This document shows positions 1-64,000 of a stretch of DNA of 64,000 nt, piece by piece; position 1 is the first letter of the stretch; each line of letters begins with the position of its first letter. The notes below the pieces were generated by a model. It searched no databases. It had not been told where the DNA came from and saw only the letters and a list, made by a program, of their open reading frames with translations. This stretch comes from an uncultured Chloroflexota bacterium (GTDB taxonomy: Bacteria > Chloroflexota > Dehalococcoidia > Lucifugimonadales > UBA1127): the NCBI GenBank assembly GCA_913045315.1, contig CAJWQJ010000001.1:62001-126000 (forward strand), given 5' to 3'. Position numbers and translations under genes: made by a program.

Positions 1-1
1 T

Positions 2-715
2 GAAAATTTTATTGAAAGCGATTCGATAGTTACTATTGCTGGCTTCTCTGTTATTTTTCTAATAACATTTATAGGTTCAGTACTTTTGGCTAATGCAGTG
101 AGAAAAATATTGAGTTTCATGCTCTTGGCTTGGGTTGACTCTGCTGCAGGTGCCACAGCAGGAATTCTTACAGCTTCCATAGTTTGGGTTGCGATTATTG
201 CATTAGTTGGATCTCTTCCTTTTGATGGGCCACGCAACTCTTTTGAAGACTCAAAGGCTGCTGAAGTTTTAACAGATAATAGTTCGTTTTTCTTAATTCT
301 TTTACCGGACGACTACAAGGATGTAATTTCTTTTATTGGAGCAGACTATACTGTGCCTTCGATTTCAATAATAAATCTTAAACCAAAACTTGACGAAAAT
401 GGCGGCAAGCTTGAAGCCACTTTAATGGTTGAAAATTCTAACCCATTTGGTGCAAATCTTCGATCTTTGGAGTATGAGCTTTATACAATTGTGGACAATG
501 TAGAACAATCACTAGGACAGGGATTAAATAAAGAGATATATATAAAAAGAGAATCAGAAACACCTGTAGAAATTTTTATTAACATAAAAGAAAATATTTT
601 TGACCATGATAACTTTGGTGTTAGGGGAAATGCAGAAATAAAATTTCCCCTAAGCTCAAAATCGGTATCTATTCCATACGATACAGGTATATTTAATAAT
701 TTATCCCTTAATTAA
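2..715 (+). CDS. CvpA-family membrane protein fused to a LEA14/WHy-like domain (5' partial)
   Basis: The frame is already open at the window edge and runs through a TTG at position 86, so the true start lies upstream. The first ~75 visible residues hold at least two hydrophobic helices around AGFSVIFLITFIGSVLLA and the AGATAGILTASIVWVAIIAL segment, the GA-rich layout typical of CvpA/colicin V production proteins. The last ~110 residues are soluble and beta-rich. They carry the pattern ENSNPFGANLRSLEYELY followed by a polar stretch and IFINI, which resembles the LEA14/WHy domain (NPNPF, then L.YEL). CvpA proteins are inner-membrane proteins of poorly defined role. The family calls are by pattern recognition; the fusion itself is read directly from one open frame. 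No function is proposed beyond a membrane-anchored extracytoplasmic or cytoplasmic WHy-like module. Confidence 0.75.
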   Translation, partial: ENFIESDSIVTIAGFSVIFLITFIGSVLLANAVRKILSFMLLAWVDSAAGATAGILTASIVWVAIIALVGSLPFDGPRNSFEDSKAAEVLTDNSSFFLILLPDDYKDVISFIGADYTVPSISIINLKPKLDENGGKLEATLMVENSNPFGANLRSLEYELYTIVDNVEQSLGQGLNKEIYIKRESETPVEIFINIKENIFDHDNFGVRGNAEIKFPLSSKSVSIPYDTGIFNNLSLN

Positions 716-807
716 TCTATTTAATAGATCAAAATGACAGAATTAGACATAAGGGTGTACAATCGTTCTTGAGTAATATGTATCAAGCTTTTTAAAGAGG
801 TAACAGC

Positions 808-1002
808 ATGAACTTTATAAGAGGTATTGGGCTTCCAGAATTACTTATTGTTCTTTTTATAGTTCTATTAATTTTTGGAAGCACTAGGCTTCCTAAATTA
901 GCAAATTCTATGGGTAAAGCTATTAAGGAATTTCGAAAGGGAGCAGGAGAAGGCGAAGAACTTGTATCTAAAAGAAGATCAAAAAACAGTTCAGATAAAT
1001 AA
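808..1002 (+). CDS. tatA: Sec-independent translocase subunit TatA/E
   Basis: This 64-residue protein has the full TatA architecture: a short N-terminus with the GLPELLIV motif, one transmembrane helix (about residues 8-25), the FGSTRLPKLANSMGKAIKEF hinge and amphipathic helix, and a charged tail. TatA forms the pore-like component that moves folded proteins across the cytoplasmic membrane together with TatC. An AGAGG ribosome site lies about 8 nt before the ATG. No tatC is visible in the window, so its partner must be encoded elsewhere. Length and motif order are normal for the family. Confidence 0.93.
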   Translation: MNFIRGIGLPELLIVLFIVLLIFGSTRLPKLANSMGKAIKEFRKGAGEGEELVSKRRSKNSSDK

Positions 1003-1031
1003 ATTACTAATGAGTAGTTTAGGAGCTATGA

Positions 1032-1913
1032 ATGGATTTTGGCGGCTTTAGAATAGAAGAACCAATTCCACAACTTGATAACCCCCATATGTTTGTTACT
1101 GTTCGGGATTGGGTCAATGTTGGAAATGTTGGAGCGATGGCGCTGAATTACATGGGTGAATCTTTCGACTCAAAAAAACTTGGAAGAATTGAAAAACCTG
1201 GAATCTACTACGATTTTACTCGATATAGACCCAAACGAAAGAAAGACGGAACATTAAGTGTTCCGAATACTTCTATTAATTACATCAAAACACCAGAAAA
1301 AGAAGATTTTATACTTGTTGATGCTCTTGAACCGCATTGGGATGGCGAAAAGTTTGTTGAGTCCCTTCTTGACCTTGCAAGTTATTTCGGAGTTAAAAGG
1401 TACGCACTAATTGGTGGCATGTATGGAAGTTCGCCACATACAAGACCACTAAAAATGAGTGGAAGAACTACTGAGAAGACGATACAACAAACCTTTGACA
1501 CATTTGGAGTTCAGGAAAGCAAATACGGTGGCACCACTACTATAATGGTTCTTGCAAGTGAGCGTGCGGCTGCACGGGGAATTGATATGATGCATCTTAT
1601 CGTTCAACTTCCTCCTTATGTCCGAGTAGAGGAGTTTTATCGTGGAGGTGAAACATTACTCAAAGTATTAAATTCAATTTACAAACTCAATATTGATTTA
1701 GAAGATGTTGCAGTACAGGCTGATCAGCAGCAAATAGAACTCAATAAAATCGTTGAAGGCAATCCTCAGGTTCGTGCTTTATTGAGACAACTTGAGGCAA
1801 ATTATGATTACCGTGCAGAAGATATCAAAGATTCTTCAGATACAGAAGGATCTACTGAATTGTCCGATGAACTCAGACAGTTTATTAATGATATTGAAAC
1901 TGGTAACGATTAA
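1032..1913 (+). CDS. PAC2 family (proteasome assembly chaperone 2-like) protein
   Basis: The 293-residue soluble protein matches the bacterial PAC2/DUF75 family. It has an N-terminal RDWVNVGNVGAMALNYM segment, a central strand ILVDALEPHWDGEKF, then KRYALIGGMYGSSPHTRP and a late TTTIMVLASERAAARGIDMM region where members place their conserved small residues. Family members share a fold with eukaryotic proteasome assembly chaperones, but their bacterial function is unknown and most hosts have no proteasome. It lies 29 nt after tatA on the same strand, so co-transcription is plausible. The C-terminal ~50 residues are acidic and low in complexity. Confidence 0.8.
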   Translation: MDFGGFRIEEPIPQLDNPHMFVTVRDWVNVGNVGAMALNYMGESFDSKKLGRIEKPGIYYDFTRYRPKRKKDGTLSVPNTSINYIKTPEKEDFILVDALEPHWDGEKFVESLLDLASYFGVKRYALIGGMYGSSPHTRPLKMSGRTTEKTIQQTFDTFGVQESKYGGTTTIMVLASERAAARGIDMMHLIVQLPPYVRVEEFYRGGETLLKVLNSIYKLNIDLEDVAVQADQQQIELNKIVEGNPQVRALLRQLEANYDYRAEDIKDSSDTEGSTELSDELRQFINDIETGND

Positions 1914-1973
1914 TGTTTAATCGCTCTGGCTAATGCTTGAGCTTTAGACAAAGTAGATATTAGGAGAACAGAA

Positions 1974-2909
1974 ATGTTTAAAGTTGTTCTTGAAGTTTTT
2001 AAAGGCTATGGGCCGGTTCTTGTAAAAGGCTTTCCTTCCATTGCATTAGCGTTAGCAATCCTCTCTTTTGTTATTGCATTAACTGCTTTGTCTGAGTCCA
2101 GTTCTATAAATTCAATAAGCACCACTTCACTTGAAAAAAATATTCAATCATTACTAAAGTCTGAGCAAGAAAATACGCTAACCAGACAAATAACGGCTTC
2201 TCAGTCAGATAAATTGGATGAAATTGAAACAATCAATAATTCATTGAGCCAATCAAGAGATCAAATATTAATTGAACAACAATCAATAATTCAGAATCAA
2301 AAAGAACTTACTTCTCAAGTTCTTGCCGCTGAGGAAAATCTCATTCAAAGACTTAATGGTCAACATGATCTTGAAAAACATATTCAAGGACTAAATAATC
2401 AAATAGCAGAACAAGAAGCCTCCTTGGAAGATTCTGTAAAAAACGTGGAACAGGTAAAAAGTAATCTTTCTGACACTATCAAAATATTAACTAATAATAC
2501 AAAGAAGTTATCCGAACTAGATAGCAAAACATCAATTCATAGTGATGATTTAACTAATCTTATAACTACTCAAGTTAATCTTGAGTCTAAGATCGTCCAA
2601 CTGCAGAAGGATGTTTCAAAGTTAACTTCTAAAGTTGCAGAAGCATCTGTTTATGCTGAAACTGCAGATGCATATTTTGAATGGAAATATGTTAAGGCAG
2701 TCAGTAGTGGACAACCAGATTCTGAAGAGCAGATTAATCTTGCAAATGAAACCCTATCAAATACTGTTCTAGCTACACCAAATCAAGAGTTGAAAGTTTC
2801 TTTTAATGATTGGCAGCAATCAATAATAACGCATCTTAAGGAAAAACGAGAAGGTGAATTCCTAACTAAATTAGGGAATTTGTTAAATGCGGCATTAGCT
2901 CCTGAATAA
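1974..2909 (+). CDS. Membrane-anchored coiled-coil protein, unknown function
   Basis: I do not recognise a named family. The 311-residue product has one N-terminal transmembrane helix (about residues 17-40, FPSIALALAILSFVIALTAL) followed by ~180 residues with heptad-like spacing of L/I and many Q, N, S and K, consistent with an extended coiled coil. The C-terminus (about 220-311) looks globular, containing YAETADAYFEWKYVKAVSSG. A GGAG ribosome site precedes the ATG at 1974. It sits between the PAC2 gene and another membrane protein on the same strand. The topology suggests a single-pass protein with an extracytoplasmic coiled coil, similar in outline to RmuC-like or chemoreceptor-like stalks, but no signature motif of either is present. 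Confidence 0.7.
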   Translation: MFKVVLEVFKGYGPVLVKGFPSIALALAILSFVIALTALSESSSINSISTTSLEKNIQSLLKSEQENTLTRQITASQSDKLDEIETINNSLSQSRDQILIEQQSIIQNQKELTSQVLAAEENLIQRLNGQHDLEKHIQGLNNQIAEQEASLEDSVKNVEQVKSNLSDTIKILTNNTKKLSELDSKTSIHSDDLTNLITTQVNLESKIVQLQKDVSKLTSKVAEASVYAETADAYFEWKYVKAVSSGQPDSEEQINLANETLSNTVLATPNQELKVSFNDWQQSIITHLKEKREGEFLTKLGNLLNAALAPE

Positions 2910-2970
2910 TGGAGCGTATTTAACTTTATTACATTGCTTGTAATGTTCGACGAATGTAATGAGGATGATT

Positions 2971-3675
2971 ATGGATTCGAAAGCAGCAGGGTTAACGTTG
3001 TCACTTGGAATTGTAATTGCAATTATTGGCTATATTTTGTGGCAAAGCACAATAGGGTTAGATACAAAGCTAGATGATATAACAACTATTCTTCAAAATT
3101 CAGCTGATGGTGTTAATATTCTGCAAATAGCTACTATTATGGTAGGTGTTGGTTTAGTTGTTCATGCTGTAGGATTGTTAAATACCCGAGGGATTGCTGG
3201 TGGAAATAGTGAAAACCTAGGAATATTTTGTATTATCACTGCGATTTTCATATGGGTTACTAGTCTTAGTCTAAGTTTAGCCATGGCAGAAATGGGCGAA
3301 AAATATCTTGCAGCTCTTCCAGGTGCACAAGCTGGAGACGCTACTGCGATATCAATTGTTGGAAGTATCGAAGTTGCCGGCGGATTTACCCAATCTGTTC
3401 AAGTAGCTGCAAATAGCTTAGCAGCGTTACTAGCTGGAATAGGCTGGATTTCTGTAGGCATTGCCTACAGAGGAAGTGATTTTAAAGGAGCGTTGTCATT
3501 TCTTCCTCTTGGTTGGCTAGCTATCTTACAAGGGTTGATTTTAGTTGTGGCTATGATTGTCATTAACCCATTAGTAAGCCTTGAAGCTGGTAGTCAAATT
3601 TCAGGAATAAGTTTTGTATTAATTGTTCTTTGGTCTGTGTCTGCTGGACTTAAGCTGTATAGCTCATCTGATTAA
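2971..3675 (+). CDS. Polytopic membrane protein, unknown function
   Basis: About six hydrophobic segments alternate with short polar loops across 234 residues, starting with LTLSLGIVIAIIGYILW and ending in ISFVLIVLWSVSAGLKLY. In-frame ATGs occur at 2959, 2965 and 2971; I chose 2971 because GAGG at 2961-2964 is correctly spaced only for that one. No catalytic or transport motif is apparent. The preceding coiled-coil gene ends 61 nt upstream and may be part of the same transcript. It converges on the YHS gene with only 12 nt between the two stop codons. Confidence 0.7.
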   Translation: MDSKAAGLTLSLGIVIAIIGYILWQSTIGLDTKLDDITTILQNSADGVNILQIATIMVGVGLVVHAVGLLNTRGIAGGNSENLGIFCIITAIFIWVTSLSLSLAMAEMGEKYLAALPGAQAGDATAISIVGSIEVAGGFTQSVQVAANSLAALLAGIGWISVGIAYRGSDFKGALSFLPLGWLAILQGLILVVAMIVINPLVSLEAGSQISGISFVLIVLWSVSAGLKLYSSSD

Positions 3676-3690
3676 AAAGTAAATGAGCTA
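3660..3690. terminator. Weak convergent inverted repeat
   Basis: An 8-bp perfect inverted repeat (TAGCTCAT / ATGAGCTA) with a 15-nt loop spans both convergent stop codons. It could serve as a shared terminator, but it lacks a clear T tract and the loop is long, so the call is tentative. Confidence 0.25.
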
Positions 3691-3900
3691 CATATCAATG
3701 TGTTTGTTACCAGATAGATATTCCTGTGGTTCTTTAGAAAAGGCGACTCTACAACCCGGTGCACAAAAATAAAAAATTTCTCCGTTGTGTTCGAACGTAC
3801 CACCATTAGGGGTGTCTTTTGACACGTACATACCACATACTGGATCCGTTGCCTTGTTTCCGTTTGGAAGCATTCTAAGCAAAATGTTTTTCATAACCAC
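3688..3900 (-). CDS. YHS domain protein
   Basis: The 70-residue protein carries a YHS domain: TDPVCGMYV with Cys22, then EIFYFCAPGCRVAF with Cys46 and Cys50. In this family those residues bind metal ions (copper, silver or heme-associated metals), and the domain also occurs fused to heavy-metal ATPases. Here it stands alone, with no metal transporter adjacent. The start may instead be the second Met (residue 3). It lies just downstream of the lipoate ligase-like gene on the same strand, 25 nt apart. Confidence 0.85.
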   Translation of the reverse strand: MVMKNILLRMLPNGNKATDPVCGMYVSKDTPNGGTFEHNGEIFYFCAPGCRVAFSKEPQEYLSGNKHIDM

Positions 3901-3925
3901 AACTTAAAGAACAAAATTATTTCCA

Positions 3926-4663
3926 TCAGGCTTTATAACGTTGAATCTTATATTTTGCAAGTTCAAGAGTATCTTCATTAAGAGAAACCTCTTTTAGATC
4001 GTTATGCATAGAAAACTCCTCAATAAGTTCTTTGATAACGTTTTGTATCGTAACCTGGCCAATTTCGTCTGAAATACTTCCTACAGTATTGGAATTCCAT
4101 ACAATTTCAAGATGAGAATACACATCAGATAGAATCTCTTTGATTGATCTATTGTTCGCTACTACTATTATTCCCCCAAGGTACGTTGCTCTTGAAGCTA
4201 TTCTTTGTCCTAAACCAATAATTTTTTTCAGGTGTCTGGCATTTACACTAAAATCTCCTGGGCAATATTCTCCTTCGATCTTGCCGATATTTGCATCTAC
4301 TCCTAAATTTCTTAACACTGCACGTAGCGAATTCGATATACCAATGAAACGTGGAATAAGGCCAGATCTAGGTAGATCGGATCTTTTAATTATTGAGAAA
4401 GCAATAGTCGTATCTGTCATTGCGACTGCTCGACCCCCAACAATTCGACGAGTTCCTTGGAATCCGTGAAGAGCCGCAGATGCTTTTGCAGAATCATATC
4501 CTCTAGATACAACATCCTGCGGTCCAAATGCTACTACTTTTGGAGGGACATATATTCTTATTGTGTCCTCTTCTTCCCCATTACTTATTCTGTCCAATAA
4601 AGCCTTAGAAATTGCAATATCTAAGGAGGGGTTTTCAGGATAAGACTCGGTAACTAAGTTCAT
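3926..4663 (-). CDS. Lipoate-protein ligase A / BPL-LPL family protein
   Basis: The sequence shows the cofactor-transferase fold: VVAFGPQDVVSRGYD at about 49-63, the RRIVGGRAVAMTDTTIAFSI motif (residues ~72-92) corresponding to the family's RRxxGGGAVxHD, and a later ARHLKKIIGLGQRIASRAT segment matching the KIxGxAQ motif. Members attach lipoate or octanoate to the E2 and H subunits of 2-oxoacid dehydrogenase and glycine cleavage complexes. The His of the RRxxGG motif is replaced here (AMTD). Whether it is a ligase (LplA) or an octanoyltransferase (LipM) cannot be decided from sequence alone. The start codon lies 2 nt after the PHP gene stop, so translation is probably coupled. Confidence 0.78.
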   Translation of the reverse strand: MNLVTESYPENPSLDIAISKALLDRISNGEEEDTIRIYVPPKVVAFGPQDVVSRGYDSAKASAALHGFQGTRRIVGGRAVAMTDTTIAFSIIKRSDLPRSGLIPRFIGISNSLRAVLRNLGVDANIGKIEGEYCPGDFSVNARHLKKIIGLGQRIASRATYLGGIIVVANNRSIKEILSDVYSHLEIVWNSNTVGSISDEIGQVTIQNVIKELIEEFSMHNDLKEVSLNEDTLELAKYKIQRYKA

Positions 4664-4665
4664 CG

Positions 4666-5484
4666 TTAACCATTTATTTTGAAAATTTCGTTATTTAAAT
4701 CAAGTCGTTTCGAAGAATATGGCGATGGATTACCTGTGTGGAATCCATCCATTGGGATTGAAGCGTTTGATCTTAGTGCCTCTATTAAGTCATATTCATT
4801 TCGGATGTCTTCATCAAAGTAAGTTGATCCCTTGCCTAGTCCTTGTAGCGAATGCGCATCGCTTCCACCTGTACCACTAATTCCCAACACTTCTGCTACT
4901 TCTTGGGCAAAACGATTTTCAGTGTCAATATTTCCGCCGTTAACAACTTCTATGGAGTCCATCAGAGGAAACACAGGGTGTTTCGATGCCTCTTCAGCGG
5001 TATCAGGAAAGTTTTGAGTGTCTCTGAAAAGTATATTTTGAGAGTAAACACCTTGAAGATCAAAGAAAAATCGAAATGGATGTGCGAGTATTAAGAACCC
5101 TCCAACGTCATCAATTTCTTTTCTAAGCAACTCTACTTGTTCTATGCCCCCATGGAAGCCAGTTACCTGTTTTTCTAGTCCAATAGCAATTACATGACCT
5201 AGTGGAGTATAGACTTCCAAGCCTCGAATCAGAACGAGATCATGTGAGTCTGAAAATTTTTCGAAATCATACTTTGCCCAACCTTCATGTTCGGCAACCA
5301 TAATTCCAGTTAAGCCAATTCTCTTAGCCTCTTGAAACATATCTTCCGGATCTAGCCCACTATCTGCACTTCCTCGGTTAGTATGAACGTGTAAATCAAA
5401 GATTGATGGCAATACAGATTCCTTTTTGATCATAAAAGTTTTGGGGACATTTTTATGTGTAACGGAATTTAGCTTCAACGTCAA
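4666..5484 (-). CDS. PHP domain metal-dependent phosphoesterase
   Basis: Metal-binding PHP motifs appear in order: DLHVHT (~30-35), AEHEGW (~65), ILAHPF (~133) and a late GGSDAHS (~207). Such stand-alone PHP proteins hydrolyse phosphoester or nucleotide substrates with a trinuclear metal centre; the substrate here is unknown. The listed start is a TTG without a convincing ribosome site, and Met18 (MIKKESVLP) is an alternative because the conserved domain begins shortly after it. It is the first gene of a probable PHP-lipoate ligase pair. The promoter region between it and the divergent acyl-CoA dehydrogenase gene is about 125 nt long. Confidence 0.82.
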   Translation of the reverse strand: MTLKLNSVTHKNVPKTFMIKKESVLPSIFDLHVHTNRGSADSGLDPEDMFQEAKRIGLTGIMVAEHEGWAKYDFEKFSDSHDLVLIRGLEVYTPLGHVIAIGLEKQVTGFHGGIEQVELLRKEIDDVGGFLILAHPFRFFFDLQGVYSQNILFRDTQNFPDTAEEASKHPVFPLMDSIEVVNGGNIDTENRFAQEVAEVLGISGTGGSDAHSLQGLGKGSTYFDEDIRNEYDLIEALRSNASIPMDGFHTGNPSPYSSKRLDLNNEIFKING

Positions 5485-5610
5485 GTGTAAATAAACAAAA
5501 AAGTATTGACAAATACAATCAATAGAGTTAGTTTGATTCGGTTAGAAGTTTTATACATAATTTGTATTTAACTTTTGTAACTAACGAAATTGGTTCCGGG
5601 AGGATTGAAA

Positions 5611-6837
5611 ATGGATTTTAGATACCATTATACTGATGAGCAAGAAACGTTTAGAACTGAAGTCCGAGACTACTTGTCTGCAAATATTCCTGAAGATATG
5701 AGATCACCAGTTGATGCTCGATTGAGTCTTACACAAGAGCAGTACAAGTTCTGGCGTGTTATGCACCAGCAATTGGCAGCAAAAGGTTGGATGTACCCAA
5801 CATACCCTGCTGAATATGGTGGTGGTGGACTTAGTGGAGACCATGAAACAATTATCATGGAAGAGTTTGAACGAGCAGGTGTAGTAAGAGACTTCACCAA
5901 TGCTTTGTGTTTGCCTACATTGATGGTTTGGGCAAATGAAGAGCAGAAGCATCAATTCCTTACTCCTCTTCTAAAGTGTGAGAAGGTTGCATTTCAAAAT
6001 TTCTCAGAACCTGAAGCAGGTTCAGACTTAGCTTCACTTCAAAGTCGAGCTGAACGAGATGGTGATGATTGGATAATTACAGGAACTAAAACATGGGTGA
6101 GTGGACACGGTGATCCAGATTGGCTGTTTGGACCAATAGTCACTGACCAAGATGCACCTCGACATAGAAACCTTGGTTATTTCATGATTCCTTCGCCAGC
6201 TGAAGGCCTTTCAATCCAAAGGCTCGATCTTCTGACTGGTCATGACCAACAATTTATTTTCATGGATCATGTTCGTGTTGCTGGCGACCACCTTATTGGC
6301 GGCGATCATCAAGGTTGGCAGGTTGCACAAAGCACACTTGAGATTGAGCATGGTGGACGTGGTGTAGCATTCCCTAAGGATGAACCTTTAGAGAATCTCA
6401 TAGACTACGTAGAGACTGCAAGCAATGGTGAAGGTGCACTTGCTGAAGATCCAGTTGTTCAACAACTTGCAATGGAAGCAGTTATTGATTCTCAGATCAA
6501 TGCTCTATTCCAAAGAAGAAACTACCACCTCTACCAAGCAAGGGAAGAGATGACTTACCATGGCTCTCAGAGTTCTCTATGGAGAAAAACCTTCAACATG
6601 ACTAATGCTGATAGGGCCAGAGAAATCATGGGTATGTATTCAATGACAGGTGTTGATGAACCAACTGCACCATATAAGGGACAACCTGAGGTTTACCAGC
6701 GTGGGAGTTTAGTTGGAGCACATCCTGGAGGAACAATTGAAATCCAAAAGGTAATTATTGCACGTAGAATGGGTATTAGCCGAACTAAAGAACGTGCTGC
6801 TGCAACACCATCTACAACTGGGGCTACTGGAGTTTAA
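5611..6837 (+). CDS. Acyl-CoA dehydrogenase family protein (full length)
   Basis: This is a 408-residue flavoprotein of the acyl-CoA dehydrogenase (ACAD) family, with an N-terminal helical domain (FRYHYTDEQETFRTEVRDYL), the ASKGW-like LAAKGWMYPTYPAEYGGGG segment, the FAD/substrate motif FQNFSEPEAGSDLASLQS near residue 140, a beta domain, and a C-terminal helical bundle ending in HPGGTIEIQKVIIARRMG. The family oxidises acyl-CoA thioesters at the alpha-beta bond and passes electrons to ETF. An in-frame TTG occurs at 5590, but GGGAGG at 5598-5603 fits the ATG at 5611. It is followed by a strong terminator and then three more ACAD-like genes. The substrate cannot be inferred. Confidence 0.92.
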   Translation: MDFRYHYTDEQETFRTEVRDYLSANIPEDMRSPVDARLSLTQEQYKFWRVMHQQLAAKGWMYPTYPAEYGGGGLSGDHETIIMEEFERAGVVRDFTNALCLPTLMVWANEEQKHQFLTPLLKCEKVAFQNFSEPEAGSDLASLQSRAERDGDDWIITGTKTWVSGHGDPDWLFGPIVTDQDAPRHRNLGYFMIPSPAEGLSIQRLDLLTGHDQQFIFMDHVRVAGDHLIGGDHQGWQVAQSTLEIEHGGRGVAFPKDEPLENLIDYVETASNGEGALAEDPVVQQLAMEAVIDSQINALFQRRNYHLYQAREEMTYHGSQSSLWRKTFNMTNADRAREIMGMYSMTGVDEPTAPYKGQPEVYQRGSLVGAHPGGTIEIQKVIIARRMGISRTKERAAATPSTTGATGV

Positions 6838-6870
6838 TACCCAGCAACCCAAAAATTGATAGTTTAAAGA

Positions 6871-6906
6871 AGCAGGGCTCCAATCATTCTGGAGCCCTGC
6901 TTTTTC
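6871..6906 (+). terminator. Rho-independent terminator
   Basis: A perfect 12-bp GC-rich stem (AGCAGGGCTCCA / TGGAGCCCTGCT) with a 7-nt loop is followed at once by a T run. It ends the first acyl-CoA dehydrogenase transcript and separates it from the next three ACAD-like genes. Confidence 0.92.
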
Positions 6907-6943
6907 TGTAGTGCACATGTTGATTGTTTTAGGAGGATGCCTA

Positions 6944-7783
6944 ATGGATTTTCGAGAACAAGAAGAATCTCAAGAACGTAAAGCTTTTAGACAAATTGTT
7001 CGTGAATGGATGGAATACCATAAACCTCAAATATCTTCTCAACCTTCTGGTAATGGTAGATTGCCTGCAGAAACTCAGGCTGAGGTTAGAAAATTCCGTG
7101 TTGCACTAGGAAAACAAGGGTGGATCGCTCCCACCTACCCTAAAGAGATTGGTGGTGGTGGTCTCCCGCCTGTTCCGGCCTCAATTATTCAGGAGGAGAT
7201 TCGAAGATTGGCGGTTCCTTTTATGGGTGACAATGATCGATGGATTCCTGCTATGATGTTATGGGGAACGAATGAACAGCGTAGAAAATATCTTTTGCCT
7301 GCTTTACGTGGTGAATCTATTACATGGCAACTTTTCAGTGAACCTCAGAGTGGATCGGATCTAGCTGAAGTAAGAACTACTGCTGTTGAAACCAGTGATG
7401 GTTACCTTATCAATGGTCAAAAAGCTTACATTACGGGAAGATTTGATCCAGATCAATACTGGACTTTGGCGGTTACAAGTTCAGATCGACCGCAGAAGAC
7501 GAATTTAGGTATATTTATGATTGATGCTAGTATTCCTGGAGTTTCAACTGAACCACAAAGGCTTTTAAACTGGGATCATGGAAATGAGCAAAATGTTTTC
7601 TTAGAAAATGTTCTAGTTCCCAAGAATTCTCTTGTTGGAGGCTTATATCAAGGTTGGGAAATTGCTCAAACGATATTAGAAGGTGAGCGAGGTGGTTTTG
7701 CATTTCGGATGAGTGATGATGGAACCATGGAAAGTATTATGGAGTTCCTAAAGGAAGAGAGAGAACGTAATTCTGCTTCGTAG
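6944..7783 (+). CDS. Acyl-CoA dehydrogenase-like protein lacking the C-terminal helical domain
   Basis: The ATG at 6944 is preceded by AGGAGG (6931-6936); a GTG at 6911 is in frame but lacks such a site. The 279 residues cover the ACAD N-terminal helical domain (GKQGWIAPTYPKEIGGGG) and the middle beta domain with an intact WQLFSEPQSGSDLAEVRTTA motif. The frame stops about 25 residues after LVGGLYQGWEIAQTILEGER, so the roughly 120-residue C-terminal domain is missing. That domain carries part of the FAD site and usually the catalytic base. No frameshifted remainder is seen in the 18-nt gap before the next gene. It may pair with a neighbouring ACAD as a heteromer, or be a truncated copy. Confidence 0.82.
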   Translation: MDFREQEESQERKAFRQIVREWMEYHKPQISSQPSGNGRLPAETQAEVRKFRVALGKQGWIAPTYPKEIGGGGLPPVPASIIQEEIRRLAVPFMGDNDRWIPAMMLWGTNEQRRKYLLPALRGESITWQLFSEPQSGSDLAEVRTTAVETSDGYLINGQKAYITGRFDPDQYWTLAVTSSDRPQKTNLGIFMIDASIPGVSTEPQRLLNWDHGNEQNVFLENVLVPKNSLVGGLYQGWEIAQTILEGERGGFAFRMSDDGTMESIMEFLKEERERNSAS

Positions 7784-7801
7784 TAACAAAAGGAACCAAG
7801 A

Positions 7802-8944
7802 TTGAAATTTACTCAAGAATATTCTGATGATCAAGAAAATTTCCGAAAACAAGTTAGACAAAAGCTAGAACAGCTTGAAGCTCCAGAATACAAATCCGTT
7901 AATTCCAAGATTGAATATTTAGGATCACAAGGTTGGCTTGTGCCCGCTTCGGAAATTCAAAATGGAGGAGCATCTTTGTCGGAAGATCGCATCTTAATTT
8001 TAGCTGAGGAACTTGATAATGTAGGTTTGTTGCAATATGTTGATAGTAATATATCAAAAATCCACGAAATTATTTCTTCTGATGTACACTCGGAATATAG
8101 TGACGATTGGATACATTCACTAGCAGCAGGACAATTTTCTGCGTGGACTCCCCTAATTCATCAAAATGGAAATCCTGACCCTGAAGAATTCACGATTGTT
8201 GCACATGAAGACGGAGATGAATATGTGTTAAATGGACAAGGGGCTTTTGCAGGTAGGGGTAAAACCCCAGGAATAATTTGGACTCTTGCACGAATTAATC
8301 TCGATCAGCCACTTATAAATAATATTCTTGGATTAATAGTTCCTGGTAACCAAGAGAATTTGATTGTCGAAAACATTAATGGCCCAATGGGAAATATTAT
8401 TCATAAGGTTTACTATAAAAATACAAGAATACCGAGATCTTATGTTATTGGTTCAAATGGTGATAGTTTTGATTTTTTTCAATCAATTATGAATAAACCA
8501 ACTGAATTTGATAATGGTATTAATAATAATAGAATTCTCAACGATCTAATTGAATTTGCTACCCAAGTTGATTCTGACCAGACTCGATTAATTGATGATG
8601 CTGTATTACAACAAAGCATCATGCGAATATATGCTTTAAACCATATTAGCAAATTGTTTCAATCAAGAGACCAGTGGCTTAGTAGTTCAGATGAAAATAT
8701 TACTTATCAACGAGCCCAAACACGTAAATGGCAAAAAGAAACGGCGCTTCAATTGGCTAAAATTACCAGAGATATTATTGGTGTATATGCACTATTAGAC
8801 GAGAACGAACCAGGTGTTCCTGCTAATGGTCGTTTTTTGACTCAACAGATGGAAACTATTTTAGATCCTCGAATAGCAGATGCTATGGAAAGTGATAGCG
8901 AATTAATAGCAAGGGAAATAGGGTTGCTTAATATTAATGACTAA
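7802..8944 (+). CDS. Divergent acyl-CoA dehydrogenase-like protein
   Basis: The 380-residue product keeps the ACAD outline: YSDDQENFRKQVRQKLEQ at the N-terminus resembles the start of the full-length gene at 5611, EYVLNGQGAFAGRG matches the middle-domain VxGxKxx region, and LFQSRDQWLSSSDENITYQR matches its C-terminal ALFQRRNYHLYQAREEMTYH. The SEPxxGSD flavin and substrate motif is absent, replaced by a region around SAWTPLIHQNGNPDPEEF. It starts at TTG with AAAGGA 9 nt upstream, 18 nt after the truncated ACAD gene, so the two are probably co-translated. A non-catalytic subunit role is inferred, not shown. Confidence 0.75.
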   Translation: MKFTQEYSDDQENFRKQVRQKLEQLEAPEYKSVNSKIEYLGSQGWLVPASEIQNGGASLSEDRILILAEELDNVGLLQYVDSNISKIHEIISSDVHSEYSDDWIHSLAAGQFSAWTPLIHQNGNPDPEEFTIVAHEDGDEYVLNGQGAFAGRGKTPGIIWTLARINLDQPLINNILGLIVPGNQENLIVENINGPMGNIIHKVYYKNTRIPRSYVIGSNGDSFDFFQSIMNKPTEFDNGINNNRILNDLIEFATQVDSDQTRLIDDAVLQQSIMRIYALNHISKLFQSRDQWLSSSDENITYQRAQTRKWQKETALQLAKITRDIIGVYALLDENEPGVPANGRFLTQQMETILDPRIADAMESDSELIAREIGLLNIND

Positions 8945-9053
8945 ATATGTCATTAATTCTTTCTAACCTATGGTAAAAAAGTTAATATTGCGATATTATC
9001 CTATCCGTTCTAAACGTAATGTTTGAAATTTAATAGAGCCTAAGGGGGGTTCA

Positions 9054-10175
9054 ATGGATTTATCATTAACTGAGATGCAGCTATTGCTGCAAAATCAGGC
9101 TAGAGAGTTTTTGGATGCAGAGCTTCCAAAAGCAAGAGTTCTGGAGATCGACGAAAGCGAAAAAGGCTTTGATCCTGATTTATGGCAAAAAATTAGTGAA
9201 TTAGGATGGTCAGCAATGGCAATTCCTGAAGAATATGGTGGTTCAGGCAACTCTTGGACAGATTTAGGGGTTGTCTATGAGATACTTGGTCAATATGCGT
9301 GTCCAAGTCCGCATCTTTCTTCTTCAGTTATTTGTTCACAACTGATTCTTAGCGCAGCATCAGAAGAACAAAAGCAGGCAATATTACCAGGTATTGCTTC
9401 TGGAGAACAAATATATGCTTTTGCTTATACTGAAGAATCTTACGGATGGGAATCTTCAAATGTAACCCTCTCAGCAACTGCCGATGGTGGGGGATATGTC
9501 CTTAATGGAACAAAACTTTTTGTTCATGATGCAAATGTTGCAGATAAATTGATAGTAGCTGCGCGAACAGATAATGGAATTGGACTTTTTGTTGTGGACG
9601 CAAATGATTCCGGTATTGCAATCCGAACTCAAACTGGATGGATTGGTCCAAAAGTTGCAGAGGTTAAGATTAACAATGTTAAGGTAAGTTCCGCTGATGT
9701 TCTTGGGTCTCCTGGTGGGGTAGGATCTGCAATTGAGCGAGCAATGGATTGTGGAACTGCCATGTTAAATCTCTATATGGCAGGTGGAACACAAAGAGTA
9801 TATGAAATGGCTCGCGATTACAGTCAGGACAGAATTGCATTTGGTGTTCCTATAGGTACATTCCAAAGAGTTCAGGATCATGTGATTGATGCACTTAATG
9901 CTGCTGATGCTGGTAAATGGACAGGATTTGAGGCAGTTTCATATTTAGATGAAGGAATAGCTGAAGCACAAAATGCAATTTCACTTTCGAAAGCTGTTGT
10001 AAGTGATGGATTTCCATTAGCTTGTGATGCGTCACATCACGTTCATGCTGGTGTTGGGGCCGATTTAAATTATGGGTTAACTCAATATACAAAAAGAGCC
10101 AGAACTCTGCAGCATTATTTGGGAGATGCCATATATCATCGAAAGAGAATGGCTAGTTTAATAATTAAAAAATAA
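9054..10175 (+). CDS. Acyl-CoA dehydrogenase family protein
   Basis: The 373-residue protein begins MDLSLTEMQLLLQNQAREFL and has the ISELGWSAMAIPEEYGGSG segment, a middle domain (GGGYVLNGTKLFVHDANVAD) and a C-terminal bundle with RIAFGVPIGTFQRVQDHVID near residue 260 and HVHAGVGADLNYGLTQYTKR near 325. The region matching SEPxxGSD is altered to YTEESYGWESS, as in the small subunits of pimeloyl-CoA dehydrogenase-type enzymes. A strong GGGGGG ribosome site precedes the ATG. It is separated from the divergent ACAD by 109 nt and is followed by a long perfect hairpin. The substrate is unknown. Confidence 0.88.
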   Translation: MDLSLTEMQLLLQNQAREFLDAELPKARVLEIDESEKGFDPDLWQKISELGWSAMAIPEEYGGSGNSWTDLGVVYEILGQYACPSPHLSSSVICSQLILSAASEEQKQAILPGIASGEQIYAFAYTEESYGWESSNVTLSATADGGGYVLNGTKLFVHDANVADKLIVAARTDNGIGLFVVDANDSGIAIRTQTGWIGPKVAEVKINNVKVSSADVLGSPGGVGSAIERAMDCGTAMLNLYMAGGTQRVYEMARDYSQDRIAFGVPIGTFQRVQDHVIDALNAADAGKWTGFEAVSYLDEGIAEAQNAISLSKAVVSDGFPLACDASHHVHAGVGADLNYGLTQYTKRARTLQHYLGDAIYHRKRMASLIIKK

Positions 10176-10194
10176 TTCCCAGTTAAAATAACAT

Positions 10195-10237
10195 TAGTAA
10201 AATAAAGGCGAGCGGATAGCTCGCCTTTATTTTACTA
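10195..10237 (+). terminator. Long perfect hairpin terminator, 19-bp stem
   Basis: A perfect 19-bp inverted repeat with a 5-nt loop (GGATA) has a GC-rich core GGCGAGC flanked by A/T arms, giving a T-rich 3' side. It ends the ACAD transcript. Its symmetry would allow it to work on either strand. The pfkB-like start codon follows only 6 nt after the stem, leaving little room for a separate promoter. Confidence 0.88.
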
Positions 10238-10242
10238 AGCAT

Positions 10243-11166
10243 ATGGTGTATGAAATGAATATAGACCTTGTAGCGTTTGGTCCAGTAGTTTTAGCTGATC
10301 TTATTTTAGTTGATGAATTACCTTTAATAAATACTGGAATACAAGTAAAAAATATTAATAAATATCTTTCAGATGATGCTGTTATTGTTGCAACTTTACT
10401 TTCTCAATGGAAAATGAACACTGGGCTTATATGTACGGAAATCCCAGATGATGATCAAGGGCAAAAGATATTAAATTGGCTTCATGAGCTTAATATTATC
10501 GGTGAATTTCGTATCTCCCCCAACGCTGAAAAACCTTATGAAGTGACTATATCTGATTCCTTTGGTAATCGAACCTATTTCTGGCGGAGAGATTATGATT
10601 TTTTAAAATCTCTTGACTCTGCAAATATAGATATTATTGCTGATTCCAAATTCCTTTATGTTGATTGGTATGATGATTACCACATATCAAGACCTATTGA
10701 ATTTGCTATTTCTCGTGATGTTCCAGTTTTTTTGAATCTTGAATATGGGCATCAATACCAATCAATTCTTGATAAATATGCTAAATATTCAACTATCGTT
10801 CAGTCGGTTACGGATAGTCAACAACATAATCCTTCAGCTGCTTTAAATGTAGCTAATAAAATTCTTAATGCTGGACCTAAGATTGTTATTGTTACTATGG
10901 CTGAAAACGGATGTTTGGTTGCTGCTGGAAATCAATATGTGAGAGTCCATCCACCTACAAATCTTAAGGTGGTTGATGTGAATGGAGCAGGAGCTACTTT
11001 TTCTGCTGCTTTTCTTTTTGGGTTTCTTAATGATTGGAAATTAGACGAGATTGCAAGATTTGCTGTTGCTGCTGCATCGTTGAAGTGTACGGAAATTGGT
11101 GTTGTTGCTTTTCCCATAAACGAGATCAAAGAGTTGAGTAAATTTCTGGATGTAGAATTTTGGTAA
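10243..11166 (+). CDS. PfkB/ribokinase-family protein lacking the catalytic Asp
   Basis: The 307-residue product has the ribokinase fold of sugar and nucleoside kinases: an N-terminal VAFGPVVLADLILVDELP region, KIVIVTMAENGCLVA near residue 217, and the PfkB signature 2 region VDVNGAGATFSAAFLFG at about 244-260. In active members this reads DTxGAGD, with the last Asp as catalytic base; here residue 251 is Ala (GCT). The anion hole glycines are kept. The protein may therefore be a weak or non-catalytic relative. The first ATG lies 6 nt after the terminator stem, without a ribosome site. Met5 (position 10255) is an alternative start. Confidence 0.8.
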   Translation: MVYEMNIDLVAFGPVVLADLILVDELPLINTGIQVKNINKYLSDDAVIVATLLSQWKMNTGLICTEIPDDDQGQKILNWLHELNIIGEFRISPNAEKPYEVTISDSFGNRTYFWRRDYDFLKSLDSANIDIIADSKFLYVDWYDDYHISRPIEFAISRDVPVFLNLEYGHQYQSILDKYAKYSTIVQSVTDSQQHNPSAALNVANKILNAGPKIVIVTMAENGCLVAAGNQYVRVHPPTNLKVVDVNGAGATFSAAFLFGFLNDWKLDEIARFAVAAASLKCTEIGVVAFPINEIKELSKFLDVEFW

Positions 11167-11173
11167 GCTCTAT

Positions 11174-11410
11174 TTATTTTTCAGCGATCTTTCCAATATT
11201 TTCCAGATGGTCTTCTATGTAGCAGTGACCAAAGTAATATACTAAATAGTCTTTGCCGTTTCTCTCTTCTAAATACTCCCTTTTAGGACTTAATGTATTA
11301 CTTTCAAGATATGAATCTAATAAATTTTTTTTATTGGATTCATATTCTTTATCCATGACTATTAATACTCGTTGTTCAGTTTCCTTTACTTCAATGGTTT
11401 CAATGTGCAT
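11174..11410 (-). CDS. Small hypothetical protein
   Basis: The 78-residue acidic, soluble product starts MHIETIEVKETEQRVLIVMD and ends near CYIEDHLENIGKIAEK. No family is recognised. It follows the DinB-like gene by 31 nt on the same strand, which is the main reason to believe it is expressed. An AAGGGTAAG stretch precedes the ATG at normal spacing. Confidence 0.5.
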   Translation of the reverse strand: MHIETIEVKETEQRVLIVMDKEYESNKKNLLDSYLESNTLSPKREYLEERNGKDYLVYYFGHCYIEDHLENIGKIAEK

Positions 11411-11441
11411 CTTACCCTTCTTTCTATTGAGCTTTTGGGTT

Positions 11442-12059
11442 TTATTGAAAATCTTCAGCTTTTAGTCTTGCTTCTCTCATTTGAGCAATGTGGTTACGAG
11501 TATGCCCTTCCAATAAATGCCCACACATTCCCTTAATTGAAAAACCTCCTGCATAATCTAGAAGCCTACTTAGCCCCGCATGTCTTTCAGGTTCTGGAAG
11601 CGAGAGCCTATAGTAATGACCTGGTGGTGTTTCGTATAATATTGCTCGGTCCTCTTCATTAATTTCGGGCACAACTGAAAGGTACTCTTTTTCAGTTATC
11701 CATCCTAGTAATTCTATAAGTTCATCAGTAGATTGTTTCAGGTCGGTAAGAATATTTTGTAATTCTGGTATTTCTATTCCTTGAGCATCAGGGTGGTTAA
11801 ACGTAAATATCTGTCGCTTATTTTTTTCTGGACGTGTAATTTTAGCTGCCTCGAGTGAACCTCTTACTCTATGTATCCAGATGATCCAAAAACGAACGAC
11901 AGGTGCAATATGCTCAGCTGTTTCAAGGAAACTCCAATCGTCTTCACCTGGGCGGATGGACATAATATCGGAAGTAACGGCACGAAACTCATCTGCCAAC
12001 TCCCCGTAAGCTAATTCCAACTCATTTAAAAATTCTGATACCGTTGAATTGTTAACCAC
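11442..12059 (-). CDS. DinB-like four-helix protein
   Basis: This 205-residue protein resembles the DinB/YfiT putative metalloenzyme superfamily. It has an N-terminal helix, RPGEDDWSFLETAEHIAPVV with the first His, and a C-terminal GHLLEGHTRNHIAQMREARL with the HxxxHxxQ-like pair. The family binds divalent metals, and several members are thiol-dependent transferases; the substrate here is unknown. It lies 12 nt downstream of the SDR gene, so the two are probably an operon. Confidence 0.78.
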   Translation of the reverse strand: MVNNSTVSEFLNELELAYGELADEFRAVTSDIMSIRPGEDDWSFLETAEHIAPVVRFWIIWIHRVRGSLEAAKITRPEKNKRQIFTFNHPDAQGIEIPELQNILTDLKQSTDELIELLGWITEKEYLSVVPEINEEDRAILYETPPGHYYRLSLPEPERHAGLSRLLDYAGGFSIKGMCGHLLEGHTRNHIAQMREARLKAEDFQ

Positions 12060-12071
12060 GTTGATGCTCCT

Positions 12072-12917
12072 TTATTGCTCAACAGGATATTTTTCCAATA
12101 ATTCAGCTTCTGACATGCCATCTGCTAAGAGCACATCTTCGTCATATAGTAGTTTACCTGTAAATTCCTGAGGATTTTTATTACAGATAGCGACTACTGC
12201 ATCACCCATTAGTTCCCCACTCATTCTCCACCCTGAATAGGAAGGATCACTGTTTGCGACAAGAGTGCGAAAATAGTGTCCACCCTCTGTCCATTCTGGT
12301 TTACTTGGAGAAAGGGTGGTCACAGATATGTTGCTACTGTACATTTCTGCAGCTAATCCCTGCGTAAATCGTTCTAATGCAGCCTTTGAAGTACCGTAAG
12401 TTGTGCCTCCACCTGATTGAACAAATTCTCCACTATAGGGCCCTTCACCTGGTCCTATAGCTGCTCCTGAAGAAATATTGACGATGTGTCCTTTACCTAT
12501 ATTTACCATTTGAGGTAATACTGCCCTACAAAGCATATAAGGACCTCGAACATTTATACGATACGAAAGATCAAAATGTCGAGGTTGCATGGAAAGTATT
12601 GTTCCAGGTGTTTGTATTCCTGCATTATTTACCAAAATATCAAGTTTGCCATATGAATCTACAATTTTGGCAATAACTGATTCTATATCTTCTTCTCTAG
12701 CGACATCACATCTCATTGCTATTCCATCACCACCAGCTTCTTTCATTAACTGCACAGTTCTCTCTAGTGAGCCAGGAATATTTGAGTCTGAATCAGTTTC
12801 TGTTCTAGCTGTTGCAACTGTGAAAGCACCTGCTCTGGCCAAAGATACAGCTATATCCTTTCCCAAACCTCTGCTTGCTCCAGTTACCATTGCAATTTTA
12901 CCATTTAAGGAACTCAT
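12072..12917 (-). CDS. Short-chain dehydrogenase/reductase (SDR)
   Basis: This is a classical SDR of 281 residues. The NAD(P)-binding TGASRGLG motif is at 12-19, NNAG appears near residue 97, the catalytic Ser is in NISSGAAIG, and the YxxxK pair is in TTYGTSKAALERF. These enzymes oxidise or reduce alcohols and ketones with NAD(P). An insertion between the Ser and Tyr regions (GEGPYSGEFVQSGGG) and a long C-terminal tail distinguish it from FabG, so a role in fatty-acid synthesis is not assumed. It heads a short operon with the DinB-like gene. Confidence 0.88.
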   Translation of the reverse strand: MSSLNGKIAMVTGASRGLGKDIAVSLARAGAFTVATARTETDSDSNIPGSLERTVQLMKEAGGDGIAMRCDVAREEDIESVIAKIVDSYGKLDILVNNAGIQTPGTILSMQPRHFDLSYRINVRGPYMLCRAVLPQMVNIGKGHIVNISSGAAIGPGEGPYSGEFVQSGGGTTYGTSKAALERFTQGLAAEMYSSNISVTTLSPSKPEWTEGGHYFRTLVANSDPSYSGWRMSGELMGDAVVAICNKNPQEFTGKLLYDEDVLLADGMSEAELLEKYPVEQ

Positions 12918-13040
12918 CCATTACCTCCATATATGCAATTACTATCGGGAATCTTATGTACTCAGTAGGAATGAGTCAAGATTCCATTGTTTTGATAGCA
13001 GAATCAAGATACTTTGAGGTTATAAATTTGATGGTTTTTA

Positions 13041-13117
13041 TGGTCGGGGTGATTGGATTTGAACCAACGACCCCCTGCACCCCATGCAGGTGCGCTTCCG
13101 GGCTGCGCCACACCCCG
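13041..13117 (-). tRNA. tRNA-Pro (anticodon GGG)
   Basis: Read on the minus strand it folds into a normal cloverleaf: acceptor CGGGGTG/CACCCCG, anticodon stem CCTGC/GCAGG with loop ATGGGGT (anticodon GGG), a T arm with GGTTCAAATCC, discriminator A, and an encoded CCA tail. It decodes CCC and CCU. Confidence 0.96.
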
Positions 13118-13130
13118 ACAACGACGGTGA

Positions 13131-13159
13131 ATTATACATAACAAACTAGTAGACCTCAA
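13131..13159 (-). promoter_or_regulatory. Sigma70-type promoter for tRNA-Pro
   Basis: On the minus strand TTGAGG is followed after exactly 17 nt by a perfect TATAAT, and the tRNA 5' end lies 13 nt beyond the -10 box. Confidence 0.75.
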
Positions 13160-13163
13160 GTTG

Positions 13164-14522
13164 TTATTGTTTTAGAAATAGTTTTGGCAGCTTTGGTTTT
13201 CTTCCTCTTAAAGCAGAATAGTTAGGTGAAAACTGACGCATCATTTTTTGCATATCTTTAAATTGTTTGAGCAATTGATTTACATCCTGAACAGATGTCC
13301 CACTACCACTAGCTATTCTGCGTTTTCTCGATCCGTTTATAATAACTGGCTGATTACGTTCTCTAGGGGTCATTGATAATACGATTGCTTCAAATCTTGA
13401 AAGACGCTTTTGATTACTATCTGCAGTCCCAAGTTGATTTTTCATTTGCGACATTCCTGGTATCATGCCCATTATTTGTTCTAGAGGCCCCATTTGATTT
13501 AGGACGCGAATTTGATCTAGCAAATCCTGAAGGTTAAAGTTTGCTTGAGTAAATTTTTTTTCTAATGCTCTTTGTTTTTCTTCATCAACTACAGCTTCTG
13601 CTTTTTCAATAAGGGATAAGACATCCCCCATTCCTAAAATCCTTGATGCCATCCGATCAGGATGAAATGTTTCTAGGAATTCTGGTTTCTCCCCAGTTCC
13701 AACAAACTTGATTGGAATTCCGCTTACTGCTGTTACAGATAATGCTGCTCCACCTCTTGCATCCCCGTCTAATTTGCTCAATATTAAACCTGTTAATTCT
13801 GTTACTTGTTGAAATTCTGATGCAGTTTTAACTGCATCTTGCCCAGTCATTGCATCAAGTACAAGTATGGTTTCACATGGATTAATTGTTTTCTTGATTT
13901 CTTGAAGTTCTTCCATTAATTCCGTATCTACAGTTGTTCTTCCTCCTGTGTCAATTATTAGCCATTTTGTTCCATCTTGTTTTGCTTGATTTAAAGCACT
14001 CATAGATATCTCGAGAGGTGTGCCATCAGATTCATTACTAGTATAAAAAGGGACGTCGATACTCTTTGCTAATGTTATGAGTTGATCAGAAGCAGCTGCA
14101 CGCTTTGTATCAGCTGGAACAAGAAGAGGAGAGGTGTTATATAGATTTTTTAAATAAAGTGCTAGTTTAGCAGCAGTAGAAGTTTTACCTGAACCTTGTA
14201 AACCTACCAAAAGAATGACACTTGGTGTTGTTGTTCCTTCTGACAACTTGCTAGTAAAAGATCCTAATGTAGCTTTAAGTTCATTATCAACTGCTTTAAT
14301 AACATGCTGACTTGGATTTAAACCTTGTGCTAATAAATCATCAGTTAGTTGATTTTTTAATCTGGAGACAAAATCTCTAGCAACTTTAAAGTTAACATCA
14401 GCTTCAAGCAGCGCAATACGAATACTTTTGAGGGTCTCGTCAATGTCTTTTTCTGTCAATCGCCCACGGTTTGTTATTTGTTTAAATGTGAGATTGAGTT
14501 TTTCAGTAAGAGACTCAAACAT
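13164..14522 (-). CDS. ffh: Signal recognition particle protein Ffh
   Basis: At 452 residues it has normal Ffh length and layout: an N-domain four-helix bundle (1-90), the SRP GTPase G domain with G1 GLQGSGKTS at 107-115, DTGGR, and the LSKLDGDARGGAALS region, then a methionine-rich M domain ending LPKLFLKQ that binds SRP RNA and signal peptides. Ffh directs nascent membrane proteins to FtsY and SecYEG. An AGAGGAG ribosome site precedes the ATG. No 4.5S RNA gene was recognised nearby. It lies downstream of polA on the same strand. Confidence 0.96.
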   Translation of the reverse strand: MFESLTEKLNLTFKQITNRGRLTEKDIDETLKSIRIALLEADVNFKVARDFVSRLKNQLTDDLLAQGLNPSQHVIKAVDNELKATLGSFTSKLSEGTTTPSVILLVGLQGSGKTSTAAKLALYLKNLYNTSPLLVPADTKRAAASDQLITLAKSIDVPFYTSNESDGTPLEISMSALNQAKQDGTKWLIIDTGGRTTVDTELMEELQEIKKTINPCETILVLDAMTGQDAVKTASEFQQVTELTGLILSKLDGDARGGAALSVTAVSGIPIKFVGTGEKPEFLETFHPDRMASRILGMGDVLSLIEKAEAVVDEEKQRALEKKFTQANFNLQDLLDQIRVLNQMGPLEQIMGMIPGMSQMKNQLGTADSNQKRLSRFEAIVLSMTPRERNQPVIINGSRKRRIASGSGTSVQDVNQLLKQFKDMQKMMRQFSPNYSALRGRKPKLPKLFLKQ

Positions 14523-14607
14523 TATGTACTCCTCTTATTATTCTAGGAGGTTTGGTTATCTTTTGGCAAAATGTTGAAAAAAATTATAGATTAATTTATT
14601 TCTTAGA

Positions 14608-17352
14608 TCATTCTAGATCTGCTAAAGAGTCTCCAGATTTAATTGTTATTCTAAGTGGTACACTAAAATTTATGTTTTTTGAGAATTCATCAAATACATT
14701 TTCCATGCTTTTTTTAAGTTTAACACTTAAGAGTTCTATTTCCTCATTTGGTGCTTCAAAAACAAGTTCATCATGAATTTGAAGTACCATTGAGGTTTTC
14801 ATTTTTGAAGAGACAAGCTCTTTTGTTATTGATAACATGGCAAGTTTAAATATTTCAGCAGCTGTACCTTGAATGGGCATATTGATTGCAAATCGTTCGT
14901 TAGCAGATCGAACTACGGAATTAGCGGACAATATCTCAGGAATATAACTTTTTCTTCCATGTAACGTTTGTGCATAACCAAAAGTTCTCGCAAAATCTAT
15001 CGTTGATTCTTGATAAGCCTTTAAAGTAGGAAATTGATTAAAATAATGTTCAATAAATTCTGCACCTGATTCTATAGAGAGTTCTGTTTGTTGTGAAATC
15101 CCATAAGCACTAACCCCATAGGCAACTCCAAAGTTGAGAACCTTAGCAACTCTACGCATTTCTTCTGTAACTTGATCGATTTGAACGTTATATATGAGGG
15201 AAGCTGTTGATGCATGAATATCTAATTCTTTTAGAAAAACATTAATCATGTTTGGATCTTGAGATAGGTGTGCCAATACTCTGAGTTCGATTTGTGAATA
15301 ATCAGCAGATATTAATTTGTGATCGGAACTTGTTACTTGAAATGCTTTACGTATTTCTCGTCCTTGACTTGTTCTAATAGGGATATTCTGAAGATTGGGC
15401 TCACTTGAAGAAAATCGACCTGTTGATGAACCAGTCTGGTTATAAATAGTGTGAATCCTTTTAGTTTTTGTGTTTACCATTTTTGGCAAGGATTCAACAT
15501 AGGTTGACTTCAGCTTGCTTAATTGACGTGAGTGTAATATTAACTGAATGACTGGATGATAATTTTGCAAAGATTCAAGAATTGCAGCATTTGTAGAGTA
15601 ATTGCCATTTCTTGTTTTTTTTGGCTTAGCTCCAGTAAATGTTTTTTCGTGTAGTTTCATTTCGTCGAAGAGCACCTCTCCGAGTTGTTTGGGTGAAGCT
15701 ATATTGAAATCGTGTCCAACAATATTAAATATTTGGGTGTTGGTTGTATTTAATTCAGAGGTAAATTTTTTGTTGAGCTCTTGCAGAAGCGTTGCATCTA
15801 AATGGATACCATAAAATTGCATTTCAACCACTATAGGTACTAATGGGAGCTCGATATCACAATAGAGGTTATTTAGTTCAGCATGATCTAATTCCTTGTC
15901 AAGTTTTTCCCATAATCGATACGTGTAATCTGCTTGAATACATGTATTTAGAAAGTGGTTTTTGTTTGCAAATAACGTTCCCTCAAAAGAAGTATTGTTT
16001 AGTTCTTGTATTGGCATTTCAATACCTAAACATGTATATGTTAAGTCTTTAATTTGATTTGTTTTGTAACCTAAAAGATGTCCTGCTAAACTTACATCAA
16101 ATTTTAATTTCGGAATCGTAAATCCATTATTTTTTAAGATAGTAAGATCTAAGTTGCCATTGTAAAAACAAAGGTCAATTCCAGGAATAGATAATATTGC
16201 TTGAGCAAAATGTTTATTTATAGCACTTTCTTCTACTGAAATATATTTAGCCTTGGTAACCCCTGTAGAAATTGCAATGCCAATTAAGACATTTCCCATT
16301 GGATGCTCTTTCGAGCTAACATTTTCCGCAGGAACATAATTGAGAGATATGCTAGCCTTATTTGTTTTTATGCATAAATCCATAAGAATTTCTAATTCTT
16401 CCTCATTGGAAACCTGTGAATAGTTTTGTGGAGACAATTCTGGAATATTATCTGGATTGTTTTTCTCTATCGTGTATATTTCAGGCAACCTATTCACGAG
16501 ACTCGAAAATTCAAAGTGATTTAATTTTGTTATAGCTTTTGTTCTATCGAAGTTTTGTAGAGTAGCTTCTTCAATATTTATATTGACAGGTGCTGTTTGT
16601 AATATTTTCACTAACTCCTGCCCTTGATATGCAGCAAATTTATGATCTTGGAGAAGTGTTTTCGGTCTGGATTCAATTTGATCAATATTTGAATATATGT
16701 TTCCAAGTGTTCCGTACTTTAATAAAAGTGGTGTTGCTGTTTTATCTCCCATTCCAGGAATTCCTGGAATATTATCGGATTTATCCCCACAAATTGCTTT
16801 TAGATCTATCAGTTGTTCAGGTTCTAGTCCTGAGTATCGTTCTCTAACTTTTGCAGGATTGTATAAGGTCTGCTTTCCCATGTTTTGTTGCATCAATACA
16901 CCAACTGAATCAGAAACAAGCTGAAGAAGATCTGAATCCCCTGTCATTATTATGGTTTTTAATCCATGATTTGTAGCTTGTGCAGATAATGTTCCTAGAA
17001 TGTCGTCAGCTTCATATCCGTCAAGTTCGTAGAATGGTGTATTTAATGCTGATAATAATTCCTTTACTAATGGAAATTGGGATCGGAGTTCATCTGGGCT
17101 GCTTGGTCTGTTTGCTTTGTATTCTGAATAAATATCAGATCTGAATGTAGGGGCTGGCGTATCAAACGCTACAGCTAGATGAGTAGGTTTAATATTTTGA
17201 ATTGCTCCAAATAGCATTTGAGCGAATCCATATACTCCCCTTACATCCTCTCCGGTTTTACGTATAGTTAAGGGCCTTTGTATGGCATAAAATGCTCTGT
17301 GAACAAGGGCGTGACCATCTATTAATAAAACTGTATCTTGTATTTTTGACAT
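14608..17352 (-). CDS. polA: DNA polymerase I
   Basis: The 914-residue enzyme contains an N-terminal 5' nuclease (LLIDGHALVHRAFYAI, YKANRPSSPDELR, MTGDSDLLQL), a central 3'-5' exonuclease-like domain, and a family A polymerase with motif A SADYSQIELRVLAHLSQD, motif B RRVAKVLNFGVAYGVSAYG and motif C LQIHDELVFEAP. The exonuclease motif I residues (DxE) are replaced by SISLNY, so proofreading is probably lost, as in Taq polymerase. The protein fills gaps and removes RNA primers during replication and repair. It lies upstream of ffh by 85 nt. Confidence 0.96.
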   Translation of the reverse strand: MSKIQDTVLLIDGHALVHRAFYAIQRPLTIRKTGEDVRGVYGFAQMLFGAIQNIKPTHLAVAFDTPAPTFRSDIYSEYKANRPSSPDELRSQFPLVKELLSALNTPFYELDGYEADDILGTLSAQATNHGLKTIIMTGDSDLLQLVSDSVGVLMQQNMGKQTLYNPAKVRERYSGLEPEQLIDLKAICGDKSDNIPGIPGMGDKTATPLLLKYGTLGNIYSNIDQIESRPKTLLQDHKFAAYQGQELVKILQTAPVNINIEEATLQNFDRTKAITKLNHFEFSSLVNRLPEIYTIEKNNPDNIPELSPQNYSQVSNEEELEILMDLCIKTNKASISLNYVPAENVSSKEHPMGNVLIGIAISTGVTKAKYISVEESAINKHFAQAILSIPGIDLCFYNGNLDLTILKNNGFTIPKLKFDVSLAGHLLGYKTNQIKDLTYTCLGIEMPIQELNNTSFEGTLFANKNHFLNTCIQADYTYRLWEKLDKELDHAELNNLYCDIELPLVPIVVEMQFYGIHLDATLLQELNKKFTSELNTTNTQIFNIVGHDFNIASPKQLGEVLFDEMKLHEKTFTGAKPKKTRNGNYSTNAAILESLQNYHPVIQLILHSRQLSKLKSTYVESLPKMVNTKTKRIHTIYNQTGSSTGRFSSSEPNLQNIPIRTSQGREIRKAFQVTSSDHKLISADYSQIELRVLAHLSQDPNMINVFLKELDIHASTASLIYNVQIDQVTEEMRRVAKVLNFGVAYGVSAYGISQQTELSIESGAEFIEHYFNQFPTLKAYQESTIDFARTFGYAQTLHGRKSYIPEILSANSVVRSANERFAINMPIQGTAAEIFKLAMLSITKELVSSKMKTSMVLQIHDELVFEAPNEEIELLSVKLKKSMENVFDEFSKNINFSVPLRITIKSGDSLADLE

Positions 17353-17514
17353 TACTAAATTTTATTCCTTGGTAGATTAACGTGAGACAAATTAATATTA
17401 ATAAAACAGTATGTTTTTAAATATTTTACAAACATAGTATAGCGAGTTACTGTTGCAGACAAGAAACTTTTAAAAGGAAAAACTACTATTATTTTACAGG
17501 ATACCCATGACAAA

Positions 17515-18228
17515 TTGCGTATTAAGCAACTCTATGAAGATTTTGTAGAGATCTCTTTGGAAACCTGTACATCACCAAGTGCAGGAACTGGCAATCTTGC
17601 TCGTATTTATACCTTTGAACAATTAAAGTCGATAAATGGTAATGTAATTTCTATGGCTATGGGAAGTGGAAACCCAACGAATTTTGTGAACTTCCATCAA
17701 GGTGATTTCGTAGTTGATATAGGTTGTGGAATAGGAATGGATTGTTTTTTAGCTTCTAAGATAGTTGGTCCTAATGGTTTTGTTCTTGGAATTGACATTA
17801 CTTCCCAGATTATCAATTTTGCTCATTCAGAAATGAAGAAGATGAACGCCAAAAATCTTTATTTTATTAATGGAGATATGCAATTATTACCAATAAAATC
17901 GGAAATTGTCGATGTTGTTATGGGTAATTTTTCACTAAGTTGCTTGCCACAACCCGAGTCCATTTTTCCTGAAATATTTCGAGTTTTAAAGCAAGGTGCT
18001 TCTGTATGCATTTCTGATATGATTCTAAATAGTAGTGACCAAAACGAAAAAAAGCCAAGCCTTATTTGGCCTTTTTCAGTGGCAAACATTTTTGATGCTG
18101 ATCTATATATTTCAAGCCTTAAAAAGGCTGGCTTTTGTGAAATATCAATTCATGAACTAGGAACGATTCAAATAAACCAAGGTCGTATTCAAAGCATTAC
18201 TATTTCTGGCAAAAAACCTATTCAATAA
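17515..18228 (+). CDS. ArsM-like class I SAM-dependent methyltransferase
   Basis: The methyltransferase core shows motif I FVVDIGCGIGMDCFLASKI, motif II GIDITSQIINFA, an acidic INGDMQLLP and FRVLKQGASVCISDMI, closest in pattern to arsenite S-adenosylmethyltransferases (NPT before motif I, GxDCFLA, RVLKxG). Cys residues occur in IGCGIGMDCF and in SLSCLP, but the usual N-terminal Cys pair of ArsM is not clear, so arsenic methylation is only a possibility. The annotated start is TTG at 17515. Homology-like sequence and an AAAAGGA site at 17472-17478 point to a start at one of two ATT codons at 17488-17493. Its 3' end overlaps the convergent coiled-coil gene by 11 nt. Confidence 0.75.
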   Translation: MRIKQLYEDFVEISLETCTSPSAGTGNLARIYTFEQLKSINGNVISMAMGSGNPTNFVNFHQGDFVVDIGCGIGMDCFLASKIVGPNGFVLGIDITSQIINFAHSEMKKMNAKNLYFINGDMQLLPIKSEIVDVVMGNFSLSCLPQPESIFPEIFRVLKQGASVCISDMILNSSDQNEKKPSLIWPFSVANIFDADLYISSLKKAGFCEISIHELGTIQINQGRIQSITISGKKPIQ

Positions 18229-18748
18229 TTTGTGTTGCTTCTATTTGATCCAGGCTGTCTAGACCTCGTCGAACGCTGTTTAATACAATTGAAAGATGTT
18301 GTTCAAGATCTTTCAGGGTTTGTTTGGCGTACTGGTTTGCTTCCTCTATCCTGTTTTCGCCAAATGATTCAGCCTCTTGCATGGCTTTATGAGCTTTTCT
18401 TTGTGCATCTTGAAGTAAAGCGTCAGCATGTTCTTTAGCATCAGACAATAGTTCTTCGGATTTTTGTGTTGCTTCTTTTGTGATTTCGTTTTCGTTAACT
18501 AAATCTTTAGATTCTTCTTCTGCAGCGGTTTTAATTCTTCTTCCTTCAAGCAACGCCTGATTAAGAAGAGCTTCTCGTTTGTCTAAAACACTTTCTGCTT
18601 CTTGTATGTCGTTTGGAATATCCGAACGCATCAAGCTGACAAGCTCGAGAAGCACATCCAAATCCATTAAAACCTTTCTGGTTCTAGGGAGTCTCCCCGC
18701 AGAGGAAGCTATTGTTTCTAACCGGTCTATATGGGTTAATATATTCAT
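18218..18748 (-). CDS. DivIVA-like coiled-coil protein
   Basis: The 176-residue product is almost wholly helical: a short N-terminal segment (MNILTHIDRLETIASSAGRL), a central charged coiled coil rich in E, K and A (AKEHADALLQDAQRKAHKAM), and a C-terminal helix. This resembles DivIVA/ATP synthase b-like proteins found next to coaD in Gram-positive bacteria and Chloroflexota. A role in cell-pole or envelope organisation is possible but not shown. It lies 26 nt downstream of coaD. Confidence 0.7.
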   Translation of the reverse strand: MNILTHIDRLETIASSAGRLPRTRKVLMDLDVLLELVSLMRSDIPNDIQEAESVLDKREALLNQALLEGRRIKTAAEEESKDLVNENEITKEATQKSEELLSDAKEHADALLQDAQRKAHKAMQEAESFGENRIEEANQYAKQTLKDLEQHLSIVLNSVRRGLDSLDQIEATQIIE

Positions 18749-18774
18749 GAGTCTCCTTTCATTATCGACCTATA

Positions 18775-19263
18775 TTATTCCGTTTGGAATTGCAATTTAT
18801 TTTTCAGTGCGGTTTCTACTTCTTTAGGAACAAAATTCGAAATATCTCCATTAAGTTCGACAACCTCTTTTAATCTTGATGAGCTAAGAAATTGCCACTC
18901 AAGTTTTGTTATAAAATAGACAGCCTCTAATTCTGGCGCTAGGTAAGAATTCATAAGTGCCATATCGAACTCAAATTCAAAATCTGTCCCTGATCGTAAT
19001 CCACGAAAAGTAACTTGTGCGCCTGCCTTTTTAGCGAATTCAACTACTAAACCTGTGAATGGAACAATTTCTATGTTAGGAATGTGACTTAACGCTTTTT
19101 GACACAGATCGATTCTTTCCTCAGTTGAGAAAACCACACGTTTTGGAGAGTCTGCATATACTGCAATTAGTATACGATCAAAAAGTTTGCTTGCTCTCTC
19201 CGCAATATCGATATGTCCATTAGTTATTGGGTCAAAAGTTCCAGGATAAAGTGCAAGTACCAT
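18775..19263 (-). CDS. coaD: Phosphopantetheine adenylyltransferase
   Basis: This enzyme transfers AMP from ATP to 4'-phosphopantetheine, the penultimate step of coenzyme A synthesis. The 162-residue protein has the nucleotidyltransferase motif YPGTFDPITNGHIDIAERA (TxNGH), the RGLRSGTDFEFEF segment, and the SSSRLKEVVELNGDIS region that contacts ATP. Length is normal. It forms a minus-strand unit with rsmD upstream (12-nt gap), an arrangement common in many bacteria. Confidence 0.96.
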   Translation of the reverse strand: MVLALYPGTFDPITNGHIDIAERASKLFDRILIAVYADSPKRVVFSTEERIDLCQKALSHIPNIEIVPFTGLVVEFAKKAGAQVTFRGLRSGTDFEFEFDMALMNSYLAPELEAVYFITKLEWQFLSSSRLKEVVELNGDISNFVPKEVETALKNKLQFQTE

Positions 19264-19275
19264 TTATTTAATCCT

Positions 19276-19830
19276 TTATTCTCGTATATAGATTTTTAGT
19301 AAAGTTTCACCGTACGTAGCAGATCTTATTTGACTAAGGCTCCCGAGTTTTTCAGGAAACTCTAATGGCTTACTGTGTTCTAAAACCAATATGCCACCAG
19401 TATTCAAAATAAGTGAATGTGCAAGATTTTCTAATATTTCATTTGTGTTTGGATATGAATATGGAGGATCCATAGTTATTAGATCATATGGACCTGTAAG
19501 CAGAGGGATTTTTTTTTCAACTTTGGATTGATGCACCTTACTGATGGAAGCAAATCCTAATTCTTTTAAATTGCTAGTAATAGTTTTGCAATTTAAAACA
19601 TTTTCCTCGACCGTATCTAAGTAAACGGCACCACGACTCAATGCTTCAATACCAAGGGCCCCAGTACCAGCAAAAAGGTCAAGTGCGAGAGGGTTTACCA
19701 GATAGGGAGAGATAATATTAAATATTGCACTTCGCACAAGTGAAGTGGTCGGTCTCAATCCAGGTCTGGAATGAAACCGTACAAGACGATTTTTTACGAT
19801 TCCGCCAGTTATACGTATATCTCTCATCAT
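19276..19830 (-). CDS. rsmD: 16S rRNA (guanine(966)-N2)-methyltransferase RsmD
   Basis: The 184-residue protein carries IRITGGIVKNRLV at the N-terminus, RPTTSLVRSAIFNII, the SAM motif ALDLFAGTGALGIEALSRGA and the catalytic MDPPYSYP (DPPY). RsmD methylates G966 of 16S rRNA. Either of the first two Met codons could start it. Located directly before coaD. Confidence 0.95.
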   Translation of the reverse strand: MMRDIRITGGIVKNRLVRFHSRPGLRPTTSLVRSAIFNIISPYLVNPLALDLFAGTGALGIEALSRGAVYLDTVEENVLNCKTITSNLKELGFASISKVHQSKVEKKIPLLTGPYDLITMDPPYSYPNTNEILENLAHSLILNTGGILVLEHSKPLEFPEKLGSLSQIRSATYGETLLKIYIRE

Positions 19831-20067
19831 TTACCATTAGCTCAGTATCGCTTTGTTACTATCCTGAGCGCTGATCATTTTGAAGTGGTTTTATCCCACT
19901 GTGTTCGGTTCAAAATTTTATCACTTGTATACATTAATTGTAAAGTGAAGCATTATTTTGGAATTAAGTAAATTATAATTTACTTAATAAATTGGTGTGA
20001 AATTCTAATATATTGTGAATTGTATTGCTGTGTTAGTATTCAACAAAGAATTTATAAGTGAAGTGCC

Positions 20068-22107
20068 ATGATTAATAAATGGATTCAGCAAGATGTTATA
20101 GCTATTGATGACCCTGTTGACCTTTTGGTTTACCAAACTCGTTTGGTCGGTTCAGATGATTCATTAGTAATTGGAGGTGGTGGCAATACTTCATTAAAAA
20201 CAAAAGAAATTGATTGGCGAGGGGATGAAATTGAAGTTTTGAGGGTAAAGGGTACTGGTGCTAATTTAATTAATATTACGCGCAATCAGTTTCCAGGCCT
20301 TAGGCTCCAAGATCTAAAGAATCTTTTTGACAAGAGCATTATGACGGATGAGGAAATGGTTGAATATCTCGATAGGTCCTTGATAGAATTGGACTCTGGT
20401 AGACCGTCTATAGAAACCCTTCTACACGCATTTGTTCCTCGTATAAGTATTCTTCATAGTCATGCAGATGCAATTCTTTCTTTAACAAATAACAATCAAT
20501 CTAGAGTAAATTTGAAAAAGGTTTTTGGTAACGATTTAGGGGTTGTAGCCTATAAAAGACCTGGTTTTTTATTATCAAAAGAGGTTGGAAAAGCTGCTCT
20601 GAAAAACGATAATTTACGTGGTGTTGTTTTGATAAATCATGGTTTAGTAACTTGGGGTGATACCCCGAAGGAATCATATGATTCTCATATAGAACTAGTT
20701 AACAGGGCTGAAAAATTTATAGAAGACAATAAATCATTTTCCATAACCAATCCCCACAATTCGAAAAACAACAAACTAAACCGTAATTTTGTGAAGATAA
20801 TTGCCCCTGTTTTAAGAGGTCTAGTGAGTCGTGAAGAAAGGTTTATTTTAAACTTCGACAACAATGATGATATTTTGAAATTTGTTAACGGTGATAAGGG
20901 TAAATTATTAAGTCGTCTTGGTGCTGCTACTCCAGATCATCTTTTGGTTACAAAACGTAATCCTCTGTGGATAGATATTCTTGAAAAACATTCACCAAGA
21001 GAGATTTATAATAGTATAAATACTAGCATTAATGCTTTTACTAGGAATTATTCTAATTGGTTCCATCGATATAATCATTACAATGTTTCAATGAAGACTA
21101 AAGAACCTAGAGTGGTTTTAATCCCTGGTGTAGGAATGTGGACTCTAGGTAAAGATGCAATCACAGCTTCTACTGTTAATAAAATATATAATCATACCAT
21201 TAGTATTATTAATAATGCAGAATCTATTGGCTCCTATAAATCCCTAAAGCCTAAAGATGTATATGATGCAGAATACTGGCCTCTTGAAATGTATAAATTA
21301 ACACTTGCTCCGCCTGAGATGGAGCTTAGTAGAAGAATAGCGTTGGTTACAGGTGGTGCGAGTGGCATTGGCAGGGCTATAGCTCGTAGATTGGCTGCAG
21401 CAGGTGCTCACGTTGTTGTTTCTGATATGGATCTGTCTGGTGCCCAATTAGTTGCAAATGAAATAGTTTCAAAGCATGGATCCATGAAAGCAATAGCAAT
21501 TGAAATGGATGTCTCTAAGCCGATACAAGTCGAAAAAGCATTTGAACAACTAATTTATGCTTACGGAGGTTTAGATATTCTTGTATCAAATGCAGGAATT
21601 GCTAGATGGGGATCTATGACGGATATTACTCAACAAGATTGGAACGATAGTATTTCGATAAACACTACTGGACATTGGTTAGTTGCAAAAGAGGCACTTA
21701 AAATTATGCAACCACAAGGTCTTGGCGGAAGCATAGTTATTATAGGAACCAAAAATATAACTTCACCTGGCAAAGAATTTGGAGCATATAGTGTTTCAAA
21801 AGCGGCAGCAGGACAACTTGCAAGAGTTTTGGCACTTGAAAATGGTAAGTATAAAATAAGAGTAAACACTGTAAATCCTGACGCTGTCTTTAAAGATTCA
21901 CAGTTATGGTCTTCTGAGATTCGAGAACAAAGAGCTGAGGCACACGGAATACCCGTTGATGAAATAGAAGAATTTTATGTACAAAGGAATTTGTTAAAAG
22001 TTAATGTTTCAGCTGAAGATGTTGCGGAAACGGTTTTGTTTTTAGCTAGTGATAGATCATCTAGAACGACGGGTGCGGTTATTCCTGTAGATGGAGGCTT
22101 ACAATAG
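20068..22107 (+). CDS. Bifunctional class II aldolase / short-chain dehydrogenase (RhaD/YuxG-like)
   Basis: The 679 residues hold two domains. Residues ~1-420 are a class II aldolase: LVIGGGGNTSLKT, then IETLLHAFVPRISILHSHAD with the zinc-binding HxH, and VVLINHGLVTWGD. Residues ~425-679 are an SDR: ALVTGGASGIGRAIARRLA, SNAGIA, and the catalytic AYSVSKAA, ending in PVDGG. Such fusions split rhamnulose-1-phosphate (or a related deoxy-sugar phosphate) and oxidise the resulting lactaldehyde. No rhamnose isomerase or kinase lies beside it, so the sugar is uncertain. It is transcribed divergently from rsmD across a 237-nt gap in which I see no further gene. Confidence 0.88.
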   Translation: MINKWIQQDVIAIDDPVDLLVYQTRLVGSDDSLVIGGGGNTSLKTKEIDWRGDEIEVLRVKGTGANLINITRNQFPGLRLQDLKNLFDKSIMTDEEMVEYLDRSLIELDSGRPSIETLLHAFVPRISILHSHADAILSLTNNNQSRVNLKKVFGNDLGVVAYKRPGFLLSKEVGKAALKNDNLRGVVLINHGLVTWGDTPKESYDSHIELVNRAEKFIEDNKSFSITNPHNSKNNKLNRNFVKIIAPVLRGLVSREERFILNFDNNDDILKFVNGDKGKLLSRLGAATPDHLLVTKRNPLWIDILEKHSPREIYNSINTSINAFTRNYSNWFHRYNHYNVSMKTKEPRVVLIPGVGMWTLGKDAITASTVNKIYNHTISIINNAESIGSYKSLKPKDVYDAEYWPLEMYKLTLAPPEMELSRRIALVTGGASGIGRAIARRLAAAGAHVVVSDMDLSGAQLVANEIVSKHGSMKAIAIEMDVSKPIQVEKAFEQLIYAYGGLDILVSNAGIARWGSMTDITQQDWNDSISINTTGHWLVAKEALKIMQPQGLGGSIVIIGTKNITSPGKEFGAYSVSKAAAGQLARVLALENGKYKIRVNTVNPDAVFKDSQLWSSEIREQRAEAHGIPVDEIEEFYVQRNLLKVNVSAEDVAETVLFLASDRSSRTTGAVIPVDGGLQ

Positions 22108-22125
22108 GAGAGGATCCTGGTCGGA

Positions 22126-22617
22126 TTAAGAACCATTAACTATTTCAAAAGCTTCCAAAGCTAGTTCTATAACGTCATCAGGTGGATGAAGAGGTTTTTC
22201 AAGATCCGAATTAAGAGGACTTCTATTTAAAAGCATATCCTTACTTACCCAAACCCACCCAGTAGGTAAGTTTATTATTTCCATTTTTGGCTTACAAGCA
22301 TAAATTAAATCAATGTGTTCATGGTTTCCATTATCTGGATCATTGATATTTTCTATTAGAATTGCCATAGGAGAAAATATTCTTTTAGGTTCGGAAAACT
22401 TTGAATTGAAGTCATTTCCCTTAACTACAACCAATATACCTGTTTCTTCAAAAATTTCTCTAGTGACTGCTTGAACTGGATCTTCGTTTTTGTTGATGTG
22501 ACCGCCTGGAGGAAGCCAAGCCTTAACTTTTTTGTGCCAGTGTAGCAAAGTGTAGTTTTTGTGAATTACAAATCCTGTGGCGGTAAAATGCCGTTCAATC
22601 TGCTGATTTTTTTCCAT
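22126..22617 (-). CDS. Nudix hydrolase
   Basis: A complete Nudix box runs from G39 to I61: GGHINKNEDPV, then REIFEETGI, matching GX5EX7REUXEEXGU. The 163-residue protein hydrolyses a nucleoside diphosphate linked to some group; the substrate is not evident. A C-terminal extension with WVSKDMLLNRSPL follows the domain. It is convergent with the aldolase/SDR gene, 18 nt apart. Confidence 0.92.
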   Translation of the reverse strand: MEKNQQIERHFTATGFVIHKNYTLLHWHKKVKAWLPPGGHINKNEDPVQAVTREIFEETGILVVVKGNDFNSKFSEPKRIFSPMAILIENINDPDNGNHEHIDLIYACKPKMEIINLPTGWVWVSKDMLLNRSPLNSDLEKPLHPPDDVIELALEAFEIVNGS

Positions 22618-22789
22618 TTCTGTTACCCTCTATTTGAACCTATTTTCATATTTGCAAAGTTTTTTTACAATCATATGAAAATTTATTTTAAATAACACAT
22701 ATTGTTTTTCTATTATTCATTCATGGTTGCTCGTTGGAGTAATTATAGTGTACTCTTGAGTAAAGGGTTCAAAGTTTCCCTTTTATAGG

Positions 22790-24025
22790 ATGGTTATTTA
22801 CCCAATGTCGTCAAATCTTCGAGTTGCTTTATTCTCTTTTCATTCAAGCCCAGTTGCTACTCTTGGTCTAGGAAATGCCGGTGGCATGAACGTATATATT
22901 TATTATCTTTCTAAATTTCTTGGCTCTATGGGTATAGATGTAGATATTTTCACTCGCTGCAATGATAAGAATTCGGTTGGCATTTTTTTTCTATTCCCCA
23001 AAGTGCGATTAATTAATATATTCGACCCAAATATTAAAAATGACAAAGCTTCTATTTCAAACGGGATAAATGCTTTTATACAAGAAGTTTTAAATTTTAC
23101 TTTGTTGCATGAAATTAGATACGATATTATTCATAGTCACTATTGGCTATCTGGTATAATCGGCAAAAAATTGTCGAATCAATGGAATGTTCCTCACGTT
23201 ACTACTTTTCATACTGTAGGCGATATAAAAAACATATGCTTCATGAGCCAAGTTGAAAAAAATGAAAGAATACTTGCTGAAAGGATGATTGCCTTTAATG
23301 CAGATTCAATAGTTGCTGCAGATACTCATGAAATTCAATTTTTGTCCAGAGCCTACCGAATCCCTATTGATAATTTTACATTAACTTCTGGTGGGGTTGA
23401 TTTATCGATGTTTTATCCAATTAATAAACTTGAAGCTCGAGAAAAATTGAGCCTTGGTAACGAAAAAATTTTATTAAGTGTTGGAAGACTTGATCCTATA
23501 AAAGGTTTTGATCTTTTACTGGAGGCAGCTTCATTAATTCAAGATTATCATGATATAAAAATAATAATTATTGGTGGAAATTCGTCCGAAGATTTGGAAT
23601 CACAAAAACTCTATGAGATTGCCTCACAACTAGGAATTAGTGAAAATATCTGTTTTCAGAATGCTGTTGAACAGAATGTTTTAGCATATTATTACGCCTC
23701 TGCTGATATACTAACAATACCATCTTATTATGAAAGTTTTGGTTTGATTGCTCTTGAAGCTATGGCATGTGGGCTCCCTGTTGTTGCTATGCGCACAGGA
23801 GGTTTGGCCAATTTGATTACCCATGGACAAACAGGATTATTAGTTGGCAAGAGATCATCACGTATATTTGCGTCTGCTATATTGACGTTGTTAAATAATG
23901 AATCCCTTCGGTTCAGAATGGGCCAAAATGGCATTGAATATGCATCAACTTTTACTTGGACTAGAGTTGCTCAATCTGTAAAGACAACATATGAAAAACT
24001 TGTTGGTTTACATCTACCAGTGTGA
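22790..24025 (+). CDS. GT4 family glycosyltransferase (MshA/sucrose-phosphate synthase-like)
   Basis: This is a retaining GT-B transferase of 411 residues. The N-terminal half has LGNAGGMNVYIYYLSKFLG and IHSHYWLSGIIG. The C-terminal half has ILLSVGRLDPIKGFDLLLEA and the nucleotide-sugar motif IPSYYESFGLIALEAMACG. The GGMNVY and HSHYWLSG motifs are typical of MshA and sucrose-phosphate synthase types. The acceptor cannot be told. The start at 22790 or Met6 (22805) is not decided; AGGATGG is near both. It lies 16 nt before the DUF502 gene. Confidence 0.9.
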   Translation: MVIYPMSSNLRVALFSFHSSPVATLGLGNAGGMNVYIYYLSKFLGSMGIDVDIFTRCNDKNSVGIFFLFPKVRLINIFDPNIKNDKASISNGINAFIQEVLNFTLLHEIRYDIIHSHYWLSGIIGKKLSNQWNVPHVTTFHTVGDIKNICFMSQVEKNERILAERMIAFNADSIVAADTHEIQFLSRAYRIPIDNFTLTSGGVDLSMFYPINKLEAREKLSLGNEKILLSVGRLDPIKGFDLLLEAASLIQDYHDIKIIIIGGNSSEDLESQKLYEIASQLGISENICFQNAVEQNVLAYYYASADILTIPSYYESFGLIALEAMACGLPVVAMRTGGLANLITHGQTGLLVGKRSSRIFASAILTLLNNESLRFRMGQNGIEYASTFTWTRVAQSVKTTYEKLVGLHLPV

Positions 24026-24041
24026 TATATATTCTTAAGCC

Positions 24042-24674
24042 ATGAAAAATTTTATTATACATTTACGTTCAAGAACCTTGACGGGGATAATTGTTTTAAT
24101 TCCTATAAGTCTCACTTTACTAGTTCTTAAATTTATTTGGGACGCCACATATGCTCTTATTACGCCATTGTTTGATTTAGCTGTCTTAGGTATGCCTGAG
24201 AATATATCAACATATTTCACTCGATTTTTGGTAGTAATTTTAATTATTTTGTTTCTATATGTATTTGGATCATTCACCCCAACTTTTATAGGTCGACAAT
24301 TTTCCTCTTTTTTGATGGGACTATTGGAACGCATTCCAATTGTTCGAGGTATATATAGAGTTTCTAAACTTTTTACTGCTATGTTTACTGGTGACAAAAA
24401 TAAAGAAACGAATAGAGTGGTTTTACTTGAATACCCTAGTCCGGGAATCCAAGCCCTTGGAATTGTTACAGGCAAATTTATCAGTTATGAAAATGAAGAA
24501 AAACTTGCTGTGTATATTCCAACAGTTCCTAATCCTACTTCTGGCTTTCTTGCGATGGTTTCTGAGCACCAGGTTACAGATACAAATATGGATTTTGATG
24601 AGGCAATGCAAATAGTTATATCTGGAGGTTTGCTAACCGAAGAAATTTCTAAGAAGAAAGCGAAAATTAATTGA
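24042..24674 (+). CDS. DUF502 family membrane protein
   Basis: The 210-residue protein matches DUF502: an N-terminal RSRTLTGIIVLIPISLTLLV transmembrane helix, a second helix FLVVILIILFLYVFGSF, then the conserved LLERIPIVRGIYRVSKLF and a soluble beta-rich C-terminus. The function is unknown. It follows the glycosyltransferase on the same strand, and its last 8 nt overlap the convergent thrC. Confidence 0.88.
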   Translation: MKNFIIHLRSRTLTGIIVLIPISLTLLVLKFIWDATYALITPLFDLAVLGMPENISTYFTRFLVVILIILFLYVFGSFTPTFIGRQFSSFLMGLLERIPIVRGIYRVSKLFTAMFTGDKNKETNRVVLLEYPSPGIQALGIVTGKFISYENEEKLAVYIPTVPNPTSGFLAMVSEHQVTDTNMDFDEAMQIVISGGLLTEEISKKKAKIN

Positions 24675-25731
24675 TGCTTTGTAGTGCTATTGAAAGTGCC
24701 TCAGTGGTTGCCTCTACTTCTTGTAAGGGCCTGTCGGCAATTTGACTTGCCAAATCAGGATCTTTTAATCCAGTCCCAGTTAATACACAGACTATGGATG
24801 CATCTGGGTTTATTAGATTGTTTCTTTTTGCTTTCATCATGCCTGCTACTGAAGCAGCAGATGCGGGTTCGCAAAAAATTCCTTCCATTCTGGCAAGAGA
24901 TTTGTAGGCTGAGAGAATTTCCTCGTCGCTTACTGAATCTATGAGTCCGTTTGATTCGACACAAGCCTCAAGTGCAGTTGTCCAACTTGCCGGATTTCCA
25001 ATTTTTATAGCACTAGCTATTGTTTGAGGTTCTTTAACTGGATGTCCCAAAACTATTGGAGCTGCACCTTCTGCTTGAAACCCAAACATTTTTGGAGTTG
25101 ATGATATAAATTCGGCTTCTTTCCATTCCTTAAAACCACGCCAATATGCGGTGATGTTTCCAGCATTTCCTACAGGTATACATAAATAATCAGGAGCAGA
25201 TCCTAATCTCTCACAGATTTCAAATGATGCTGTTTTTTGTCCTTCTATTCGATAAGGATTAATCGAGTTCACTAGGGTCATTTTAAGATCTACGGCTAAT
25301 ATTTGAGCCAACTCTAAAGCCTTATCAAAATTCCCATTAATAGATAGTATTTTGGCCCCATATGCGATTGCCTGTGCAACTTTGCCAGTTGCTACGTTTC
25401 CTTTTGGCACCAGAACTACTGTTGGAATACCACAGTGTGCTCCATAGGCAGCAGCAGCAGCACTTGTGTTACCAGTCGAGGCACAAATCAATTGACGTGA
25501 ATTGTTTTCTATAGCATTTGCCACAGCCATAACCATACCACGATCTTTGAATGAACCAGTTGGATTACATCCTTCAAGTTTGAAAAAAAGGTTGGGAATT
25601 CCTAAAGACTTTGCTAGTCTTTCTGATTGAACCAAAGGAGTTCCTCCTTCCCCAAGTGAAATCCTTGGAGTTTTTTCAGATAGTGGAAGAAACTCACTAT
25701 AAGTGTTTAAAATACCGAGTGACATTTGCAC
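24667..25731 (-). CDS. thrC: Threonine synthase
   Basis: This PLP enzyme converts O-phosphohomoserine to threonine. It has LGEGGTPLVQSERLAKSLG, then the PLP-lysine motif GCNPTGSFKDRGM near residue 57, the phosphate-binding GNAGN loop and a C-terminal CVLTGTGLKDPDL. The 354-residue length fits the short, bacterial/archaeal type. It lies 15 nt after hom, forming a threonine-branch operon; thrB is not in the window. Confidence 0.95.
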   Translation of the reverse strand: MQMSLGILNTYSEFLPLSEKTPRISLGEGGTPLVQSERLAKSLGIPNLFFKLEGCNPTGSFKDRGMVMAVANAIENNSRQLICASTGNTSAAAAAYGAHCGIPTVVLVPKGNVATGKVAQAIAYGAKILSINGNFDKALELAQILAVDLKMTLVNSINPYRIEGQKTASFEICERLGSAPDYLCIPVGNAGNITAYWRGFKEWKEAEFISSTPKMFGFQAEGAAPIVLGHPVKEPQTIASAIKIGNPASWTTALEACVESNGLIDSVSDEEILSAYKSLARMEGIFCEPASAASVAGMMKAKRNNLINPDASIVCVLTGTGLKDPDLASQIADRPLQEVEATTEALSIALQSIN

Positions 25732-25746
25732 CTCATTACTAATATG

Positions 25747-27048
25747 CTAATTGTCTTCGATACGAATTATACTCTTTATGCTATCGATTAAGTCAATCCC
25801 TTTGAATTCATTTATAGCAACCTGGATTGAATTCTCTGTGGCTGTATGAGTTGTTATTACTAGTTCTGCTGTTCCTTTACTGACTTGTGTATCCTTTTGT
25901 ATAACAGCAGATATGCTTATTCCGTTCTTTTTAAAAATCGTTCCAATTTTTGCAAGAACGCCAGGCTGATCAATTGTTGTAAGCAACAAATAATACCGAC
26001 ATTCGACAGATTCCATTGGTAATAGTACAGGAGTTGCTAACAAATCATTATTAATCTTATAAGAGCTTGGGAAATTACCCCTAGTTATTAGTATTAAATC
26101 AGATAAAATTGCACTTGTAGTAGGATTAGGACCTGCACCTGGACCAGAAAAAGTTACATGTCCTACCAAGTCCCCAGTAAATTCGATAGCATTATCAGGG
26201 CCACTTATACTTGCGAGTTCTGATTCTTTATCAACGAGAGCGGGGTGGACCTTTATTTGCAAGTTACCAGAAAAATCTTTTCTTGCGATTGCCAGTAATT
26301 TTATTTCATAACCAAGTTCTTTTGCGTATCGGAAATCTTTCGAAGTCAGCTTGGTAATTCCTTCAACATAAATATTTTCTGGCTTGACGTCTACTCCAAA
26401 AGCTAATGAGGCTAAGATTGATATTTTGTATGCGGCATCTATTCCTTCAATATCATTTGTTGGATCAGCTTCTGCGTATCCAAGAGACTTAGCTTCATCT
26501 AATGCTTCAGTAAAATCCATATTTTCTTGAGACATTTTAGTAAGAATATAATTTGTTGTTCCATTTATAATGGCTCTAATTGCCGTAATATCGTTTGCGG
26601 CTAAATCGTTAATTAATGGTTGAATAATTGGAATTCCACCACCAACACTTGCCTCAAAAAGCAGTTGCTTATCAGCATTCACCGCTATTTTCTTTAGTTC
26701 TTTACCATGTTTTGCAATAACTTCTTTGTTAGCAGTAATAACATTTTTTCCAGCGTTTAAAGATTTCTCTATATATGTTCTAGCAGGTTCTTCTCCGCCG
26801 ATCACTTCAATAATTATTGATATGTCTGGGTCATTTAAAATGTCATTTTCATTTTCAGTAAGTAATTCTGTTGGTACTTTGTATGATCTTTCTTTGTTTA
26901 AGCTTTTCACTAAAATTTTTTTAAGGGATAAGTGTGAGTTATTGCCACTTTTTGCTGAATGGTATTCGTTTCTTTCGATAAGCTCCTCAGCTACTTTCGA
27001 ACCAACCGTGCCTAGCCCCAAAATACCAACTTTAATTTCACTATACAT
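25747..27048 (-). CDS. hom: Homoserine dehydrogenase
   Basis: The 433-residue enzyme reduces aspartate semialdehyde to homoserine. Visible are the NAD(P) motif VGILGLGTVGSKVAEEL, the VITANKEVIAKHG and GGGIPIIQPL regions, the catalytic GTTNYILTKM and the KLLAIARKD segment, with a C-terminal ACT domain (~350-430, TTIDQPGVLAKIGTIFKKNG) that normally gives threonine feedback control. It is followed directly by thrC and preceded by a SurA-like gene at 9 nt. Confidence 0.95.
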   Translation of the reverse strand: MYSEIKVGILGLGTVGSKVAEELIERNEYHSAKSGNNSHLSLKKILVKSLNKERSYKVPTELLTENENDILNDPDISIIIEVIGGEEPARTYIEKSLNAGKNVITANKEVIAKHGKELKKIAVNADKQLLFEASVGGGIPIIQPLINDLAANDITAIRAIINGTTNYILTKMSQENMDFTEALDEAKSLGYAEADPTNDIEGIDAAYKISILASLAFGVDVKPENIYVEGITKLTSKDFRYAKELGYEIKLLAIARKDFSGNLQIKVHPALVDKESELASISGPDNAIEFTGDLVGHVTFSGPGAGPNPTTSAILSDLILITRGNFPSSYKINNDLLATPVLLPMESVECRYYLLLTTIDQPGVLAKIGTIFKKNGISISAVIQKDTQVSKGTAELVITTHTATENSIQVAINEFKGIDLIDSIKSIIRIEDN

Positions 27049-27057
27049 AGACCCTCT

Positions 27058-28104
27058 TTATTGTTTTCTTTGAGCAGAAAGGCTTAGTTGTTTGACTATC
27101 CATTCATACTGATCGGAGTCGAAGTTATTCTGAACATCATTTTCTGCCCTTTCCTTTGATAACCACTCATCTAACGAACTTAGTTTCAGTGTATTCAAAT
27201 GCGAGGGAGAAACTTCTCTAGAAGGATCTTTTTCAGCAATCATAAATAGTTGTAGTTTTATTTCTTGAGTAGCTTGTATATTCAGCTCTGGAAGAGGTTC
27301 AGACAATTCACCAATTTCTAAAGTGTCAAATATCAGTTCATCAATATCTTCAAAAATACCCCGAGGGACCCATCCTACTTCTCCACCTTTACGAATAGTT
27401 TCAGGGTCTTTGTCATAGCTTTGAACTAGTTCCTCAAATAATGCTCCTCGTATGTAATCAGTACGAGCCTCATCTGCCTCTTGATCATTAGCAATCATCA
27501 TTTTGTAAAGGTGAACATGTTCCTGATTAGTAGGTATTTGTTCAGACAATACCTCGATTAATACTGTTCTATATAAATCCAATCGAACCATTTCGTAATG
27601 TTCATTTTGTGAATACTGAATCAAATTTAGATAACGACGATATTTCTCTGCAAATTCACGATCAAGTTCACTTTGTGTAGCTTGTGAATCATTGTCTATC
27701 GGTCCAAGTATTCTTTTGCGAACTTCACTCTCGATTTCCTCATCGTTAATGGAGATCCCGGCACTATCAGCATTTTGTTTTATTAATTCGTTTTCTACTA
27801 GTGTGTTTACTACTTGAAATGGTAAAACTGCTAAATTAAATGTTCCTTGATTGGCTTCAGCCTGTTTCTGGTACACTCTAAGCAGTTTAACAATGTCACC
27901 TAGAGAATATTCTACCGAGTTTACTTGTATTACAACTTCTCTGGGTGGGAGAACGAAGTTTATTACATAACCAACTGAGGGTATAGCAATAACTAGTGCT
28001 ATTGCTATACTTGCTATTAGTAAAGCCCATCTCTCTTTGCGACGCTCAATTCTACGAGAACGAGTTATTCTTCCGATTCCTGATGTGTTGCGTTGATTTG
28101 CCAT
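27058..28104 (-). CDS. SurA N-terminal / PpiC-type peptidyl-prolyl isomerase-like membrane protein
   Basis: The 348-residue protein has a basic N-terminus (TRSRRIERRKERW), one transmembrane helix (about 28-50), a SurA-N-like region (VNSVEYSLGDIVKLLRVYQ) and a parvulin-like segment from about residue 197 (HVHLYKMMIAN, then RKGGEVGWVPRGIFEDID). It is predicted to fold exported proteins at the outer face of the membrane. The parvulin active-site residues are not fully identifiable, so isomerase activity is uncertain. It lies between rpsR and hom. Confidence 0.78.
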   Translation of the reverse strand: MANQRNTSGIGRITRSRRIERRKERWALLIASIAIALVIAIPSVGYVINFVLPPREVVIQVNSVEYSLGDIVKLLRVYQKQAEANQGTFNLAVLPFQVVNTLVENELIKQNADSAGISINDEEIESEVRKRILGPIDNDSQATQSELDREFAEKYRRYLNLIQYSQNEHYEMVRLDLYRTVLIEVLSEQIPTNQEHVHLYKMMIANDQEADEARTDYIRGALFEELVQSYDKDPETIRKGGEVGWVPRGIFEDIDELIFDTLEIGELSEPLPELNIQATQEIKLQLFMIAEKDPSREVSPSHLNTLKLSSLDEWLSKERAENDVQNNFDSDQYEWIVKQLSLSAQRKQ

Positions 28105-28155
28105 AAAAAAATTAATAAACCTTTAAAGGGAAAAACATCGAACTATATTTATAAT

Positions 28156-28542
28156 TTAATCATATCGCCAACCAGTCAATCTTGCCTGATCAGTGGTGAA
28201 GGGAATCAAAGCCAAATGTCTTGCTCTTTTGATAGCTCTTGACAGTGCACGTTGGCATTTTGCGCATGTGCCAGTTTTTCGTCTGGGGTCTATGCGAAAT
28301 CGGTCAGAGATATACCTACGTAACTTACTTACGTCTTTGTAATCGATGTATGAAATGCTCCCATGATTTTCTACGCAAAATCCACACGCTCTTCGTCTGG
28401 GGGGAAAGAAGCGCCGCCCTCCACGTCCAGGGCCACGGCGTCCTTGCATTCCAGAGGATCCCTGAGGTCTTCCTGAACTAAATCGGGACCCCTGATCATT
28501 TTCTCTTGAGGTTGCTGTTTGTGATTGATTATCCGTTGTCAT
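28156..28542 (-). CDS. rpsR: 30S ribosomal protein S18 with an Arg/Gly-rich N-terminal extension
   Basis: I placed the start at the ATG at 28542 because AGGAG lies upstream at workable spacing and the longer frame would overlap ssb. The conserved S18 core covers residues ~52-128, with [17 protein letters not shown] and [18 protein letters not shown], and two CxxC pairs (ACGFC and TCAKC), the zinc-binding form. The first ~50 residues are an unusual disordered stretch with repeated GR/RG steps ([18 protein letters not shown]). It follows ssb, and S6 lies two genes upstream, the standard rpsF-ssb-rpsR order. Confidence 0.95.
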
Positions 28543-28567
28543 GAATATATGATCTCCTATGAATTTG

Positions 28568-28978
28568 TTAGAATGGCAAGTCGTCTGCAGACGAAGGAGT
28601 ATCACTAAACAATTGAGTTTCGTCTAACTGAATTGATTCAGATGATTCTCGTTCAGCTCTGTCTAAGAATCTGACAACGTCAGCTACAATCTCAACTGAA
28701 GTTCCCTTTCTCCCGTCATTTGCTTCCCAATTTCTAACTTGTAATCTGCCTTCTACGAAAGCTCTTCGTCCTTTTTGTAAGTATTGGTTACAATTTTCTG
28801 CTAGTTGTCTCCATGTTATTATATTGAACCAAGTGGTTTCACTTTGCCGCTCACCGTTCCCATCGGTAAAAGGTCTACTTGTCGCAAGACTGAAAGTAGT
28901 GACTGGAATTCCTTGTGCGGTGTATCGCATTTCCGGGTCACGTCCCAAATTTCCTATAACCATTATCTTGTTGTACAT
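28568..28978 (-). CDS. ssb: Single-stranded DNA-binding protein
   Basis: The 136-residue SSB contains the OB fold ([54 protein letters not shown]) and ends in the conserved acidic tail DDLPF that recruits repair partners. It lies between rpsF and rpsR. Confidence 0.97.
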
Positions 28979-29011
28979 AAAAATGATCCTGTAGTTCGGT
29001 TCTAAGTTATA

Positions 29012-29338
29012 TTAAGGCCTTCGCTTTTGTCCGTCTTCTTTGCCAGCGGGGGCCATTACAATTAAATGACGAATTACGTTTTCAGATAGACGTAAAGCAT
29101 TTTCAAGAACCTGTGTAGTAGAAGGGTCAGATTCAAATTCAGTGAAGAAGTAATTTCCTTCTGTGTATTCATTAATAGGATACGCGAGACGCTTCATTCC
29201 CCAAGTATTTTGGGATATTAATGAACCTCCGTTTGAAGATATTATTCCATGGATATTCTCTACTGTTGATGTTGCTTCGTCACTGTCCACAGCAGGGCTG
29301 ATAACCATTACTAACTCATATTGTTTTTCGTTGGCCAC
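29012..29338 (-). CDS. rpsF: 30S ribosomal protein S6
   Basis: The start is a GTG at 29338 (VANEKQYELVMVISP), preceded by AAAAGGAG at ideal spacing; a longer frame from 29383 has no ribosome site. The 108-residue protein shows the S6 core, with NTWGMKRLAYPINEYTEGNY and VIRHLIVMAP near the end. S6 binds S18 and the central domain of 16S rRNA. Confidence 0.95.
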   Translation of the reverse strand: MANEKQYELVMVISPAVDSDEATSTVENIHGIISSNGGSLISQNTWGMKRLAYPINEYTEGNYFFTEFESDPSTTQVLENALRLSENVIRHLIVMAPAGKEDGQKRRP

Positions 29339-29349
29339 AAAACTCCTTT

Positions 29350-29378
29350 TTTGTCCAAAGATTATTAAAGTGGACAAA
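29350..29378 (-). promoter_or_regulatory. rpsF leader hairpin
   Basis: An 8-bp perfect inverted repeat (TTTGTCCA / TGGACAAA) with a 13-nt loop lies just before the ribosome site of rpsF. Many bacteria have a leader here that binds S6:S18 for autoregulation. This hairpin is in the right place, but its loop motif has not been shown to match. Confidence 0.4.
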
Positions 29379-29386
29379 GACATGTG

Positions 29387-29392
29387 ATTATA
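29387..29392 (-). promoter_or_regulatory. Extended -10 promoter of the rpsF-ssb-rpsR operon
   Basis: On the minus strand TGTTATAAT forms a perfect -10 with a TGN extension. The -35 region is poor. The predicted transcript would begin near 29380, about 42 nt before the rpsF start and just at the leader hairpin. Confidence 0.55.
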
Positions 29393-29465
29393 ACACTTCT
29401 ATTCGTTAGAATAAACCTTAAATAAATGAAAATGTATAGGATAAAAACTTTTCATTGTTGATTTT

Positions 29466-29765
29466 TTATCCTTCTAGAAGTATTGATGTTAATTTTGGCT
29501 CTAGTTTAGATTTCAATTGTGCTTCGAATAATTTCAATGCGAATGGTAGATTTATTGTTATAGAAATTGAATCATCGAATATGACTGTTTCTCCATAAAA
29601 TGTAAAACCTTGACTTGAAAAACTGAAATTGAGTGTGTTCTCTTTCCATTCTTGTTTCAAATTTGTTATCTCTTTGTCCCCAAGTGTAAGAATCTCATGA
29701 ATCTTAGATTTAATTTTATTTTTTGCTTCGGATTTTCCGATTTGATGAGCTACAGTTAATTGCAT
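29466..29765 (-). CDS. Polyhydroxyalkanoic acid system-like small protein (PHA_gran_rgn)
   Basis: The 99-residue protein resembles the PHA_gran_rgn family: QLTVAHQIGKSEAKNKIKSK at the start, then LNFSFSSQGFTFYGETVIF and a final INLPFALKLFEAQLKSKLEP. The family is named after genes near PHA granule operons, but its function is unclear and no phaC lies here. The upstream membrane-protein gene is 20 nt away on the same strand. Confidence 0.65.
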   Translation of the reverse strand: MQLTVAHQIGKSEAKNKIKSKIHEILTLGDKEITNLKQEWKENTLNFSFSSQGFTFYGETVIFDDSISITINLPFALKLFEAQLKSKLEPKLTSILLEG

Positions 29766-29785
29766 ATGAATTTTTTCTAGTGGAA

Positions 29786-30178
29786 TTAAAGTAATTCAGG
29801 TTTCATTCTAAGAAAGTGTACCAAAATATAAATTGCTATTACAGGGATTCCTAATATTGTTGTTAGCATTGATATCAAGATTAATTGCATTGTTGTCATT
29901 GAGGTAAATTTTGATTGAGATGGAATTGTTAATGGTATTGTGCTTATCAATACTAATATTGGTATCAAATATAAAACTGATTGTTTAGTACTAAATAATG
30001 CTGCAGCAGATCCAAAAATTAAGAGAAAGAGTGTGTTTGAGCATAGAACTAATGTTCGTGCTGTTAATGGGCCCAATGATCGATGGGTATTACTGTGAAG
30101 CAATTTACCACTTAAAATAAGTGTTGCGAGATATAGGATCGTTGAAAATAACATCAAAATTCCCAGTGCTATACTCAT
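29786..30178 (-). CDS. Small four-helix membrane protein, unknown function
   Basis: The 130 residues form about four hydrophobic helices (for example ALGILMLFSTILYLATLIL and TMQLILISMLTTILGIPVIA) with short loops and a basic C-terminus (FLRMKPELL). No family is recognised. It is transcribed divergently from the M16 peptidase gene. Confidence 0.6.
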   Translation of the reverse strand: MSIALGILMLFSTILYLATLILSGKLLHSNTHRSLGPLTARTLVLCSNTLFLLIFGSAAALFSTKQSVLYLIPILVLISTIPLTIPSQSKFTSMTTMQLILISMLTTILGIPVIAIYILVHFLRMKPELL

Positions 30179-30333
30179 TTTCTACTCCTGAAATTATTTT
30201 CTTTTGCTCTGGTAGAGTTTCCAATATAATCAATACTATCCAATTTTTTCAAATCTGAGGTGATTTCATTTTACAGCATCAAGGACTTGATTCAACAGTT
30301 CTTAAAAATGGCACCAGAATAGTTAGCATATTA

Positions 30334-31557
30334 ATGCCTCATTCTAATACAGTTAGCGTATCTATTTACGTTAAAGCTGGTTCCAGGTATGAGAGATATA
30401 CAGAAGATGGGGTATTTCATTTCATAGAACATATGTTATTCAAGGGTTCTGAAAAACGTCCCAAGCCTGAATTAATTAGTGGTGCGATTGAAAATGTTGG
30501 AGGTCTTTTGAATGCGAGTACAGATCGTGAATTAACTGTATATTGGAGTCAAGTTCCGGTTAATTATTGGGTTCAAGCTATAGATGTTCTATGTGACATG
30601 ATAAAAAATCCAATTTTTGACCTCCACGAATTTGAACGTGAAAAAAATGTAATAATTGAAGAATTGGCTGCTGTCAATGACCATCCGGATGAAATTGCAT
30701 CTTTGCTTGTTGATCATGCCTTATGGCCAGACCAAACCATTGGCAGAGATGTGGGAGGCACTCAATTCTCAGTCAATAACCTAAGTAGTGATCAAATGAT
30801 TAAATCATATAATGAGCGATACATTCCCACGAATATTGTAATTTCTGTAGCTGGAAATGTTTCTTCTGAAACCGTTTTTGATATTTGTAATGATTTTATT
30901 GGTGACTGGTCTGGAGCAGTTTCAGATAATTGGGTTCCAGCTATGGATTTTCAAAATAAACCAGTTGTTCTCAACCGAAATTTTCCTAGCGAACAATCTC
31001 ATGTTTCCTTAGGTTTGAGAGGGGTCTCTTCTGAGGATTCTTCTCGATTTGCAATTAATTTATTGAGTGTTATTTTGGCAGGAGGAATGAGCAGTCATCT
31101 TTTTCTAGAATTGCGAGAAAAGCGAGGACTTGTTTATGAAATTTCAAGTTCAGTTTTGCACTTAATTGATACAGGTGCGCTCTATATATCTATGGACCTT
31201 GATAAAAAGAATGTTTTAGAATCCATTAATTTAATTGTAGAAGCAATGAACAATTTAAAAGCTCAGTCGTTCAAGAAAGAGCTCGAAAGATCAAAAAACT
31301 ATCTTCAGGGTCGTTTTATGATGAGAATGGAAAGTACTTTGTCGGTAGCTAATTGGTACGGTGCTCAGTATGTAACGCATGATAGAGTTATAAGTATTGA
31401 TGAAATTTATCAAAAAATGCAAAGTGTGACTTTTTCTGAAATTCGTGACACAGCTAGTTCGATATTTGTTCCAGAAAAAACCAATTTAGCAATTGTGGGG
31501 CCTGAAATAAATAATTCAGATATTGCTGAGATAGAGCAAATTCTTTTAAAACTTTAA
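30334..31557 (+). CDS. M16 family zinc metallopeptidase
   Basis: The HxxEH zinc motif is present in GVFHFIEHMLFKG (His29, Glu32, His33 counted from the ATG), with a later VIIEELAAVNDHPDE holding the third ligand region and the C-terminal half carrying GGMSSHLFLELREKRGLVYE. M16 peptidases degrade or process peptides in the cytoplasm or at the membrane. The reading frame extends upstream of the ATG through TVLKNGTRIVSIL, which matches the conserved M16 N-terminus. The real start is therefore probably an ATT at 30268, preceded by a perfect GAGGTGAT site (30257-30264), giving 429 residues. Confidence 0.92.
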   Translation: MPHSNTVSVSIYVKAGSRYERYTEDGVFHFIEHMLFKGSEKRPKPELISGAIENVGGLLNASTDRELTVYWSQVPVNYWVQAIDVLCDMIKNPIFDLHEFEREKNVIIEELAAVNDHPDEIASLLVDHALWPDQTIGRDVGGTQFSVNNLSSDQMIKSYNERYIPTNIVISVAGNVSSETVFDICNDFIGDWSGAVSDNWVPAMDFQNKPVVLNRNFPSEQSHVSLGLRGVSSEDSSRFAINLLSVILAGGMSSHLFLELREKRGLVYEISSSVLHLIDTGALYISMDLDKKNVLESINLIVEAMNNLKAQSFKKELERSKNYLQGRFMMRMESTLSVANWYGAQYVTHDRVISIDEIYQKMQSVTFSEIRDTASSIFVPEKTNLAIVGPEINNSDIAEIEQILLKL

Positions 31558-31594
31558 CATCTGAGTGAATCTGCTTGCAGGGGTTAAAACTTCT

Positions 31595-32038
31595 TTATTC
31601 GAATTCTACTATGGTTTGTCCTGCGGGTATTGTATCACCAGGTTGAACTGCGACATTTTTGACGGTACCTGAAAAGGTGGCAGTTATAGTCTGTTGCATT
31701 TTCATAGCTTCTAGAATACAAATTTCATCTCCAATTGAGACGGAGTCATTGGGTTTTACGCTAATGCCAATGATTCTTCCAGGCATAGGAGCAGTTATAG
31801 TTTTATCATTTTGTGTTACTGGCTGTGTAATAGCTGGTTGAACAGGAGTCACTTCTGGTGTTTTAGGGGTTGTAGTAGGTTTTTGGTCAATGGGCTTCTT
31901 ATTTTCCCATCGTATTTCTACCGGATCATTTCCTACTGTGACTATAGCTTCGTTATTACCTTTATATTCAATCGTAACATCGTGCCAATTGTTATTTACT
32001 TGTAGTCGTAACTCTTTTTTGCGTATTTCGGATGACAT
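31595..32038 (-). CDS. Biotin carboxyl carrier protein-like
   Basis: The 147-residue protein has a non-conserved N-terminal half, a Pro/Thr-rich linker (~52-78), and a biotinyl domain with [18 protein letters not shown] and [11 protein letters not shown], in which Lys113 is the biotinylation site. It resembles the carrier subunit of acyl-CoA or oxaloacetate-type carboxylases. No carboxylase subunit is adjacent. BirA, its likely biotin ligase, is encoded at 41173-41952. Confidence 0.9.
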
Positions 32039-32122
32039 AAAAATCCTACTCCATTTTTTGTTTAAATTATTGTAATTGGAAAAAAAGAAAACTGGAAGAG
32101 AAACACAGTGATTTTAGTTAAT

Positions 32123-32926
32123 TTATTTGTTATTTGTTATCAAATGAGAGATGTGATTGAGAAATAATGTGCTTTTGAGATTTTTTTCAATTGAAATAGA
32201 AAGATGAGATAATAACGTTTTCTGGATTTCAATCATAACAGAATGTTCTATCTTTAAATTTAATATTTTTTCCAGCGTTTGATTTCTAAAGTACCTGAGT
32301 ACTTTTATTGTATTTATTGAAATGGGTAATGAATCCTTATGTATTGGAAGGTTATTTTTTAATCGAATTGAACAATCTTTACAAACAATACCACCTAGTA
32401 TTGCATTAAATGAATGCTGATTAGGTTGTATTTTAATTTGACAATTACCACAATTATATAATTCTGGAAGATATCCAGTTAGATGTAATAATTTAAATGA
32501 AAAATACCAAATAATTAATGGGTTTTCATTAGTAATCATTTTTTTTAAGGTTTCTATTAAACTCAAAAATATTTTATTTTCTGGTTCATTATCAGGCGTA
32601 AGTGAATCCACTAATTCGAGACAGAAAAATGCATTTCCTATCTTGATAAGATTTTCTCGTAATGTTTTGAAGGAATTTATGTTTGATGCGCTAGTTATAA
32701 CATCAATATTCCTACCTCTTGAAATTTCCAAATGGCAATGACTTAGAAGGTCTAAATGTCCGCCAATTTTACTATTAGTTTTACGAACCCCTCTAGCTAC
32801 GAGTTTTAATTTACCCATGTCGGATGTAAAAACTGTAAGAAGACGATCAGATTCGCCTATTGGGGAATGCTTTAAGATTATTCCTGTGGTTTTATAAAAA
32901 CGATTATTTGATTTATGGTTTAACAT
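32123..32926 (-). CDS. recO: DNA repair protein RecO
   Basis: This is a 267-residue RecO with the OB-fold start KTTGIILKHSPIGESDRLLT, KLKLVARGVRK and a zinc module YNCGNCQIKI followed by GGIVCKDCSI (four Cys). RecO loads RecA on SSB-coated DNA together with RecR. It lies 21 nt after recR in the dnaX-ybaB-recR-recO cluster. Confidence 0.93.
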   Translation of the reverse strand: MLNHKSNNRFYKTTGIILKHSPIGESDRLLTVFTSDMGKLKLVARGVRKTNSKIGGHLDLLSHCHLEISRGRNIDVITSASNINSFKTLRENLIKIGNAFFCLELVDSLTPDNEPENKIFLSLIETLKKMITNENPLIIWYFSFKLLHLTGYLPELYNCGNCQIKIQPNQHSFNAILGGIVCKDCSIRLKNNLPIHKDSLPISINTIKVLRYFRNQTLEKILNLKIEHSVMIEIQKTLLSHLSISIEKNLKSTLFLNHISHLITNNK

Positions 32927-32947
32927 TAAAACATCTTAATGAAGGGG

Positions 32948-33580
32948 TTAAAGTGTGTACCTACCTTCAATAGCTCTAGCAATAGTTGTTTCGTCTGCGT
33001 ATTCTAGTTCAGCTCCTGTAGGTAGGCCTCTGGCAATTCTTGTTATCTTATATCCCAGCGGTTGCATTAGTTGTTGAAGGTACATTGATGTTGCCTCGCC
33101 CTCAAGATTTGAGTTAGTAGCTAATATGATTTCTTCCACGGAATCATTTAACTTTTCACTTGTTAATCGAAGTCTTTCTAGAAGTAATTTTATAGTTAAT
33201 TCATCGGGACCTACTCCATTTGTTGGAGAGATGCACCCATTTAATACATGGTATAAACCGAAATAAGATCCTGTTCTTTCAATCGCTAAAACATCTAGAG
33301 GTTCTTCTACAACACAGATAGTTTTATTGTTCCTGCTTGGATTATTACATATGTTGCATGGGTTTATATCTGTAATGTTTTGACATACGTCGCACGAAAT
33401 AATTGAGTTTTTCATTTCTATAATTGCGTTTGCGAGGGATATTGAATCTTCATTTGGCATTCGTATAAGGTGGAATGCCAATCTTTGGGCAGTTTTAATA
33501 CCTATTCCAGGAAGTTTATTGAATTCTTGGATTAATTTAACTACCGAATTTATGACCGAAATTTGCTGACGATTCTCCAT
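32948..33580 (-). CDS. recR: Recombination protein RecR
   Basis: The start is placed at Met (33580), 1 nt after the ybaB stop codon, giving 210 residues that begin MENRQQISVINSVVKLIQEF. The protein carries the HhH KLPGIGIKTAQRLAFHLI, a C4 zinc finger (CDVCQN, CNICNN), and the Toprim region with ICVVEEPLDVLAIERTGSY. It acts with RecO in gap repair. Confidence 0.95.
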   Translation of the reverse strand: MENRQQISVINSVVKLIQEFNKLPGIGIKTAQRLAFHLIRMPNEDSISLANAIIEMKNSIISCDVCQNITDINPCNICNNPSRNNKTICVVEEPLDVLAIERTGSYFGLYHVLNGCISPTNGVGPDELTIKLLLERLRLTSEKLNDSVEEIILATNSNLEGEATSMYLQQLMQPLGYKITRIARGLPTGAELEYADETTIARAIEGRYTL

Positions 33581-33581
33581 C

Positions 33582-33890
33582 TTAGAATGTACCTGGGAGT
33601 CCCATTTGACCAGTAATAGCATTCATTTTTTCTTGGGCTAGGTCTTGAGCTTTTTGAAGGGCTTCGTTTATAGCAGCAGTGACTATTTCTTCTAATATTT
33701 CTACCTCATTTGGATCAATGATTTCAGGGTCAATCGCTAAAGATGTAAGTTTCATTTTTCCATTTACAATAGCTTTTACCATACCTCCTCCAGCAGTAGC
33801 TTCTACAGTTAATGTTTCTAAATTTTCTTGAGCTTCTAAAAGTTTTTTTTGTAATAATTGCGCTTGTTTAATCATCGATTGTCGGTTCAT
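33582..33890 (-). CDS. ybaB: Nucleoid-associated protein YbaB/EbfC
   Basis: The ~102-residue protein shows the YbaB pattern: MIKQAQLLQKKLLEAQENLE, EATAGGGMVKAIVNGKMKL and NEVEILEEIVTAAINEA. It binds DNA as a dimer. GAGGAG fits the ATG at 33890. Its start overlaps the end of dnaX by about 20 nt, and recR follows immediately, as in many bacteria. Confidence 0.95.
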   Translation of the reverse strand: MNRQSMIKQAQLLQKKLLEAQENLETLTVEATAGGGMVKAIVNGKMKLTSLAIDPEIIDPNEVEILEEIVTAAINEALQKAQDLAQEKMNAITGQMGLPGTF

Positions 33891-35583
33891 TTTCATTCTC
33901 CTCTTCGTTTATAATTCTTGCCCCCATTGCTATTGCTGATCTTACCATGTGTCCTTCAGGCACTTTGGGATCTGAAAAAGTATCAGCAATTTCTAATTTT
34001 AGCTCATATGATTTGGATAATGTTTCAAGTAATGCTTCTTCAACGGCAAGTTTGCTTGGCGGGTGATCTAGTTCAGATTTAAATCTTTCAAGGTTGGGTT
34101 TATTTTTAAATACTAAAGTTATAGAATCGTCTTCTATAAATTGATTCACACAATCATACAATAGAGAACCAAGTACAAAGGTTTTGCCTCTAAATTTTTT
34201 CAGCGATTTACATATGCTATCCCAATCTTTTTCACTTAATGAATTTAATTCTTCAATATGTTTTTTTTGATCATTAAATGCAGGATCAACTACAGTTGGT
34301 TCATTTGGATCAACATCCAAGGTTGTATTTGGGTCTTTATTTTGTGTTTGTAAAGGATCAATTTCCTTCATTGAGTTTATTTGCTCTTGCTTCTTTACTA
34401 TTTCTATTGAACTGGGTTTTGTATTTTTTGAGGCATTCTCACTAATAATGTTTATATCAGAAATCGAACAGCATTCGATAAAAGCCAGTTCAATAATCAA
34501 CATTCCATGATCTCCATGATCAGAAACGATACTTTTACCAAATATTCTTATATATTGAATTAATTGTTCCCAAGTCATTAATTTTGCACATTTTGAAAGA
34601 ACCTTTTCTTCTGAGTCTTTTTTTGTTGTAGTAAGGTTACTTTCTCCAGATTTTTCAAGAAGTATATCTCGTAAATCCGAAAGAATATTTTTTCTGAATT
34701 CTTTAATATCATATGAATGGGATGAAAAGTTTGCGATGACTTCTAGCCCACCAATAATATTTTGCTCAGCTAGATTTTCAATCAATGATAATGAGTAAGG
34801 ATCTAAATTAGTTCCTAGAGCAGTATCAACAATTTTATCGGTAACAATGTTGTTGTTAGCTATAGAAATTTGTTCAAGCATGTTGCATGCATCTCTAAGG
34901 CTGCCAGAAGATGCTGACGCTATCTTGCTCAAAGGGTCCCCTTGAGTGTTTATTTCTTCTTTATTACAAATATATTCAAGTCTGGTTTTTATAATGTCAT
35001 TTGGGATTCTACTAAGATCAAACCTTTGACATCGAGAGATAATAGTAGCAGGAACTTTGTGAGGTTCAGTTGTGCAAAGTATAAAATGAGCCCATGGTGC
35101 TGGTTCTTCAAGTGTTTTTAATAATGCATTGAATGATTGATCTGTTAGCATGTGGACTTCATCAATGATGTACACCTTGGAACGACTAATTGAAGGTCCT
35201 GCACCAAAAACTCGTTCTTGTAGATCCCTGATATCGTCTATTCTACGATTACTTGCAGCATCCATTTCTATAAGGTCCATAGACGCACCCTTAGTTATAG
35301 ATTCGCAAGATTGGCAGTTACCACATGGTTCACCATCTTGATTAGATGCTGATGGGGTACCAGGAATATTTGTTAAACAATTAATTGATTTTGAAAGTAT
35401 TCGAGCAGTTGTAGTTTTTCCTGTTCCTCTAGGTCCAGCAAGTAAATATGCATGCCCTATTCTGTTTTGAATGATTGCCTGTCTCAGAGTTTGTATAAGC
35501 GTCTCTTGGCCCATAACATCTTTAAAAAACTGTGGTCTCCACTTTCTATAAAAAACAGAAATATTACTTATTGAATTAGTCAT
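33868..35583 (-). CDS. dnaX: DNA polymerase III subunit gamma/tau
   Basis: The clamp-loader ATPase has Walker A AGPRGTGKTTTARILSK (~49-65), a zinc module CGNCQSC, VYIIDEVHML and sensor CTTEPHKVPATIISRCQRFD. Past residue ~370 the sequence becomes a low-complexity linker and a tau-like C-terminal domain (~445-571). An A8 run lies at codons ~439-441 (34261-34268 on the plus strand), where both shifted frames stop within a few codons, so a shorter gamma form is possible by slippage. It is followed by ybaB, recR and recO. Confidence 0.95.
   Translation of the reverse strand: MTNSISNISVFYRKWRPQFFKDVMGQETLIQTLRQAIIQNRIGHAYLLAGPRGTGKTTTARILSKSINCLTNIPGTPSASNQDGEPCGNCQSCESITKGASMDLIEMDAASNRRIDDIRDLQERVFGAGPSISRSKVYIIDEVHMLTDQSFNALLKTLEEPAPWAHFILCTTEPHKVPATIISRCQRFDLSRIPNDIIKTRLEYICNKEEINTQGDPLSKIASASSGSLRDACNMLEQISIANNNIVTDKIVDTALGTNLDPYSLSLIENLAEQNIIGGLEVIANFSSHSYDIKEFRKNILSDLRDILLEKSGESNLTTTKKDSEEKVLSKCAKLMTWEQLIQYIRIFGKSIVSDHGDHGMLIIELAFIECCSISDINIISENASKNTKPSSIEIVKKQEQINSMKEIDPLQTQNKDPNTTLDVDPNEPTVVDPAFNDQKKHIEELNSLSEKDWDSICKSLKKFRGKTFVLGSLLYDCVNQFIEDDSITLVFKNKPNLERFKSELDHPPSKLAVEEALLETLSKSYELKLEIADTFSDPKVPEGHMVRSAIAMGARIINEEENENEPTIDD
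34261..34268 (-). promoter_or_regulatory. Candidate dnaX slippage site (A8)
   Basis: On the coding strand CAA AAA AAA CAT gives eight consecutive A. A -1 shift reads ACA TAT TGA and a +1 shift reads ATA TTG AAG AAT TAA, so both stop at once after about codon 441. This corresponds to the gamma/tau boundary in other bacteria, such as gamma of 431 residues in E. coli. Confidence 0.35.
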
Positions 35584-35630
35584 TATTTTAATACCTATTT
35601 TGATAATTCATGGTACGTAGCATATCAGCA

Positions 35631-36131
35631 TCATGGTTTCTTAAAATCAATTCCATTTGAACTCAGCACATTATTTTGAAGCCGCCACATATGGTTTTTA
35701 TTATCAATGTTTTCATGATCATAACCAAGTAAATGTAGTATTCCATGTGCTGTTAACAAAGCGAATTCGCTACTAGGAGAATTTCCATTATTTAATGCTT
35801 GTCTAATTACTTGAGGGTAAGAAATAACAATTTCTCCAAGCTCAAGATAAGCATTTGTTACTGTTGGAAAATCATCAAGTGAAACTAGTTGTGAATTTAC
35901 CAGCTTATAATTTGGGAAAGCTAAAACATCTGTAATTTCAGAAATATTTCTATAGTTCGTATTAAGTAATTTTATAGTTTTATCGTCGGTAATTACTACG
36001 CTTACTCTATTAGACTTGGTGCTATTCTCCCATCCGATTTTTACTGCAGTTTTTGCTATAGATCGAAGTTCAGAGCGTCTTACTTTCCTTTGAAATTGTT
36101 TATGCACTGTAATTCTTACCCTAGTAATCAC
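35631..36131 (-). CDS. ybeY: Endoribonuclease YbeY
   Basis: YbeY is a metal-dependent RNase that acts in 16S rRNA 3' end maturation and ribosome quality control. The zinc motif HGILHLLGYDHEN (HxxxHxxxxxH) lies near residue 132, preceded by the ITDVLAFPNYKLV and GEIVISYPQ segments typical of the family. The 166-residue length is normal. It lies 47 nt before dnaX on the same strand. Confidence 0.95.
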   Translation of the reverse strand: MITRVRITVHKQFQRKVRRSELRSIAKTAVKIGWENSTKSNRVSVVITDDKTIKLLNTNYRNISEITDVLAFPNYKLVNSQLVSLDDFPTVTNAYLELGEIVISYPQVIRQALNNGNSPSSEFALLTAHGILHLLGYDHENIDNKNHMWRLQNNVLSSNGIDFKKP

Positions 36132-36313
36132 TTTGTGTTCGGATTTCTCCCTAGGCTCTGGAATACTTGAATTATTGCTTGAACAAATGGAATACTAACA
36201 TGCTAACAAGACGGCTACAAGCAAACTATAATATCCGTTGACAGAAATCTTTATTGCATTGAGACTTGGCCATTGATGATCTAAAACATATTGTAGTGAG
36301 GGGGAATTTCACG

Positions 36314-37723
36314 ATGACAATAACAGATATAAAAACCATTGCTGATTTAAAGAAAGCAGATTATAAAGTTTTGTCAGTTCGTGAAGAGATCAGAAAAAAT
36401 CTTATCGTTAAGATGGAAACAAATCAGCCAATTTTTCCAGGAATTTTAGGTTATGACACTACAGTTATTCCTCAAATCCAAAACGCAATTATTGCAGGCC
36501 AGGATATTATTTTTCTTGGTGAAAGAGGACAAGGAAAATCCAGATTAATTCGTTCACTTGTAGATTTACTTGATGAATTCATACCCACTATTGCTGGGTG
36601 TGAAATTAATGATAATCCTTTTGATCCATTGTGTAGCCAGTGTCGCTCCATCAAAAATGAAAAAGGGAATGAAACTGAAATCGTTTGGCTTGAAAGAAAT
36701 AGAAGATATGGAGAGAAGTTAGCAACTCCAGATATTTCTATAGCTGATCTTATTGGAGAAATTGATCCAATTAAAATTGCGGAAGGAAAGTACCTTTCTG
36801 ATGAATTAACAATTCATTATGGTCTTATCCCAAGAGTTAATAGAGGAATCTTTTGTATAAATGAAATTCCTGATTTAGCAGAAAGAATTCAAGTTGGATT
36901 GCTCAACCTCATGGAAGAAAGAGATATTCAAGTCAGAGGCTTTAAAATGCGATTGCCATTGGATATTTTTGTTGTTGCAAGTGCTAATCCTGAAGATTAT
37001 ACAAACAGAGGTCGAATAATTACCCCTCTAAAAGATCGATATGGTGCACAAATTAGAACCCATTATCCATTTACAGTTAATAATGAAATTCTCATCGCAG
37101 AACAAGAACAAGTTAAATTTAAAGACCATAATTTTATTATGCCTAAGTTCATGGCAATTGTTTTAGCTAAATTGACAATGTTATGTCGTCATAGCACTGA
37201 GATAAATCAGCGTTCTGGCGTATCTGTGAGGTTATCAATAGCTAATTATGAAACTTTAGGTGCTGCTTCAATTGTACGATCTATAATAAATCATGAAGAA
37301 GTAGCAGTACCTAGAATTTCTGATTTGAATTCAATAAGACCATCTACTATCGGAAAGTTGGAATTTGAAATTGTCGAAGATGGTAAAGAAGAGGCTATTT
37401 TATCGAAACTCTTAGAAACTGCAATTATCGAAACATTTAATGAATATTTTCAAGATAGTGATTTGGATTCGATTATAAATGATTTTGATCAAGGATTAAT
37501 TCTTGAAACTGGTAACGACATGCCAAGTAGTGATTATAAAACGCAAGGAATTGATTCTAAATTTACTACCATCATGGGAAAACTTGAAGACTTAAATAAC
37601 GATGCCATGTTTGCATCATCTTTGGAATTTTTGTTGGAAGGGTTATATCTTACAAACAAGATAGGTAGATCAAATCCGAATGACAACAAAACTACGTACA
37701 TGACTAAAAAACAACGTAGCTAG
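36314..37723 (+). CDS. ChlI/MoxR-like AAA+ ATPase
   Basis: A GAGGGGG site at 36298-36304 selects the ATG at 36314 (469 residues); a longer frame from 36266 lacks one. The protein has Walker A FLGERGQGKSRLIRSLVD, a Cys-containing insert (NPFDPLCSQC), RGIFCINEIPDLAERIQVGL as Walker B, and VVASANPEDYTNRGRIITPL as sensor 1 region, the pattern of magnesium chelatase subunit I and related MoxR ATPases. Such proteins usually act with a VWA partner to insert metals or assemble complexes. No VWA gene is adjacent. Its last codons form one arm of the terminator hairpin. Confidence 0.88.
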   Translation: MTITDIKTIADLKKADYKVLSVREEIRKNLIVKMETNQPIFPGILGYDTTVIPQIQNAIIAGQDIIFLGERGQGKSRLIRSLVDLLDEFIPTIAGCEINDNPFDPLCSQCRSIKNEKGNETEIVWLERNRRYGEKLATPDISIADLIGEIDPIKIAEGKYLSDELTIHYGLIPRVNRGIFCINEIPDLAERIQVGLLNLMEERDIQVRGFKMRLPLDIFVVASANPEDYTNRGRIITPLKDRYGAQIRTHYPFTVNNEILIAEQEQVKFKDHNFIMPKFMAIVLAKLTMLCRHSTEINQRSGVSVRLSIANYETLGAASIVRSIINHEEVAVPRISDLNSIRPSTIGKLEFEIVEDGKEEAILSKLLETAIIETFNEYFQDSDLDSIINDFDQGLILETGNDMPSSDYKTQGIDSKFTTIMGKLEDLNNDAMFASSLEFLLEGLYLTNKIGRSNPNDNKTTYMTKKQRS

Positions 37724-37745
37724 TAATTTAGCTACGTTGTTTTTT
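37706..37745. terminator. Bidirectional terminator overlapping the AAA+ stop codon
   Basis: A perfect 17-bp inverted repeat with a 6-nt loop has a central CAACGTAGCTA arm and A6/T6 flanks, so it reads as a terminator on both strands. It includes the last five codons and the TAG of the AAA+ gene and lies 11 nt from the end of the convergent surface-protein gene. Confidence 0.92.
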
Positions 37746-37755
37746 AGCATCTAAT

Positions 37756-38421
37756 TTATTTTCGAGTTGCTGTGACGGTACCCTTAGTAATTGCCAAAGA
37801 TAATCCAAGAATAATCATAGCTAATGCTAGCAATTGCAATGAAAAGGCATCACCAGTTTCTGGGGCTGCCGGTGCAGGAGCTGGAGTAGCTGTTGGCTCT
37901 GGGGTTGGCTCTGGGGTTGGTTCTGGGACACTAGCTGCATCTACAACAAGAGCTAACGTTACAGGTAAGTTAGTTATGCTTGCGGTTAGTGTGTTATTGA
38001 TCACATCTGGAATTGCACTAGAAAGACCAAGCCAAGATTTACTTACTGAGTCGTACATGCTAATAGTTGCATTCGTATCGTTTGCAGTGCTTACTTGGAT
38101 TTTAACGAGTTGTTTAAGTGAAACAGCTGAACTGCTAGAAAGAGTGAAAGCAGTTGAGCCTAATGCTTTTCCATCAGGAGCTGCACTCACCGATTCTGAT
38201 GTTTCTACCGTGAAGTTTACTGTAGTATCGGATGACACAGCACCATCAGGTGCAATCAGTTGTACCGCACCACCATGAAAACTTAGCGTTCCTCCCTTGT
38301 CTGTGAGAGTAGCTGAAGAGTCTTCAGCTACTATTGTTGTGCCAAACATCATTGCCACAGCAAATACTAGCGTCATTGTTCCAATCAAGCTACGCTGGAA
38401 TAGATTCTGCTTCCTGAGCAC
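37756..38421 (-). CDS. Secreted protein with ZU5-like domain and xPxTG-like anchor
   Basis: The 221-residue product has a signal peptide (LIGTMTLVFAVAMMFGTTIVA), then a domain GGTLSFHGGAVQLIAPDGAV resembling ZU5 repeats, a second beta-rich part, an EPTPEPTPEPT/AP linker (~165-182), and an end of APETGD, a hydrophobic helix (LQLLALAMIILGLSLAI) and a basic tail TATRK. This order matches sortase-type cell-wall anchoring with an APETG variant. Start GTG with AAGGAGG 6 nt upstream. The function is unknown; a sortase is not in the window. Confidence 0.78.
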   Translation of the reverse strand: MLRKQNLFQRSLIGTMTLVFAVAMMFGTTIVAEDSSATLTDKGGTLSFHGGAVQLIAPDGAVSSDTTVNFTVETSESVSAAPDGKALGSTAFTLSSSSAVSLKQLVKIQVSTANDTNATISMYDSVSKSWLGLSSAIPDVINNTLTASITNLPVTLALVVDAASVPEPTPEPTPEPTATPAPAPAAPETGDAFSLQLLALAMIILGLSLAITKGTVTATRK

Positions 38422-38466
38422 TGTGGGCCTCCTTAAATATTTTTAAATAGAGATGTACCTATAATG

Positions 38467-38495
38467 ACTATAATACCTAGGATACTTATGGTCAA
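38467..38495 (-). promoter_or_regulatory. Promoter of the surface-protein gene
   Basis: On the minus strand TTGACC is followed after 17 nt by TATAGT, with a predicted start about 38 nt before the GTG start codon. Confidence 0.65.
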
Positions 38496-38599
38496 TACTT
38501 GCATATTTTATAGAACTTATTATATGTTCATATATTTTTATTAACCATGCTTAGATTTACTTAGCTACTATTCCAGATTGATTTCTATATTGTTTCAGC

Positions 38600-38629
38600 T
38601 TGACACTCTTAAATTTGTACAGATATACT
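38600..38629 (+). promoter_or_regulatory. Promoter upstream of tRNA-Ile
   Basis: A perfect TTGACA is followed after 18 nt by TATACT. The tRNA begins 57 nt beyond the -10 box. The rest of the 445-nt region between the surface-protein and aquaporin genes shows no protein gene. Confidence 0.6.
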
Positions 38630-38686
38630 TCAGATTCCGCTCTGTTTTAGCACAGCATCTTTAATGCTTGCTATTTCTTTACTTAA

Positions 38687-38763
38687 GGGCCGGTAGCTCA
38701 GTCGGTTAGAGTGCAGCTCTGATAAAGCTGAGGTCGGAGGTTCGAATCCTCCCCGGCCCACCA
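38687..38763 (+). tRNA. tRNA-Ile (anticodon GAT)
   Basis: Cloverleaf with acceptor GGGCCGG/CCGGCCC, anticodon stem CAGCT/AGCTG around loop CTGATAA (anticodon GAT), T arm GGTTCGAATCC, discriminator A and encoded CCA. It stands alone, not inside an rRNA operon. Confidence 0.97.
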
Positions 38764-38867
38764 CTATTTTGTTTAATGTTCTCCTTATAGTATATTTTCT
38801 ATCTCTTATTAAGTATTCAATTAAGTCTTGCTGAATATGCAGGATAGATATTAATATAATTGATTAA

Positions 38868-39560
38868 ATGGATATGGTTACAAAGAGCGATATTTTAATT
38901 CGAAAATGTGTTGCTGAATTTATTGGCACTTTTGCACTTGTTTTTGCTGGAACAGGTGCAATTATTGTTAATGATTTATCGGGAGGTTCAATAACCAATC
39001 TCGGTATAGGTTTGACTTTCGGTTTAATCGTATCGGTAATGATTTTTTCACTTGGGCATGTTTCTGGTGCTCACATCAATCCAGCTGTTACATTAGCATT
39101 TGTAGTTACTCGAGAATTTCCTGCAACATATTTGTTTCCTTATTGGATAGCCCAAATTTTAGGAGCCATGACAGCAAGTTTCATCCTCTTATATATGATT
39201 GGTGATTTTGCTCAACTTGGTGCTACGGTCCCATCAGGTTCGGCTGGACAGTCTCTATTAATGGAATTTCTCCTGAGTTTTATTTTGATGTTTGTAATAA
39301 TGTCTGTTGCAACAGATGTTCGCGCTGTAGGTAGTTCAGCAGCATTAGCAATCGGTGGAACAGTCGCGTTGGAAGCGATTTTTGCTGGACATATTTCAGG
39401 AGCTTCTATGAACCCTGCCCGATCAATAGGGCCAATGATTGCTGCAGGAGTTTGGTCGCATCAATGGATTTATGTAGTTGGACCAATACTAGGTGCTTGT
39501 GCAGGTGGATTTTCTTATCAGTGGCTCAGAGGTGAAGAAGGTCTGAAAAAAATTAATTGA
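38868..39560 (+). CDS. Aquaporin / aquaglyceroporin (MIP family)
   Basis: The 230-residue channel has six hydrophobic helices and two half-helices with NPA motifs: SGAHINPAVT (71-73) and SGASMNPARS (182-184), with Arg185 of the selectivity filter. MIP channels pass water, glycerol or small uncharged solutes. Directly downstream (12 nt) is arsC, a pairing known from rhizobial arsenic operons where the channel lets arsenite out. The start could be the second Met (residue 3). Confidence 0.93.
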   Translation: MDMVTKSDILIRKCVAEFIGTFALVFAGTGAIIVNDLSGGSITNLGIGLTFGLIVSVMIFSLGHVSGAHINPAVTLAFVVTREFPATYLFPYWIAQILGAMTASFILLYMIGDFAQLGATVPSGSAGQSLLMEFLLSFILMFVIMSVATDVRAVGSSAALAIGGTVALEAIFAGHISGASMNPARSIGPMIAAGVWSHQWIYVVGPILGACAGGFSYQWLRGEEGLKKIN

Positions 39561-39572
39561 GGTATTAATTAA

Positions 39573-39965
39573 TTGAAGGTGTTATTTCTTTGCAATCATA
39601 ACTCTGGAAGAAGTCAAATGGCAGAGGCTTTTGCTTTTAAAATAGGAAAAGGACGGCTTGAAGCTATTTCAGCAGGAACAAGTCCTTCAGAAAATCTTAA
39701 TCATATAGTTGTTCAGGCAATGCTAGAGTTAGGTATTGATATTTCAGACCAAAAACCAAAGATGGTCACTCAAGAAATGGTAGAGAAATCGGATATGCTT
39801 GTATCAATGGGATGTCCTCCTGATGAGGGTTGCAATGTGTTATTTACTCCTGATGAAGATTGGAACCTTGATGATCCCCATGAACAACCCATAGATGTAG
39901 TTAGAAATATCAGAGATAAAACTTTGGAAAAAGTTCAAAACTTATTGAATATATTGAATATTTGA
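39573..39965 (+). CDS. arsC: Arsenate reductase, low-molecular-weight phosphatase (thioredoxin) type
   Basis: The P-loop LCNHNSGRSQMAEAF contains CX5R (Cys7-Arg13), the nucleophile for arsenate reduction, and Cys81 and Cys87 in MGCPPDEGCNVLF correspond to the redox relay. The DPHEQP segment holds the general acid Asp. The enzyme reduces arsenate to arsenite using thioredoxin. The start is TTG, with a GAGG site overlapping the aquaporin stop, so translation is coupled to the channel gene. Confidence 0.9.
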   Translation: MKVLFLCNHNSGRSQMAEAFAFKIGKGRLEAISAGTSPSENLNHIVVQAMLELGIDISDQKPKMVTQEMVEKSDMLVSMGCPPDEGCNVLFTPDEDWNLDDPHEQPIDVVRNIRDKTLEKVQNLLNILNI

Positions 39966-40037
39966 CACAAATTCTTTCCTATGCGTAGAATGCCAACTTA
40001 TGGGTAAACTTTCTCAATCTTCTAAGGTGGTTTGGCA

Positions 40038-40733
40038 ATGATTTCCAATGATCTTATGGTATTGCAAGATTTTGAAATTTCAATCGACCACTCACGTAAA
40101 ACACTAGTTGAGATTAAAAACCAACTTGAAGGAAATAATCCAGCAAAGATTGCTCTTGCAGATTTTGTAAAAACCGAGGAACACGTTAAAAAACTTTCTC
40201 TTGAACAGAAAGAATTGAATGATGTATTGCTTCAAGTTCTCGAACGGATTTCGAATACCGAAAAATCTCTATACAGTGGTAAATCTTCTTCATCAAAAGA
40301 ACTTTCTGGTTTGCAAAAAGATCTAGGGTCACTTAATGCTCGTAAATCAAAATTAGAAGAAGACCTGATATTGATTATGGAGAAATATGATCATGCTAAG
40401 GTGAAATTTGATAATGCTGCCGAAGTTTTGAAGGCAGAAGAAAAAAGTTGGAATGAAAAAGCTAAAGTTCTAATGCAAAAAGGGAAAGAACTTTATAGCC
40501 AAATGAAAATCTTGGAAACCGATCTTAAAAAAGCTCGACAGAAATTACCTAAAGAGCCCTTAGATTTGTATGATAAATTAAAAGTTTCAAAAGGTTTTGC
40601 TGTTGCAAAACTTGAAAAAGAATTATGTAGTGGATGTGGTGTAGGTCTTCCATTTAACGAAGCTCAAAAAGCAAGGGATTCAAAAGATATATTCAATTGT
40701 AAAAACTGTGCACGAATCCTTGTAGCGAATTGA
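40038..40733 (+). CDS. Coiled-coil protein with C-terminal C4 zinc ribbon
   Basis: Residues 1-~170 form a long charged coiled coil (EEHVKKLSLEQKELNDVLLQ). The C-terminus has a C4 zinc ribbon with LCSGCGVGLPFNEA and FNCKNCARILV. This matches the bacterial C4-type zinc-ribbon family (DUF164/CdsZ-like), often near RNase or rnpB genes. AAGGTGG selects the ATG at 40038 over an in-frame TTG at 40032. The function is not established. Confidence 0.85.
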   Translation: MISNDLMVLQDFEISIDHSRKTLVEIKNQLEGNNPAKIALADFVKTEEHVKKLSLEQKELNDVLLQVLERISNTEKSLYSGKSSSSKELSGLQKDLGSLNARKSKLEEDLILIMEKYDHAKVKFDNAAEVLKAEEKSWNEKAKVLMQKGKELYSQMKILETDLKKARQKLPKEPLDLYDKLKVSKGFAVAKLEKELCSGCGVGLPFNEAQKARDSKDIFNCKNCARILVAN

Positions 40734-40759
40734 TGACAAGATTAGTAGAGAAATAGTAA
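40730..40759 (+). promoter_or_regulatory. Possible rnpB promoter
   Basis: TTGATG, partly overlapping the preceding stop codon, is followed after 18 nt by TAGTAA. The predicted start coincides with the 5' end of RNase P RNA. Confidence 0.4.
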
Positions 40760-40768
40760 TATCTACTC

Positions 40769-41161
40769 GGGTCGGCAAGTTGGATGATTACTCCTAATCA
40801 ATAGATTGGGAGAGGAAAGTCCGAGCTCTTCTGGGCAAAGTGCTGGGTAACACCCAGGCGAGGTAACTCGATGGAAAGTGCCACAGAAACATACCGCCAC
40901 TCTGCATTGTAGAGAGGTAAGGTTGAAATCGGGAGGTAAGAGCTCCCGGCTGAATATGGTGACATATCAGTGGGTAAACCCCACTTGGAGCAAGGCCGAA
41001 TAAGGAATATAGGTGCCCAGCCTGTTCCGGGTAGGCCGCATGAGACTCTAAGTAATTAGAGTCCAAGATAGATAATCATCGCCTTAATAACGTTCGGGAA
41101 GAAGCATTTGTGTAAACCGTTCAAGTAAGGTACAGAACTCGGCTTATAGACTCGCCGGCCC
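40769..41161 (+). ncRNA. rnpB: RNase P RNA, bacterial type A
   Basis: The region carries the universally conserved RNase P segments: GAGAGGAAAGTCCGAGCT, CAGAAACATACCG, GTAAGGTTGAAA, and a 3' end GCTTATAGACTCGCCGGCC. The first bases GGGTCGGC pair with the last GCCGGCCC as helix P1 (one G-U pair), which fixes both ends. This is the catalytic RNA that matures tRNA 5' ends. Confidence 0.95.
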
Positions 41162-41172
41162 AGATTAATAAT

Positions 41173-41952
41173 ATGACTAAAATTGATGTTGAAAATGTAA
41201 AAACTAAGGTTTCCCAGAACAAAATTATTGGGAAAGATATTTTTTATTTTATAAAAACAAAATCAACTATGGATGAAGCTCACAAGGCTGTGAGTAAACA
41301 AATTGGTGAAGGTTCAGTATTTATTGCTGAAGAACAAACTGCAGGTAGGGGTAGATTCAAACGAAAATGGATCAGTGATCAAGGTGCAAATCTAACTTTT
41401 TCAATATTGCTTAAACCTGAAATTTCTAAAATGAGATTGATTAATATGGCAACTGCTTTAGCGATCTCAAGTGGAATTCATTTGATTACAGGTATCAAAA
41501 CTACGCTGAAATGGCCAAATGATGTCAGAATTAATAAAAAGAAAGTTGCCGGAATACTAATTGAATCTGGATATGATAAAGAAAATAACTTATATATGGT
41601 TGTTGGGATAGGTATTAATGTAAATATGCGTATTGATGAACACTCAGAAATTAAATCTTTCGCTACAAGTTTATCAAATGAATTGGGTGAAGAAGTTGAA
41701 AGAATAAATTTATTTGTGTCCATTCTTAATTCCATTGATGCCTATTATCAAAAACTTGATTGTTCTGATGAAATTAGAACCGAATGGATTAATTTGTTAG
41801 ATACTTTGGGTACAGAAATTAATTTTTTAGTTGGCGAATCTATTGTAGTAGGTCATGCTGAGTCTGTTGATAAAGATGGTAATCTAATAATTAGAAAGAA
41901 AGACGGTGAAATTGCAGTTTTTTCAGCTGGTGAAGTAACTCTTCAAACATAA
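41173..41952 (+). CDS. birA: Biotin-[acetyl-CoA-carboxylase] ligase
   Basis: The 259-residue protein has the catalytic domain (TKSTMDEAHKAV, AEEQTAGRGRFKRKWIS with the ATP/biotin loop, LKWPNDVRINKKKVAGILIE) and a short C-terminal SH3-like domain. There is no N-terminal helix-turn-helix, so it is the non-regulatory type. It biotinylates carrier proteins such as the one at 31595-32038. It begins 11 nt after rnpB. Confidence 0.95.
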   Translation: MTKIDVENVKTKVSQNKIIGKDIFYFIKTKSTMDEAHKAVSKQIGEGSVFIAEEQTAGRGRFKRKWISDQGANLTFSILLKPEISKMRLINMATALAISSGIHLITGIKTTLKWPNDVRINKKKVAGILIESGYDKENNLYMVVGIGINVNMRIDEHSEIKSFATSLSNELGEEVERINLFVSILNSIDAYYQKLDCSDEIRTEWINLLDTLGTEINFLVGESIVVGHAESVDKDGNLIIRKKDGEIAVFSAGEVTLQT

Positions 41953-42031
41953 TGTTAAAATTGCGATATAGTATATTATGTGGCATCTTTGATTATGTGA
42001 TGCAATTGAATAGTTTATTTTTTAATCGTGT

Positions 42032-42105
42032 GGTGAGCGTGGCCAAGTGGTTAAGGCGCCTGTCTGTGGCACAGGAGATCGTGGGTTCGACCCCCATCGC
42101 TCACC
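42032..42105 (+). tRNA. tRNA-His (anticodon GTG)
   Basis: Acceptor GTGAGCG/CGCTCAC with an extra 5' G at 42032 pairing with C73, the hallmark of tRNA-His. Anticodon stem CCTGT/ACAGG encloses CTGTGGC (anticodon GTG); T arm GGGTTCGACCCC. CCA is not encoded. Confidence 0.96.
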
Positions 42106-42157
42106 CTTTAAAATTTTCCGGACCTTATCATACGATTAATTTGGAGGGTACAATAAT

Positions 42158-43309
42158 TTGATTAATGATCAGAGTTTAATGCCTGTTAGCAAATTATTAC
42201 GACAACCAACTGAATTAGATGGAACTGGTGGAATATTAAAGATATCAATGCCAGATGGGGACACTGTATATACTGTAGGTGTTCCGCAGGATTGGTATTC
42301 TCCTACTGGACCCACATGGATATACATTGTAGATCATGGTTCTGGATTAGGACTAATGGATGCTGGAAGTGTTTTAGCTCAAAAATACATAGAAGATGCT
42401 TTTAATTTTTTGAAAATGAGCATCTCGGATGTGGATAGAATTGTTATTACTCACAGCCACTTAGATCATGATGGAGGTGCTCAAGGTCTTTCTGAAATTT
42501 CTGGAGGTGAGGTTTGGACTCACGACTTATATGATCACCTCAGATTTGTTTCATTTAAGGAAATGAATAGTAATTTTCATCCAATGTTATGGAAAACTTA
42601 TAAGGATGCAGGTCCGAATAGGCAAATTAATAAAAACGATAGACCTGATTCAGATAGACACAAGAAATACGAAGAGCTTCGGAAAAACTTAAAGATTTCC
42701 AAGACTGTATCTGATGGCGAAACGGCTAACGGGTTTACATTTTTCCATACACCTGGGCATACGGCTGACGAATTAACTATTAAATTTGGTTCAATGTTTT
42801 TTACTGGTGATCACGTTTTACCTGAAATATCTCCACATCCAACAATGAAAGCTAGCTTTCAAAAATCTATTCTAGATTCTATGCCAAAAAAATATAAGAA
42901 TGTAGAATCTTTTTTTGGTTTGGAAACATACATTAGATCTCTTGCAAGAGTTGCTGAATATGGTGAAAAAGCAATTATTATGCCAGCGCATAGATTGGTA
43001 AATAAAGGGAAAATTAATGTTATGACGGCTCTTCGTGCTCAATCAATTATTGAGCATCACGTTCAAAGGATACATAAAATATTATCCTTGATGGGAACGG
43101 AAACTATGAATCTTGAAAAAATTACTAGAAAATTATTTTCTCATTTCCAACTGGATGGAGGTTCTTACCAGGCTGCTGTTTCTGAAACTTTTGCTCACCT
43201 TGAATTACTAATGGATTCGGATGATATAGGTATTGTCGAAGAAGAATATGCAGTTTGGAATGGTACTGAAAACTACAAAAATATATTAAAAAACTATAGA
43301 GAAATATAG
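42158..43309 (+). CDS. MBL-fold metallo-hydrolase
   Basis: The lactamase-fold motif THSHLDHDGG appears near residue 105, followed by FFHTPGHTADELTIKFGSMF and FTGDHVLP. The ~110-residue C-terminal part (from ~275) is helical, resembling the winged-helix extension of LACTB2-like hydrolases. The substrate is unknown. Start TTG with GGAGGG about 10 nt upstream. It precedes the ornithine decarboxylase gene by 26 nt. Confidence 0.88.
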   Translation: MINDQSLMPVSKLLRQPTELDGTGGILKISMPDGDTVYTVGVPQDWYSPTGPTWIYIVDHGSGLGLMDAGSVLAQKYIEDAFNFLKMSISDVDRIVITHSHLDHDGGAQGLSEISGGEVWTHDLYDHLRFVSFKEMNSNFHPMLWKTYKDAGPNRQINKNDRPDSDRHKKYEELRKNLKISKTVSDGETANGFTFFHTPGHTADELTIKFGSMFFTGDHVLPEISPHPTMKASFQKSILDSMPKKYKNVESFFGLETYIRSLARVAEYGEKAIIMPAHRLVNKGKINVMTALRAQSIIEHHVQRIHKILSLMGTETMNLEKITRKLFSHFQLDGGSYQAAVSETFAHLELLMDSDDIGIVEEEYAVWNGTENYKNILKNYREI

Positions 43310-43335
43310 AGTTAATTTAGATACGAATTGGAATA

Positions 43336-44451
43336 ATGTTTATAGACGAGTTTTTGAGTTTAGTAAATGTTCACATGAAAAGACCTACCCCTTTTCTGCT
43401 AATGAACGAAAACATCCTAAAGTCGAAGATAAAAGAATTTGAAAAGATTCTTGATAAATTTGATGTTTATTATGCTGTTAAAGCTAATCCGGACAAGGCA
43501 GTAATATCACGTATAGCAAAATCTGGATTGGGATTTGAAATTGCTTCTGAATCTGAATTAGAGCTACTATTAAATTTGGGAATTTCTAGTAAAAGAATTA
43601 TTTCTAGCAATCCTATTAAAACCCCCCAATTTATTGACCGCCTTGTTCAAGCTGGGATTTCTCGTTTTGTTTTTGATTCATATGATGAACTCGAAAAAAT
43701 CAGTTCAAAATTATCAAATGCTAAAGTTATTCTGCGTTTAGCAGTAGATAATACCCAAAGTGCTTGGCCTCTCGATGAAAAATATGGTGTGAGTGTATCT
43801 GATGCTAATGCTTTTCTTCTGAAAGCAAAAACCCTAGGGCTAGATCCAATTGGGATCACTTTTCATGTCGGTTCCCAATGTATTGGAAATGAAGCTTGGC
43901 AATCAGCCCTCCAAGAGGTGTATACAGTTTGGGAAAATGCCGCTTCTGAAGGAATCATGCTTACCTATCTAAATATGGGCGGTGGGTTTCCAGCATCTCA
44001 TGGAGATATTGTTCCGAGTGTAAGTGAAACATTTGATTATATTCTATCAATTCTTAAGAACACTTTTCCACCAAGCATCGAATTAGCGATTGAACCAGGT
44101 AGAGGATTGGTTGGCGATGCTGGAGTCTTAGTTACTTCAATTATAGGAAGAGCAATTAGAGAAGAAAATGAATGGATTTACCTTGATGTTGGAGTATTTA
44201 ATGGTCTTATGGAGTCAATTGGCGGAATAGAATATAGTTATTTAGTTACAAATAAAACTTCACAAGGAGAGCTTAAGTCTTTTACTATAGCTGGTCCTTC
44301 TTGTGATAGTTTTGATGTAGTATCTAAGTCTGTTATTCTCGAAAGTCCGATGATTGGTGATCGATTAATGATATTTCCTGCAGGTGCATATACAACTGCC
44401 TATGCTTCAAACTTCAATGGGATGACAATCCCAGAAGTGGTTATGATTTAA
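43336..44451 (+). CDS. Ornithine decarboxylase-type PLP decarboxylase (fold III)
   Basis: The alanine racemase-fold barrel has VYYAVKANPDKAVI with the PLP lysine near residue 50, GLGFEIASESELELLL, the GITFHVGSQC and NMGGGFP motifs, and AIEPGRGLVGDAG for phosphate binding. The C-terminal GPSCDSFDVV holds the catalytic Cys seen in ornithine decarboxylase. Decarboxylation of ornithine would supply putrescine to the spermidine synthase that starts immediately after its stop codon. Lysine or diaminopimelate decarboxylase is a less likely alternative. Confidence 0.87.
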   Translation: MFIDEFLSLVNVHMKRPTPFLLMNENILKSKIKEFEKILDKFDVYYAVKANPDKAVISRIAKSGLGFEIASESELELLLNLGISSKRIISSNPIKTPQFIDRLVQAGISRFVFDSYDELEKISSKLSNAKVILRLAVDNTQSAWPLDEKYGVSVSDANAFLLKAKTLGLDPIGITFHVGSQCIGNEAWQSALQEVYTVWENAASEGIMLTYLNMGGGFPASHGDIVPSVSETFDYILSILKNTFPPSIELAIEPGRGLVGDAGVLVTSIIGRAIREENEWIYLDVGVFNGLMESIGGIEYSYLVTNKTSQGELKSFTIAGPSCDSFDVVSKSVILESPMIGDRLMIFPAGAYTTAYASNFNGMTIPEVVMI

Positions 44452-45291
44452 ATGTATAGTAGTTTTTCTGAAAAGGATCCTTTTTCACCTGTTAATTATA
44501 ATTATTCTGATATAATTGAAATTCACAATGAAGACTCTGAATTTCAACAGATTCAAGTATTTGAACACCCTTTTTTCGGAAGAATCCTTGCTCTTGACGG
44601 GGTAACGCAGCTAACTACAAAAGACGAATTTTTTTATCATGAAATGTTAGTTCATCCTGCTATGTTTACCCACCCAAAACCCCAACAAGTTATAATTATT
44701 GGAGGTGGGGATGGTGGGAGTGTAAGAGAAGTTCTTAAACACCCATATGTAGAATCTGTTACTTTGGTTGAAATGGATATGAAAGTAATTGAAGTTTGTC
44801 AGAAATTCTTCCCTAAAATCAGTGAGTCAATTAATGATCCAAAAGTTCAAATCATATCTCAAGATGGTTTAAAATTTTTGCAAAATGATTCGTTTGCTTT
44901 CGATGTTGCAATAGTTGATTCGACAGATCCTATTGGTCCTGCAAAAGATCTTTTTTCTGAGTATTTTTATGCCCTCATTGATAAAAATTTAGATACTGAT
45001 GGGATTTTTGTTACTCAATCAGAATCCCTCCTTTTTCATTTACCCCATGTAACAAGGGTCCAGCAAAACCTAAAAAATTTGTTTGCCTTAAGTTTTTGTT
45101 ATACACAAGCTCTTTCTACTTATGCTGGTAACTGGTGGACTTTTTCTATTGCTTCTAAACGTTTTGATCCTAGACAAGTTTCACGGAAGGTTCAAGGAGA
45201 ATTTAGATATTATTCTCCAGAAGTTCATATGAAAGCCTTTCTTCCTGATTCCATACAGGATGCTCTTGTTTCTGGAAAATTGGATTGGTAA
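44452..45291 (+). CDS. speE: Spermidine (polyamine aminopropyl) synthase
   Basis: The ATG directly abuts the decarboxylase stop codon, so the two form a translationally coupled pair. The 279 residues show QVFEHPFFGRILALDGVTQL, the dcSAM site IIGGGDGGSVREVLKH and the catalytic VDSTDPIGPAKDLFSEYFY. The enzyme moves an aminopropyl group from decarboxylated SAM to putrescine. A speD gene is not visible in the window. Confidence 0.95.
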   Translation: MYSSFSEKDPFSPVNYNYSDIIEIHNEDSEFQQIQVFEHPFFGRILALDGVTQLTTKDEFFYHEMLVHPAMFTHPKPQQVIIIGGGDGGSVREVLKHPYVESVTLVEMDMKVIEVCQKFFPKISESINDPKVQIISQDGLKFLQNDSFAFDVAIVDSTDPIGPAKDLFSEYFYALIDKNLDTDGIFVTQSESLLFHLPHVTRVQQNLKNLFALSFCYTQALSTYAGNWWTFSIASKRFDPRQVSRKVQGEFRYYSPEVHMKAFLPDSIQDALVSGKLDW

Positions 45292-45354
45292 AACTGCCTA
45301 GTTCTTTTATAATTTCGTTGTATTTAAAACATTAACGATAAGGCATACAGGACA

Positions 45355-46551
45355 ATGACAGAATATTTGGAAAATCATAGACCTATATATTTAGATCACG
45401 CAGCTACTACTCCTTTAGACCCACTAGTGCTTGAAAAAATGCTGCCATACATGTCGGAAATGTATGCAAATCCTTCAAGTTTATATAGTATGGGCCAACA
45501 ATCTAGAATAGCAGTTGATAATTCTCGAGAAAAAATTGCTTCTATATTAAATTGTCGCCCAACTGAAATTATATTTACTAGTGGTGGAACTGAGTCAGAC
45601 AACACAGCAATTAAAGGTGGTTCGCAAGGATTAAGCCAACAGGGAAACCATATAATTACCTCTTCCATAGAACATCATGCGGTATTGAACACTTGTTATC
45701 AGATGCAAGATCAAGGATATGATACTACTTTTATTAAAGTTGGTAGTGATGGATTGGTTAATCCTCAGGATATACTGAATGCAATGACTGATAAAACTGT
45801 TTTAGTAAGTATTATGTATGTTAATAATGAAGTGGGAACAATTCAGCCGATAAAGGAAATTACCAAACTTGTTAAAGAAAAAGCAGATAGTTTAAATACT
45901 CGAGTGCTTGTGCACACAGATGCAGTACAAGCACCAGGATATTTGAGTCTTGATGTGGAAGACTTAGGTGTGGATTTGATGAGTTTATCTGCTCATAAAT
46001 TTTATGGACCTAAGGGAGTAGGAATACTCTATAAAAAACGTAGAATTCCGTTTGTACCCTTGATTAGTGGTGGTGGACAGGAAAGTAATGATAGATCAGG
46101 AACTGAAAATGTACCTGGAATAATAGGGATTTCAGTTGCTTTAGATTTGGTTTCTAGTAAAATTGATGAAACTGTTTCAAAGGTTGAAGGTTTACAGTCT
46201 AGGCTAATGTCTGGCATAGAGGAAAGAATTCCCAAGGTAATTCTAAATGGCCACCGCACAAAAAGAGTAGTTAACAACTTGAATTATAGCTTTTCCGGAA
46301 TTGAAGCAGAACCTGTTCTTCTTGGGCTTGATCTTAGTGGAGTTTATGCATCAAGTGGTAGTGCTTGTTCTACTGCAAGTCTTGAGCCCTCACATGTTCT
46401 TATGGCAATGGGGTTGAATGTTGAATTGGCTAGATCGAGCCTTAGATTCACACTAGGAGCAAATAATAACGAGAAAGATGTAGATTACGCTGTGAATTCT
46501 TTGGCATCAGTAATTGAACAACTTAGAAGCATGTCTTCTTTTGGAAGGTAA
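45355..46551 (+). CDS. Cysteine desulfurase (IscS/NifS family)
   Basis: The 398-residue PLP enzyme has YLDHAATTPLDPLVLEKM, TSGGTESDNTAIKG, the PLP lysine SLSAHKFYGPKGVG and the persulfide Cys in YASSGSACSTASLEPSHVL. It delivers sulfur for Fe-S clusters and tRNA thiolation. No iscU or mnmA neighbour is present. Confidence 0.95.
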   Translation: MTEYLENHRPIYLDHAATTPLDPLVLEKMLPYMSEMYANPSSLYSMGQQSRIAVDNSREKIASILNCRPTEIIFTSGGTESDNTAIKGGSQGLSQQGNHIITSSIEHHAVLNTCYQMQDQGYDTTFIKVGSDGLVNPQDILNAMTDKTVLVSIMYVNNEVGTIQPIKEITKLVKEKADSLNTRVLVHTDAVQAPGYLSLDVEDLGVDLMSLSAHKFYGPKGVGILYKKRRIPFVPLISGGGQESNDRSGTENVPGIIGISVALDLVSSKIDETVSKVEGLQSRLMSGIEERIPKVILNGHRTKRVVNNLNYSFSGIEAEPVLLGLDLSGVYASSGSACSTASLEPSHVLMAMGLNVELARSSLRFTLGANNNEKDVDYAVNSLASVIEQLRSMSSFGR

Positions 46552-46555
46552 TTTA

Positions 46556-47113
46556 ATGAACATCAACTTTCATATACAAACAAGTAGAATTTATTTAATG
46601 CTAACTTGTCTTATTATAATGTTATTGAGTGGTGGTAATTTGTCTTGTGTAAGTGATGTAGATCCTGGTCAATGGGTCAGTGGACGTATTATGCGTATGA
46701 ATGTAAAAAAAGTGGAGCGTGCTCCTGTAATTTCATATCAGGATCAAGATTCTTTATATCTAGTCAGTCCTTCTGATTCCCAATTGGAATTAGTATTGGT
46801 AAATGTTACTCTTGTTAATCATCGTTCTGCTAATGTTTCAATGTTTGTTGATGGTACATCTGCAGAATTATCTGGAGCAGGAGGAAAGTCGTACATTCCA
46901 ATAGATCCTTTTACCCAAAGAGTTCCTTATAATAATTTGAGCGATCCTCCTCTAAATGTTTCACCCTTCATATGGGGGGTTTCTGAATTCCCTAAGGATT
47001 TTAAGATCAATGGGTGGCTTGTATTTGAGATTCCAAAAGGTGCTCCACTTCGAGGATTCAGATGGGAACAGGTTGACGTTCTTAGCGTGAGTGTACTTGA
47101 GAAAAATAATTGA
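46556..47113 (+). CDS. Secreted or lipoprotein-like protein, unknown function
   Basis: I chose the ATG at 46556 because GGAAGG is well placed; a longer frame starts inside the upstream gene. The 185 residues begin with a signal-like helix (MLTCLIIMLLSGGNLSC), possibly a lipoprotein signal although the residue before Cys is Ser. A beta-rich domain follows (LELVLVNVTLVNH, then KINGWLVFEIPKGAPLRG), resembling DUF4352-type exported domains. The function is unknown. Confidence 0.65.
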   Translation: MNINFHIQTSRIYLMLTCLIIMLLSGGNLSCVSDVDPGQWVSGRIMRMNVKKVERAPVISYQDQDSLYLVSPSDSQLELVLVNVTLVNHRSANVSMFVDGTSAELSGAGGKSYIPIDPFTQRVPYNNLSDPPLNVSPFIWGVSEFPKDFKINGWLVFEIPKGAPLRGFRWEQVDVLSVSVLEKNN

Positions 47114-47212
47114 TAGATTGGTGACATTTTGATTTGCATTGTGTTTATAAAGTGTATTTACTTTTAGGTTTTTATTGTTAATACTAAATTGTTCTTAGTG
47201 AGGCTTACTTAT

Positions 47213-48181
47213 ATGTCAAATGAATCCCAAACAATGATAGAGGTTGAAGGGTTAACAAAGCTTTATGGTGATTTCATTGCCGTTACAAACCTTAACTTTT
47301 CAGTCAAAAGGGGAGAAATAGTTGGCCTTTTAGGGCCTAACGGATCTGGTAAAACAACAACTATGCGTATTTTGACTGGGTACATGCCACCTTCTGAAGG
47401 GATCGTAAAAATTGCTGGGTATGATGTCTTAAGTCATTCCCTTTCTGCTAGGGCAAAAATAGGATATTTACCTGAAACTGTTCCTCTTTATCAAGATATG
47501 GAGGTTGAAGAGTATTTAAGTTTTATGGGCGCTATGCGTGGAATGAATAATAACAAAATAAAAAATAGAATTGATGAAGTTGTTGATCAAGTTAGCATAG
47601 GGCATTATTTAGATACGCATATTGGAAAACTTTCAAAGGGGTATAAACAAAGAGTAGGTCTGGCGCAGGCGATATTACATGAGCCAGATGTATTGATTCT
47701 TGATGAGCCAACAATTGGAATTGATCCAATTCAAGTAGTTGAGACTCGCCAACTAATTAAAGAAATTGGAAAGGATCATACCCTACTTCTCTCCACCCAT
47801 ATCCTTCCTGAAGTTAGTGCTTTATGTGAACGTGTATTAATAATTCATGAAGGAAATTTAGTAGCTGAAGATACTCCAGAAAATCTAGGTGAAAAATTAC
47901 GTGGTAGCGAAAAAGTTCAAGTCGATATTGATGGTCCAATTGCCGATGTTACTTCTTTTTTGAGATCACTTGATGGGATTACTGGTGTACGTCAAACTGA
48001 AATGGGTGAATTTGTTAGATATGTTATAGATGCGAGATCAGGAACTAGTTTACTTGAATCTTTGGCTAGTATGATCCTTCAACAAGGATGGAAATTATTG
48101 GGCTTAAGTTCAGTTTCTATGAGCCTTGAAGAAATTTTCTTACAGTTAACGTCTAGTGATTTCGAAGAAGAAAGAGAGTAA
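47213..48181 (+). CDS. ABC transporter ATP-binding protein (GldA-like)
   Basis: Walker A GLLGPNGSGKTTTMRIL, the signature KLSKGYKQRVGLAQAIL, Walker B LILDEPTIGID and the H-loop LLLSTHI are intact. The C-terminal ~90 residues match ABC-2 type ATPases that partner with gliding or nitrous-oxide type permeases. GTGAGG fits the ATG at 47213 (322 residues). It is the first of four genes, followed by a permease, a GldG-like protein and a DUF4340 protein. Confidence 0.92.
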   Translation: MSNESQTMIEVEGLTKLYGDFIAVTNLNFSVKRGEIVGLLGPNGSGKTTTMRILTGYMPPSEGIVKIAGYDVLSHSLSARAKIGYLPETVPLYQDMEVEEYLSFMGAMRGMNNNKIKNRIDEVVDQVSIGHYLDTHIGKLSKGYKQRVGLAQAILHEPDVLILDEPTIGIDPIQVVETRQLIKEIGKDHTLLLSTHILPEVSALCERVLIIHEGNLVAEDTPENLGEKLRGSEKVQVDIDGPIADVTSFLRSLDGITGVRQTEMGEFVRYVIDARSGTSLLESLASMILQQGWKLLGLSSVSMSLEEIFLQLTSSDFEEERE

Positions 48182-48188
48182 ATCACAT

Positions 48189-48902
48189 TTGAGAAACACA
48201 TTTATTATTGCAAAGAAGGAATCTAAGGCATACTTTTCATCACCAATGGCTTATGTTATTGGTGCCGTTTTTTTGGCTCTAACGGGATATATGTTTGTGT
48301 CTAGTGTCAGCAACCCTTTTCCTGAAGCTACTATTAGAGGTTGGGTTGTTACAAGTACATTTATCTTTGTTCTGTGGTCTCCTGTTCTAACCATGAGGTT
48401 ATTAGCTGAAGAACAAAAACTTGGAACCCTTGAGCTTTTAATGACTTCTCCAGTCAAAGATTATGAAGTTGTAATAGGAAAATATCTTGCAACACTCCTA
48501 ATACTAATTGGAACACTATTTCCTACCATTTGGTATGTTATTCTTTTGTATTGGTTCGGAAACCCTGATTTATGGCCACTTCTCACATCCTATCTGGGGT
48601 TGATTCTTTTTGGGGGAGCCACTTTGGCAATAGGTTTATTGGCATCTTCATTAACAAGTAACCAAGTATTAGCTGCGGTGATGAGTTTTGGTTTGTTACT
48701 GTTACTGACTTTAACCAATAAAGCTGCACTTGTAACAGTTGGTTTATCTGCAACAATTCTAGAAGAAATTTCTTTGACTGCTCATTTTGATGATTTTGCT
48801 CGGGGAATAGTGGATATTGGTAATGTTACATATTATCTTAGCGTAATTGGGATTTTTGTGTTTTCAGCAATTCGCAGTCTAGAATCAAGGCGGTGGAGGT
48901 AG
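48189..48902 (+). CDS. ABC-2 type permease (GldF-like)
   Basis: Six hydrophobic segments with an initial NTFIIAKKESKAYFSSPMAY and LRLLAEEQKLGTLELLMTSP motif identify an ABC-2 permease. The start is uncertain: a TTG at 48189, just after the ATPase stop, is more plausible than an upstream GTG that lies within it. It would form a complex with the preceding ATPase; the exported substrate is unknown. Confidence 0.85.
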   Translation: MRNTFIIAKKESKAYFSSPMAYVIGAVFLALTGYMFVSSVSNPFPEATIRGWVVTSTFIFVLWSPVLTMRLLAEEQKLGTLELLMTSPVKDYEVVIGKYLATLLILIGTLFPTIWYVILLYWFGNPDLWPLLTSYLGLILFGGATLAIGLLASSLTSNQVLAAVMSFGLLLLLTLTNKAALVTVGLSATILEEISLTAHFDDFARGIVDIGNVTYYLSVIGIFVFSAIRSLESRRWR

Positions 48903-48906
48903 TTGT

Positions 48907-50550
48907 TTGAATAATAATGAGTCTCCTTCTCATTCTTCTGCAAATAGTCAACGATGGCAACGAATAACCGATATTCTTTCAGCTACAGCTTTGTTATTGA
49001 CTATAATCGGAATTGTTTCATTCATACTTGGATTTCTTTTATATATTTGGGTTTCTGAACTAAGAACATTTGCCAATTGGCTGATGATTCTGAGTGCTGT
49101 TCTTCTTTTGATTGCTGCTTTTTCCTCTTTGGTACCTATAAGACATTTTCTTGCTGGACAACGAGGAAGATATGCTATCAATGCCTTAGCTATGCTAATA
49201 GCTGCTATTTTTATTGCTATATTGGTAAATTATCTTGGATACAAAGGGACCTTAAGATATGATCTTACGTCGAGTAGGCAATTTAGTTTATCATCTCAAA
49301 CTATTCAGATTATTGATGATATTACTGAACCGGTTCACGCCACAGCATTTTTTATTCCTGATAAGACTGATGAGATTATTGAGCGACAGCGGACAGAGGA
49401 TTTATTATCAGAGTATAAAAATCAATCAAATGGATTAATTACTTTTAAATTCATTGATCCTGATTCAGATCCTGCGTTTGCAAAAGAGAAAGGTGTTTCG
49501 CGATTCCCATCAATATTATTTGAAGCTAAAGATAGTGATGAGAGATATGTCCTCCCTATTCCTCCTGTCACAGAACAGGACATTACAAGTGCATTATTAG
49601 TAACTACAGGTTCAGATAGAAAGATGATCTATTTTCTACGAGGGCATGGCGAAAAATCTCCTTCAGAAATTCAGGAAAATGATGCTAATGCCATAGGTAT
49701 GGCAGTGAGAGGAGTTTTATCCGATGGGTATGGTGTTGATGAATTAAACCTTAGTCAAAGTGGTTCAGTTCCTAAGGATGCAGCTGTAATAGTAGTTGCT
49801 GGCCCAAAAGGTAATATTCTTAGACAAGAAGCTGAGCTTCTTTCAAACTGGTTAAATAATGGTGGTAGAGCATTGTTTATGCTTGATCCTAATACTCCAG
49901 AAAGTTTCGTTAATGTTTTAAAGCCATGGGGTATTGCTGCAGGAGTAGGCACTATAGTTGATCCTGGTAGTTCTTTATATGAAGCCCCAAAGAATCCAAT
50001 TATTCAACCTCGACAATATTCAGAGGAGTCCCGTATCACAGGATTTTTGGATGCTTCACTTTTGCCTCAAGCTTCTCCTGTTTCGATTATAGTTGATTCC
50101 AAAAAACTACCTCCATGGATAAATTATAGTAATCTTGCAAATTCATCTATTGCGAGCTGGGTTACTCTAGATGAAGAGAGACTGGAGTATACTCCTGGTT
50201 TAGATATAATTGGCCCGCATGCAATGGCATATTCTGTTGAGGCTGCTTCCCCTGTAAACATTGAGCCTTCTCTTGCAGAATTAAGTAAAACCTTTTTGAT
50301 TGTTATTGGTGATTCGGATTTTGCATCGAACAAATATTATTCATACTCATCAAACAAAGATCTTTTTATTAATTCAATAAATTGGTTAGCTCAGGATTAT
50401 GATTTAATTTCTATTCGGCCTAAAATTTACACATTCCGAAACTTAGTATTAACACGATCTGAATATAATTTTATTCGGTATTCAAGTTGGTTTCTTTTAC
50501 CATCTATAGTAGGTCTTGCAGCTTTATTGGCTTGGTGGCAAAGGCGTTAG
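48907..50550 (+). CDS. GldG-like ABC auxiliary membrane protein
   Basis: The 547-residue protein starts with three hydrophobic helices (within the first ~115 residues), has a large extracytoplasmic domain with YLRGHGEKSPSE and LNNGGRALFMLDPNTPESF, and ends in a single helix SSWFLLPSIVGLAALLAWWQ. This is the layout of GldG / ABC_transp_aux proteins that accompany GldF-type permeases. Start TTG 4 nt after the permease stop. Confidence 0.85.
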   Translation: MNNNESPSHSSANSQRWQRITDILSATALLLTIIGIVSFILGFLLYIWVSELRTFANWLMILSAVLLLIAAFSSLVPIRHFLAGQRGRYAINALAMLIAAIFIAILVNYLGYKGTLRYDLTSSRQFSLSSQTIQIIDDITEPVHATAFFIPDKTDEIIERQRTEDLLSEYKNQSNGLITFKFIDPDSDPAFAKEKGVSRFPSILFEAKDSDERYVLPIPPVTEQDITSALLVTTGSDRKMIYFLRGHGEKSPSEIQENDANAIGMAVRGVLSDGYGVDELNLSQSGSVPKDAAVIVVAGPKGNILRQEAELLSNWLNNGGRALFMLDPNTPESFVNVLKPWGIAAGVGTIVDPGSSLYEAPKNPIIQPRQYSEESRITGFLDASLLPQASPVSIIVDSKKLPPWINYSNLANSSIASWVTLDEERLEYTPGLDIIGPHAMAYSVEAASPVNIEPSLAELSKTFLIVIGDSDFASNKYYSYSSNKDLFINSINWLAQDYDLISIRPKIYTFRNLVLTRSEYNFIRYSSWFLLPSIVGLAALLAWWQRR

Positions 50551-50573
50551 TTGGAGGGATTTACTGATATCTA

Positions 50574-51542
50574 ATGAATATAAGAACAACACTCGTATTA
50601 ATTATAGCGCTTACTGTAATTGGTGGTATTGCATATTTCCAATCTCCTTTAAGTGATCGTGAGGATCCCAATCCATGGTTTTATTCCACTGAAATGGATG
50701 ACGTAATAGAAGTTGAAATAATTGCCCAAGGAGAGAAGGAATCATTTATAAAATATCAGGGTGCATGGGTTTTTCAAGGAGAAGAATTGATTCCTATTGA
50801 TTATGATAGGTGGGGCGGAATGACACTCTTGTTGAGTGGTCCTACTACTAGTAGAGTGCTTGCAGATGAAGTTCCTAGTTTATCTCGCTATGGTCTAAAT
50901 AATCCTGCTAGAGTTTTTTCAGTTGGCCTTCGTGGAGATAGGCAAATTATATTGAAACTTGGTGATATTACGCCAGATGGATATCATTACTATGCAATGC
51001 AAGGTGATGATCCACATTTGTATTTAATTGATGATTTATGGGTGAATGTATTGTCCAAACTTGCGACTGATCCACCATACCCACAATGGCTATACAAATT
51101 TTACCCTGATCAGGTTGTGTTTTTAAATGTTAAGGCTGGTGGAAACAAATCAGAATTTATTAAAGATGATGCAGGATGGAGATTTAGTGGTAAGGACCGA
51201 TCTCAAATTGATTCTGAAAGATGGCATGAAATTGAACCAATACTTGGAGGACCAAGTCATATAAGAATAATTAAAGGTCAACTTGAGCCTGAAGACTTTC
51301 AAAAATATGGACTAGATGTTCCAAAAGGATCTATAAGAGTTGAATATAGACCTGAAGAATCTATTGAAAGTCTTAAGCGTTCTTTTGAAATGGAAATAGG
51401 ATCTAAAACAGAAGACGGCACAAGTAGGTATGTTAAGGTTGTTGGTCAACCGTACTTACTTGAAATTGATCAAGATTGGTATGGGAAAATTGAATTATTG
51501 GCAATAGACCCTCCGTATGCCTCACCAACTACTGATATCTAG
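50574..51542 (+). CDS. DUF4340 domain protein
   Basis: One N-terminal membrane anchor (TTLVLIIALTVIGGIAYF) precedes two related beta-rich halves with YGLNNPARVFSVGLRG and YGLDVPKGSIRVEYRP, which is the duplicated DUF4340 pattern. Family members are usually the last gene of GldF/GldG-like ABC operons, as here. The function is unknown. Confidence 0.85.
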   Translation: MNIRTTLVLIIALTVIGGIAYFQSPLSDREDPNPWFYSTEMDDVIEVEIIAQGEKESFIKYQGAWVFQGEELIPIDYDRWGGMTLLLSGPTTSRVLADEVPSLSRYGLNNPARVFSVGLRGDRQIILKLGDITPDGYHYYAMQGDDPHLYLIDDLWVNVLSKLATDPPYPQWLYKFYPDQVVFLNVKAGGNKSEFIKDDAGWRFSGKDRSQIDSERWHEIEPILGGPSHIRIIKGQLEPEDFQKYGLDVPKGSIRVEYRPEESIESLKRSFEMEIGSKTEDGTSRYVKVVGQPYLLEIDQDWYGKIELLAIDPPYASPTTDI

Positions 51543-51574
51543 TAGCAGTTATTTGTTTTTTGTGGAGTTTCGAT

Positions 51575-52831
51575 TTGAAGGCTGAAATAATTGCAATTGG
51601 TAATGAATTAGTTATTGGAGATACTCAGGATACCAATTCTGCATATTTATCTTCACAATTGATTGAATTAGGAATTGAAGTAAACAGTATTAAAATTATT
51701 CCAGACGAAATAAATGTCATTGTTGAAGCGATTAATTCTTCATACATAAAAAGCGATATAATTTTGATAACTGGTGGACTTGGCCCAACAGAAGATGATT
51801 TAACTAGATATGCTGTTGCCAAGGCTTTGAAAGAAGAACAATATATTTCTCCGATCCTAAGAGAAACCATAACTCAATACTTTAAAACTAGAAATATTGA
51901 GATGCCTGAATCAAACCTTAGTCAATCGATGATTATTCCAAGTGCTGAAATAATTCCTAATGAAGTTGGAACTGCTCCAGGATGGTGGATCGAAAGGGAT
52001 AAAAAAATATTAATTACAATGCCAGGTGTTCCTTCAGAATTATATGAAATGTGGGGGAATTGTATACGAGAAAAATTACAGTTAAAAAATAATGATCTTA
52101 ATATTGTAATTCGAACAATTAAAACATTCGGTAGATCTGAATCAAGTATTGCTGAGGAGATATTTGATTTATTTGGAAGTCAAAATCCCAGCTTAGGTAT
52201 CTATGTAAAACCTGATGGTGTTCATCTTCGTATTATGGGTAAAGATAAATCTGAAGCGAAAGCTATAAATTTAGTCAAAAACTTTGAGGAACAAATTGTA
52301 TCAGTTTTAAAACCCGATATTTGGGGGTTTGATGATGATACTTTGGAACAAAAACTTTGCGATTGGATGAAGCATTATGGACTTAAATTATCTATTATGG
52401 AATCTTGTACTGGAGGTTTATTGTCCGATACTATAACTTCAATAGAAGGAAGTTCTAAATATTTCAAGGGTGGAGTGGTTTCTTATTCTACTGAAAGTAA
52501 AATATTGTTGGGTGCGAATTCTGATGTAATTAATGAATATGGAGTTATTAGTCCTCAGGTTGCACAAGAAATGTCAAAAGCTGTTCGGGTTTTTTTTGAT
52601 ACTGATATCGGTATTGGAATTACAGGTGTTCTAGGTGAAGCACCTGTAGATGGAAATCAACCAGGTGTAGCTTATATTAATATTTCTTCCTCTTCGCATT
52701 CCAGAGATTGGGTTATGGATTTCAGAAGGAATAGATCAATTATGAAGAGACGAGCTGTAAGCAGTACTATATTTCAATTTCTTCTATTTTTAAACGAATA
52801 TATTAACGATAACAAACTGGACACAAAATAG
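51575..52831 (+). CDS. cinA: CinA-family protein (MoCF-like domain plus nicotinamide-nucleotide amidase)
   Basis: The N-terminal MoCF/MoaB-like domain has AEIIAIGNELVIGDTQDTNS and ILITGGLGPTEDDLTRYAVA; the C-terminal amidase domain (~260-418) has LSIMESCTGGLLSDTITSIE and IGIGITGVLGE. CinA removes nicotinamide from NMN (pyridine nucleotide recycling) and hydrolyses ADP-ribose. The start is probably the TTG at 51575, since GGAG lies 7 nt before it; an earlier in-frame TTG at 51560 lacks a site. Confidence 0.93.
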   Translation: MKAEIIAIGNELVIGDTQDTNSAYLSSQLIELGIEVNSIKIIPDEINVIVEAINSSYIKSDIILITGGLGPTEDDLTRYAVAKALKEEQYISPILRETITQYFKTRNIEMPESNLSQSMIIPSAEIIPNEVGTAPGWWIERDKKILITMPGVPSELYEMWGNCIREKLQLKNNDLNIVIRTIKTFGRSESSIAEEIFDLFGSQNPSLGIYVKPDGVHLRIMGKDKSEAKAINLVKNFEEQIVSVLKPDIWGFDDDTLEQKLCDWMKHYGLKLSIMESCTGGLLSDTITSIEGSSKYFKGGVVSYSTESKILLGANSDVINEYGVISPQVAQEMSKAVRVFFDTDIGIGITGVLGEAPVDGNQPGVAYINISSSSHSRDWVMDFRRNRSIMKRRAVSSTIFQFLLFLNEYINDNKLDTK

Positions 52832-52901
52832 GCTTGAATTTATACTTGTCATTCTGGTCTATTTCTGTCGAAAGTAATGTGTTTCTCTTGAGGAGGGCCC
52901 C

Positions 52902-53936
52902 GTGGTAAAAGTGGGTATATTAAATGTAACTGGTTATGCTGGTGTAGAACTTGCTCGAATTATTGCTACTCATCCAGAAGCTGAACTTGTTTCAGTAACG
53001 GGTCGAAGTGAAGCAGGTAAAAAATTAGCAGAAGTATTTCCTCATCTTAGTCAATATGATATGACGATCGAGTCCGAGATTACAAAGAGCATTGATGTGG
53101 TTTTTTCAGCTTTACCCCATAAGGCGAGTGCTGAAGCATGCCAGTATTACTATGAGCAAGGTGTAAAAGTAATAGATATTAGTGCAGATTTCCGACTGAA
53201 GGATTTATCAGTTTATGAATCTTGGTATGATGTTACGCATCCATGCCCACAACATATCGAAGATGCTGTTTATGGTCTTCCAGAACTGCATAAAACCGAG
53301 ATTAAAGCTGCTGATTTAATTGCAAATCCAGGTTGTTATCCTACAAGTGCAATTCTTGCATTAGCTCCTGCTATTAAAGCAGGAATTATAGAGGACGATA
53401 TTATTGTTGATAGTAAATCCGGAGTATCAGGTGCAGGCAGAGCGTTAAGTTTAAATACTCACTTTTCTGAAGTAAATGAAAGTGTGCATGCATATTCCAT
53501 TGATGGTCATCGTCACCTTCCAGAAATTACCCAAGAATTGAATCCACTTAATGATTCTTCCAATCTTAGGATAACTTTCTTGCCTCATTTAATTCCTATG
53601 ACACGAGGAATTCTTAGCACTTGTTATGTTTCCTTAAAAACCGATTCACTTCCTTCGACTAGGACTAATGAGTATTTGAGGGAAATTTATAATGATTTTT
53701 ATGAAAATGAACCTTTCACAAAAGTTGTTGATGGATCTCCAAGAACAAAACATACTCTTGGTAATAATGATTGCCTAGTATATCCTTGGATTGATGAAAG
53801 AACCAACCGACTTATTTCAGTAGGTTGTTTAGATAATTTAGTAAAAGGTGCGGCAGGGCAAGCAATACAAAATATGAATCTTATGTTTGATTTACCAGAG
53901 GATCTTGGTATTGAATCGCTAGCTGTTTACCCTTAA
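52902..53936 (+). CDS. argC: N-acetyl-gamma-glutamyl-phosphate reductase
   Basis: Third enzyme of arginine synthesis, reducing N-acetylglutamyl phosphate to the semialdehyde. NADP motif GILNVTGYAGVELARII, active Cys145 in ANPGCYPTSAIL, SGVSGAGRAL and VHAYSIDGHRHLPEI are all present. Start GTG with GGAGGG upstream. No other arg gene is adjacent. Confidence 0.95.
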   Translation: MVKVGILNVTGYAGVELARIIATHPEAELVSVTGRSEAGKKLAEVFPHLSQYDMTIESEITKSIDVVFSALPHKASAEACQYYYEQGVKVIDISADFRLKDLSVYESWYDVTHPCPQHIEDAVYGLPELHKTEIKAADLIANPGCYPTSAILALAPAIKAGIIEDDIIVDSKSGVSGAGRALSLNTHFSEVNESVHAYSIDGHRHLPEITQELNPLNDSSNLRITFLPHLIPMTRGILSTCYVSLKTDSLPSTRTNEYLREIYNDFYENEPFTKVVDGSPRTKHTLGNNDCLVYPWIDERTNRLISVGCLDNLVKGAAGQAIQNMNLMFDLPEDLGIESLAVYP

Positions 53937-53984
53937 TACAGTTTATAATTAATTAAGACATTTCTTTCAATTCAGGTTTCATAT

Positions 53985-54061
53985 GGCCCCATCGTCTAGC
54001 GGCCTAGGACGCCACCCTTTCAAGGTGGAGATCGCGGGTTCGAATCCCGCTGGGGTCACCA
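53985..54061 (+). tRNA. tRNA-Glu (anticodon TTC)
   Basis: Acceptor GGCCCCA/TGGGGTC (one G-U pair), anticodon stem CCACC/GGTGG around CTTTCAA (anticodon TTC), T arm GGTTCGAATCC, discriminator A and encoded CCA. Confidence 0.96.
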
Positions 54062-54118
54062 AAAACAAAATAAACGAACCAATGAGGTATTTTTCGTTAA
54101 TTAATATAATTACCTAGA

Positions 54119-54574
54119 TTAGGAATTTCTTTGGATAAATTCTAATGCTTCTTGAGAATGATCCTCAGGAGGAGACTCGTCTATTAAATGTTGAATGTGT
54201 CCGTCACTTCCTATTATGAAGGTAACTCTTTTATAAGATCCCCTTCTTTCATCATATACACCAAAGGCTTTTGCCATCTGATGAGCTGGAGCACCGGCAC
54301 CCATTTGAAACTCTACTCCGCAATGTTCTCCAAAAGCTTTTTGAGCGAAGTATAGATCTGCACTAGAAGCAATGATTTCAACATCTTGTTCTTTAAAGGA
54401 ACTATAGTTTTGTTGGAACCCAACAATTTCTCTTTCTCAGCCTCCTGTAAAAGCTGCTGGATAAAATGCTAATATAAATCTTTTTCCTAATAAGTCTTTA
54501 AGATGAATTTCTTCTCGACCTTGCCGAAAACTAACATCTGGAATAGCTGATCCTTTTTCTAAAAGTTCTTCCAT
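54119..54574 (-). CDS. Selenocysteine-containing peroxiredoxin (in-frame UGA at codon 46)
   Basis: From the ATG at 54574 (GGGAG site upstream) one frame runs for 151 residues with a single internal TGA at 54437-54439. Before it the sequence is IPDVSFRQGREEIHLKDLLG then ILAFYPAAFTGG. After it come EREIVGFQQNYSSFKEQDVE and RVTFIIGSDGHIQHLI, a complete AhpC/Bcp-type peroxiredoxin. The TGA falls exactly at the peroxidatic Cys of PxxxTxxC (here PAAFTGG-U). A hairpin with the bacterial SECIS pattern follows 10 nt later. The protein should reduce hydroperoxides with a selenolate nucleophile. A later Cys (EHCGV, residue ~86) could be a resolving residue. The alternative, a Cys-to-stop mutation or sequencing error, is less likely because of the exact position and hairpin. 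Confidence 0.85.
54410..54426 (-). promoter_or_regulatory. Candidate bacterial SECIS element
   Basis: In the mRNA a perfect 7-bp stem (UUGUUGG / CCAACAA) with apical loop GUU begins 10 nt after the UGA, so the loop is 17 nt from it with G as first loop base. This fits the published spacing and loop rule for SelB-binding hairpins. No selA, selB, selC or selD gene is seen in this window. Confidence 0.7.
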
Positions 54575-54704
54575 AAAACTATCTCCCATAAAATTTGATA
54601 ATTTTGATAATAAAGAAAATTCTTAATATTTTTGTTATTTTATATCACTATGAATTTAATACCAACAATTGTTTATTTTTTAATAGATATTGTTATTATA
54701 AAAG

Positions 54705-55367
54705 TTATTTTTTCTTTGTTATCCATTGATCATGATCAGCAATATCCCTATCTAAAATAAGTCGGAATAGGAATGTTTTTATTATTGATTGACACCTTGG
54801 AAGAGATTCATTGTTTGCTAATAATCGTTTGATTACAATTAGTATTAGAATGGTAAAGGTATGTATTTGAAGTTGTACTTGCATTCCAGTCACAATTGCA
54901 ATTATGGGAGCAGTAACAAAACTTAGCATAATCCATGGTGCGATATTTTTCCTTATGTACCATCCCCATAAAAAAGCTATTATGATTATAGTTATCATTT
55001 GTGGGACTAACCAAAAAGCTAAAAAAGTTCCCATTGAAGTAGACAATCCTCTTCCGCCCTTTAATTTTATAAATATTGACCAATTATGTCCCATTACAAC
55101 GCAAATACTTGCAAATACTTGAATAGTGAGATCGAATTCTAGTAGGTTCAATGTAAGTATTGGAAATGTTCCTTTTACAATGCCATCAAAGAAACTAACA
55201 ACAGCAAATCCTTTCTTTCCCAATATATTTCCAGCATTCGATGCTCCAATATTTCCTGAACCAATCTTACGGATATCAATATTCCTATAATATTTTGATA
55301 TAAGAAGTGCTGTGGGGATACTTCCTATTAAATAAGAAATTACTGCTGTAAGTAAAAGAATAAACAT
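54705..55367 (-). CDS. plsY: Glycerol-3-phosphate acyltransferase PlsY
   Basis: This integral membrane enzyme makes lysophosphatidic acid from acyl-phosphate. The three PlsY motifs are visible: GSIPTALLISKYYRNIDIRK with IGSGNIGASNAGNILGKKG, then MGHNWSIFIKLKGGRGLSTS, and a C-terminal helix set. The 220-residue length is slightly long. The AT-rich 130 nt between it and the peroxiredoxin gene holds no further gene. Confidence 0.93.
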   Translation of the reverse strand: MFILLLTAVISYLIGSIPTALLISKYYRNIDIRKIGSGNIGASNAGNILGKKGFAVVSFFDGIVKGTFPILTLNLLEFDLTIQVFASICVVMGHNWSIFIKLKGGRGLSTSMGTFLAFWLVPQMITIIIIAFLWGWYIRKNIAPWIMLSFVTAPIIAIVTGMQVQLQIHTFTILILIVIKRLLANNESLPRCQSIIKTFLFRLILDRDIADHDQWITKKK

Positions 55368-55373
55368 CAGAAA

Positions 55374-56216
55374 CTATGATAATTTTCTATTTGTATTTAA
55401 TCGAGATATTAGTTCAATCCCGTTATCCAAAGGAGGTCCTGCATCTCCAGGATAAATTTCCTCAGGATTTCCTGAAGCATGAAAATCACTACCGCCTAAG
55501 GGTATCAAGTTGAATTTATTACAAATTTTTAATAGTTTTTCTATTTGATAAGAACTATATCTACCATAATAAACGTCCATCCCAATTAATCCATGTGGGA
55601 TTAATTCCTGAATTATAGAATCTAAATTTGGGATATCTAATGGATGAGCAATTGCTGATAAACCGTTATATTTTTGAATCATTTTTGCAGCATCAATTGT
55701 TAATAGTTTTTTTCTTGGAACATAAGCTGGAGCATGATTTCCTATATATTTATCAAATGCTTCAAAGTTGTATTTCACGTAACCTTTTTCCATTAATGCT
55801 CTAGCAATATGTGGGCGAGCTACCGCATCATTGGCAAGACTTCTCACTCTTTCCCATGTGATTAATAATCCCATATCTTGTAAATTTTCAACTATTTTTT
55901 TGGTGCGAATTTCTCTTTCATTTCTGAGATTAGACAAATCTTTTTGGAAATCTGAATTATCAACACTTATTCCATAACCTAATAGATGAATTTCAACATT
56001 CTTTGTTTCTGTGGATAATTCAATGCCTGGTATAATAGTTAACTGTTCAAGCTGACCCACCGTGTTCTGAGCTTCTTTTAATCCATTAGTTGTATCATGG
56101 TCAGTGATAGATATGATTTTAAGTTTTTTTGATTTTATTAGAATAATAAGTTCTGATGGCGAAAGAGTTCCGTCAGAAGAATTTGTATGTAAATGAAGAT
56201 CTACCTGATGTTGCAT
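55374..56216 (-). CDS. PHP domain phosphoesterase (YciV/RNase AM-like)
   Basis: The 280-residue protein has DLHLHTNSSDGTLSPSELI at the N-terminus, SITDHDTTNGLKEAQ, PGIELSTETKN, SAIAHPLDIP and a late LGGSDFHASGN, the complete PHP metal-ligand set. Such proteins hydrolyse 3',5'-bisphosphates or act as 5'-3' exoribonucleases. It lies between rny and plsY, 6 nt before plsY. Confidence 0.9.
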   Translation of the reverse strand: MQHQVDLHLHTNSSDGTLSPSELIILIKSKKLKIISITDHDTTNGLKEAQNTVGQLEQLTIIPGIELSTETKNVEIHLLGYGISVDNSDFQKDLSNLRNEREIRTKKIVENLQDMGLLITWERVRSLANDAVARPHIARALMEKGYVKYNFEAFDKYIGNHAPAYVPRKKLLTIDAAKMIQKYNGLSAIAHPLDIPNLDSIIQELIPHGLIGMDVYYGRYSSYQIEKLLKICNKFNLIPLGGSDFHASGNPEEIYPGDAGPPLDNGIELISRLNTNRKLS

Positions 56217-56270
56217 AATTTACCTCTATGTCAGCAACATACGAATTTTGAGAAGAAAGATAATTGCAAA

Positions 56271-57821
56271 TTAGTTTGCAATTTCAACTGTTCGGGTTTC
56301 TCTAATTACGACTACTCTAATCTGTCCAGGATAAACAAGACTTTCTTGGATTTTCTTTGTAACTTCATTTGCAAGATTTGCAGCTCCAATGTCATCAATC
56401 TCTTCGGGTTTTACCATAATCCGAACTTCTCTTCCGGCTTGGATTGCAAAAGATTTTTCTATTCCAGTAAAGCTATTTGCTACGGCTTCTAATTCTTCTA
56501 AACGTTTAGTATATCTTTCAACTGTATCTTTTCTTGCTCCTGGACGGGCAGAACTTATAGCATCAGCAGCTACTACTATAAAAGCTTCTACTGAACCTTT
56601 TTCATGGTCGTGATGTTCTTCGATGGCACGCTTAACAGGGTCTGAAATGCCATATTTTGCGGCCATGTCTGCACCAATTTCAGCATGAGGACCTTCAAAT
56701 TCATGACTTAATGCTTTACCAATATCGTGTAACAATGCTCCAGTTTTTGATATTTCTATGTCTGCTCCACATTCGGCAGCAAGTGTACCCGCAATTAATG
56801 ATGCTTCTATGCAATGTCTCAAAACGTTGCTTCCGTAACTTGTACGAAATTTAAGTCTTCCCAATAATTTGATTAATTCCGGATGTAATCCTCTTACTCC
56901 AGATTCGAAAACGGCTTGCTCACCTGCATCTTTTATAATAGTTTCAATTTCAATGGTTGCTTTTTCTACTGCTTCTTCGATTTTTGCAGGATGTATTCGA
57001 CCATCTTCAACCAATTTCGATAAAGCTATGCGAGCAGTTTCTCTGCGTATGGGGTCAAATGATGATACGCTCACAGCTTCAGGTGTGTCATCGATAATCA
57101 AATCTACTCCTGTGGCTTGCTCAATGGCTCTTATGTTTCTTCCTTCCCTTCCGATTAATCGACCCTTCATTTCATCGTTTGGAAGTTCAACCTTTGATAA
57201 GCTTGATTCAGAAACTACATCTACTGCCAGCTTCTCTACTGCCAATGCCAAATGCATTTTAGCTTTTTTATCCGTTTCTTCCTTATAATCTTGTTCTAGA
57301 TCATAATAACGCTTAGCTAAAACATGTTCCATTTCAGCATTTGCTTTTTGTAAAATGGCGTCTTTTGCTTCGGTAATGGTTAAGCTACTAATTCTTTCAA
57401 GTTCAGTGGTGTGCCGAGATTCGAGTTCGTTAACTTGAGATTCTTTTTCTTCAATCTCTGCTTTTTGCGATTTGAGTGTTTCTTCTCTTTGATCTAACTC
57501 TAAAATTTTTCTCTCTAATGTCTCTTCTCGGTTTATTATTCGACTTTCTTGTTGCTGAACTTCACTTTTTCGTTCTCTTATTTCTGTATCTGTTTCTGAT
57601 TTAAGCCGAATGCTTTCTTCTTTTATCTCTAGTAGAATAGTTGCTCTGTTATTTTCTGCTTCTTGAACGATTTGCTTAACTTGCAACTCCGCTAGTGCCC
57701 TTTGGCGTCCTAACACAGTTGATCTCAAGTAGAAGCCAACCGAAGCTCCAATACCTAACGACGCCAGGGCAGAGAGTAGCAAAATTGCCACCCACAATAC
57801 TCCTGACACTGTTCGTACCAC
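56271..57821 (-). CDS. rny: Ribonuclease Y
   Basis: The 516-residue endoribonuclease has an N-terminal membrane anchor (VLWVAILLLSALASLGIGA), a long coiled coil (~45-200), a KH domain (GRLIGREGRNIRAIEQATG) and an HD domain with VLRHCIEASLIAG, GALLHDIGKALSHE. It starts mRNA decay at the membrane. Normal length and domain order. Confidence 0.97.
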   Translation of the reverse strand: MVRTVSGVLWVAILLLSALASLGIGASVGFYLRSTVLGRQRALAELQVKQIVQEAENNRATILLEIKEESIRLKSETDTEIRERKSEVQQQESRIINREETLERKILELDQREETLKSQKAEIEEKESQVNELESRHTTELERISSLTITEAKDAILQKANAEMEHVLAKRYYDLEQDYKEETDKKAKMHLALAVEKLAVDVVSESSLSKVELPNDEMKGRLIGREGRNIRAIEQATGVDLIIDDTPEAVSVSSFDPIRRETARIALSKLVEDGRIHPAKIEEAVEKATIEIETIIKDAGEQAVFESGVRGLHPELIKLLGRLKFRTSYGSNVLRHCIEASLIAGTLAAECGADIEISKTGALLHDIGKALSHEFEGPHAEIGADMAAKYGISDPVKRAIEEHHDHEKGSVEAFIVVAADAISSARPGARKDTVERYTKRLEELEAVANSFTGIEKSFAIQAGREVRIMVKPEEIDDIGAANLANEVTKKIQESLVYPGQIRVVVIRETRTVEIAN

Positions 57822-57934
57822 CTTTCTGTTTGTACATAAATGACTTTATAGCAGTCAATTAACCAATAATAAGTAACTTGTTATGATTGAGTCAAGAAAA
57901 TTCCTGAAGATTTATTTATGGTTGAGTTTTTTCT

Positions 57935-58111
57935 TTATGGATCTGAACAATCACGCATATATCCACAGTTGTTACATTTAATTTTGCAATGAATTGAGAT
58001 CATTTCAAAATTACAGCGTTCGCATACTATATTTTTGTTATTTATTTCAACTTTAGCATCCAATAACAAGGTCAAAGAATCAAAAGATTCATTTTCAATA
58101 TTTACATGCAT
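57935..58111 (-). CDS. Small C4/C6 zinc-ribbon protein
   Basis: This 58-residue gene starts 14 nt after the gyrA stop, with AAGG upstream of its ATG. Its C-terminal half carries IVCERCNFEMISIHCK and CNNCGYMRDCSDP, two CxxC pairs plus further Cys residues (30, 33, 42, 46, 49, 55), a pattern of small conserved zinc ribbons. The upstream half is acidic. It is likely the last gene of the gyrB-gyrA transcript. The function is unknown. Confidence 0.75.
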   Translation of the reverse strand: MHVNIENESFDSLTLLLDAKVEINNKNIVCERCNFEMISIHCKIKCNNCGYMRDCSDP

Positions 58112-58125
58112 GGGATTTGACCTTG

Positions 58126-60723
58126 TTATTCATCATCACTTGTAGGCTCGATATCCAGTTGTAACTGCTTTGTAGCATCCTCTTCTGTATTTAATTCTTC
58201 TTCGGCTTTAATTTCTGTTGTAGGTTGATTTTCCGTATTCTGAACTTCAGTGCTTGGGGTTGTAGCCCAAGATTGAGGCCCAAGAATTGACATGGCAGTT
58301 ATTCTGTCTTTATCTTCTGGCCTCATAATCCATACGCCTTTTGCGTATCTACCATATGTTCCTACTTCACTAAGGCTTACCCGTTGAATTTGAGCTTTTG
58401 CACTTGCTATTACCAATTCCTCATCGCCTTCCACAACAATAGCGGCTGTTACAGGGCCAGTTTTAGGAGTTATTTTACAGGCAATTACCCCAGAACCACC
58501 TCTTCCTTGACGTCTGTAATTTTCCAACTTTGACATTTTCCCAAATCCATTTTGTGTAGCTGTGAATAATTTGCCATCTGGCTTTGCAATATCCATTGCT
58601 ATCACTCTATCATTACCCTTTAAGCGAATTGCTCTTACGCCTCCAGCTGCCCTAGACCTAAGGACAAGTTGTGATACACCGAAGCATAAGGACATGCCAT
58701 TTTCAGTTATCACAATAACTTCTGAATCATCATCAGCAATTATTGCAGATATCAGTTCATCTTCTTTCCCAAGATTTTTCATTGCAAAGATGCCGTTACT
58801 TCGGATGGATGAAAACTGACTAAGTGGCACCCTTTTTACTTGACCCAATTTGGTGCTTAGAACTAAGTACCCATCTTTTTTCAGGTCTGGGAATGATACT
58901 AACGCCGTAATTTTATCCCCTTCAGGAAGTGCAGGGATTAAAACTGCTAGTGGAGTGCCACGAGTTGTTCGTGATATATCTGGATTAATTTCATACGATC
59001 GAGTTGAGAAAACCTGTCCCCTACTTGTAAAGAATAATAAAGTATCGTGAGTGTCACTTACCAAAAGATGTTGAACAATATCGTCATCTTTTGTAGTTCT
59101 CATGCCTACAACACCCTTTCCACCGCGATGTTGCATCTTGTAGGTATTAAGAGGTATACGTTTAATATACCCATTTTGGCTTAAAGTTATTACCACATCT
59201 TGGTGTGGTTCTAATTGTTCCCGACTATATTCAGTTGCCTCTTCGCCTAAAACTTCTGTTTTTCTTTTGTCTCCAAACTTTTCTCTTATTTTTTTTGTTT
59301 CTTCTTGTACTACTTCAAGTATTTTTTCTGAACTAGATAGTAGCTCCCGCAAGGAATTTATTAAGGTTGTAAGTTCTTCAAATTCATCCTGCAGACGCTT
59401 AGTGTCCAATCCAGTAAGTCGTCGAAGTTGCATTTCAAGTATTGCTTGGGCCTGTTCTTCGCTAAGGGAGAGTTGATTTACAAGGCTAGTTTTTGCCTCG
59501 TCAGTATTTTCAGCATTACGGATTAAATCTATTACTAAGTCAATTTGATCAATTGCCTTTAAGAGACCTTCTACTATGTGTGCTCGGGATTCTGCTTTTT
59601 CAAGGTCATATTCTGCTCGTCGACGAACAACTTCACTACGGAAATCTATAAAATGTCCTATAGCTTCACGAATATTCAACACTTTGGGCTGATTATCAAC
59701 TAAGGCAAGCATATTCATATTGAATGAACTTTGTAGTGCAGTGTGTTTATATAGGTTGTTTAATACTATTTCGGGTTGAGCTGATCCACGAAGTTCTATG
59801 ACGATTCTAAGACCTTGCCTGTCAGATTCATCTCTAACTTCAGAAATCCCATCAATTTTTTTATCTTTGGCAAGGATTGCAATTCGTTCAACTAAGCTTG
59901 CTTTATTTACCTGATAGGGAATTTCTGTGACGACAATTTGATTTCGATCAGTTCGTTTTCCTGCGGATTGCACTTCAGCTTTTGCTCTAACTAAAACTCT
60001 CCCGCGTCCAGTTCGATACATTTCCTTAATGCCTTCACTTGTAGTTCCAGCCATTATAATTCCACCGGTTGGGAAATCTGGGCCCTTAACAAATCGTAGC
60101 AAATCTTCGACAGTTGCGTCAGGGTTTTCCAATTGATAATTGATTGCATTACAAATTTCCCGAAGATTATGAGGTGGTATTGAAGTTGCCATTCCAACAG
60201 CAATTCCTGATGCACCATTTACTAAAAGATTTGGGATCATTGAAGGCAGGACGGTTGGTTCTTGCAAGGAATCGTCAAAATTGAGTGAGAAATTTACTGT
60301 ATTACGGTCTAAATCTGCTAACATTTGAGTTGAAATATCACGAAGTCGAGCTTCTGTGTAGCGCATTGCAGCAGGAGGATCATTATCAATTGAACCAAAA
60401 TTCCCCTGACCTTCCACTAACGGATAACGCATGGAAAATTCTTGAGCCATTCGGACCATAGCATCATAAACTGAAGTATCACCATGAGGGTGATACTTTC
60501 CTAGAACTTCCCCTACTAATCGTGCGCTTTTCTTATATGCACTTCCAGGATTCATAGAAAGCTCATCCATAGCGAATAATATTCTTCTTTGGACTGGTTT
60601 AAGGCCATCTCGGACATCAGGTAGTGCTCGAGATACTATTACACTCATTGCATAATCAAGGTAAGCACTTCGTAATTCTGCTTCAATACGCCTTGGCTCT
60701 ATTTTCCCTATCTCTGATACCAT
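58126..60723 (-). CDS. gyrA: DNA gyrase subunit A
   Basis: The 865-residue subunit has the catalytic Tyr122 in [13 protein letters not shown], the [11 protein letters not shown] and [19 protein letters not shown] regions, and a C-terminal beta-pinwheel with the GyrA box [11 protein letters not shown] (position 2 His instead of Arg), which marks it as a gyrase rather than topoisomerase IV. It lies 43 nt after gyrB. The tail is acidic. Confidence 0.97.
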
Positions 60724-60766
60724 TGATAACTCCTTAGATCAGTATTCCAGAAAATAAAATATTGAT

Positions 60767-62833
<2,067 letters not shown>

Positions 62834-62904
62834 TCATTAGGTGTTTTAGTAGATATTATGAATATCAACATTTTGTTAATATTTCATATTCAAAACACAT
62901 TTGT

Positions 62905-62910
62905 ATTATA
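62905..62910 (-). promoter_or_regulatory. Extended -10 promoter of gyrB-gyrA
   Basis: On the minus strand TGGTATAAT forms an extended -10, with a poor -35. The predicted leader is about 100 nt. The rest of the 215-nt region between gyrB and the upstream MBL gene shows no reading frame of note. Confidence 0.55.
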
Positions 62911-63009
62911 CCAAATTTTATAAGGTTAGAAAAGCTTTTTTTAGGTTTATTTAGCTTAAAAATAATCCCTTGGGAAAAATAGCTTAAATAAAGTACGTAA
63001 AGATAATTG

Positions 63010-63663
63010 TTAGGTGCTATTTAACCATGTAACATCACCAAATAAATTTTGATTACTATTTTGTTCCCTGAAGATTTTGTATTCATCTTTAGAATCTTGG
63101 ATCGTAGTAGTTTCTCCATGTCCTGGCAACACAATTGTATCTGATTCTAAATTGAATAGCTTTGTTGTTATGCTAGAAAGGATCTGATTAAAATCTTCTG
63201 ATGAACCGGTTCTTCCTGGTCCTCCTGGGAATAACGTATCTCCAGAAAATAAATGCTTATCAAGAAGATAGCATGTTGATCCAGGCGTATGTCCTGGAGT
63301 TATTATTGCTGTAACTTGCAGTGTACCTATAGTTATGTGTTCATCTTTAGTGAAAAGATTAATTGTAGCATTATTTTCTGGCAGTTTATCTTCATCGGTT
63401 TTTCCTACACCAATAGAAGCTTTATTGAATTTATTTCTTAATTCTTTAAAGCCTTCTAAGTGATCAAAATGATTGTGTGTTATAAGTATATGTTCTACAT
63501 CTGTACCTTCACATTCACGTATTATTTTTTCATACTCAATAGGTGCGTCAATAATGGCACTAGAATTTGTAGTCTTGCAGACTATAATGTAGCAGTTGTT
63601 TGCATATGGACTTGCCACAATTTTGTGAATCCGTTTTCGGTCATCTTCGTAGAATATAGACAT
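63010..63663 (-). CDS. MBL-fold hydrolase (glyoxalase II-like)
   Basis: The motif LITHNHFDHLEG, then TPGHTPGSTCYLL, LFSGDTLFPGGPGRT and a final VLPGHGETTTIQD form the metal site of glyoxalase II-type hydrolases. The 217-residue protein starts at ATG 63663, set by AGGAG. It may cleave a thioester or persulfide; the exact substrate is not evident. Confidence 0.9.
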   Translation of the reverse strand: MSIFYEDDRKRIHKIVASPYANNCYIIVCKTTNSSAIIDAPIEYEKIIRECEGTDVEHILITHNHFDHLEGFKELRNKFNKASIGVGKTDEDKLPENNATINLFTKDEHITIGTLQVTAIITPGHTPGSTCYLLDKHLFSGDTLFPGGPGRTGSSEDFNQILSSITTKLFNLESDTIVLPGHGETTTIQDSKDEYKIFREQNSNQNLFGDVTWLNST

Positions 63664-63781
63664 ACAGTTCACTCCTAGTTGAAATTTTCAAAATAGTATA
63701 CATTAAACTTTGTTTTTCTCATCTTTCGAAATGACAATTTTCATAGTGTAACATTAATAATTTTAATTTAAGGATCATCGA

Positions 63782-64000
63782 ATGTTAAACATAGGGGTTT
63801 TAGCTATAAATCCTGAAATTGCTTCAGAATATATTAATTCTATAAAGTCTTGGGAAGCAAATGCATTTCACATGACTTTGGAAAATTATAATTCAGAGAT
63901 TAGCGAGTCAATCAATGGAATTGTTATTGGTGGATCAACTATTGTTTCAGGTAATTTGTATGGAATTGAAAGTTCAGAAATCGTGCCATCTGATGACTAT
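63782..64000 (+). CDS. Unidentified protein, 3' partial
   Basis: A frame opens at ATG 63782 with AAGGA upstream and continues past the window end (73 codons visible). It reads MLNIGVLAINPEIASEYINS and later INGIVIGGSTIV, an alternation reminiscent of the N-terminus of class I glutamine amidotransferases such as PdxT. The match is too weak for a call, and the catalytic Cys would lie beyond the window. Confidence 0.55.
   Translation, partial: MLNIGVLAINPEIASEYINSIKSWEANAFHMTLENYNSEISESINGIVIGGSTIVSGNLYGIESSEIVPSDDY

Follow-up and report, generated by a model that had tools for sequence, protein, structure and literature searches.

The window, a 64,000-nucleotide stretch of DNA from an uncultured Chloroflexota bacterium, contains a peroxiredoxin gene with an in-frame UGA at the codon for the reactive cysteine; very probably the product is an enzyme that destroys peroxide and has selenocysteine (Sec) in place of that cysteine. 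The proposal as a whole is held with high confidence: a single-domain peroxiredoxin, in which UGA46 would be read as Sec by way of SelB, tRNA-Sec and a downstream hairpin, would reduce peroxide, most simply with the participation of Cys85 and thioredoxin. The positions of the relevant features are collected in Table 1.

Table 1 Features of the Sec-peroxiredoxin gene in the window.
Feature	Position	Strand	Details	Basis
Sec-peroxiredoxin gene	54119..54574	-	151 residues + stop; ATG 54574, stop codon 54121-54119	Frame, Pfam, homologues
In-frame UGA	54437..54439	-	Codon 46, peroxidatic position (FTGG-U)	Frame; homologue codons
Shine-Dalgarno-like GGGAG	54583..54587	-	8 nt upstream of ATG 54574	Read from sequence
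Candidate resolving cysteine, Cys85 codon (TGC)	54320..54322	-	End of third main helix	Alignment; model
SECIS-like hairpin	54410..54426	-	7 bp, loop GUU, UGA-to-loop 17 nt	Rule test; synonymous recodings

The minus-strand frame is open over its full length when TGA is read as a residue, and codon 46 is its lone in-frame TGA. The initial annotation had described a single UGA at this codon with peroxiredoxin sequence on both sides, which is confirmed by the frame and by the alignment, in order, of the pieces flanking the TGA to positions 2-39 and 90-123 of the Pfam AhpC-TSA profile (PF00578). Each piece alone scores slightly below the gathering score of that profile (21.6 and 22.3 vs 26), while the whole protein matches it over residues 8-129 with 91.2 bits (E-value 6.3e-26) and also matches Redoxin (PF08534) with 57.8 bits (cut-off 26.6). 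The motif around codon 46 is YPAAFTGGU, i.e. PxxxTxxU, so that the UGA does stand, as had been claimed, in place of the peroxidatic Cys of PxxxTxxC. Ordinary genetic codes recover only the 61-residue C-terminal open reading frame that had been foreseen (54119-54304) and a 50-residue N-terminal one (54437-54589). The gene would thus be missed or split under ordinary annotation, and the spending of selenium on a peroxidase would be overlooked likewise. The position of the GGGAG sequence fits the start codon chosen in the initial annotation. A promoter scan returned 3 sites vs 3.5 expected and provided no promoter evidence. Six TGA-interrupted frames were listed in the window, and the peroxiredoxin was the sole one judged by eye to be real; the remaining five had, by eye only, the appearance of upstream extensions or chance frames.

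Homologues were collected from related genomes and from a sample of the class. Among 147 relatives, 22 genomes gave 23 matches at ≤1e-15; 21 of these matches hold a TGA, one of them (L052) together with a TAA in the matched stretch, and two hold none. The class sample of 393 genomes gave 57 matches at ≤1e-20, of which 53 contain a TGA and four do not; the UGA peroxiredoxin therefore recurs across the class sample. Sequences for 30 of these 57 matches were taken into the locus set, to which a contig scan of genomes contributed 11 loci. After removal of L035, which is masked at the codon, and L003, which is misaligned and belongs to another family, 62 of the 64 loci examined were readable at the counterpart of codon 46 in the alignment. 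That codon is TGA in 48 loci and TGT or TGC in 14. Whether Cys occupies the UGA position in homologues had been named as a check on the initial annotation, and UGA or Cys was found there in all 62. Two of the 14 Cys loci, L025 and L064, are one sequence (69/69 sampled 50-mers in common); this Cys form, from a Lake Baikal relative, is 42-43% identical to the window protein. The closest relative, L058, is 57% identical and has TGA at the codon. Among viral contigs, 10 stretches fit a pattern and no relative is encoded in any of them.

When Sec and Cys were mapped onto a 62-row tree, at least 7 changes were required, 5 of them forced by well-supported branches, vs 12.9 in shuffles. The branch of the window protein is long (1.24), and its partner is L058 (support 96/78), within a fork of eight Sec rows. 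Sec and Cys forms together provide a natural series for testing why Sec is retained. The window's gene groups with those of genomes from other families in the class, and four of five same-family genomes hold a different UGA peroxiredoxin that is 33-36% identical and has no Cys at the Cys85 column (L047, L049, L050 and L051, from G004, G003, G001 and G005). This distribution suggests either that the gene was transferred or that ancient copies were lost in a patchy manner. Further afield, an Anaerolineales MAG (L032) and an Acidobacteria MAG (L034) encode AhpC-like peroxiredoxins in which TGA occupies the peroxidatic position (FTFV-U), and the SECIS-like hairpins behind these codons are strong (-11.2 and -11.7 kcal/mol, respectively).

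Substitution rates show strong purifying selection on the codons past the UGA. Ka/Ks after the UGA was 0.00-0.15 in 16 of 17 close pairs, and in the 17th pair (the window gene vs L058) Ks was saturated. Such values would not be expected if the UGA were a real stop and the codons past it a dead remnant.

A 7-bp hairpin with a G-first loop had been proposed 10 nt downstream of the UGA, and it was found there. The structure, UUGUUGG-GUU-CCAACAA, starts 10 nt past the UGA, and its loop begins with G. In the published bacterial SECIS model, a stem of 4-16 bp carries a loop of 3-9 nt that has G at its first or second position and lies 16-37 nt from the UGA, and the minimum free energy is ≤ -7.5 kcal/mol (PMC13188914). 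The accompanying claim that the hairpin matches bacterial SECIS rules stood for the loop (3 nt), stem (7 bp), guanine (first position) and spacing (17 nt). In energy the hairpin by itself falls short, at -6.4 kcal/mol (-6.6 at 43 nt) vs the published -7.5, and a 54-nt stretch reaches -8.4 kcal/mol only because another, separate hairpin contributes. Of the 2663 UGA triplets in the window (both strands, any frame), 165 (6.2%) are followed by a contiguous stem of ≥7 pairs that satisfies the loop and spacing rules, and 43 (1.6%) by such a stem of ≥5 pairs with an energy of ≤ -5.6 kcal/mol. With 300 synonymous recodings as the null, the window hairpin gave p=0.003; a dinucleotide shuffle of its 43 nt, the less informative comparison, was not significant (z -0.50; 56/200 shuffles as good). 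The same 7-bp hairpin is present in L058, and its counterpart in L059 has 8 bp, including a G-U pair. The sole terminator-like site returned by a scan, on the plus strand, is this SECIS-like hairpin.

Across the family, the folding signal has a clear peak shortly past the UGA. When stretches of 45 nt that begin two codons past the UGA were folded, the mean z-score against synonymous recodings was -2.07 (sem 0.17) in 48 Sec genes, which share ancestry and are therefore not independent, and was 0.01 (sem 0.31) at the same offset in 13 Cys genes (L064 was dropped as a duplicate of L025), where the signal is absent. At eight more distant offsets tried, the Sec genes gave mean z-scores of -0.20 to -0.53. 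For the window gene by itself, z was -1.67 (offset two) and -1.87 (offset three). A test for a single contiguous stem was weaker in homologues, with p<0.1 in 12/48 Sec genes (4/18 + 8/30) and 0/14 Cys genes, probably because no bulges were allowed.

Presence of the sel genes in the same genome had been named beforehand as a test, and all four components were found in the draft assembly (1.45 Mb, 32 contigs, 89.4% complete). tRNA-Sec was identified by RF01852 (62 bits, cut-off 47) and by ARAGORN as a tRNA-SeC with anticodon UCA; SelB was identified as a 621-aa open reading frame (339.8 bits, cut-off 242), together with SelA (432.5 bits) and SelD (363.4 bits, cut-off 125). SelA and tRNA-Sec were each detected in 128/147 relatives, and the Sec trait is thus common in the order. 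Among the 20 relatives with the UGA form, 19 have SelA, 17 have tRNA-Sec and all 20 have at least one of the two; the two relatives with the Cys form have both. Because the machinery is near-universal among the relatives, its co-occurrence with the UGA form says little.

Several other redox genes and in-frame TGA codons were observed in the window's genome. SelD (L021, contig C3:12684-13604) has its own in-frame TGA within GG-U-AAK and belongs to the known family of Sec-containing selenophosphate synthetases. A second candidate selenoprotein (L003:1422-1947, minus strand; contig C2:123424-123744) carries an in-frame TGA in a UxxC motif, GHF-U-GIC, and a signal-peptide-like N-terminus; its best NCBIfam match is the SelL-related redox protein model (64.2 bits vs a cut-off of 120). 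A thioredoxin-like frame with a hydrophobic N-terminus (L089:1468-1983, minus strand; contig C1:187031-187315) contains an in-frame TGA in YSDM-U-IAC, also UxxC, and its Pfam thioredoxin match is weak and below the cut-off (E-value 7.5e-4). A Cys peroxiredoxin of 155 aa with the motif FTGACTEELC (L002:1495-1962, plus strand; contig C15) is ~28-30% identical to the Sec form. On contig C9, a thioredoxin gene (109 aa, WCMPC motif; L086:1489-1818) ends ~14 nt before the tRNA-Sec gene (L004:1501-1595) on the same strand.

In the proposed mechanism, the bacterial SECIS-type hairpin shortly past UGA46 would direct SelB and tRNA-Sec to insert selenocysteine at that codon. Hydrogen peroxide or an organic peroxide would be attacked by the selenolate, and the resulting selenenic acid would be resolved, most simply, by Cys85 to form an intramolecular selenenylsulfide, and thioredoxin would then reduce this bond. 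Sec insertion is presumed from the recoding signals and machinery described above, and the peroxidase activity and its use in peroxide defence from membership in the peroxiredoxin family. The candidate role of Cys85 comes from alignment and structure prediction. All 19 rows of an aligned subgroup, consisting of 18 UGA rows picked by motif and the Cys form L025, have Cys at this column. A predicted structure with Cys modelled at position 46 and based on a seven-row alignment (mean pLDDT 92.0, pTM 0.89) places residue 46 on helix 44-55 and Cys85 at the end of helix 75-85. A resolving Cys is reportedly located in the corresponding helix of Xylella PrxQ-beta. A thioredoxin with a WCMPC motif, the putative reductant, is encoded in the genome.

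Sec might instead be inserted into an enzyme of the 1-Cys type, in which Cys85 is structural or incidental and resolution of the selenenic acid falls directly to an external thiol. Sec rows outside the subgroup keep FTGGU with no Cys at the Cys85 column, and the Foldseek matches to the model, which comprise AhpC, Bcp and AhpE-type peroxiredoxins, include 4x1u (AhpE), a 1-Cys enzyme. Against this stand the conservation of Cys85 throughout the aligned subgroup, including the Cys form, its predicted position at the helix end and the resolving Cys said to occupy that helix in the Xylella protein. We regard a one-Sec enzyme as a serious possibility, at a little under even probability. Resolution by Cys85 remains the simplest scheme. 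An extended form of it, with an FTGGU subfamily in this class outside the curated NCBIfam models, a Sec46-Cys85 selenenylsulfide and a switch to a Cys/Cys pair on at least one occasion (the Baikal relative keeps Cys85), is advanced tentatively, as we lean slightly against its holding in full.

The remaining explanations are far less probable. The UGA could act as a regulated switch, such that translation would end after 45 N-terminal residues when selenium is lacking and the protein level would report selenium supply. This behavior follows from UGA recoding generally, and the Cys peroxiredoxin of the genome (FTGACTEELC) would be selenium-independent; but the same side effect attends every Sec gene and calls for no separate mechanism, which makes a dedicated switch improbable. 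Recurrent UGA or Cys at one codon, purifying selection, the folding signal and the machinery together make sequencing error, pseudogene formation and a general code change very unlikely. A TGA that is a damaged Cys codon, in a gene that is dead or misread, would need only one base of difference from TGT or TGC and could be reconciled with the long branch of the window protein. Nevertheless, 47 further loci among the 62 readable also carry TGA at this codon, the sequence behind it is constrained in 16 close pairs, the window's frame has no further stop and the Sec machinery is present, leaving this explanation with very little probability. Reassignment or general read-through of UGA to Trp, Cys or another residue has only the open frame itself in its favor and can be dismissed almost entirely, because TGA is the stop of 6/47 window frames of at least 200 codons (the ground on which a general code change was rejected), the genome encodes SelB and a tRNA-Sec with a UCA anticodon, and among the 62 readable loci the position alternates with Cys only.

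Sec peroxiredoxins with TxxU are an established bacterial selenoprotein family, to which the window protein belongs. Published descriptions report Sec within PxxxTxxU, an AhpC-TSA domain and widespread Cys homologues (PMC1088965, PMC1794560, PMC2398784, PMC13188914, PMC5029168), and the window protein resembles the members described from the Sargasso Sea, from GOS and from genome surveys (PF00578/COG1225) in both Sec position and domain. The GOS data contained 253 such sequences (PMC2398784), a 2016 survey counted 91 in 78 organisms (PMC5029168), and a 2026 review lists peroxiredoxin with PxxxTxxU, citing Sohling 2001 for Eubacterium acidaminophilum (PMC13188914). For Chloroflexi, a 2006 survey gave 3 selenoproteins in 3 families (PMC1794560). 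The window gene is therefore a further member rather than a new kind, and general knowledge of selenoproteins is unchanged by it. In the literature searched, no mention of an FTGGU subgroup by name and no match for selenoproteins in SAR202 were found; the surveys print only TxxU, so their sequences may well include FTGGU members.

Comparison with individual systems places the window protein apart from the families that have been modelled. PrxU of Eubacterium acidaminophilum (NF040737) is also a Sec peroxiredoxin and aligns to window residues 19-135, but the score of 60.3 bits is far below its cut-off of 270 and the model is 233 residues long vs 151, which points to another subfamily. The Prx-like selenoproteins, although likewise Trx-fold redox selenoproteins, carry UxxC rather than TxxU; L003 of the window's genome is a candidate member. 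Single-domain PrxQ/Bcp and AhpE proteins are alike in length and fold (TM-scores by query length of 0.89 for 5epf, 0.88 for 4x1u and 0.88 for 9a4d) but have Cys where the window protein has Sec, and the window protein scores below the PrxQ/Bcp cut-off (PRK09437, NF006960; 69.6 bits vs 140). It also falls below the AhpC equivalog (TIGR03137; 71.4 bits vs 272). Twelve NCBIfam models were touched in all, PrxU included, and the cut-off was reached in none, which argues for a subfamily separate from those modelled there. PrxQ of Corynebacterium glutamicum is described as having resolving Cys54 (PMC5811025), whereas the window protein has no Cys at that place, five residues past position 46. What may be mildly new relative to these systems is a subfamily with FTGGU in this class, lying under all NCBIfam cut-offs, and a Cys85 that may resolve Sec46.
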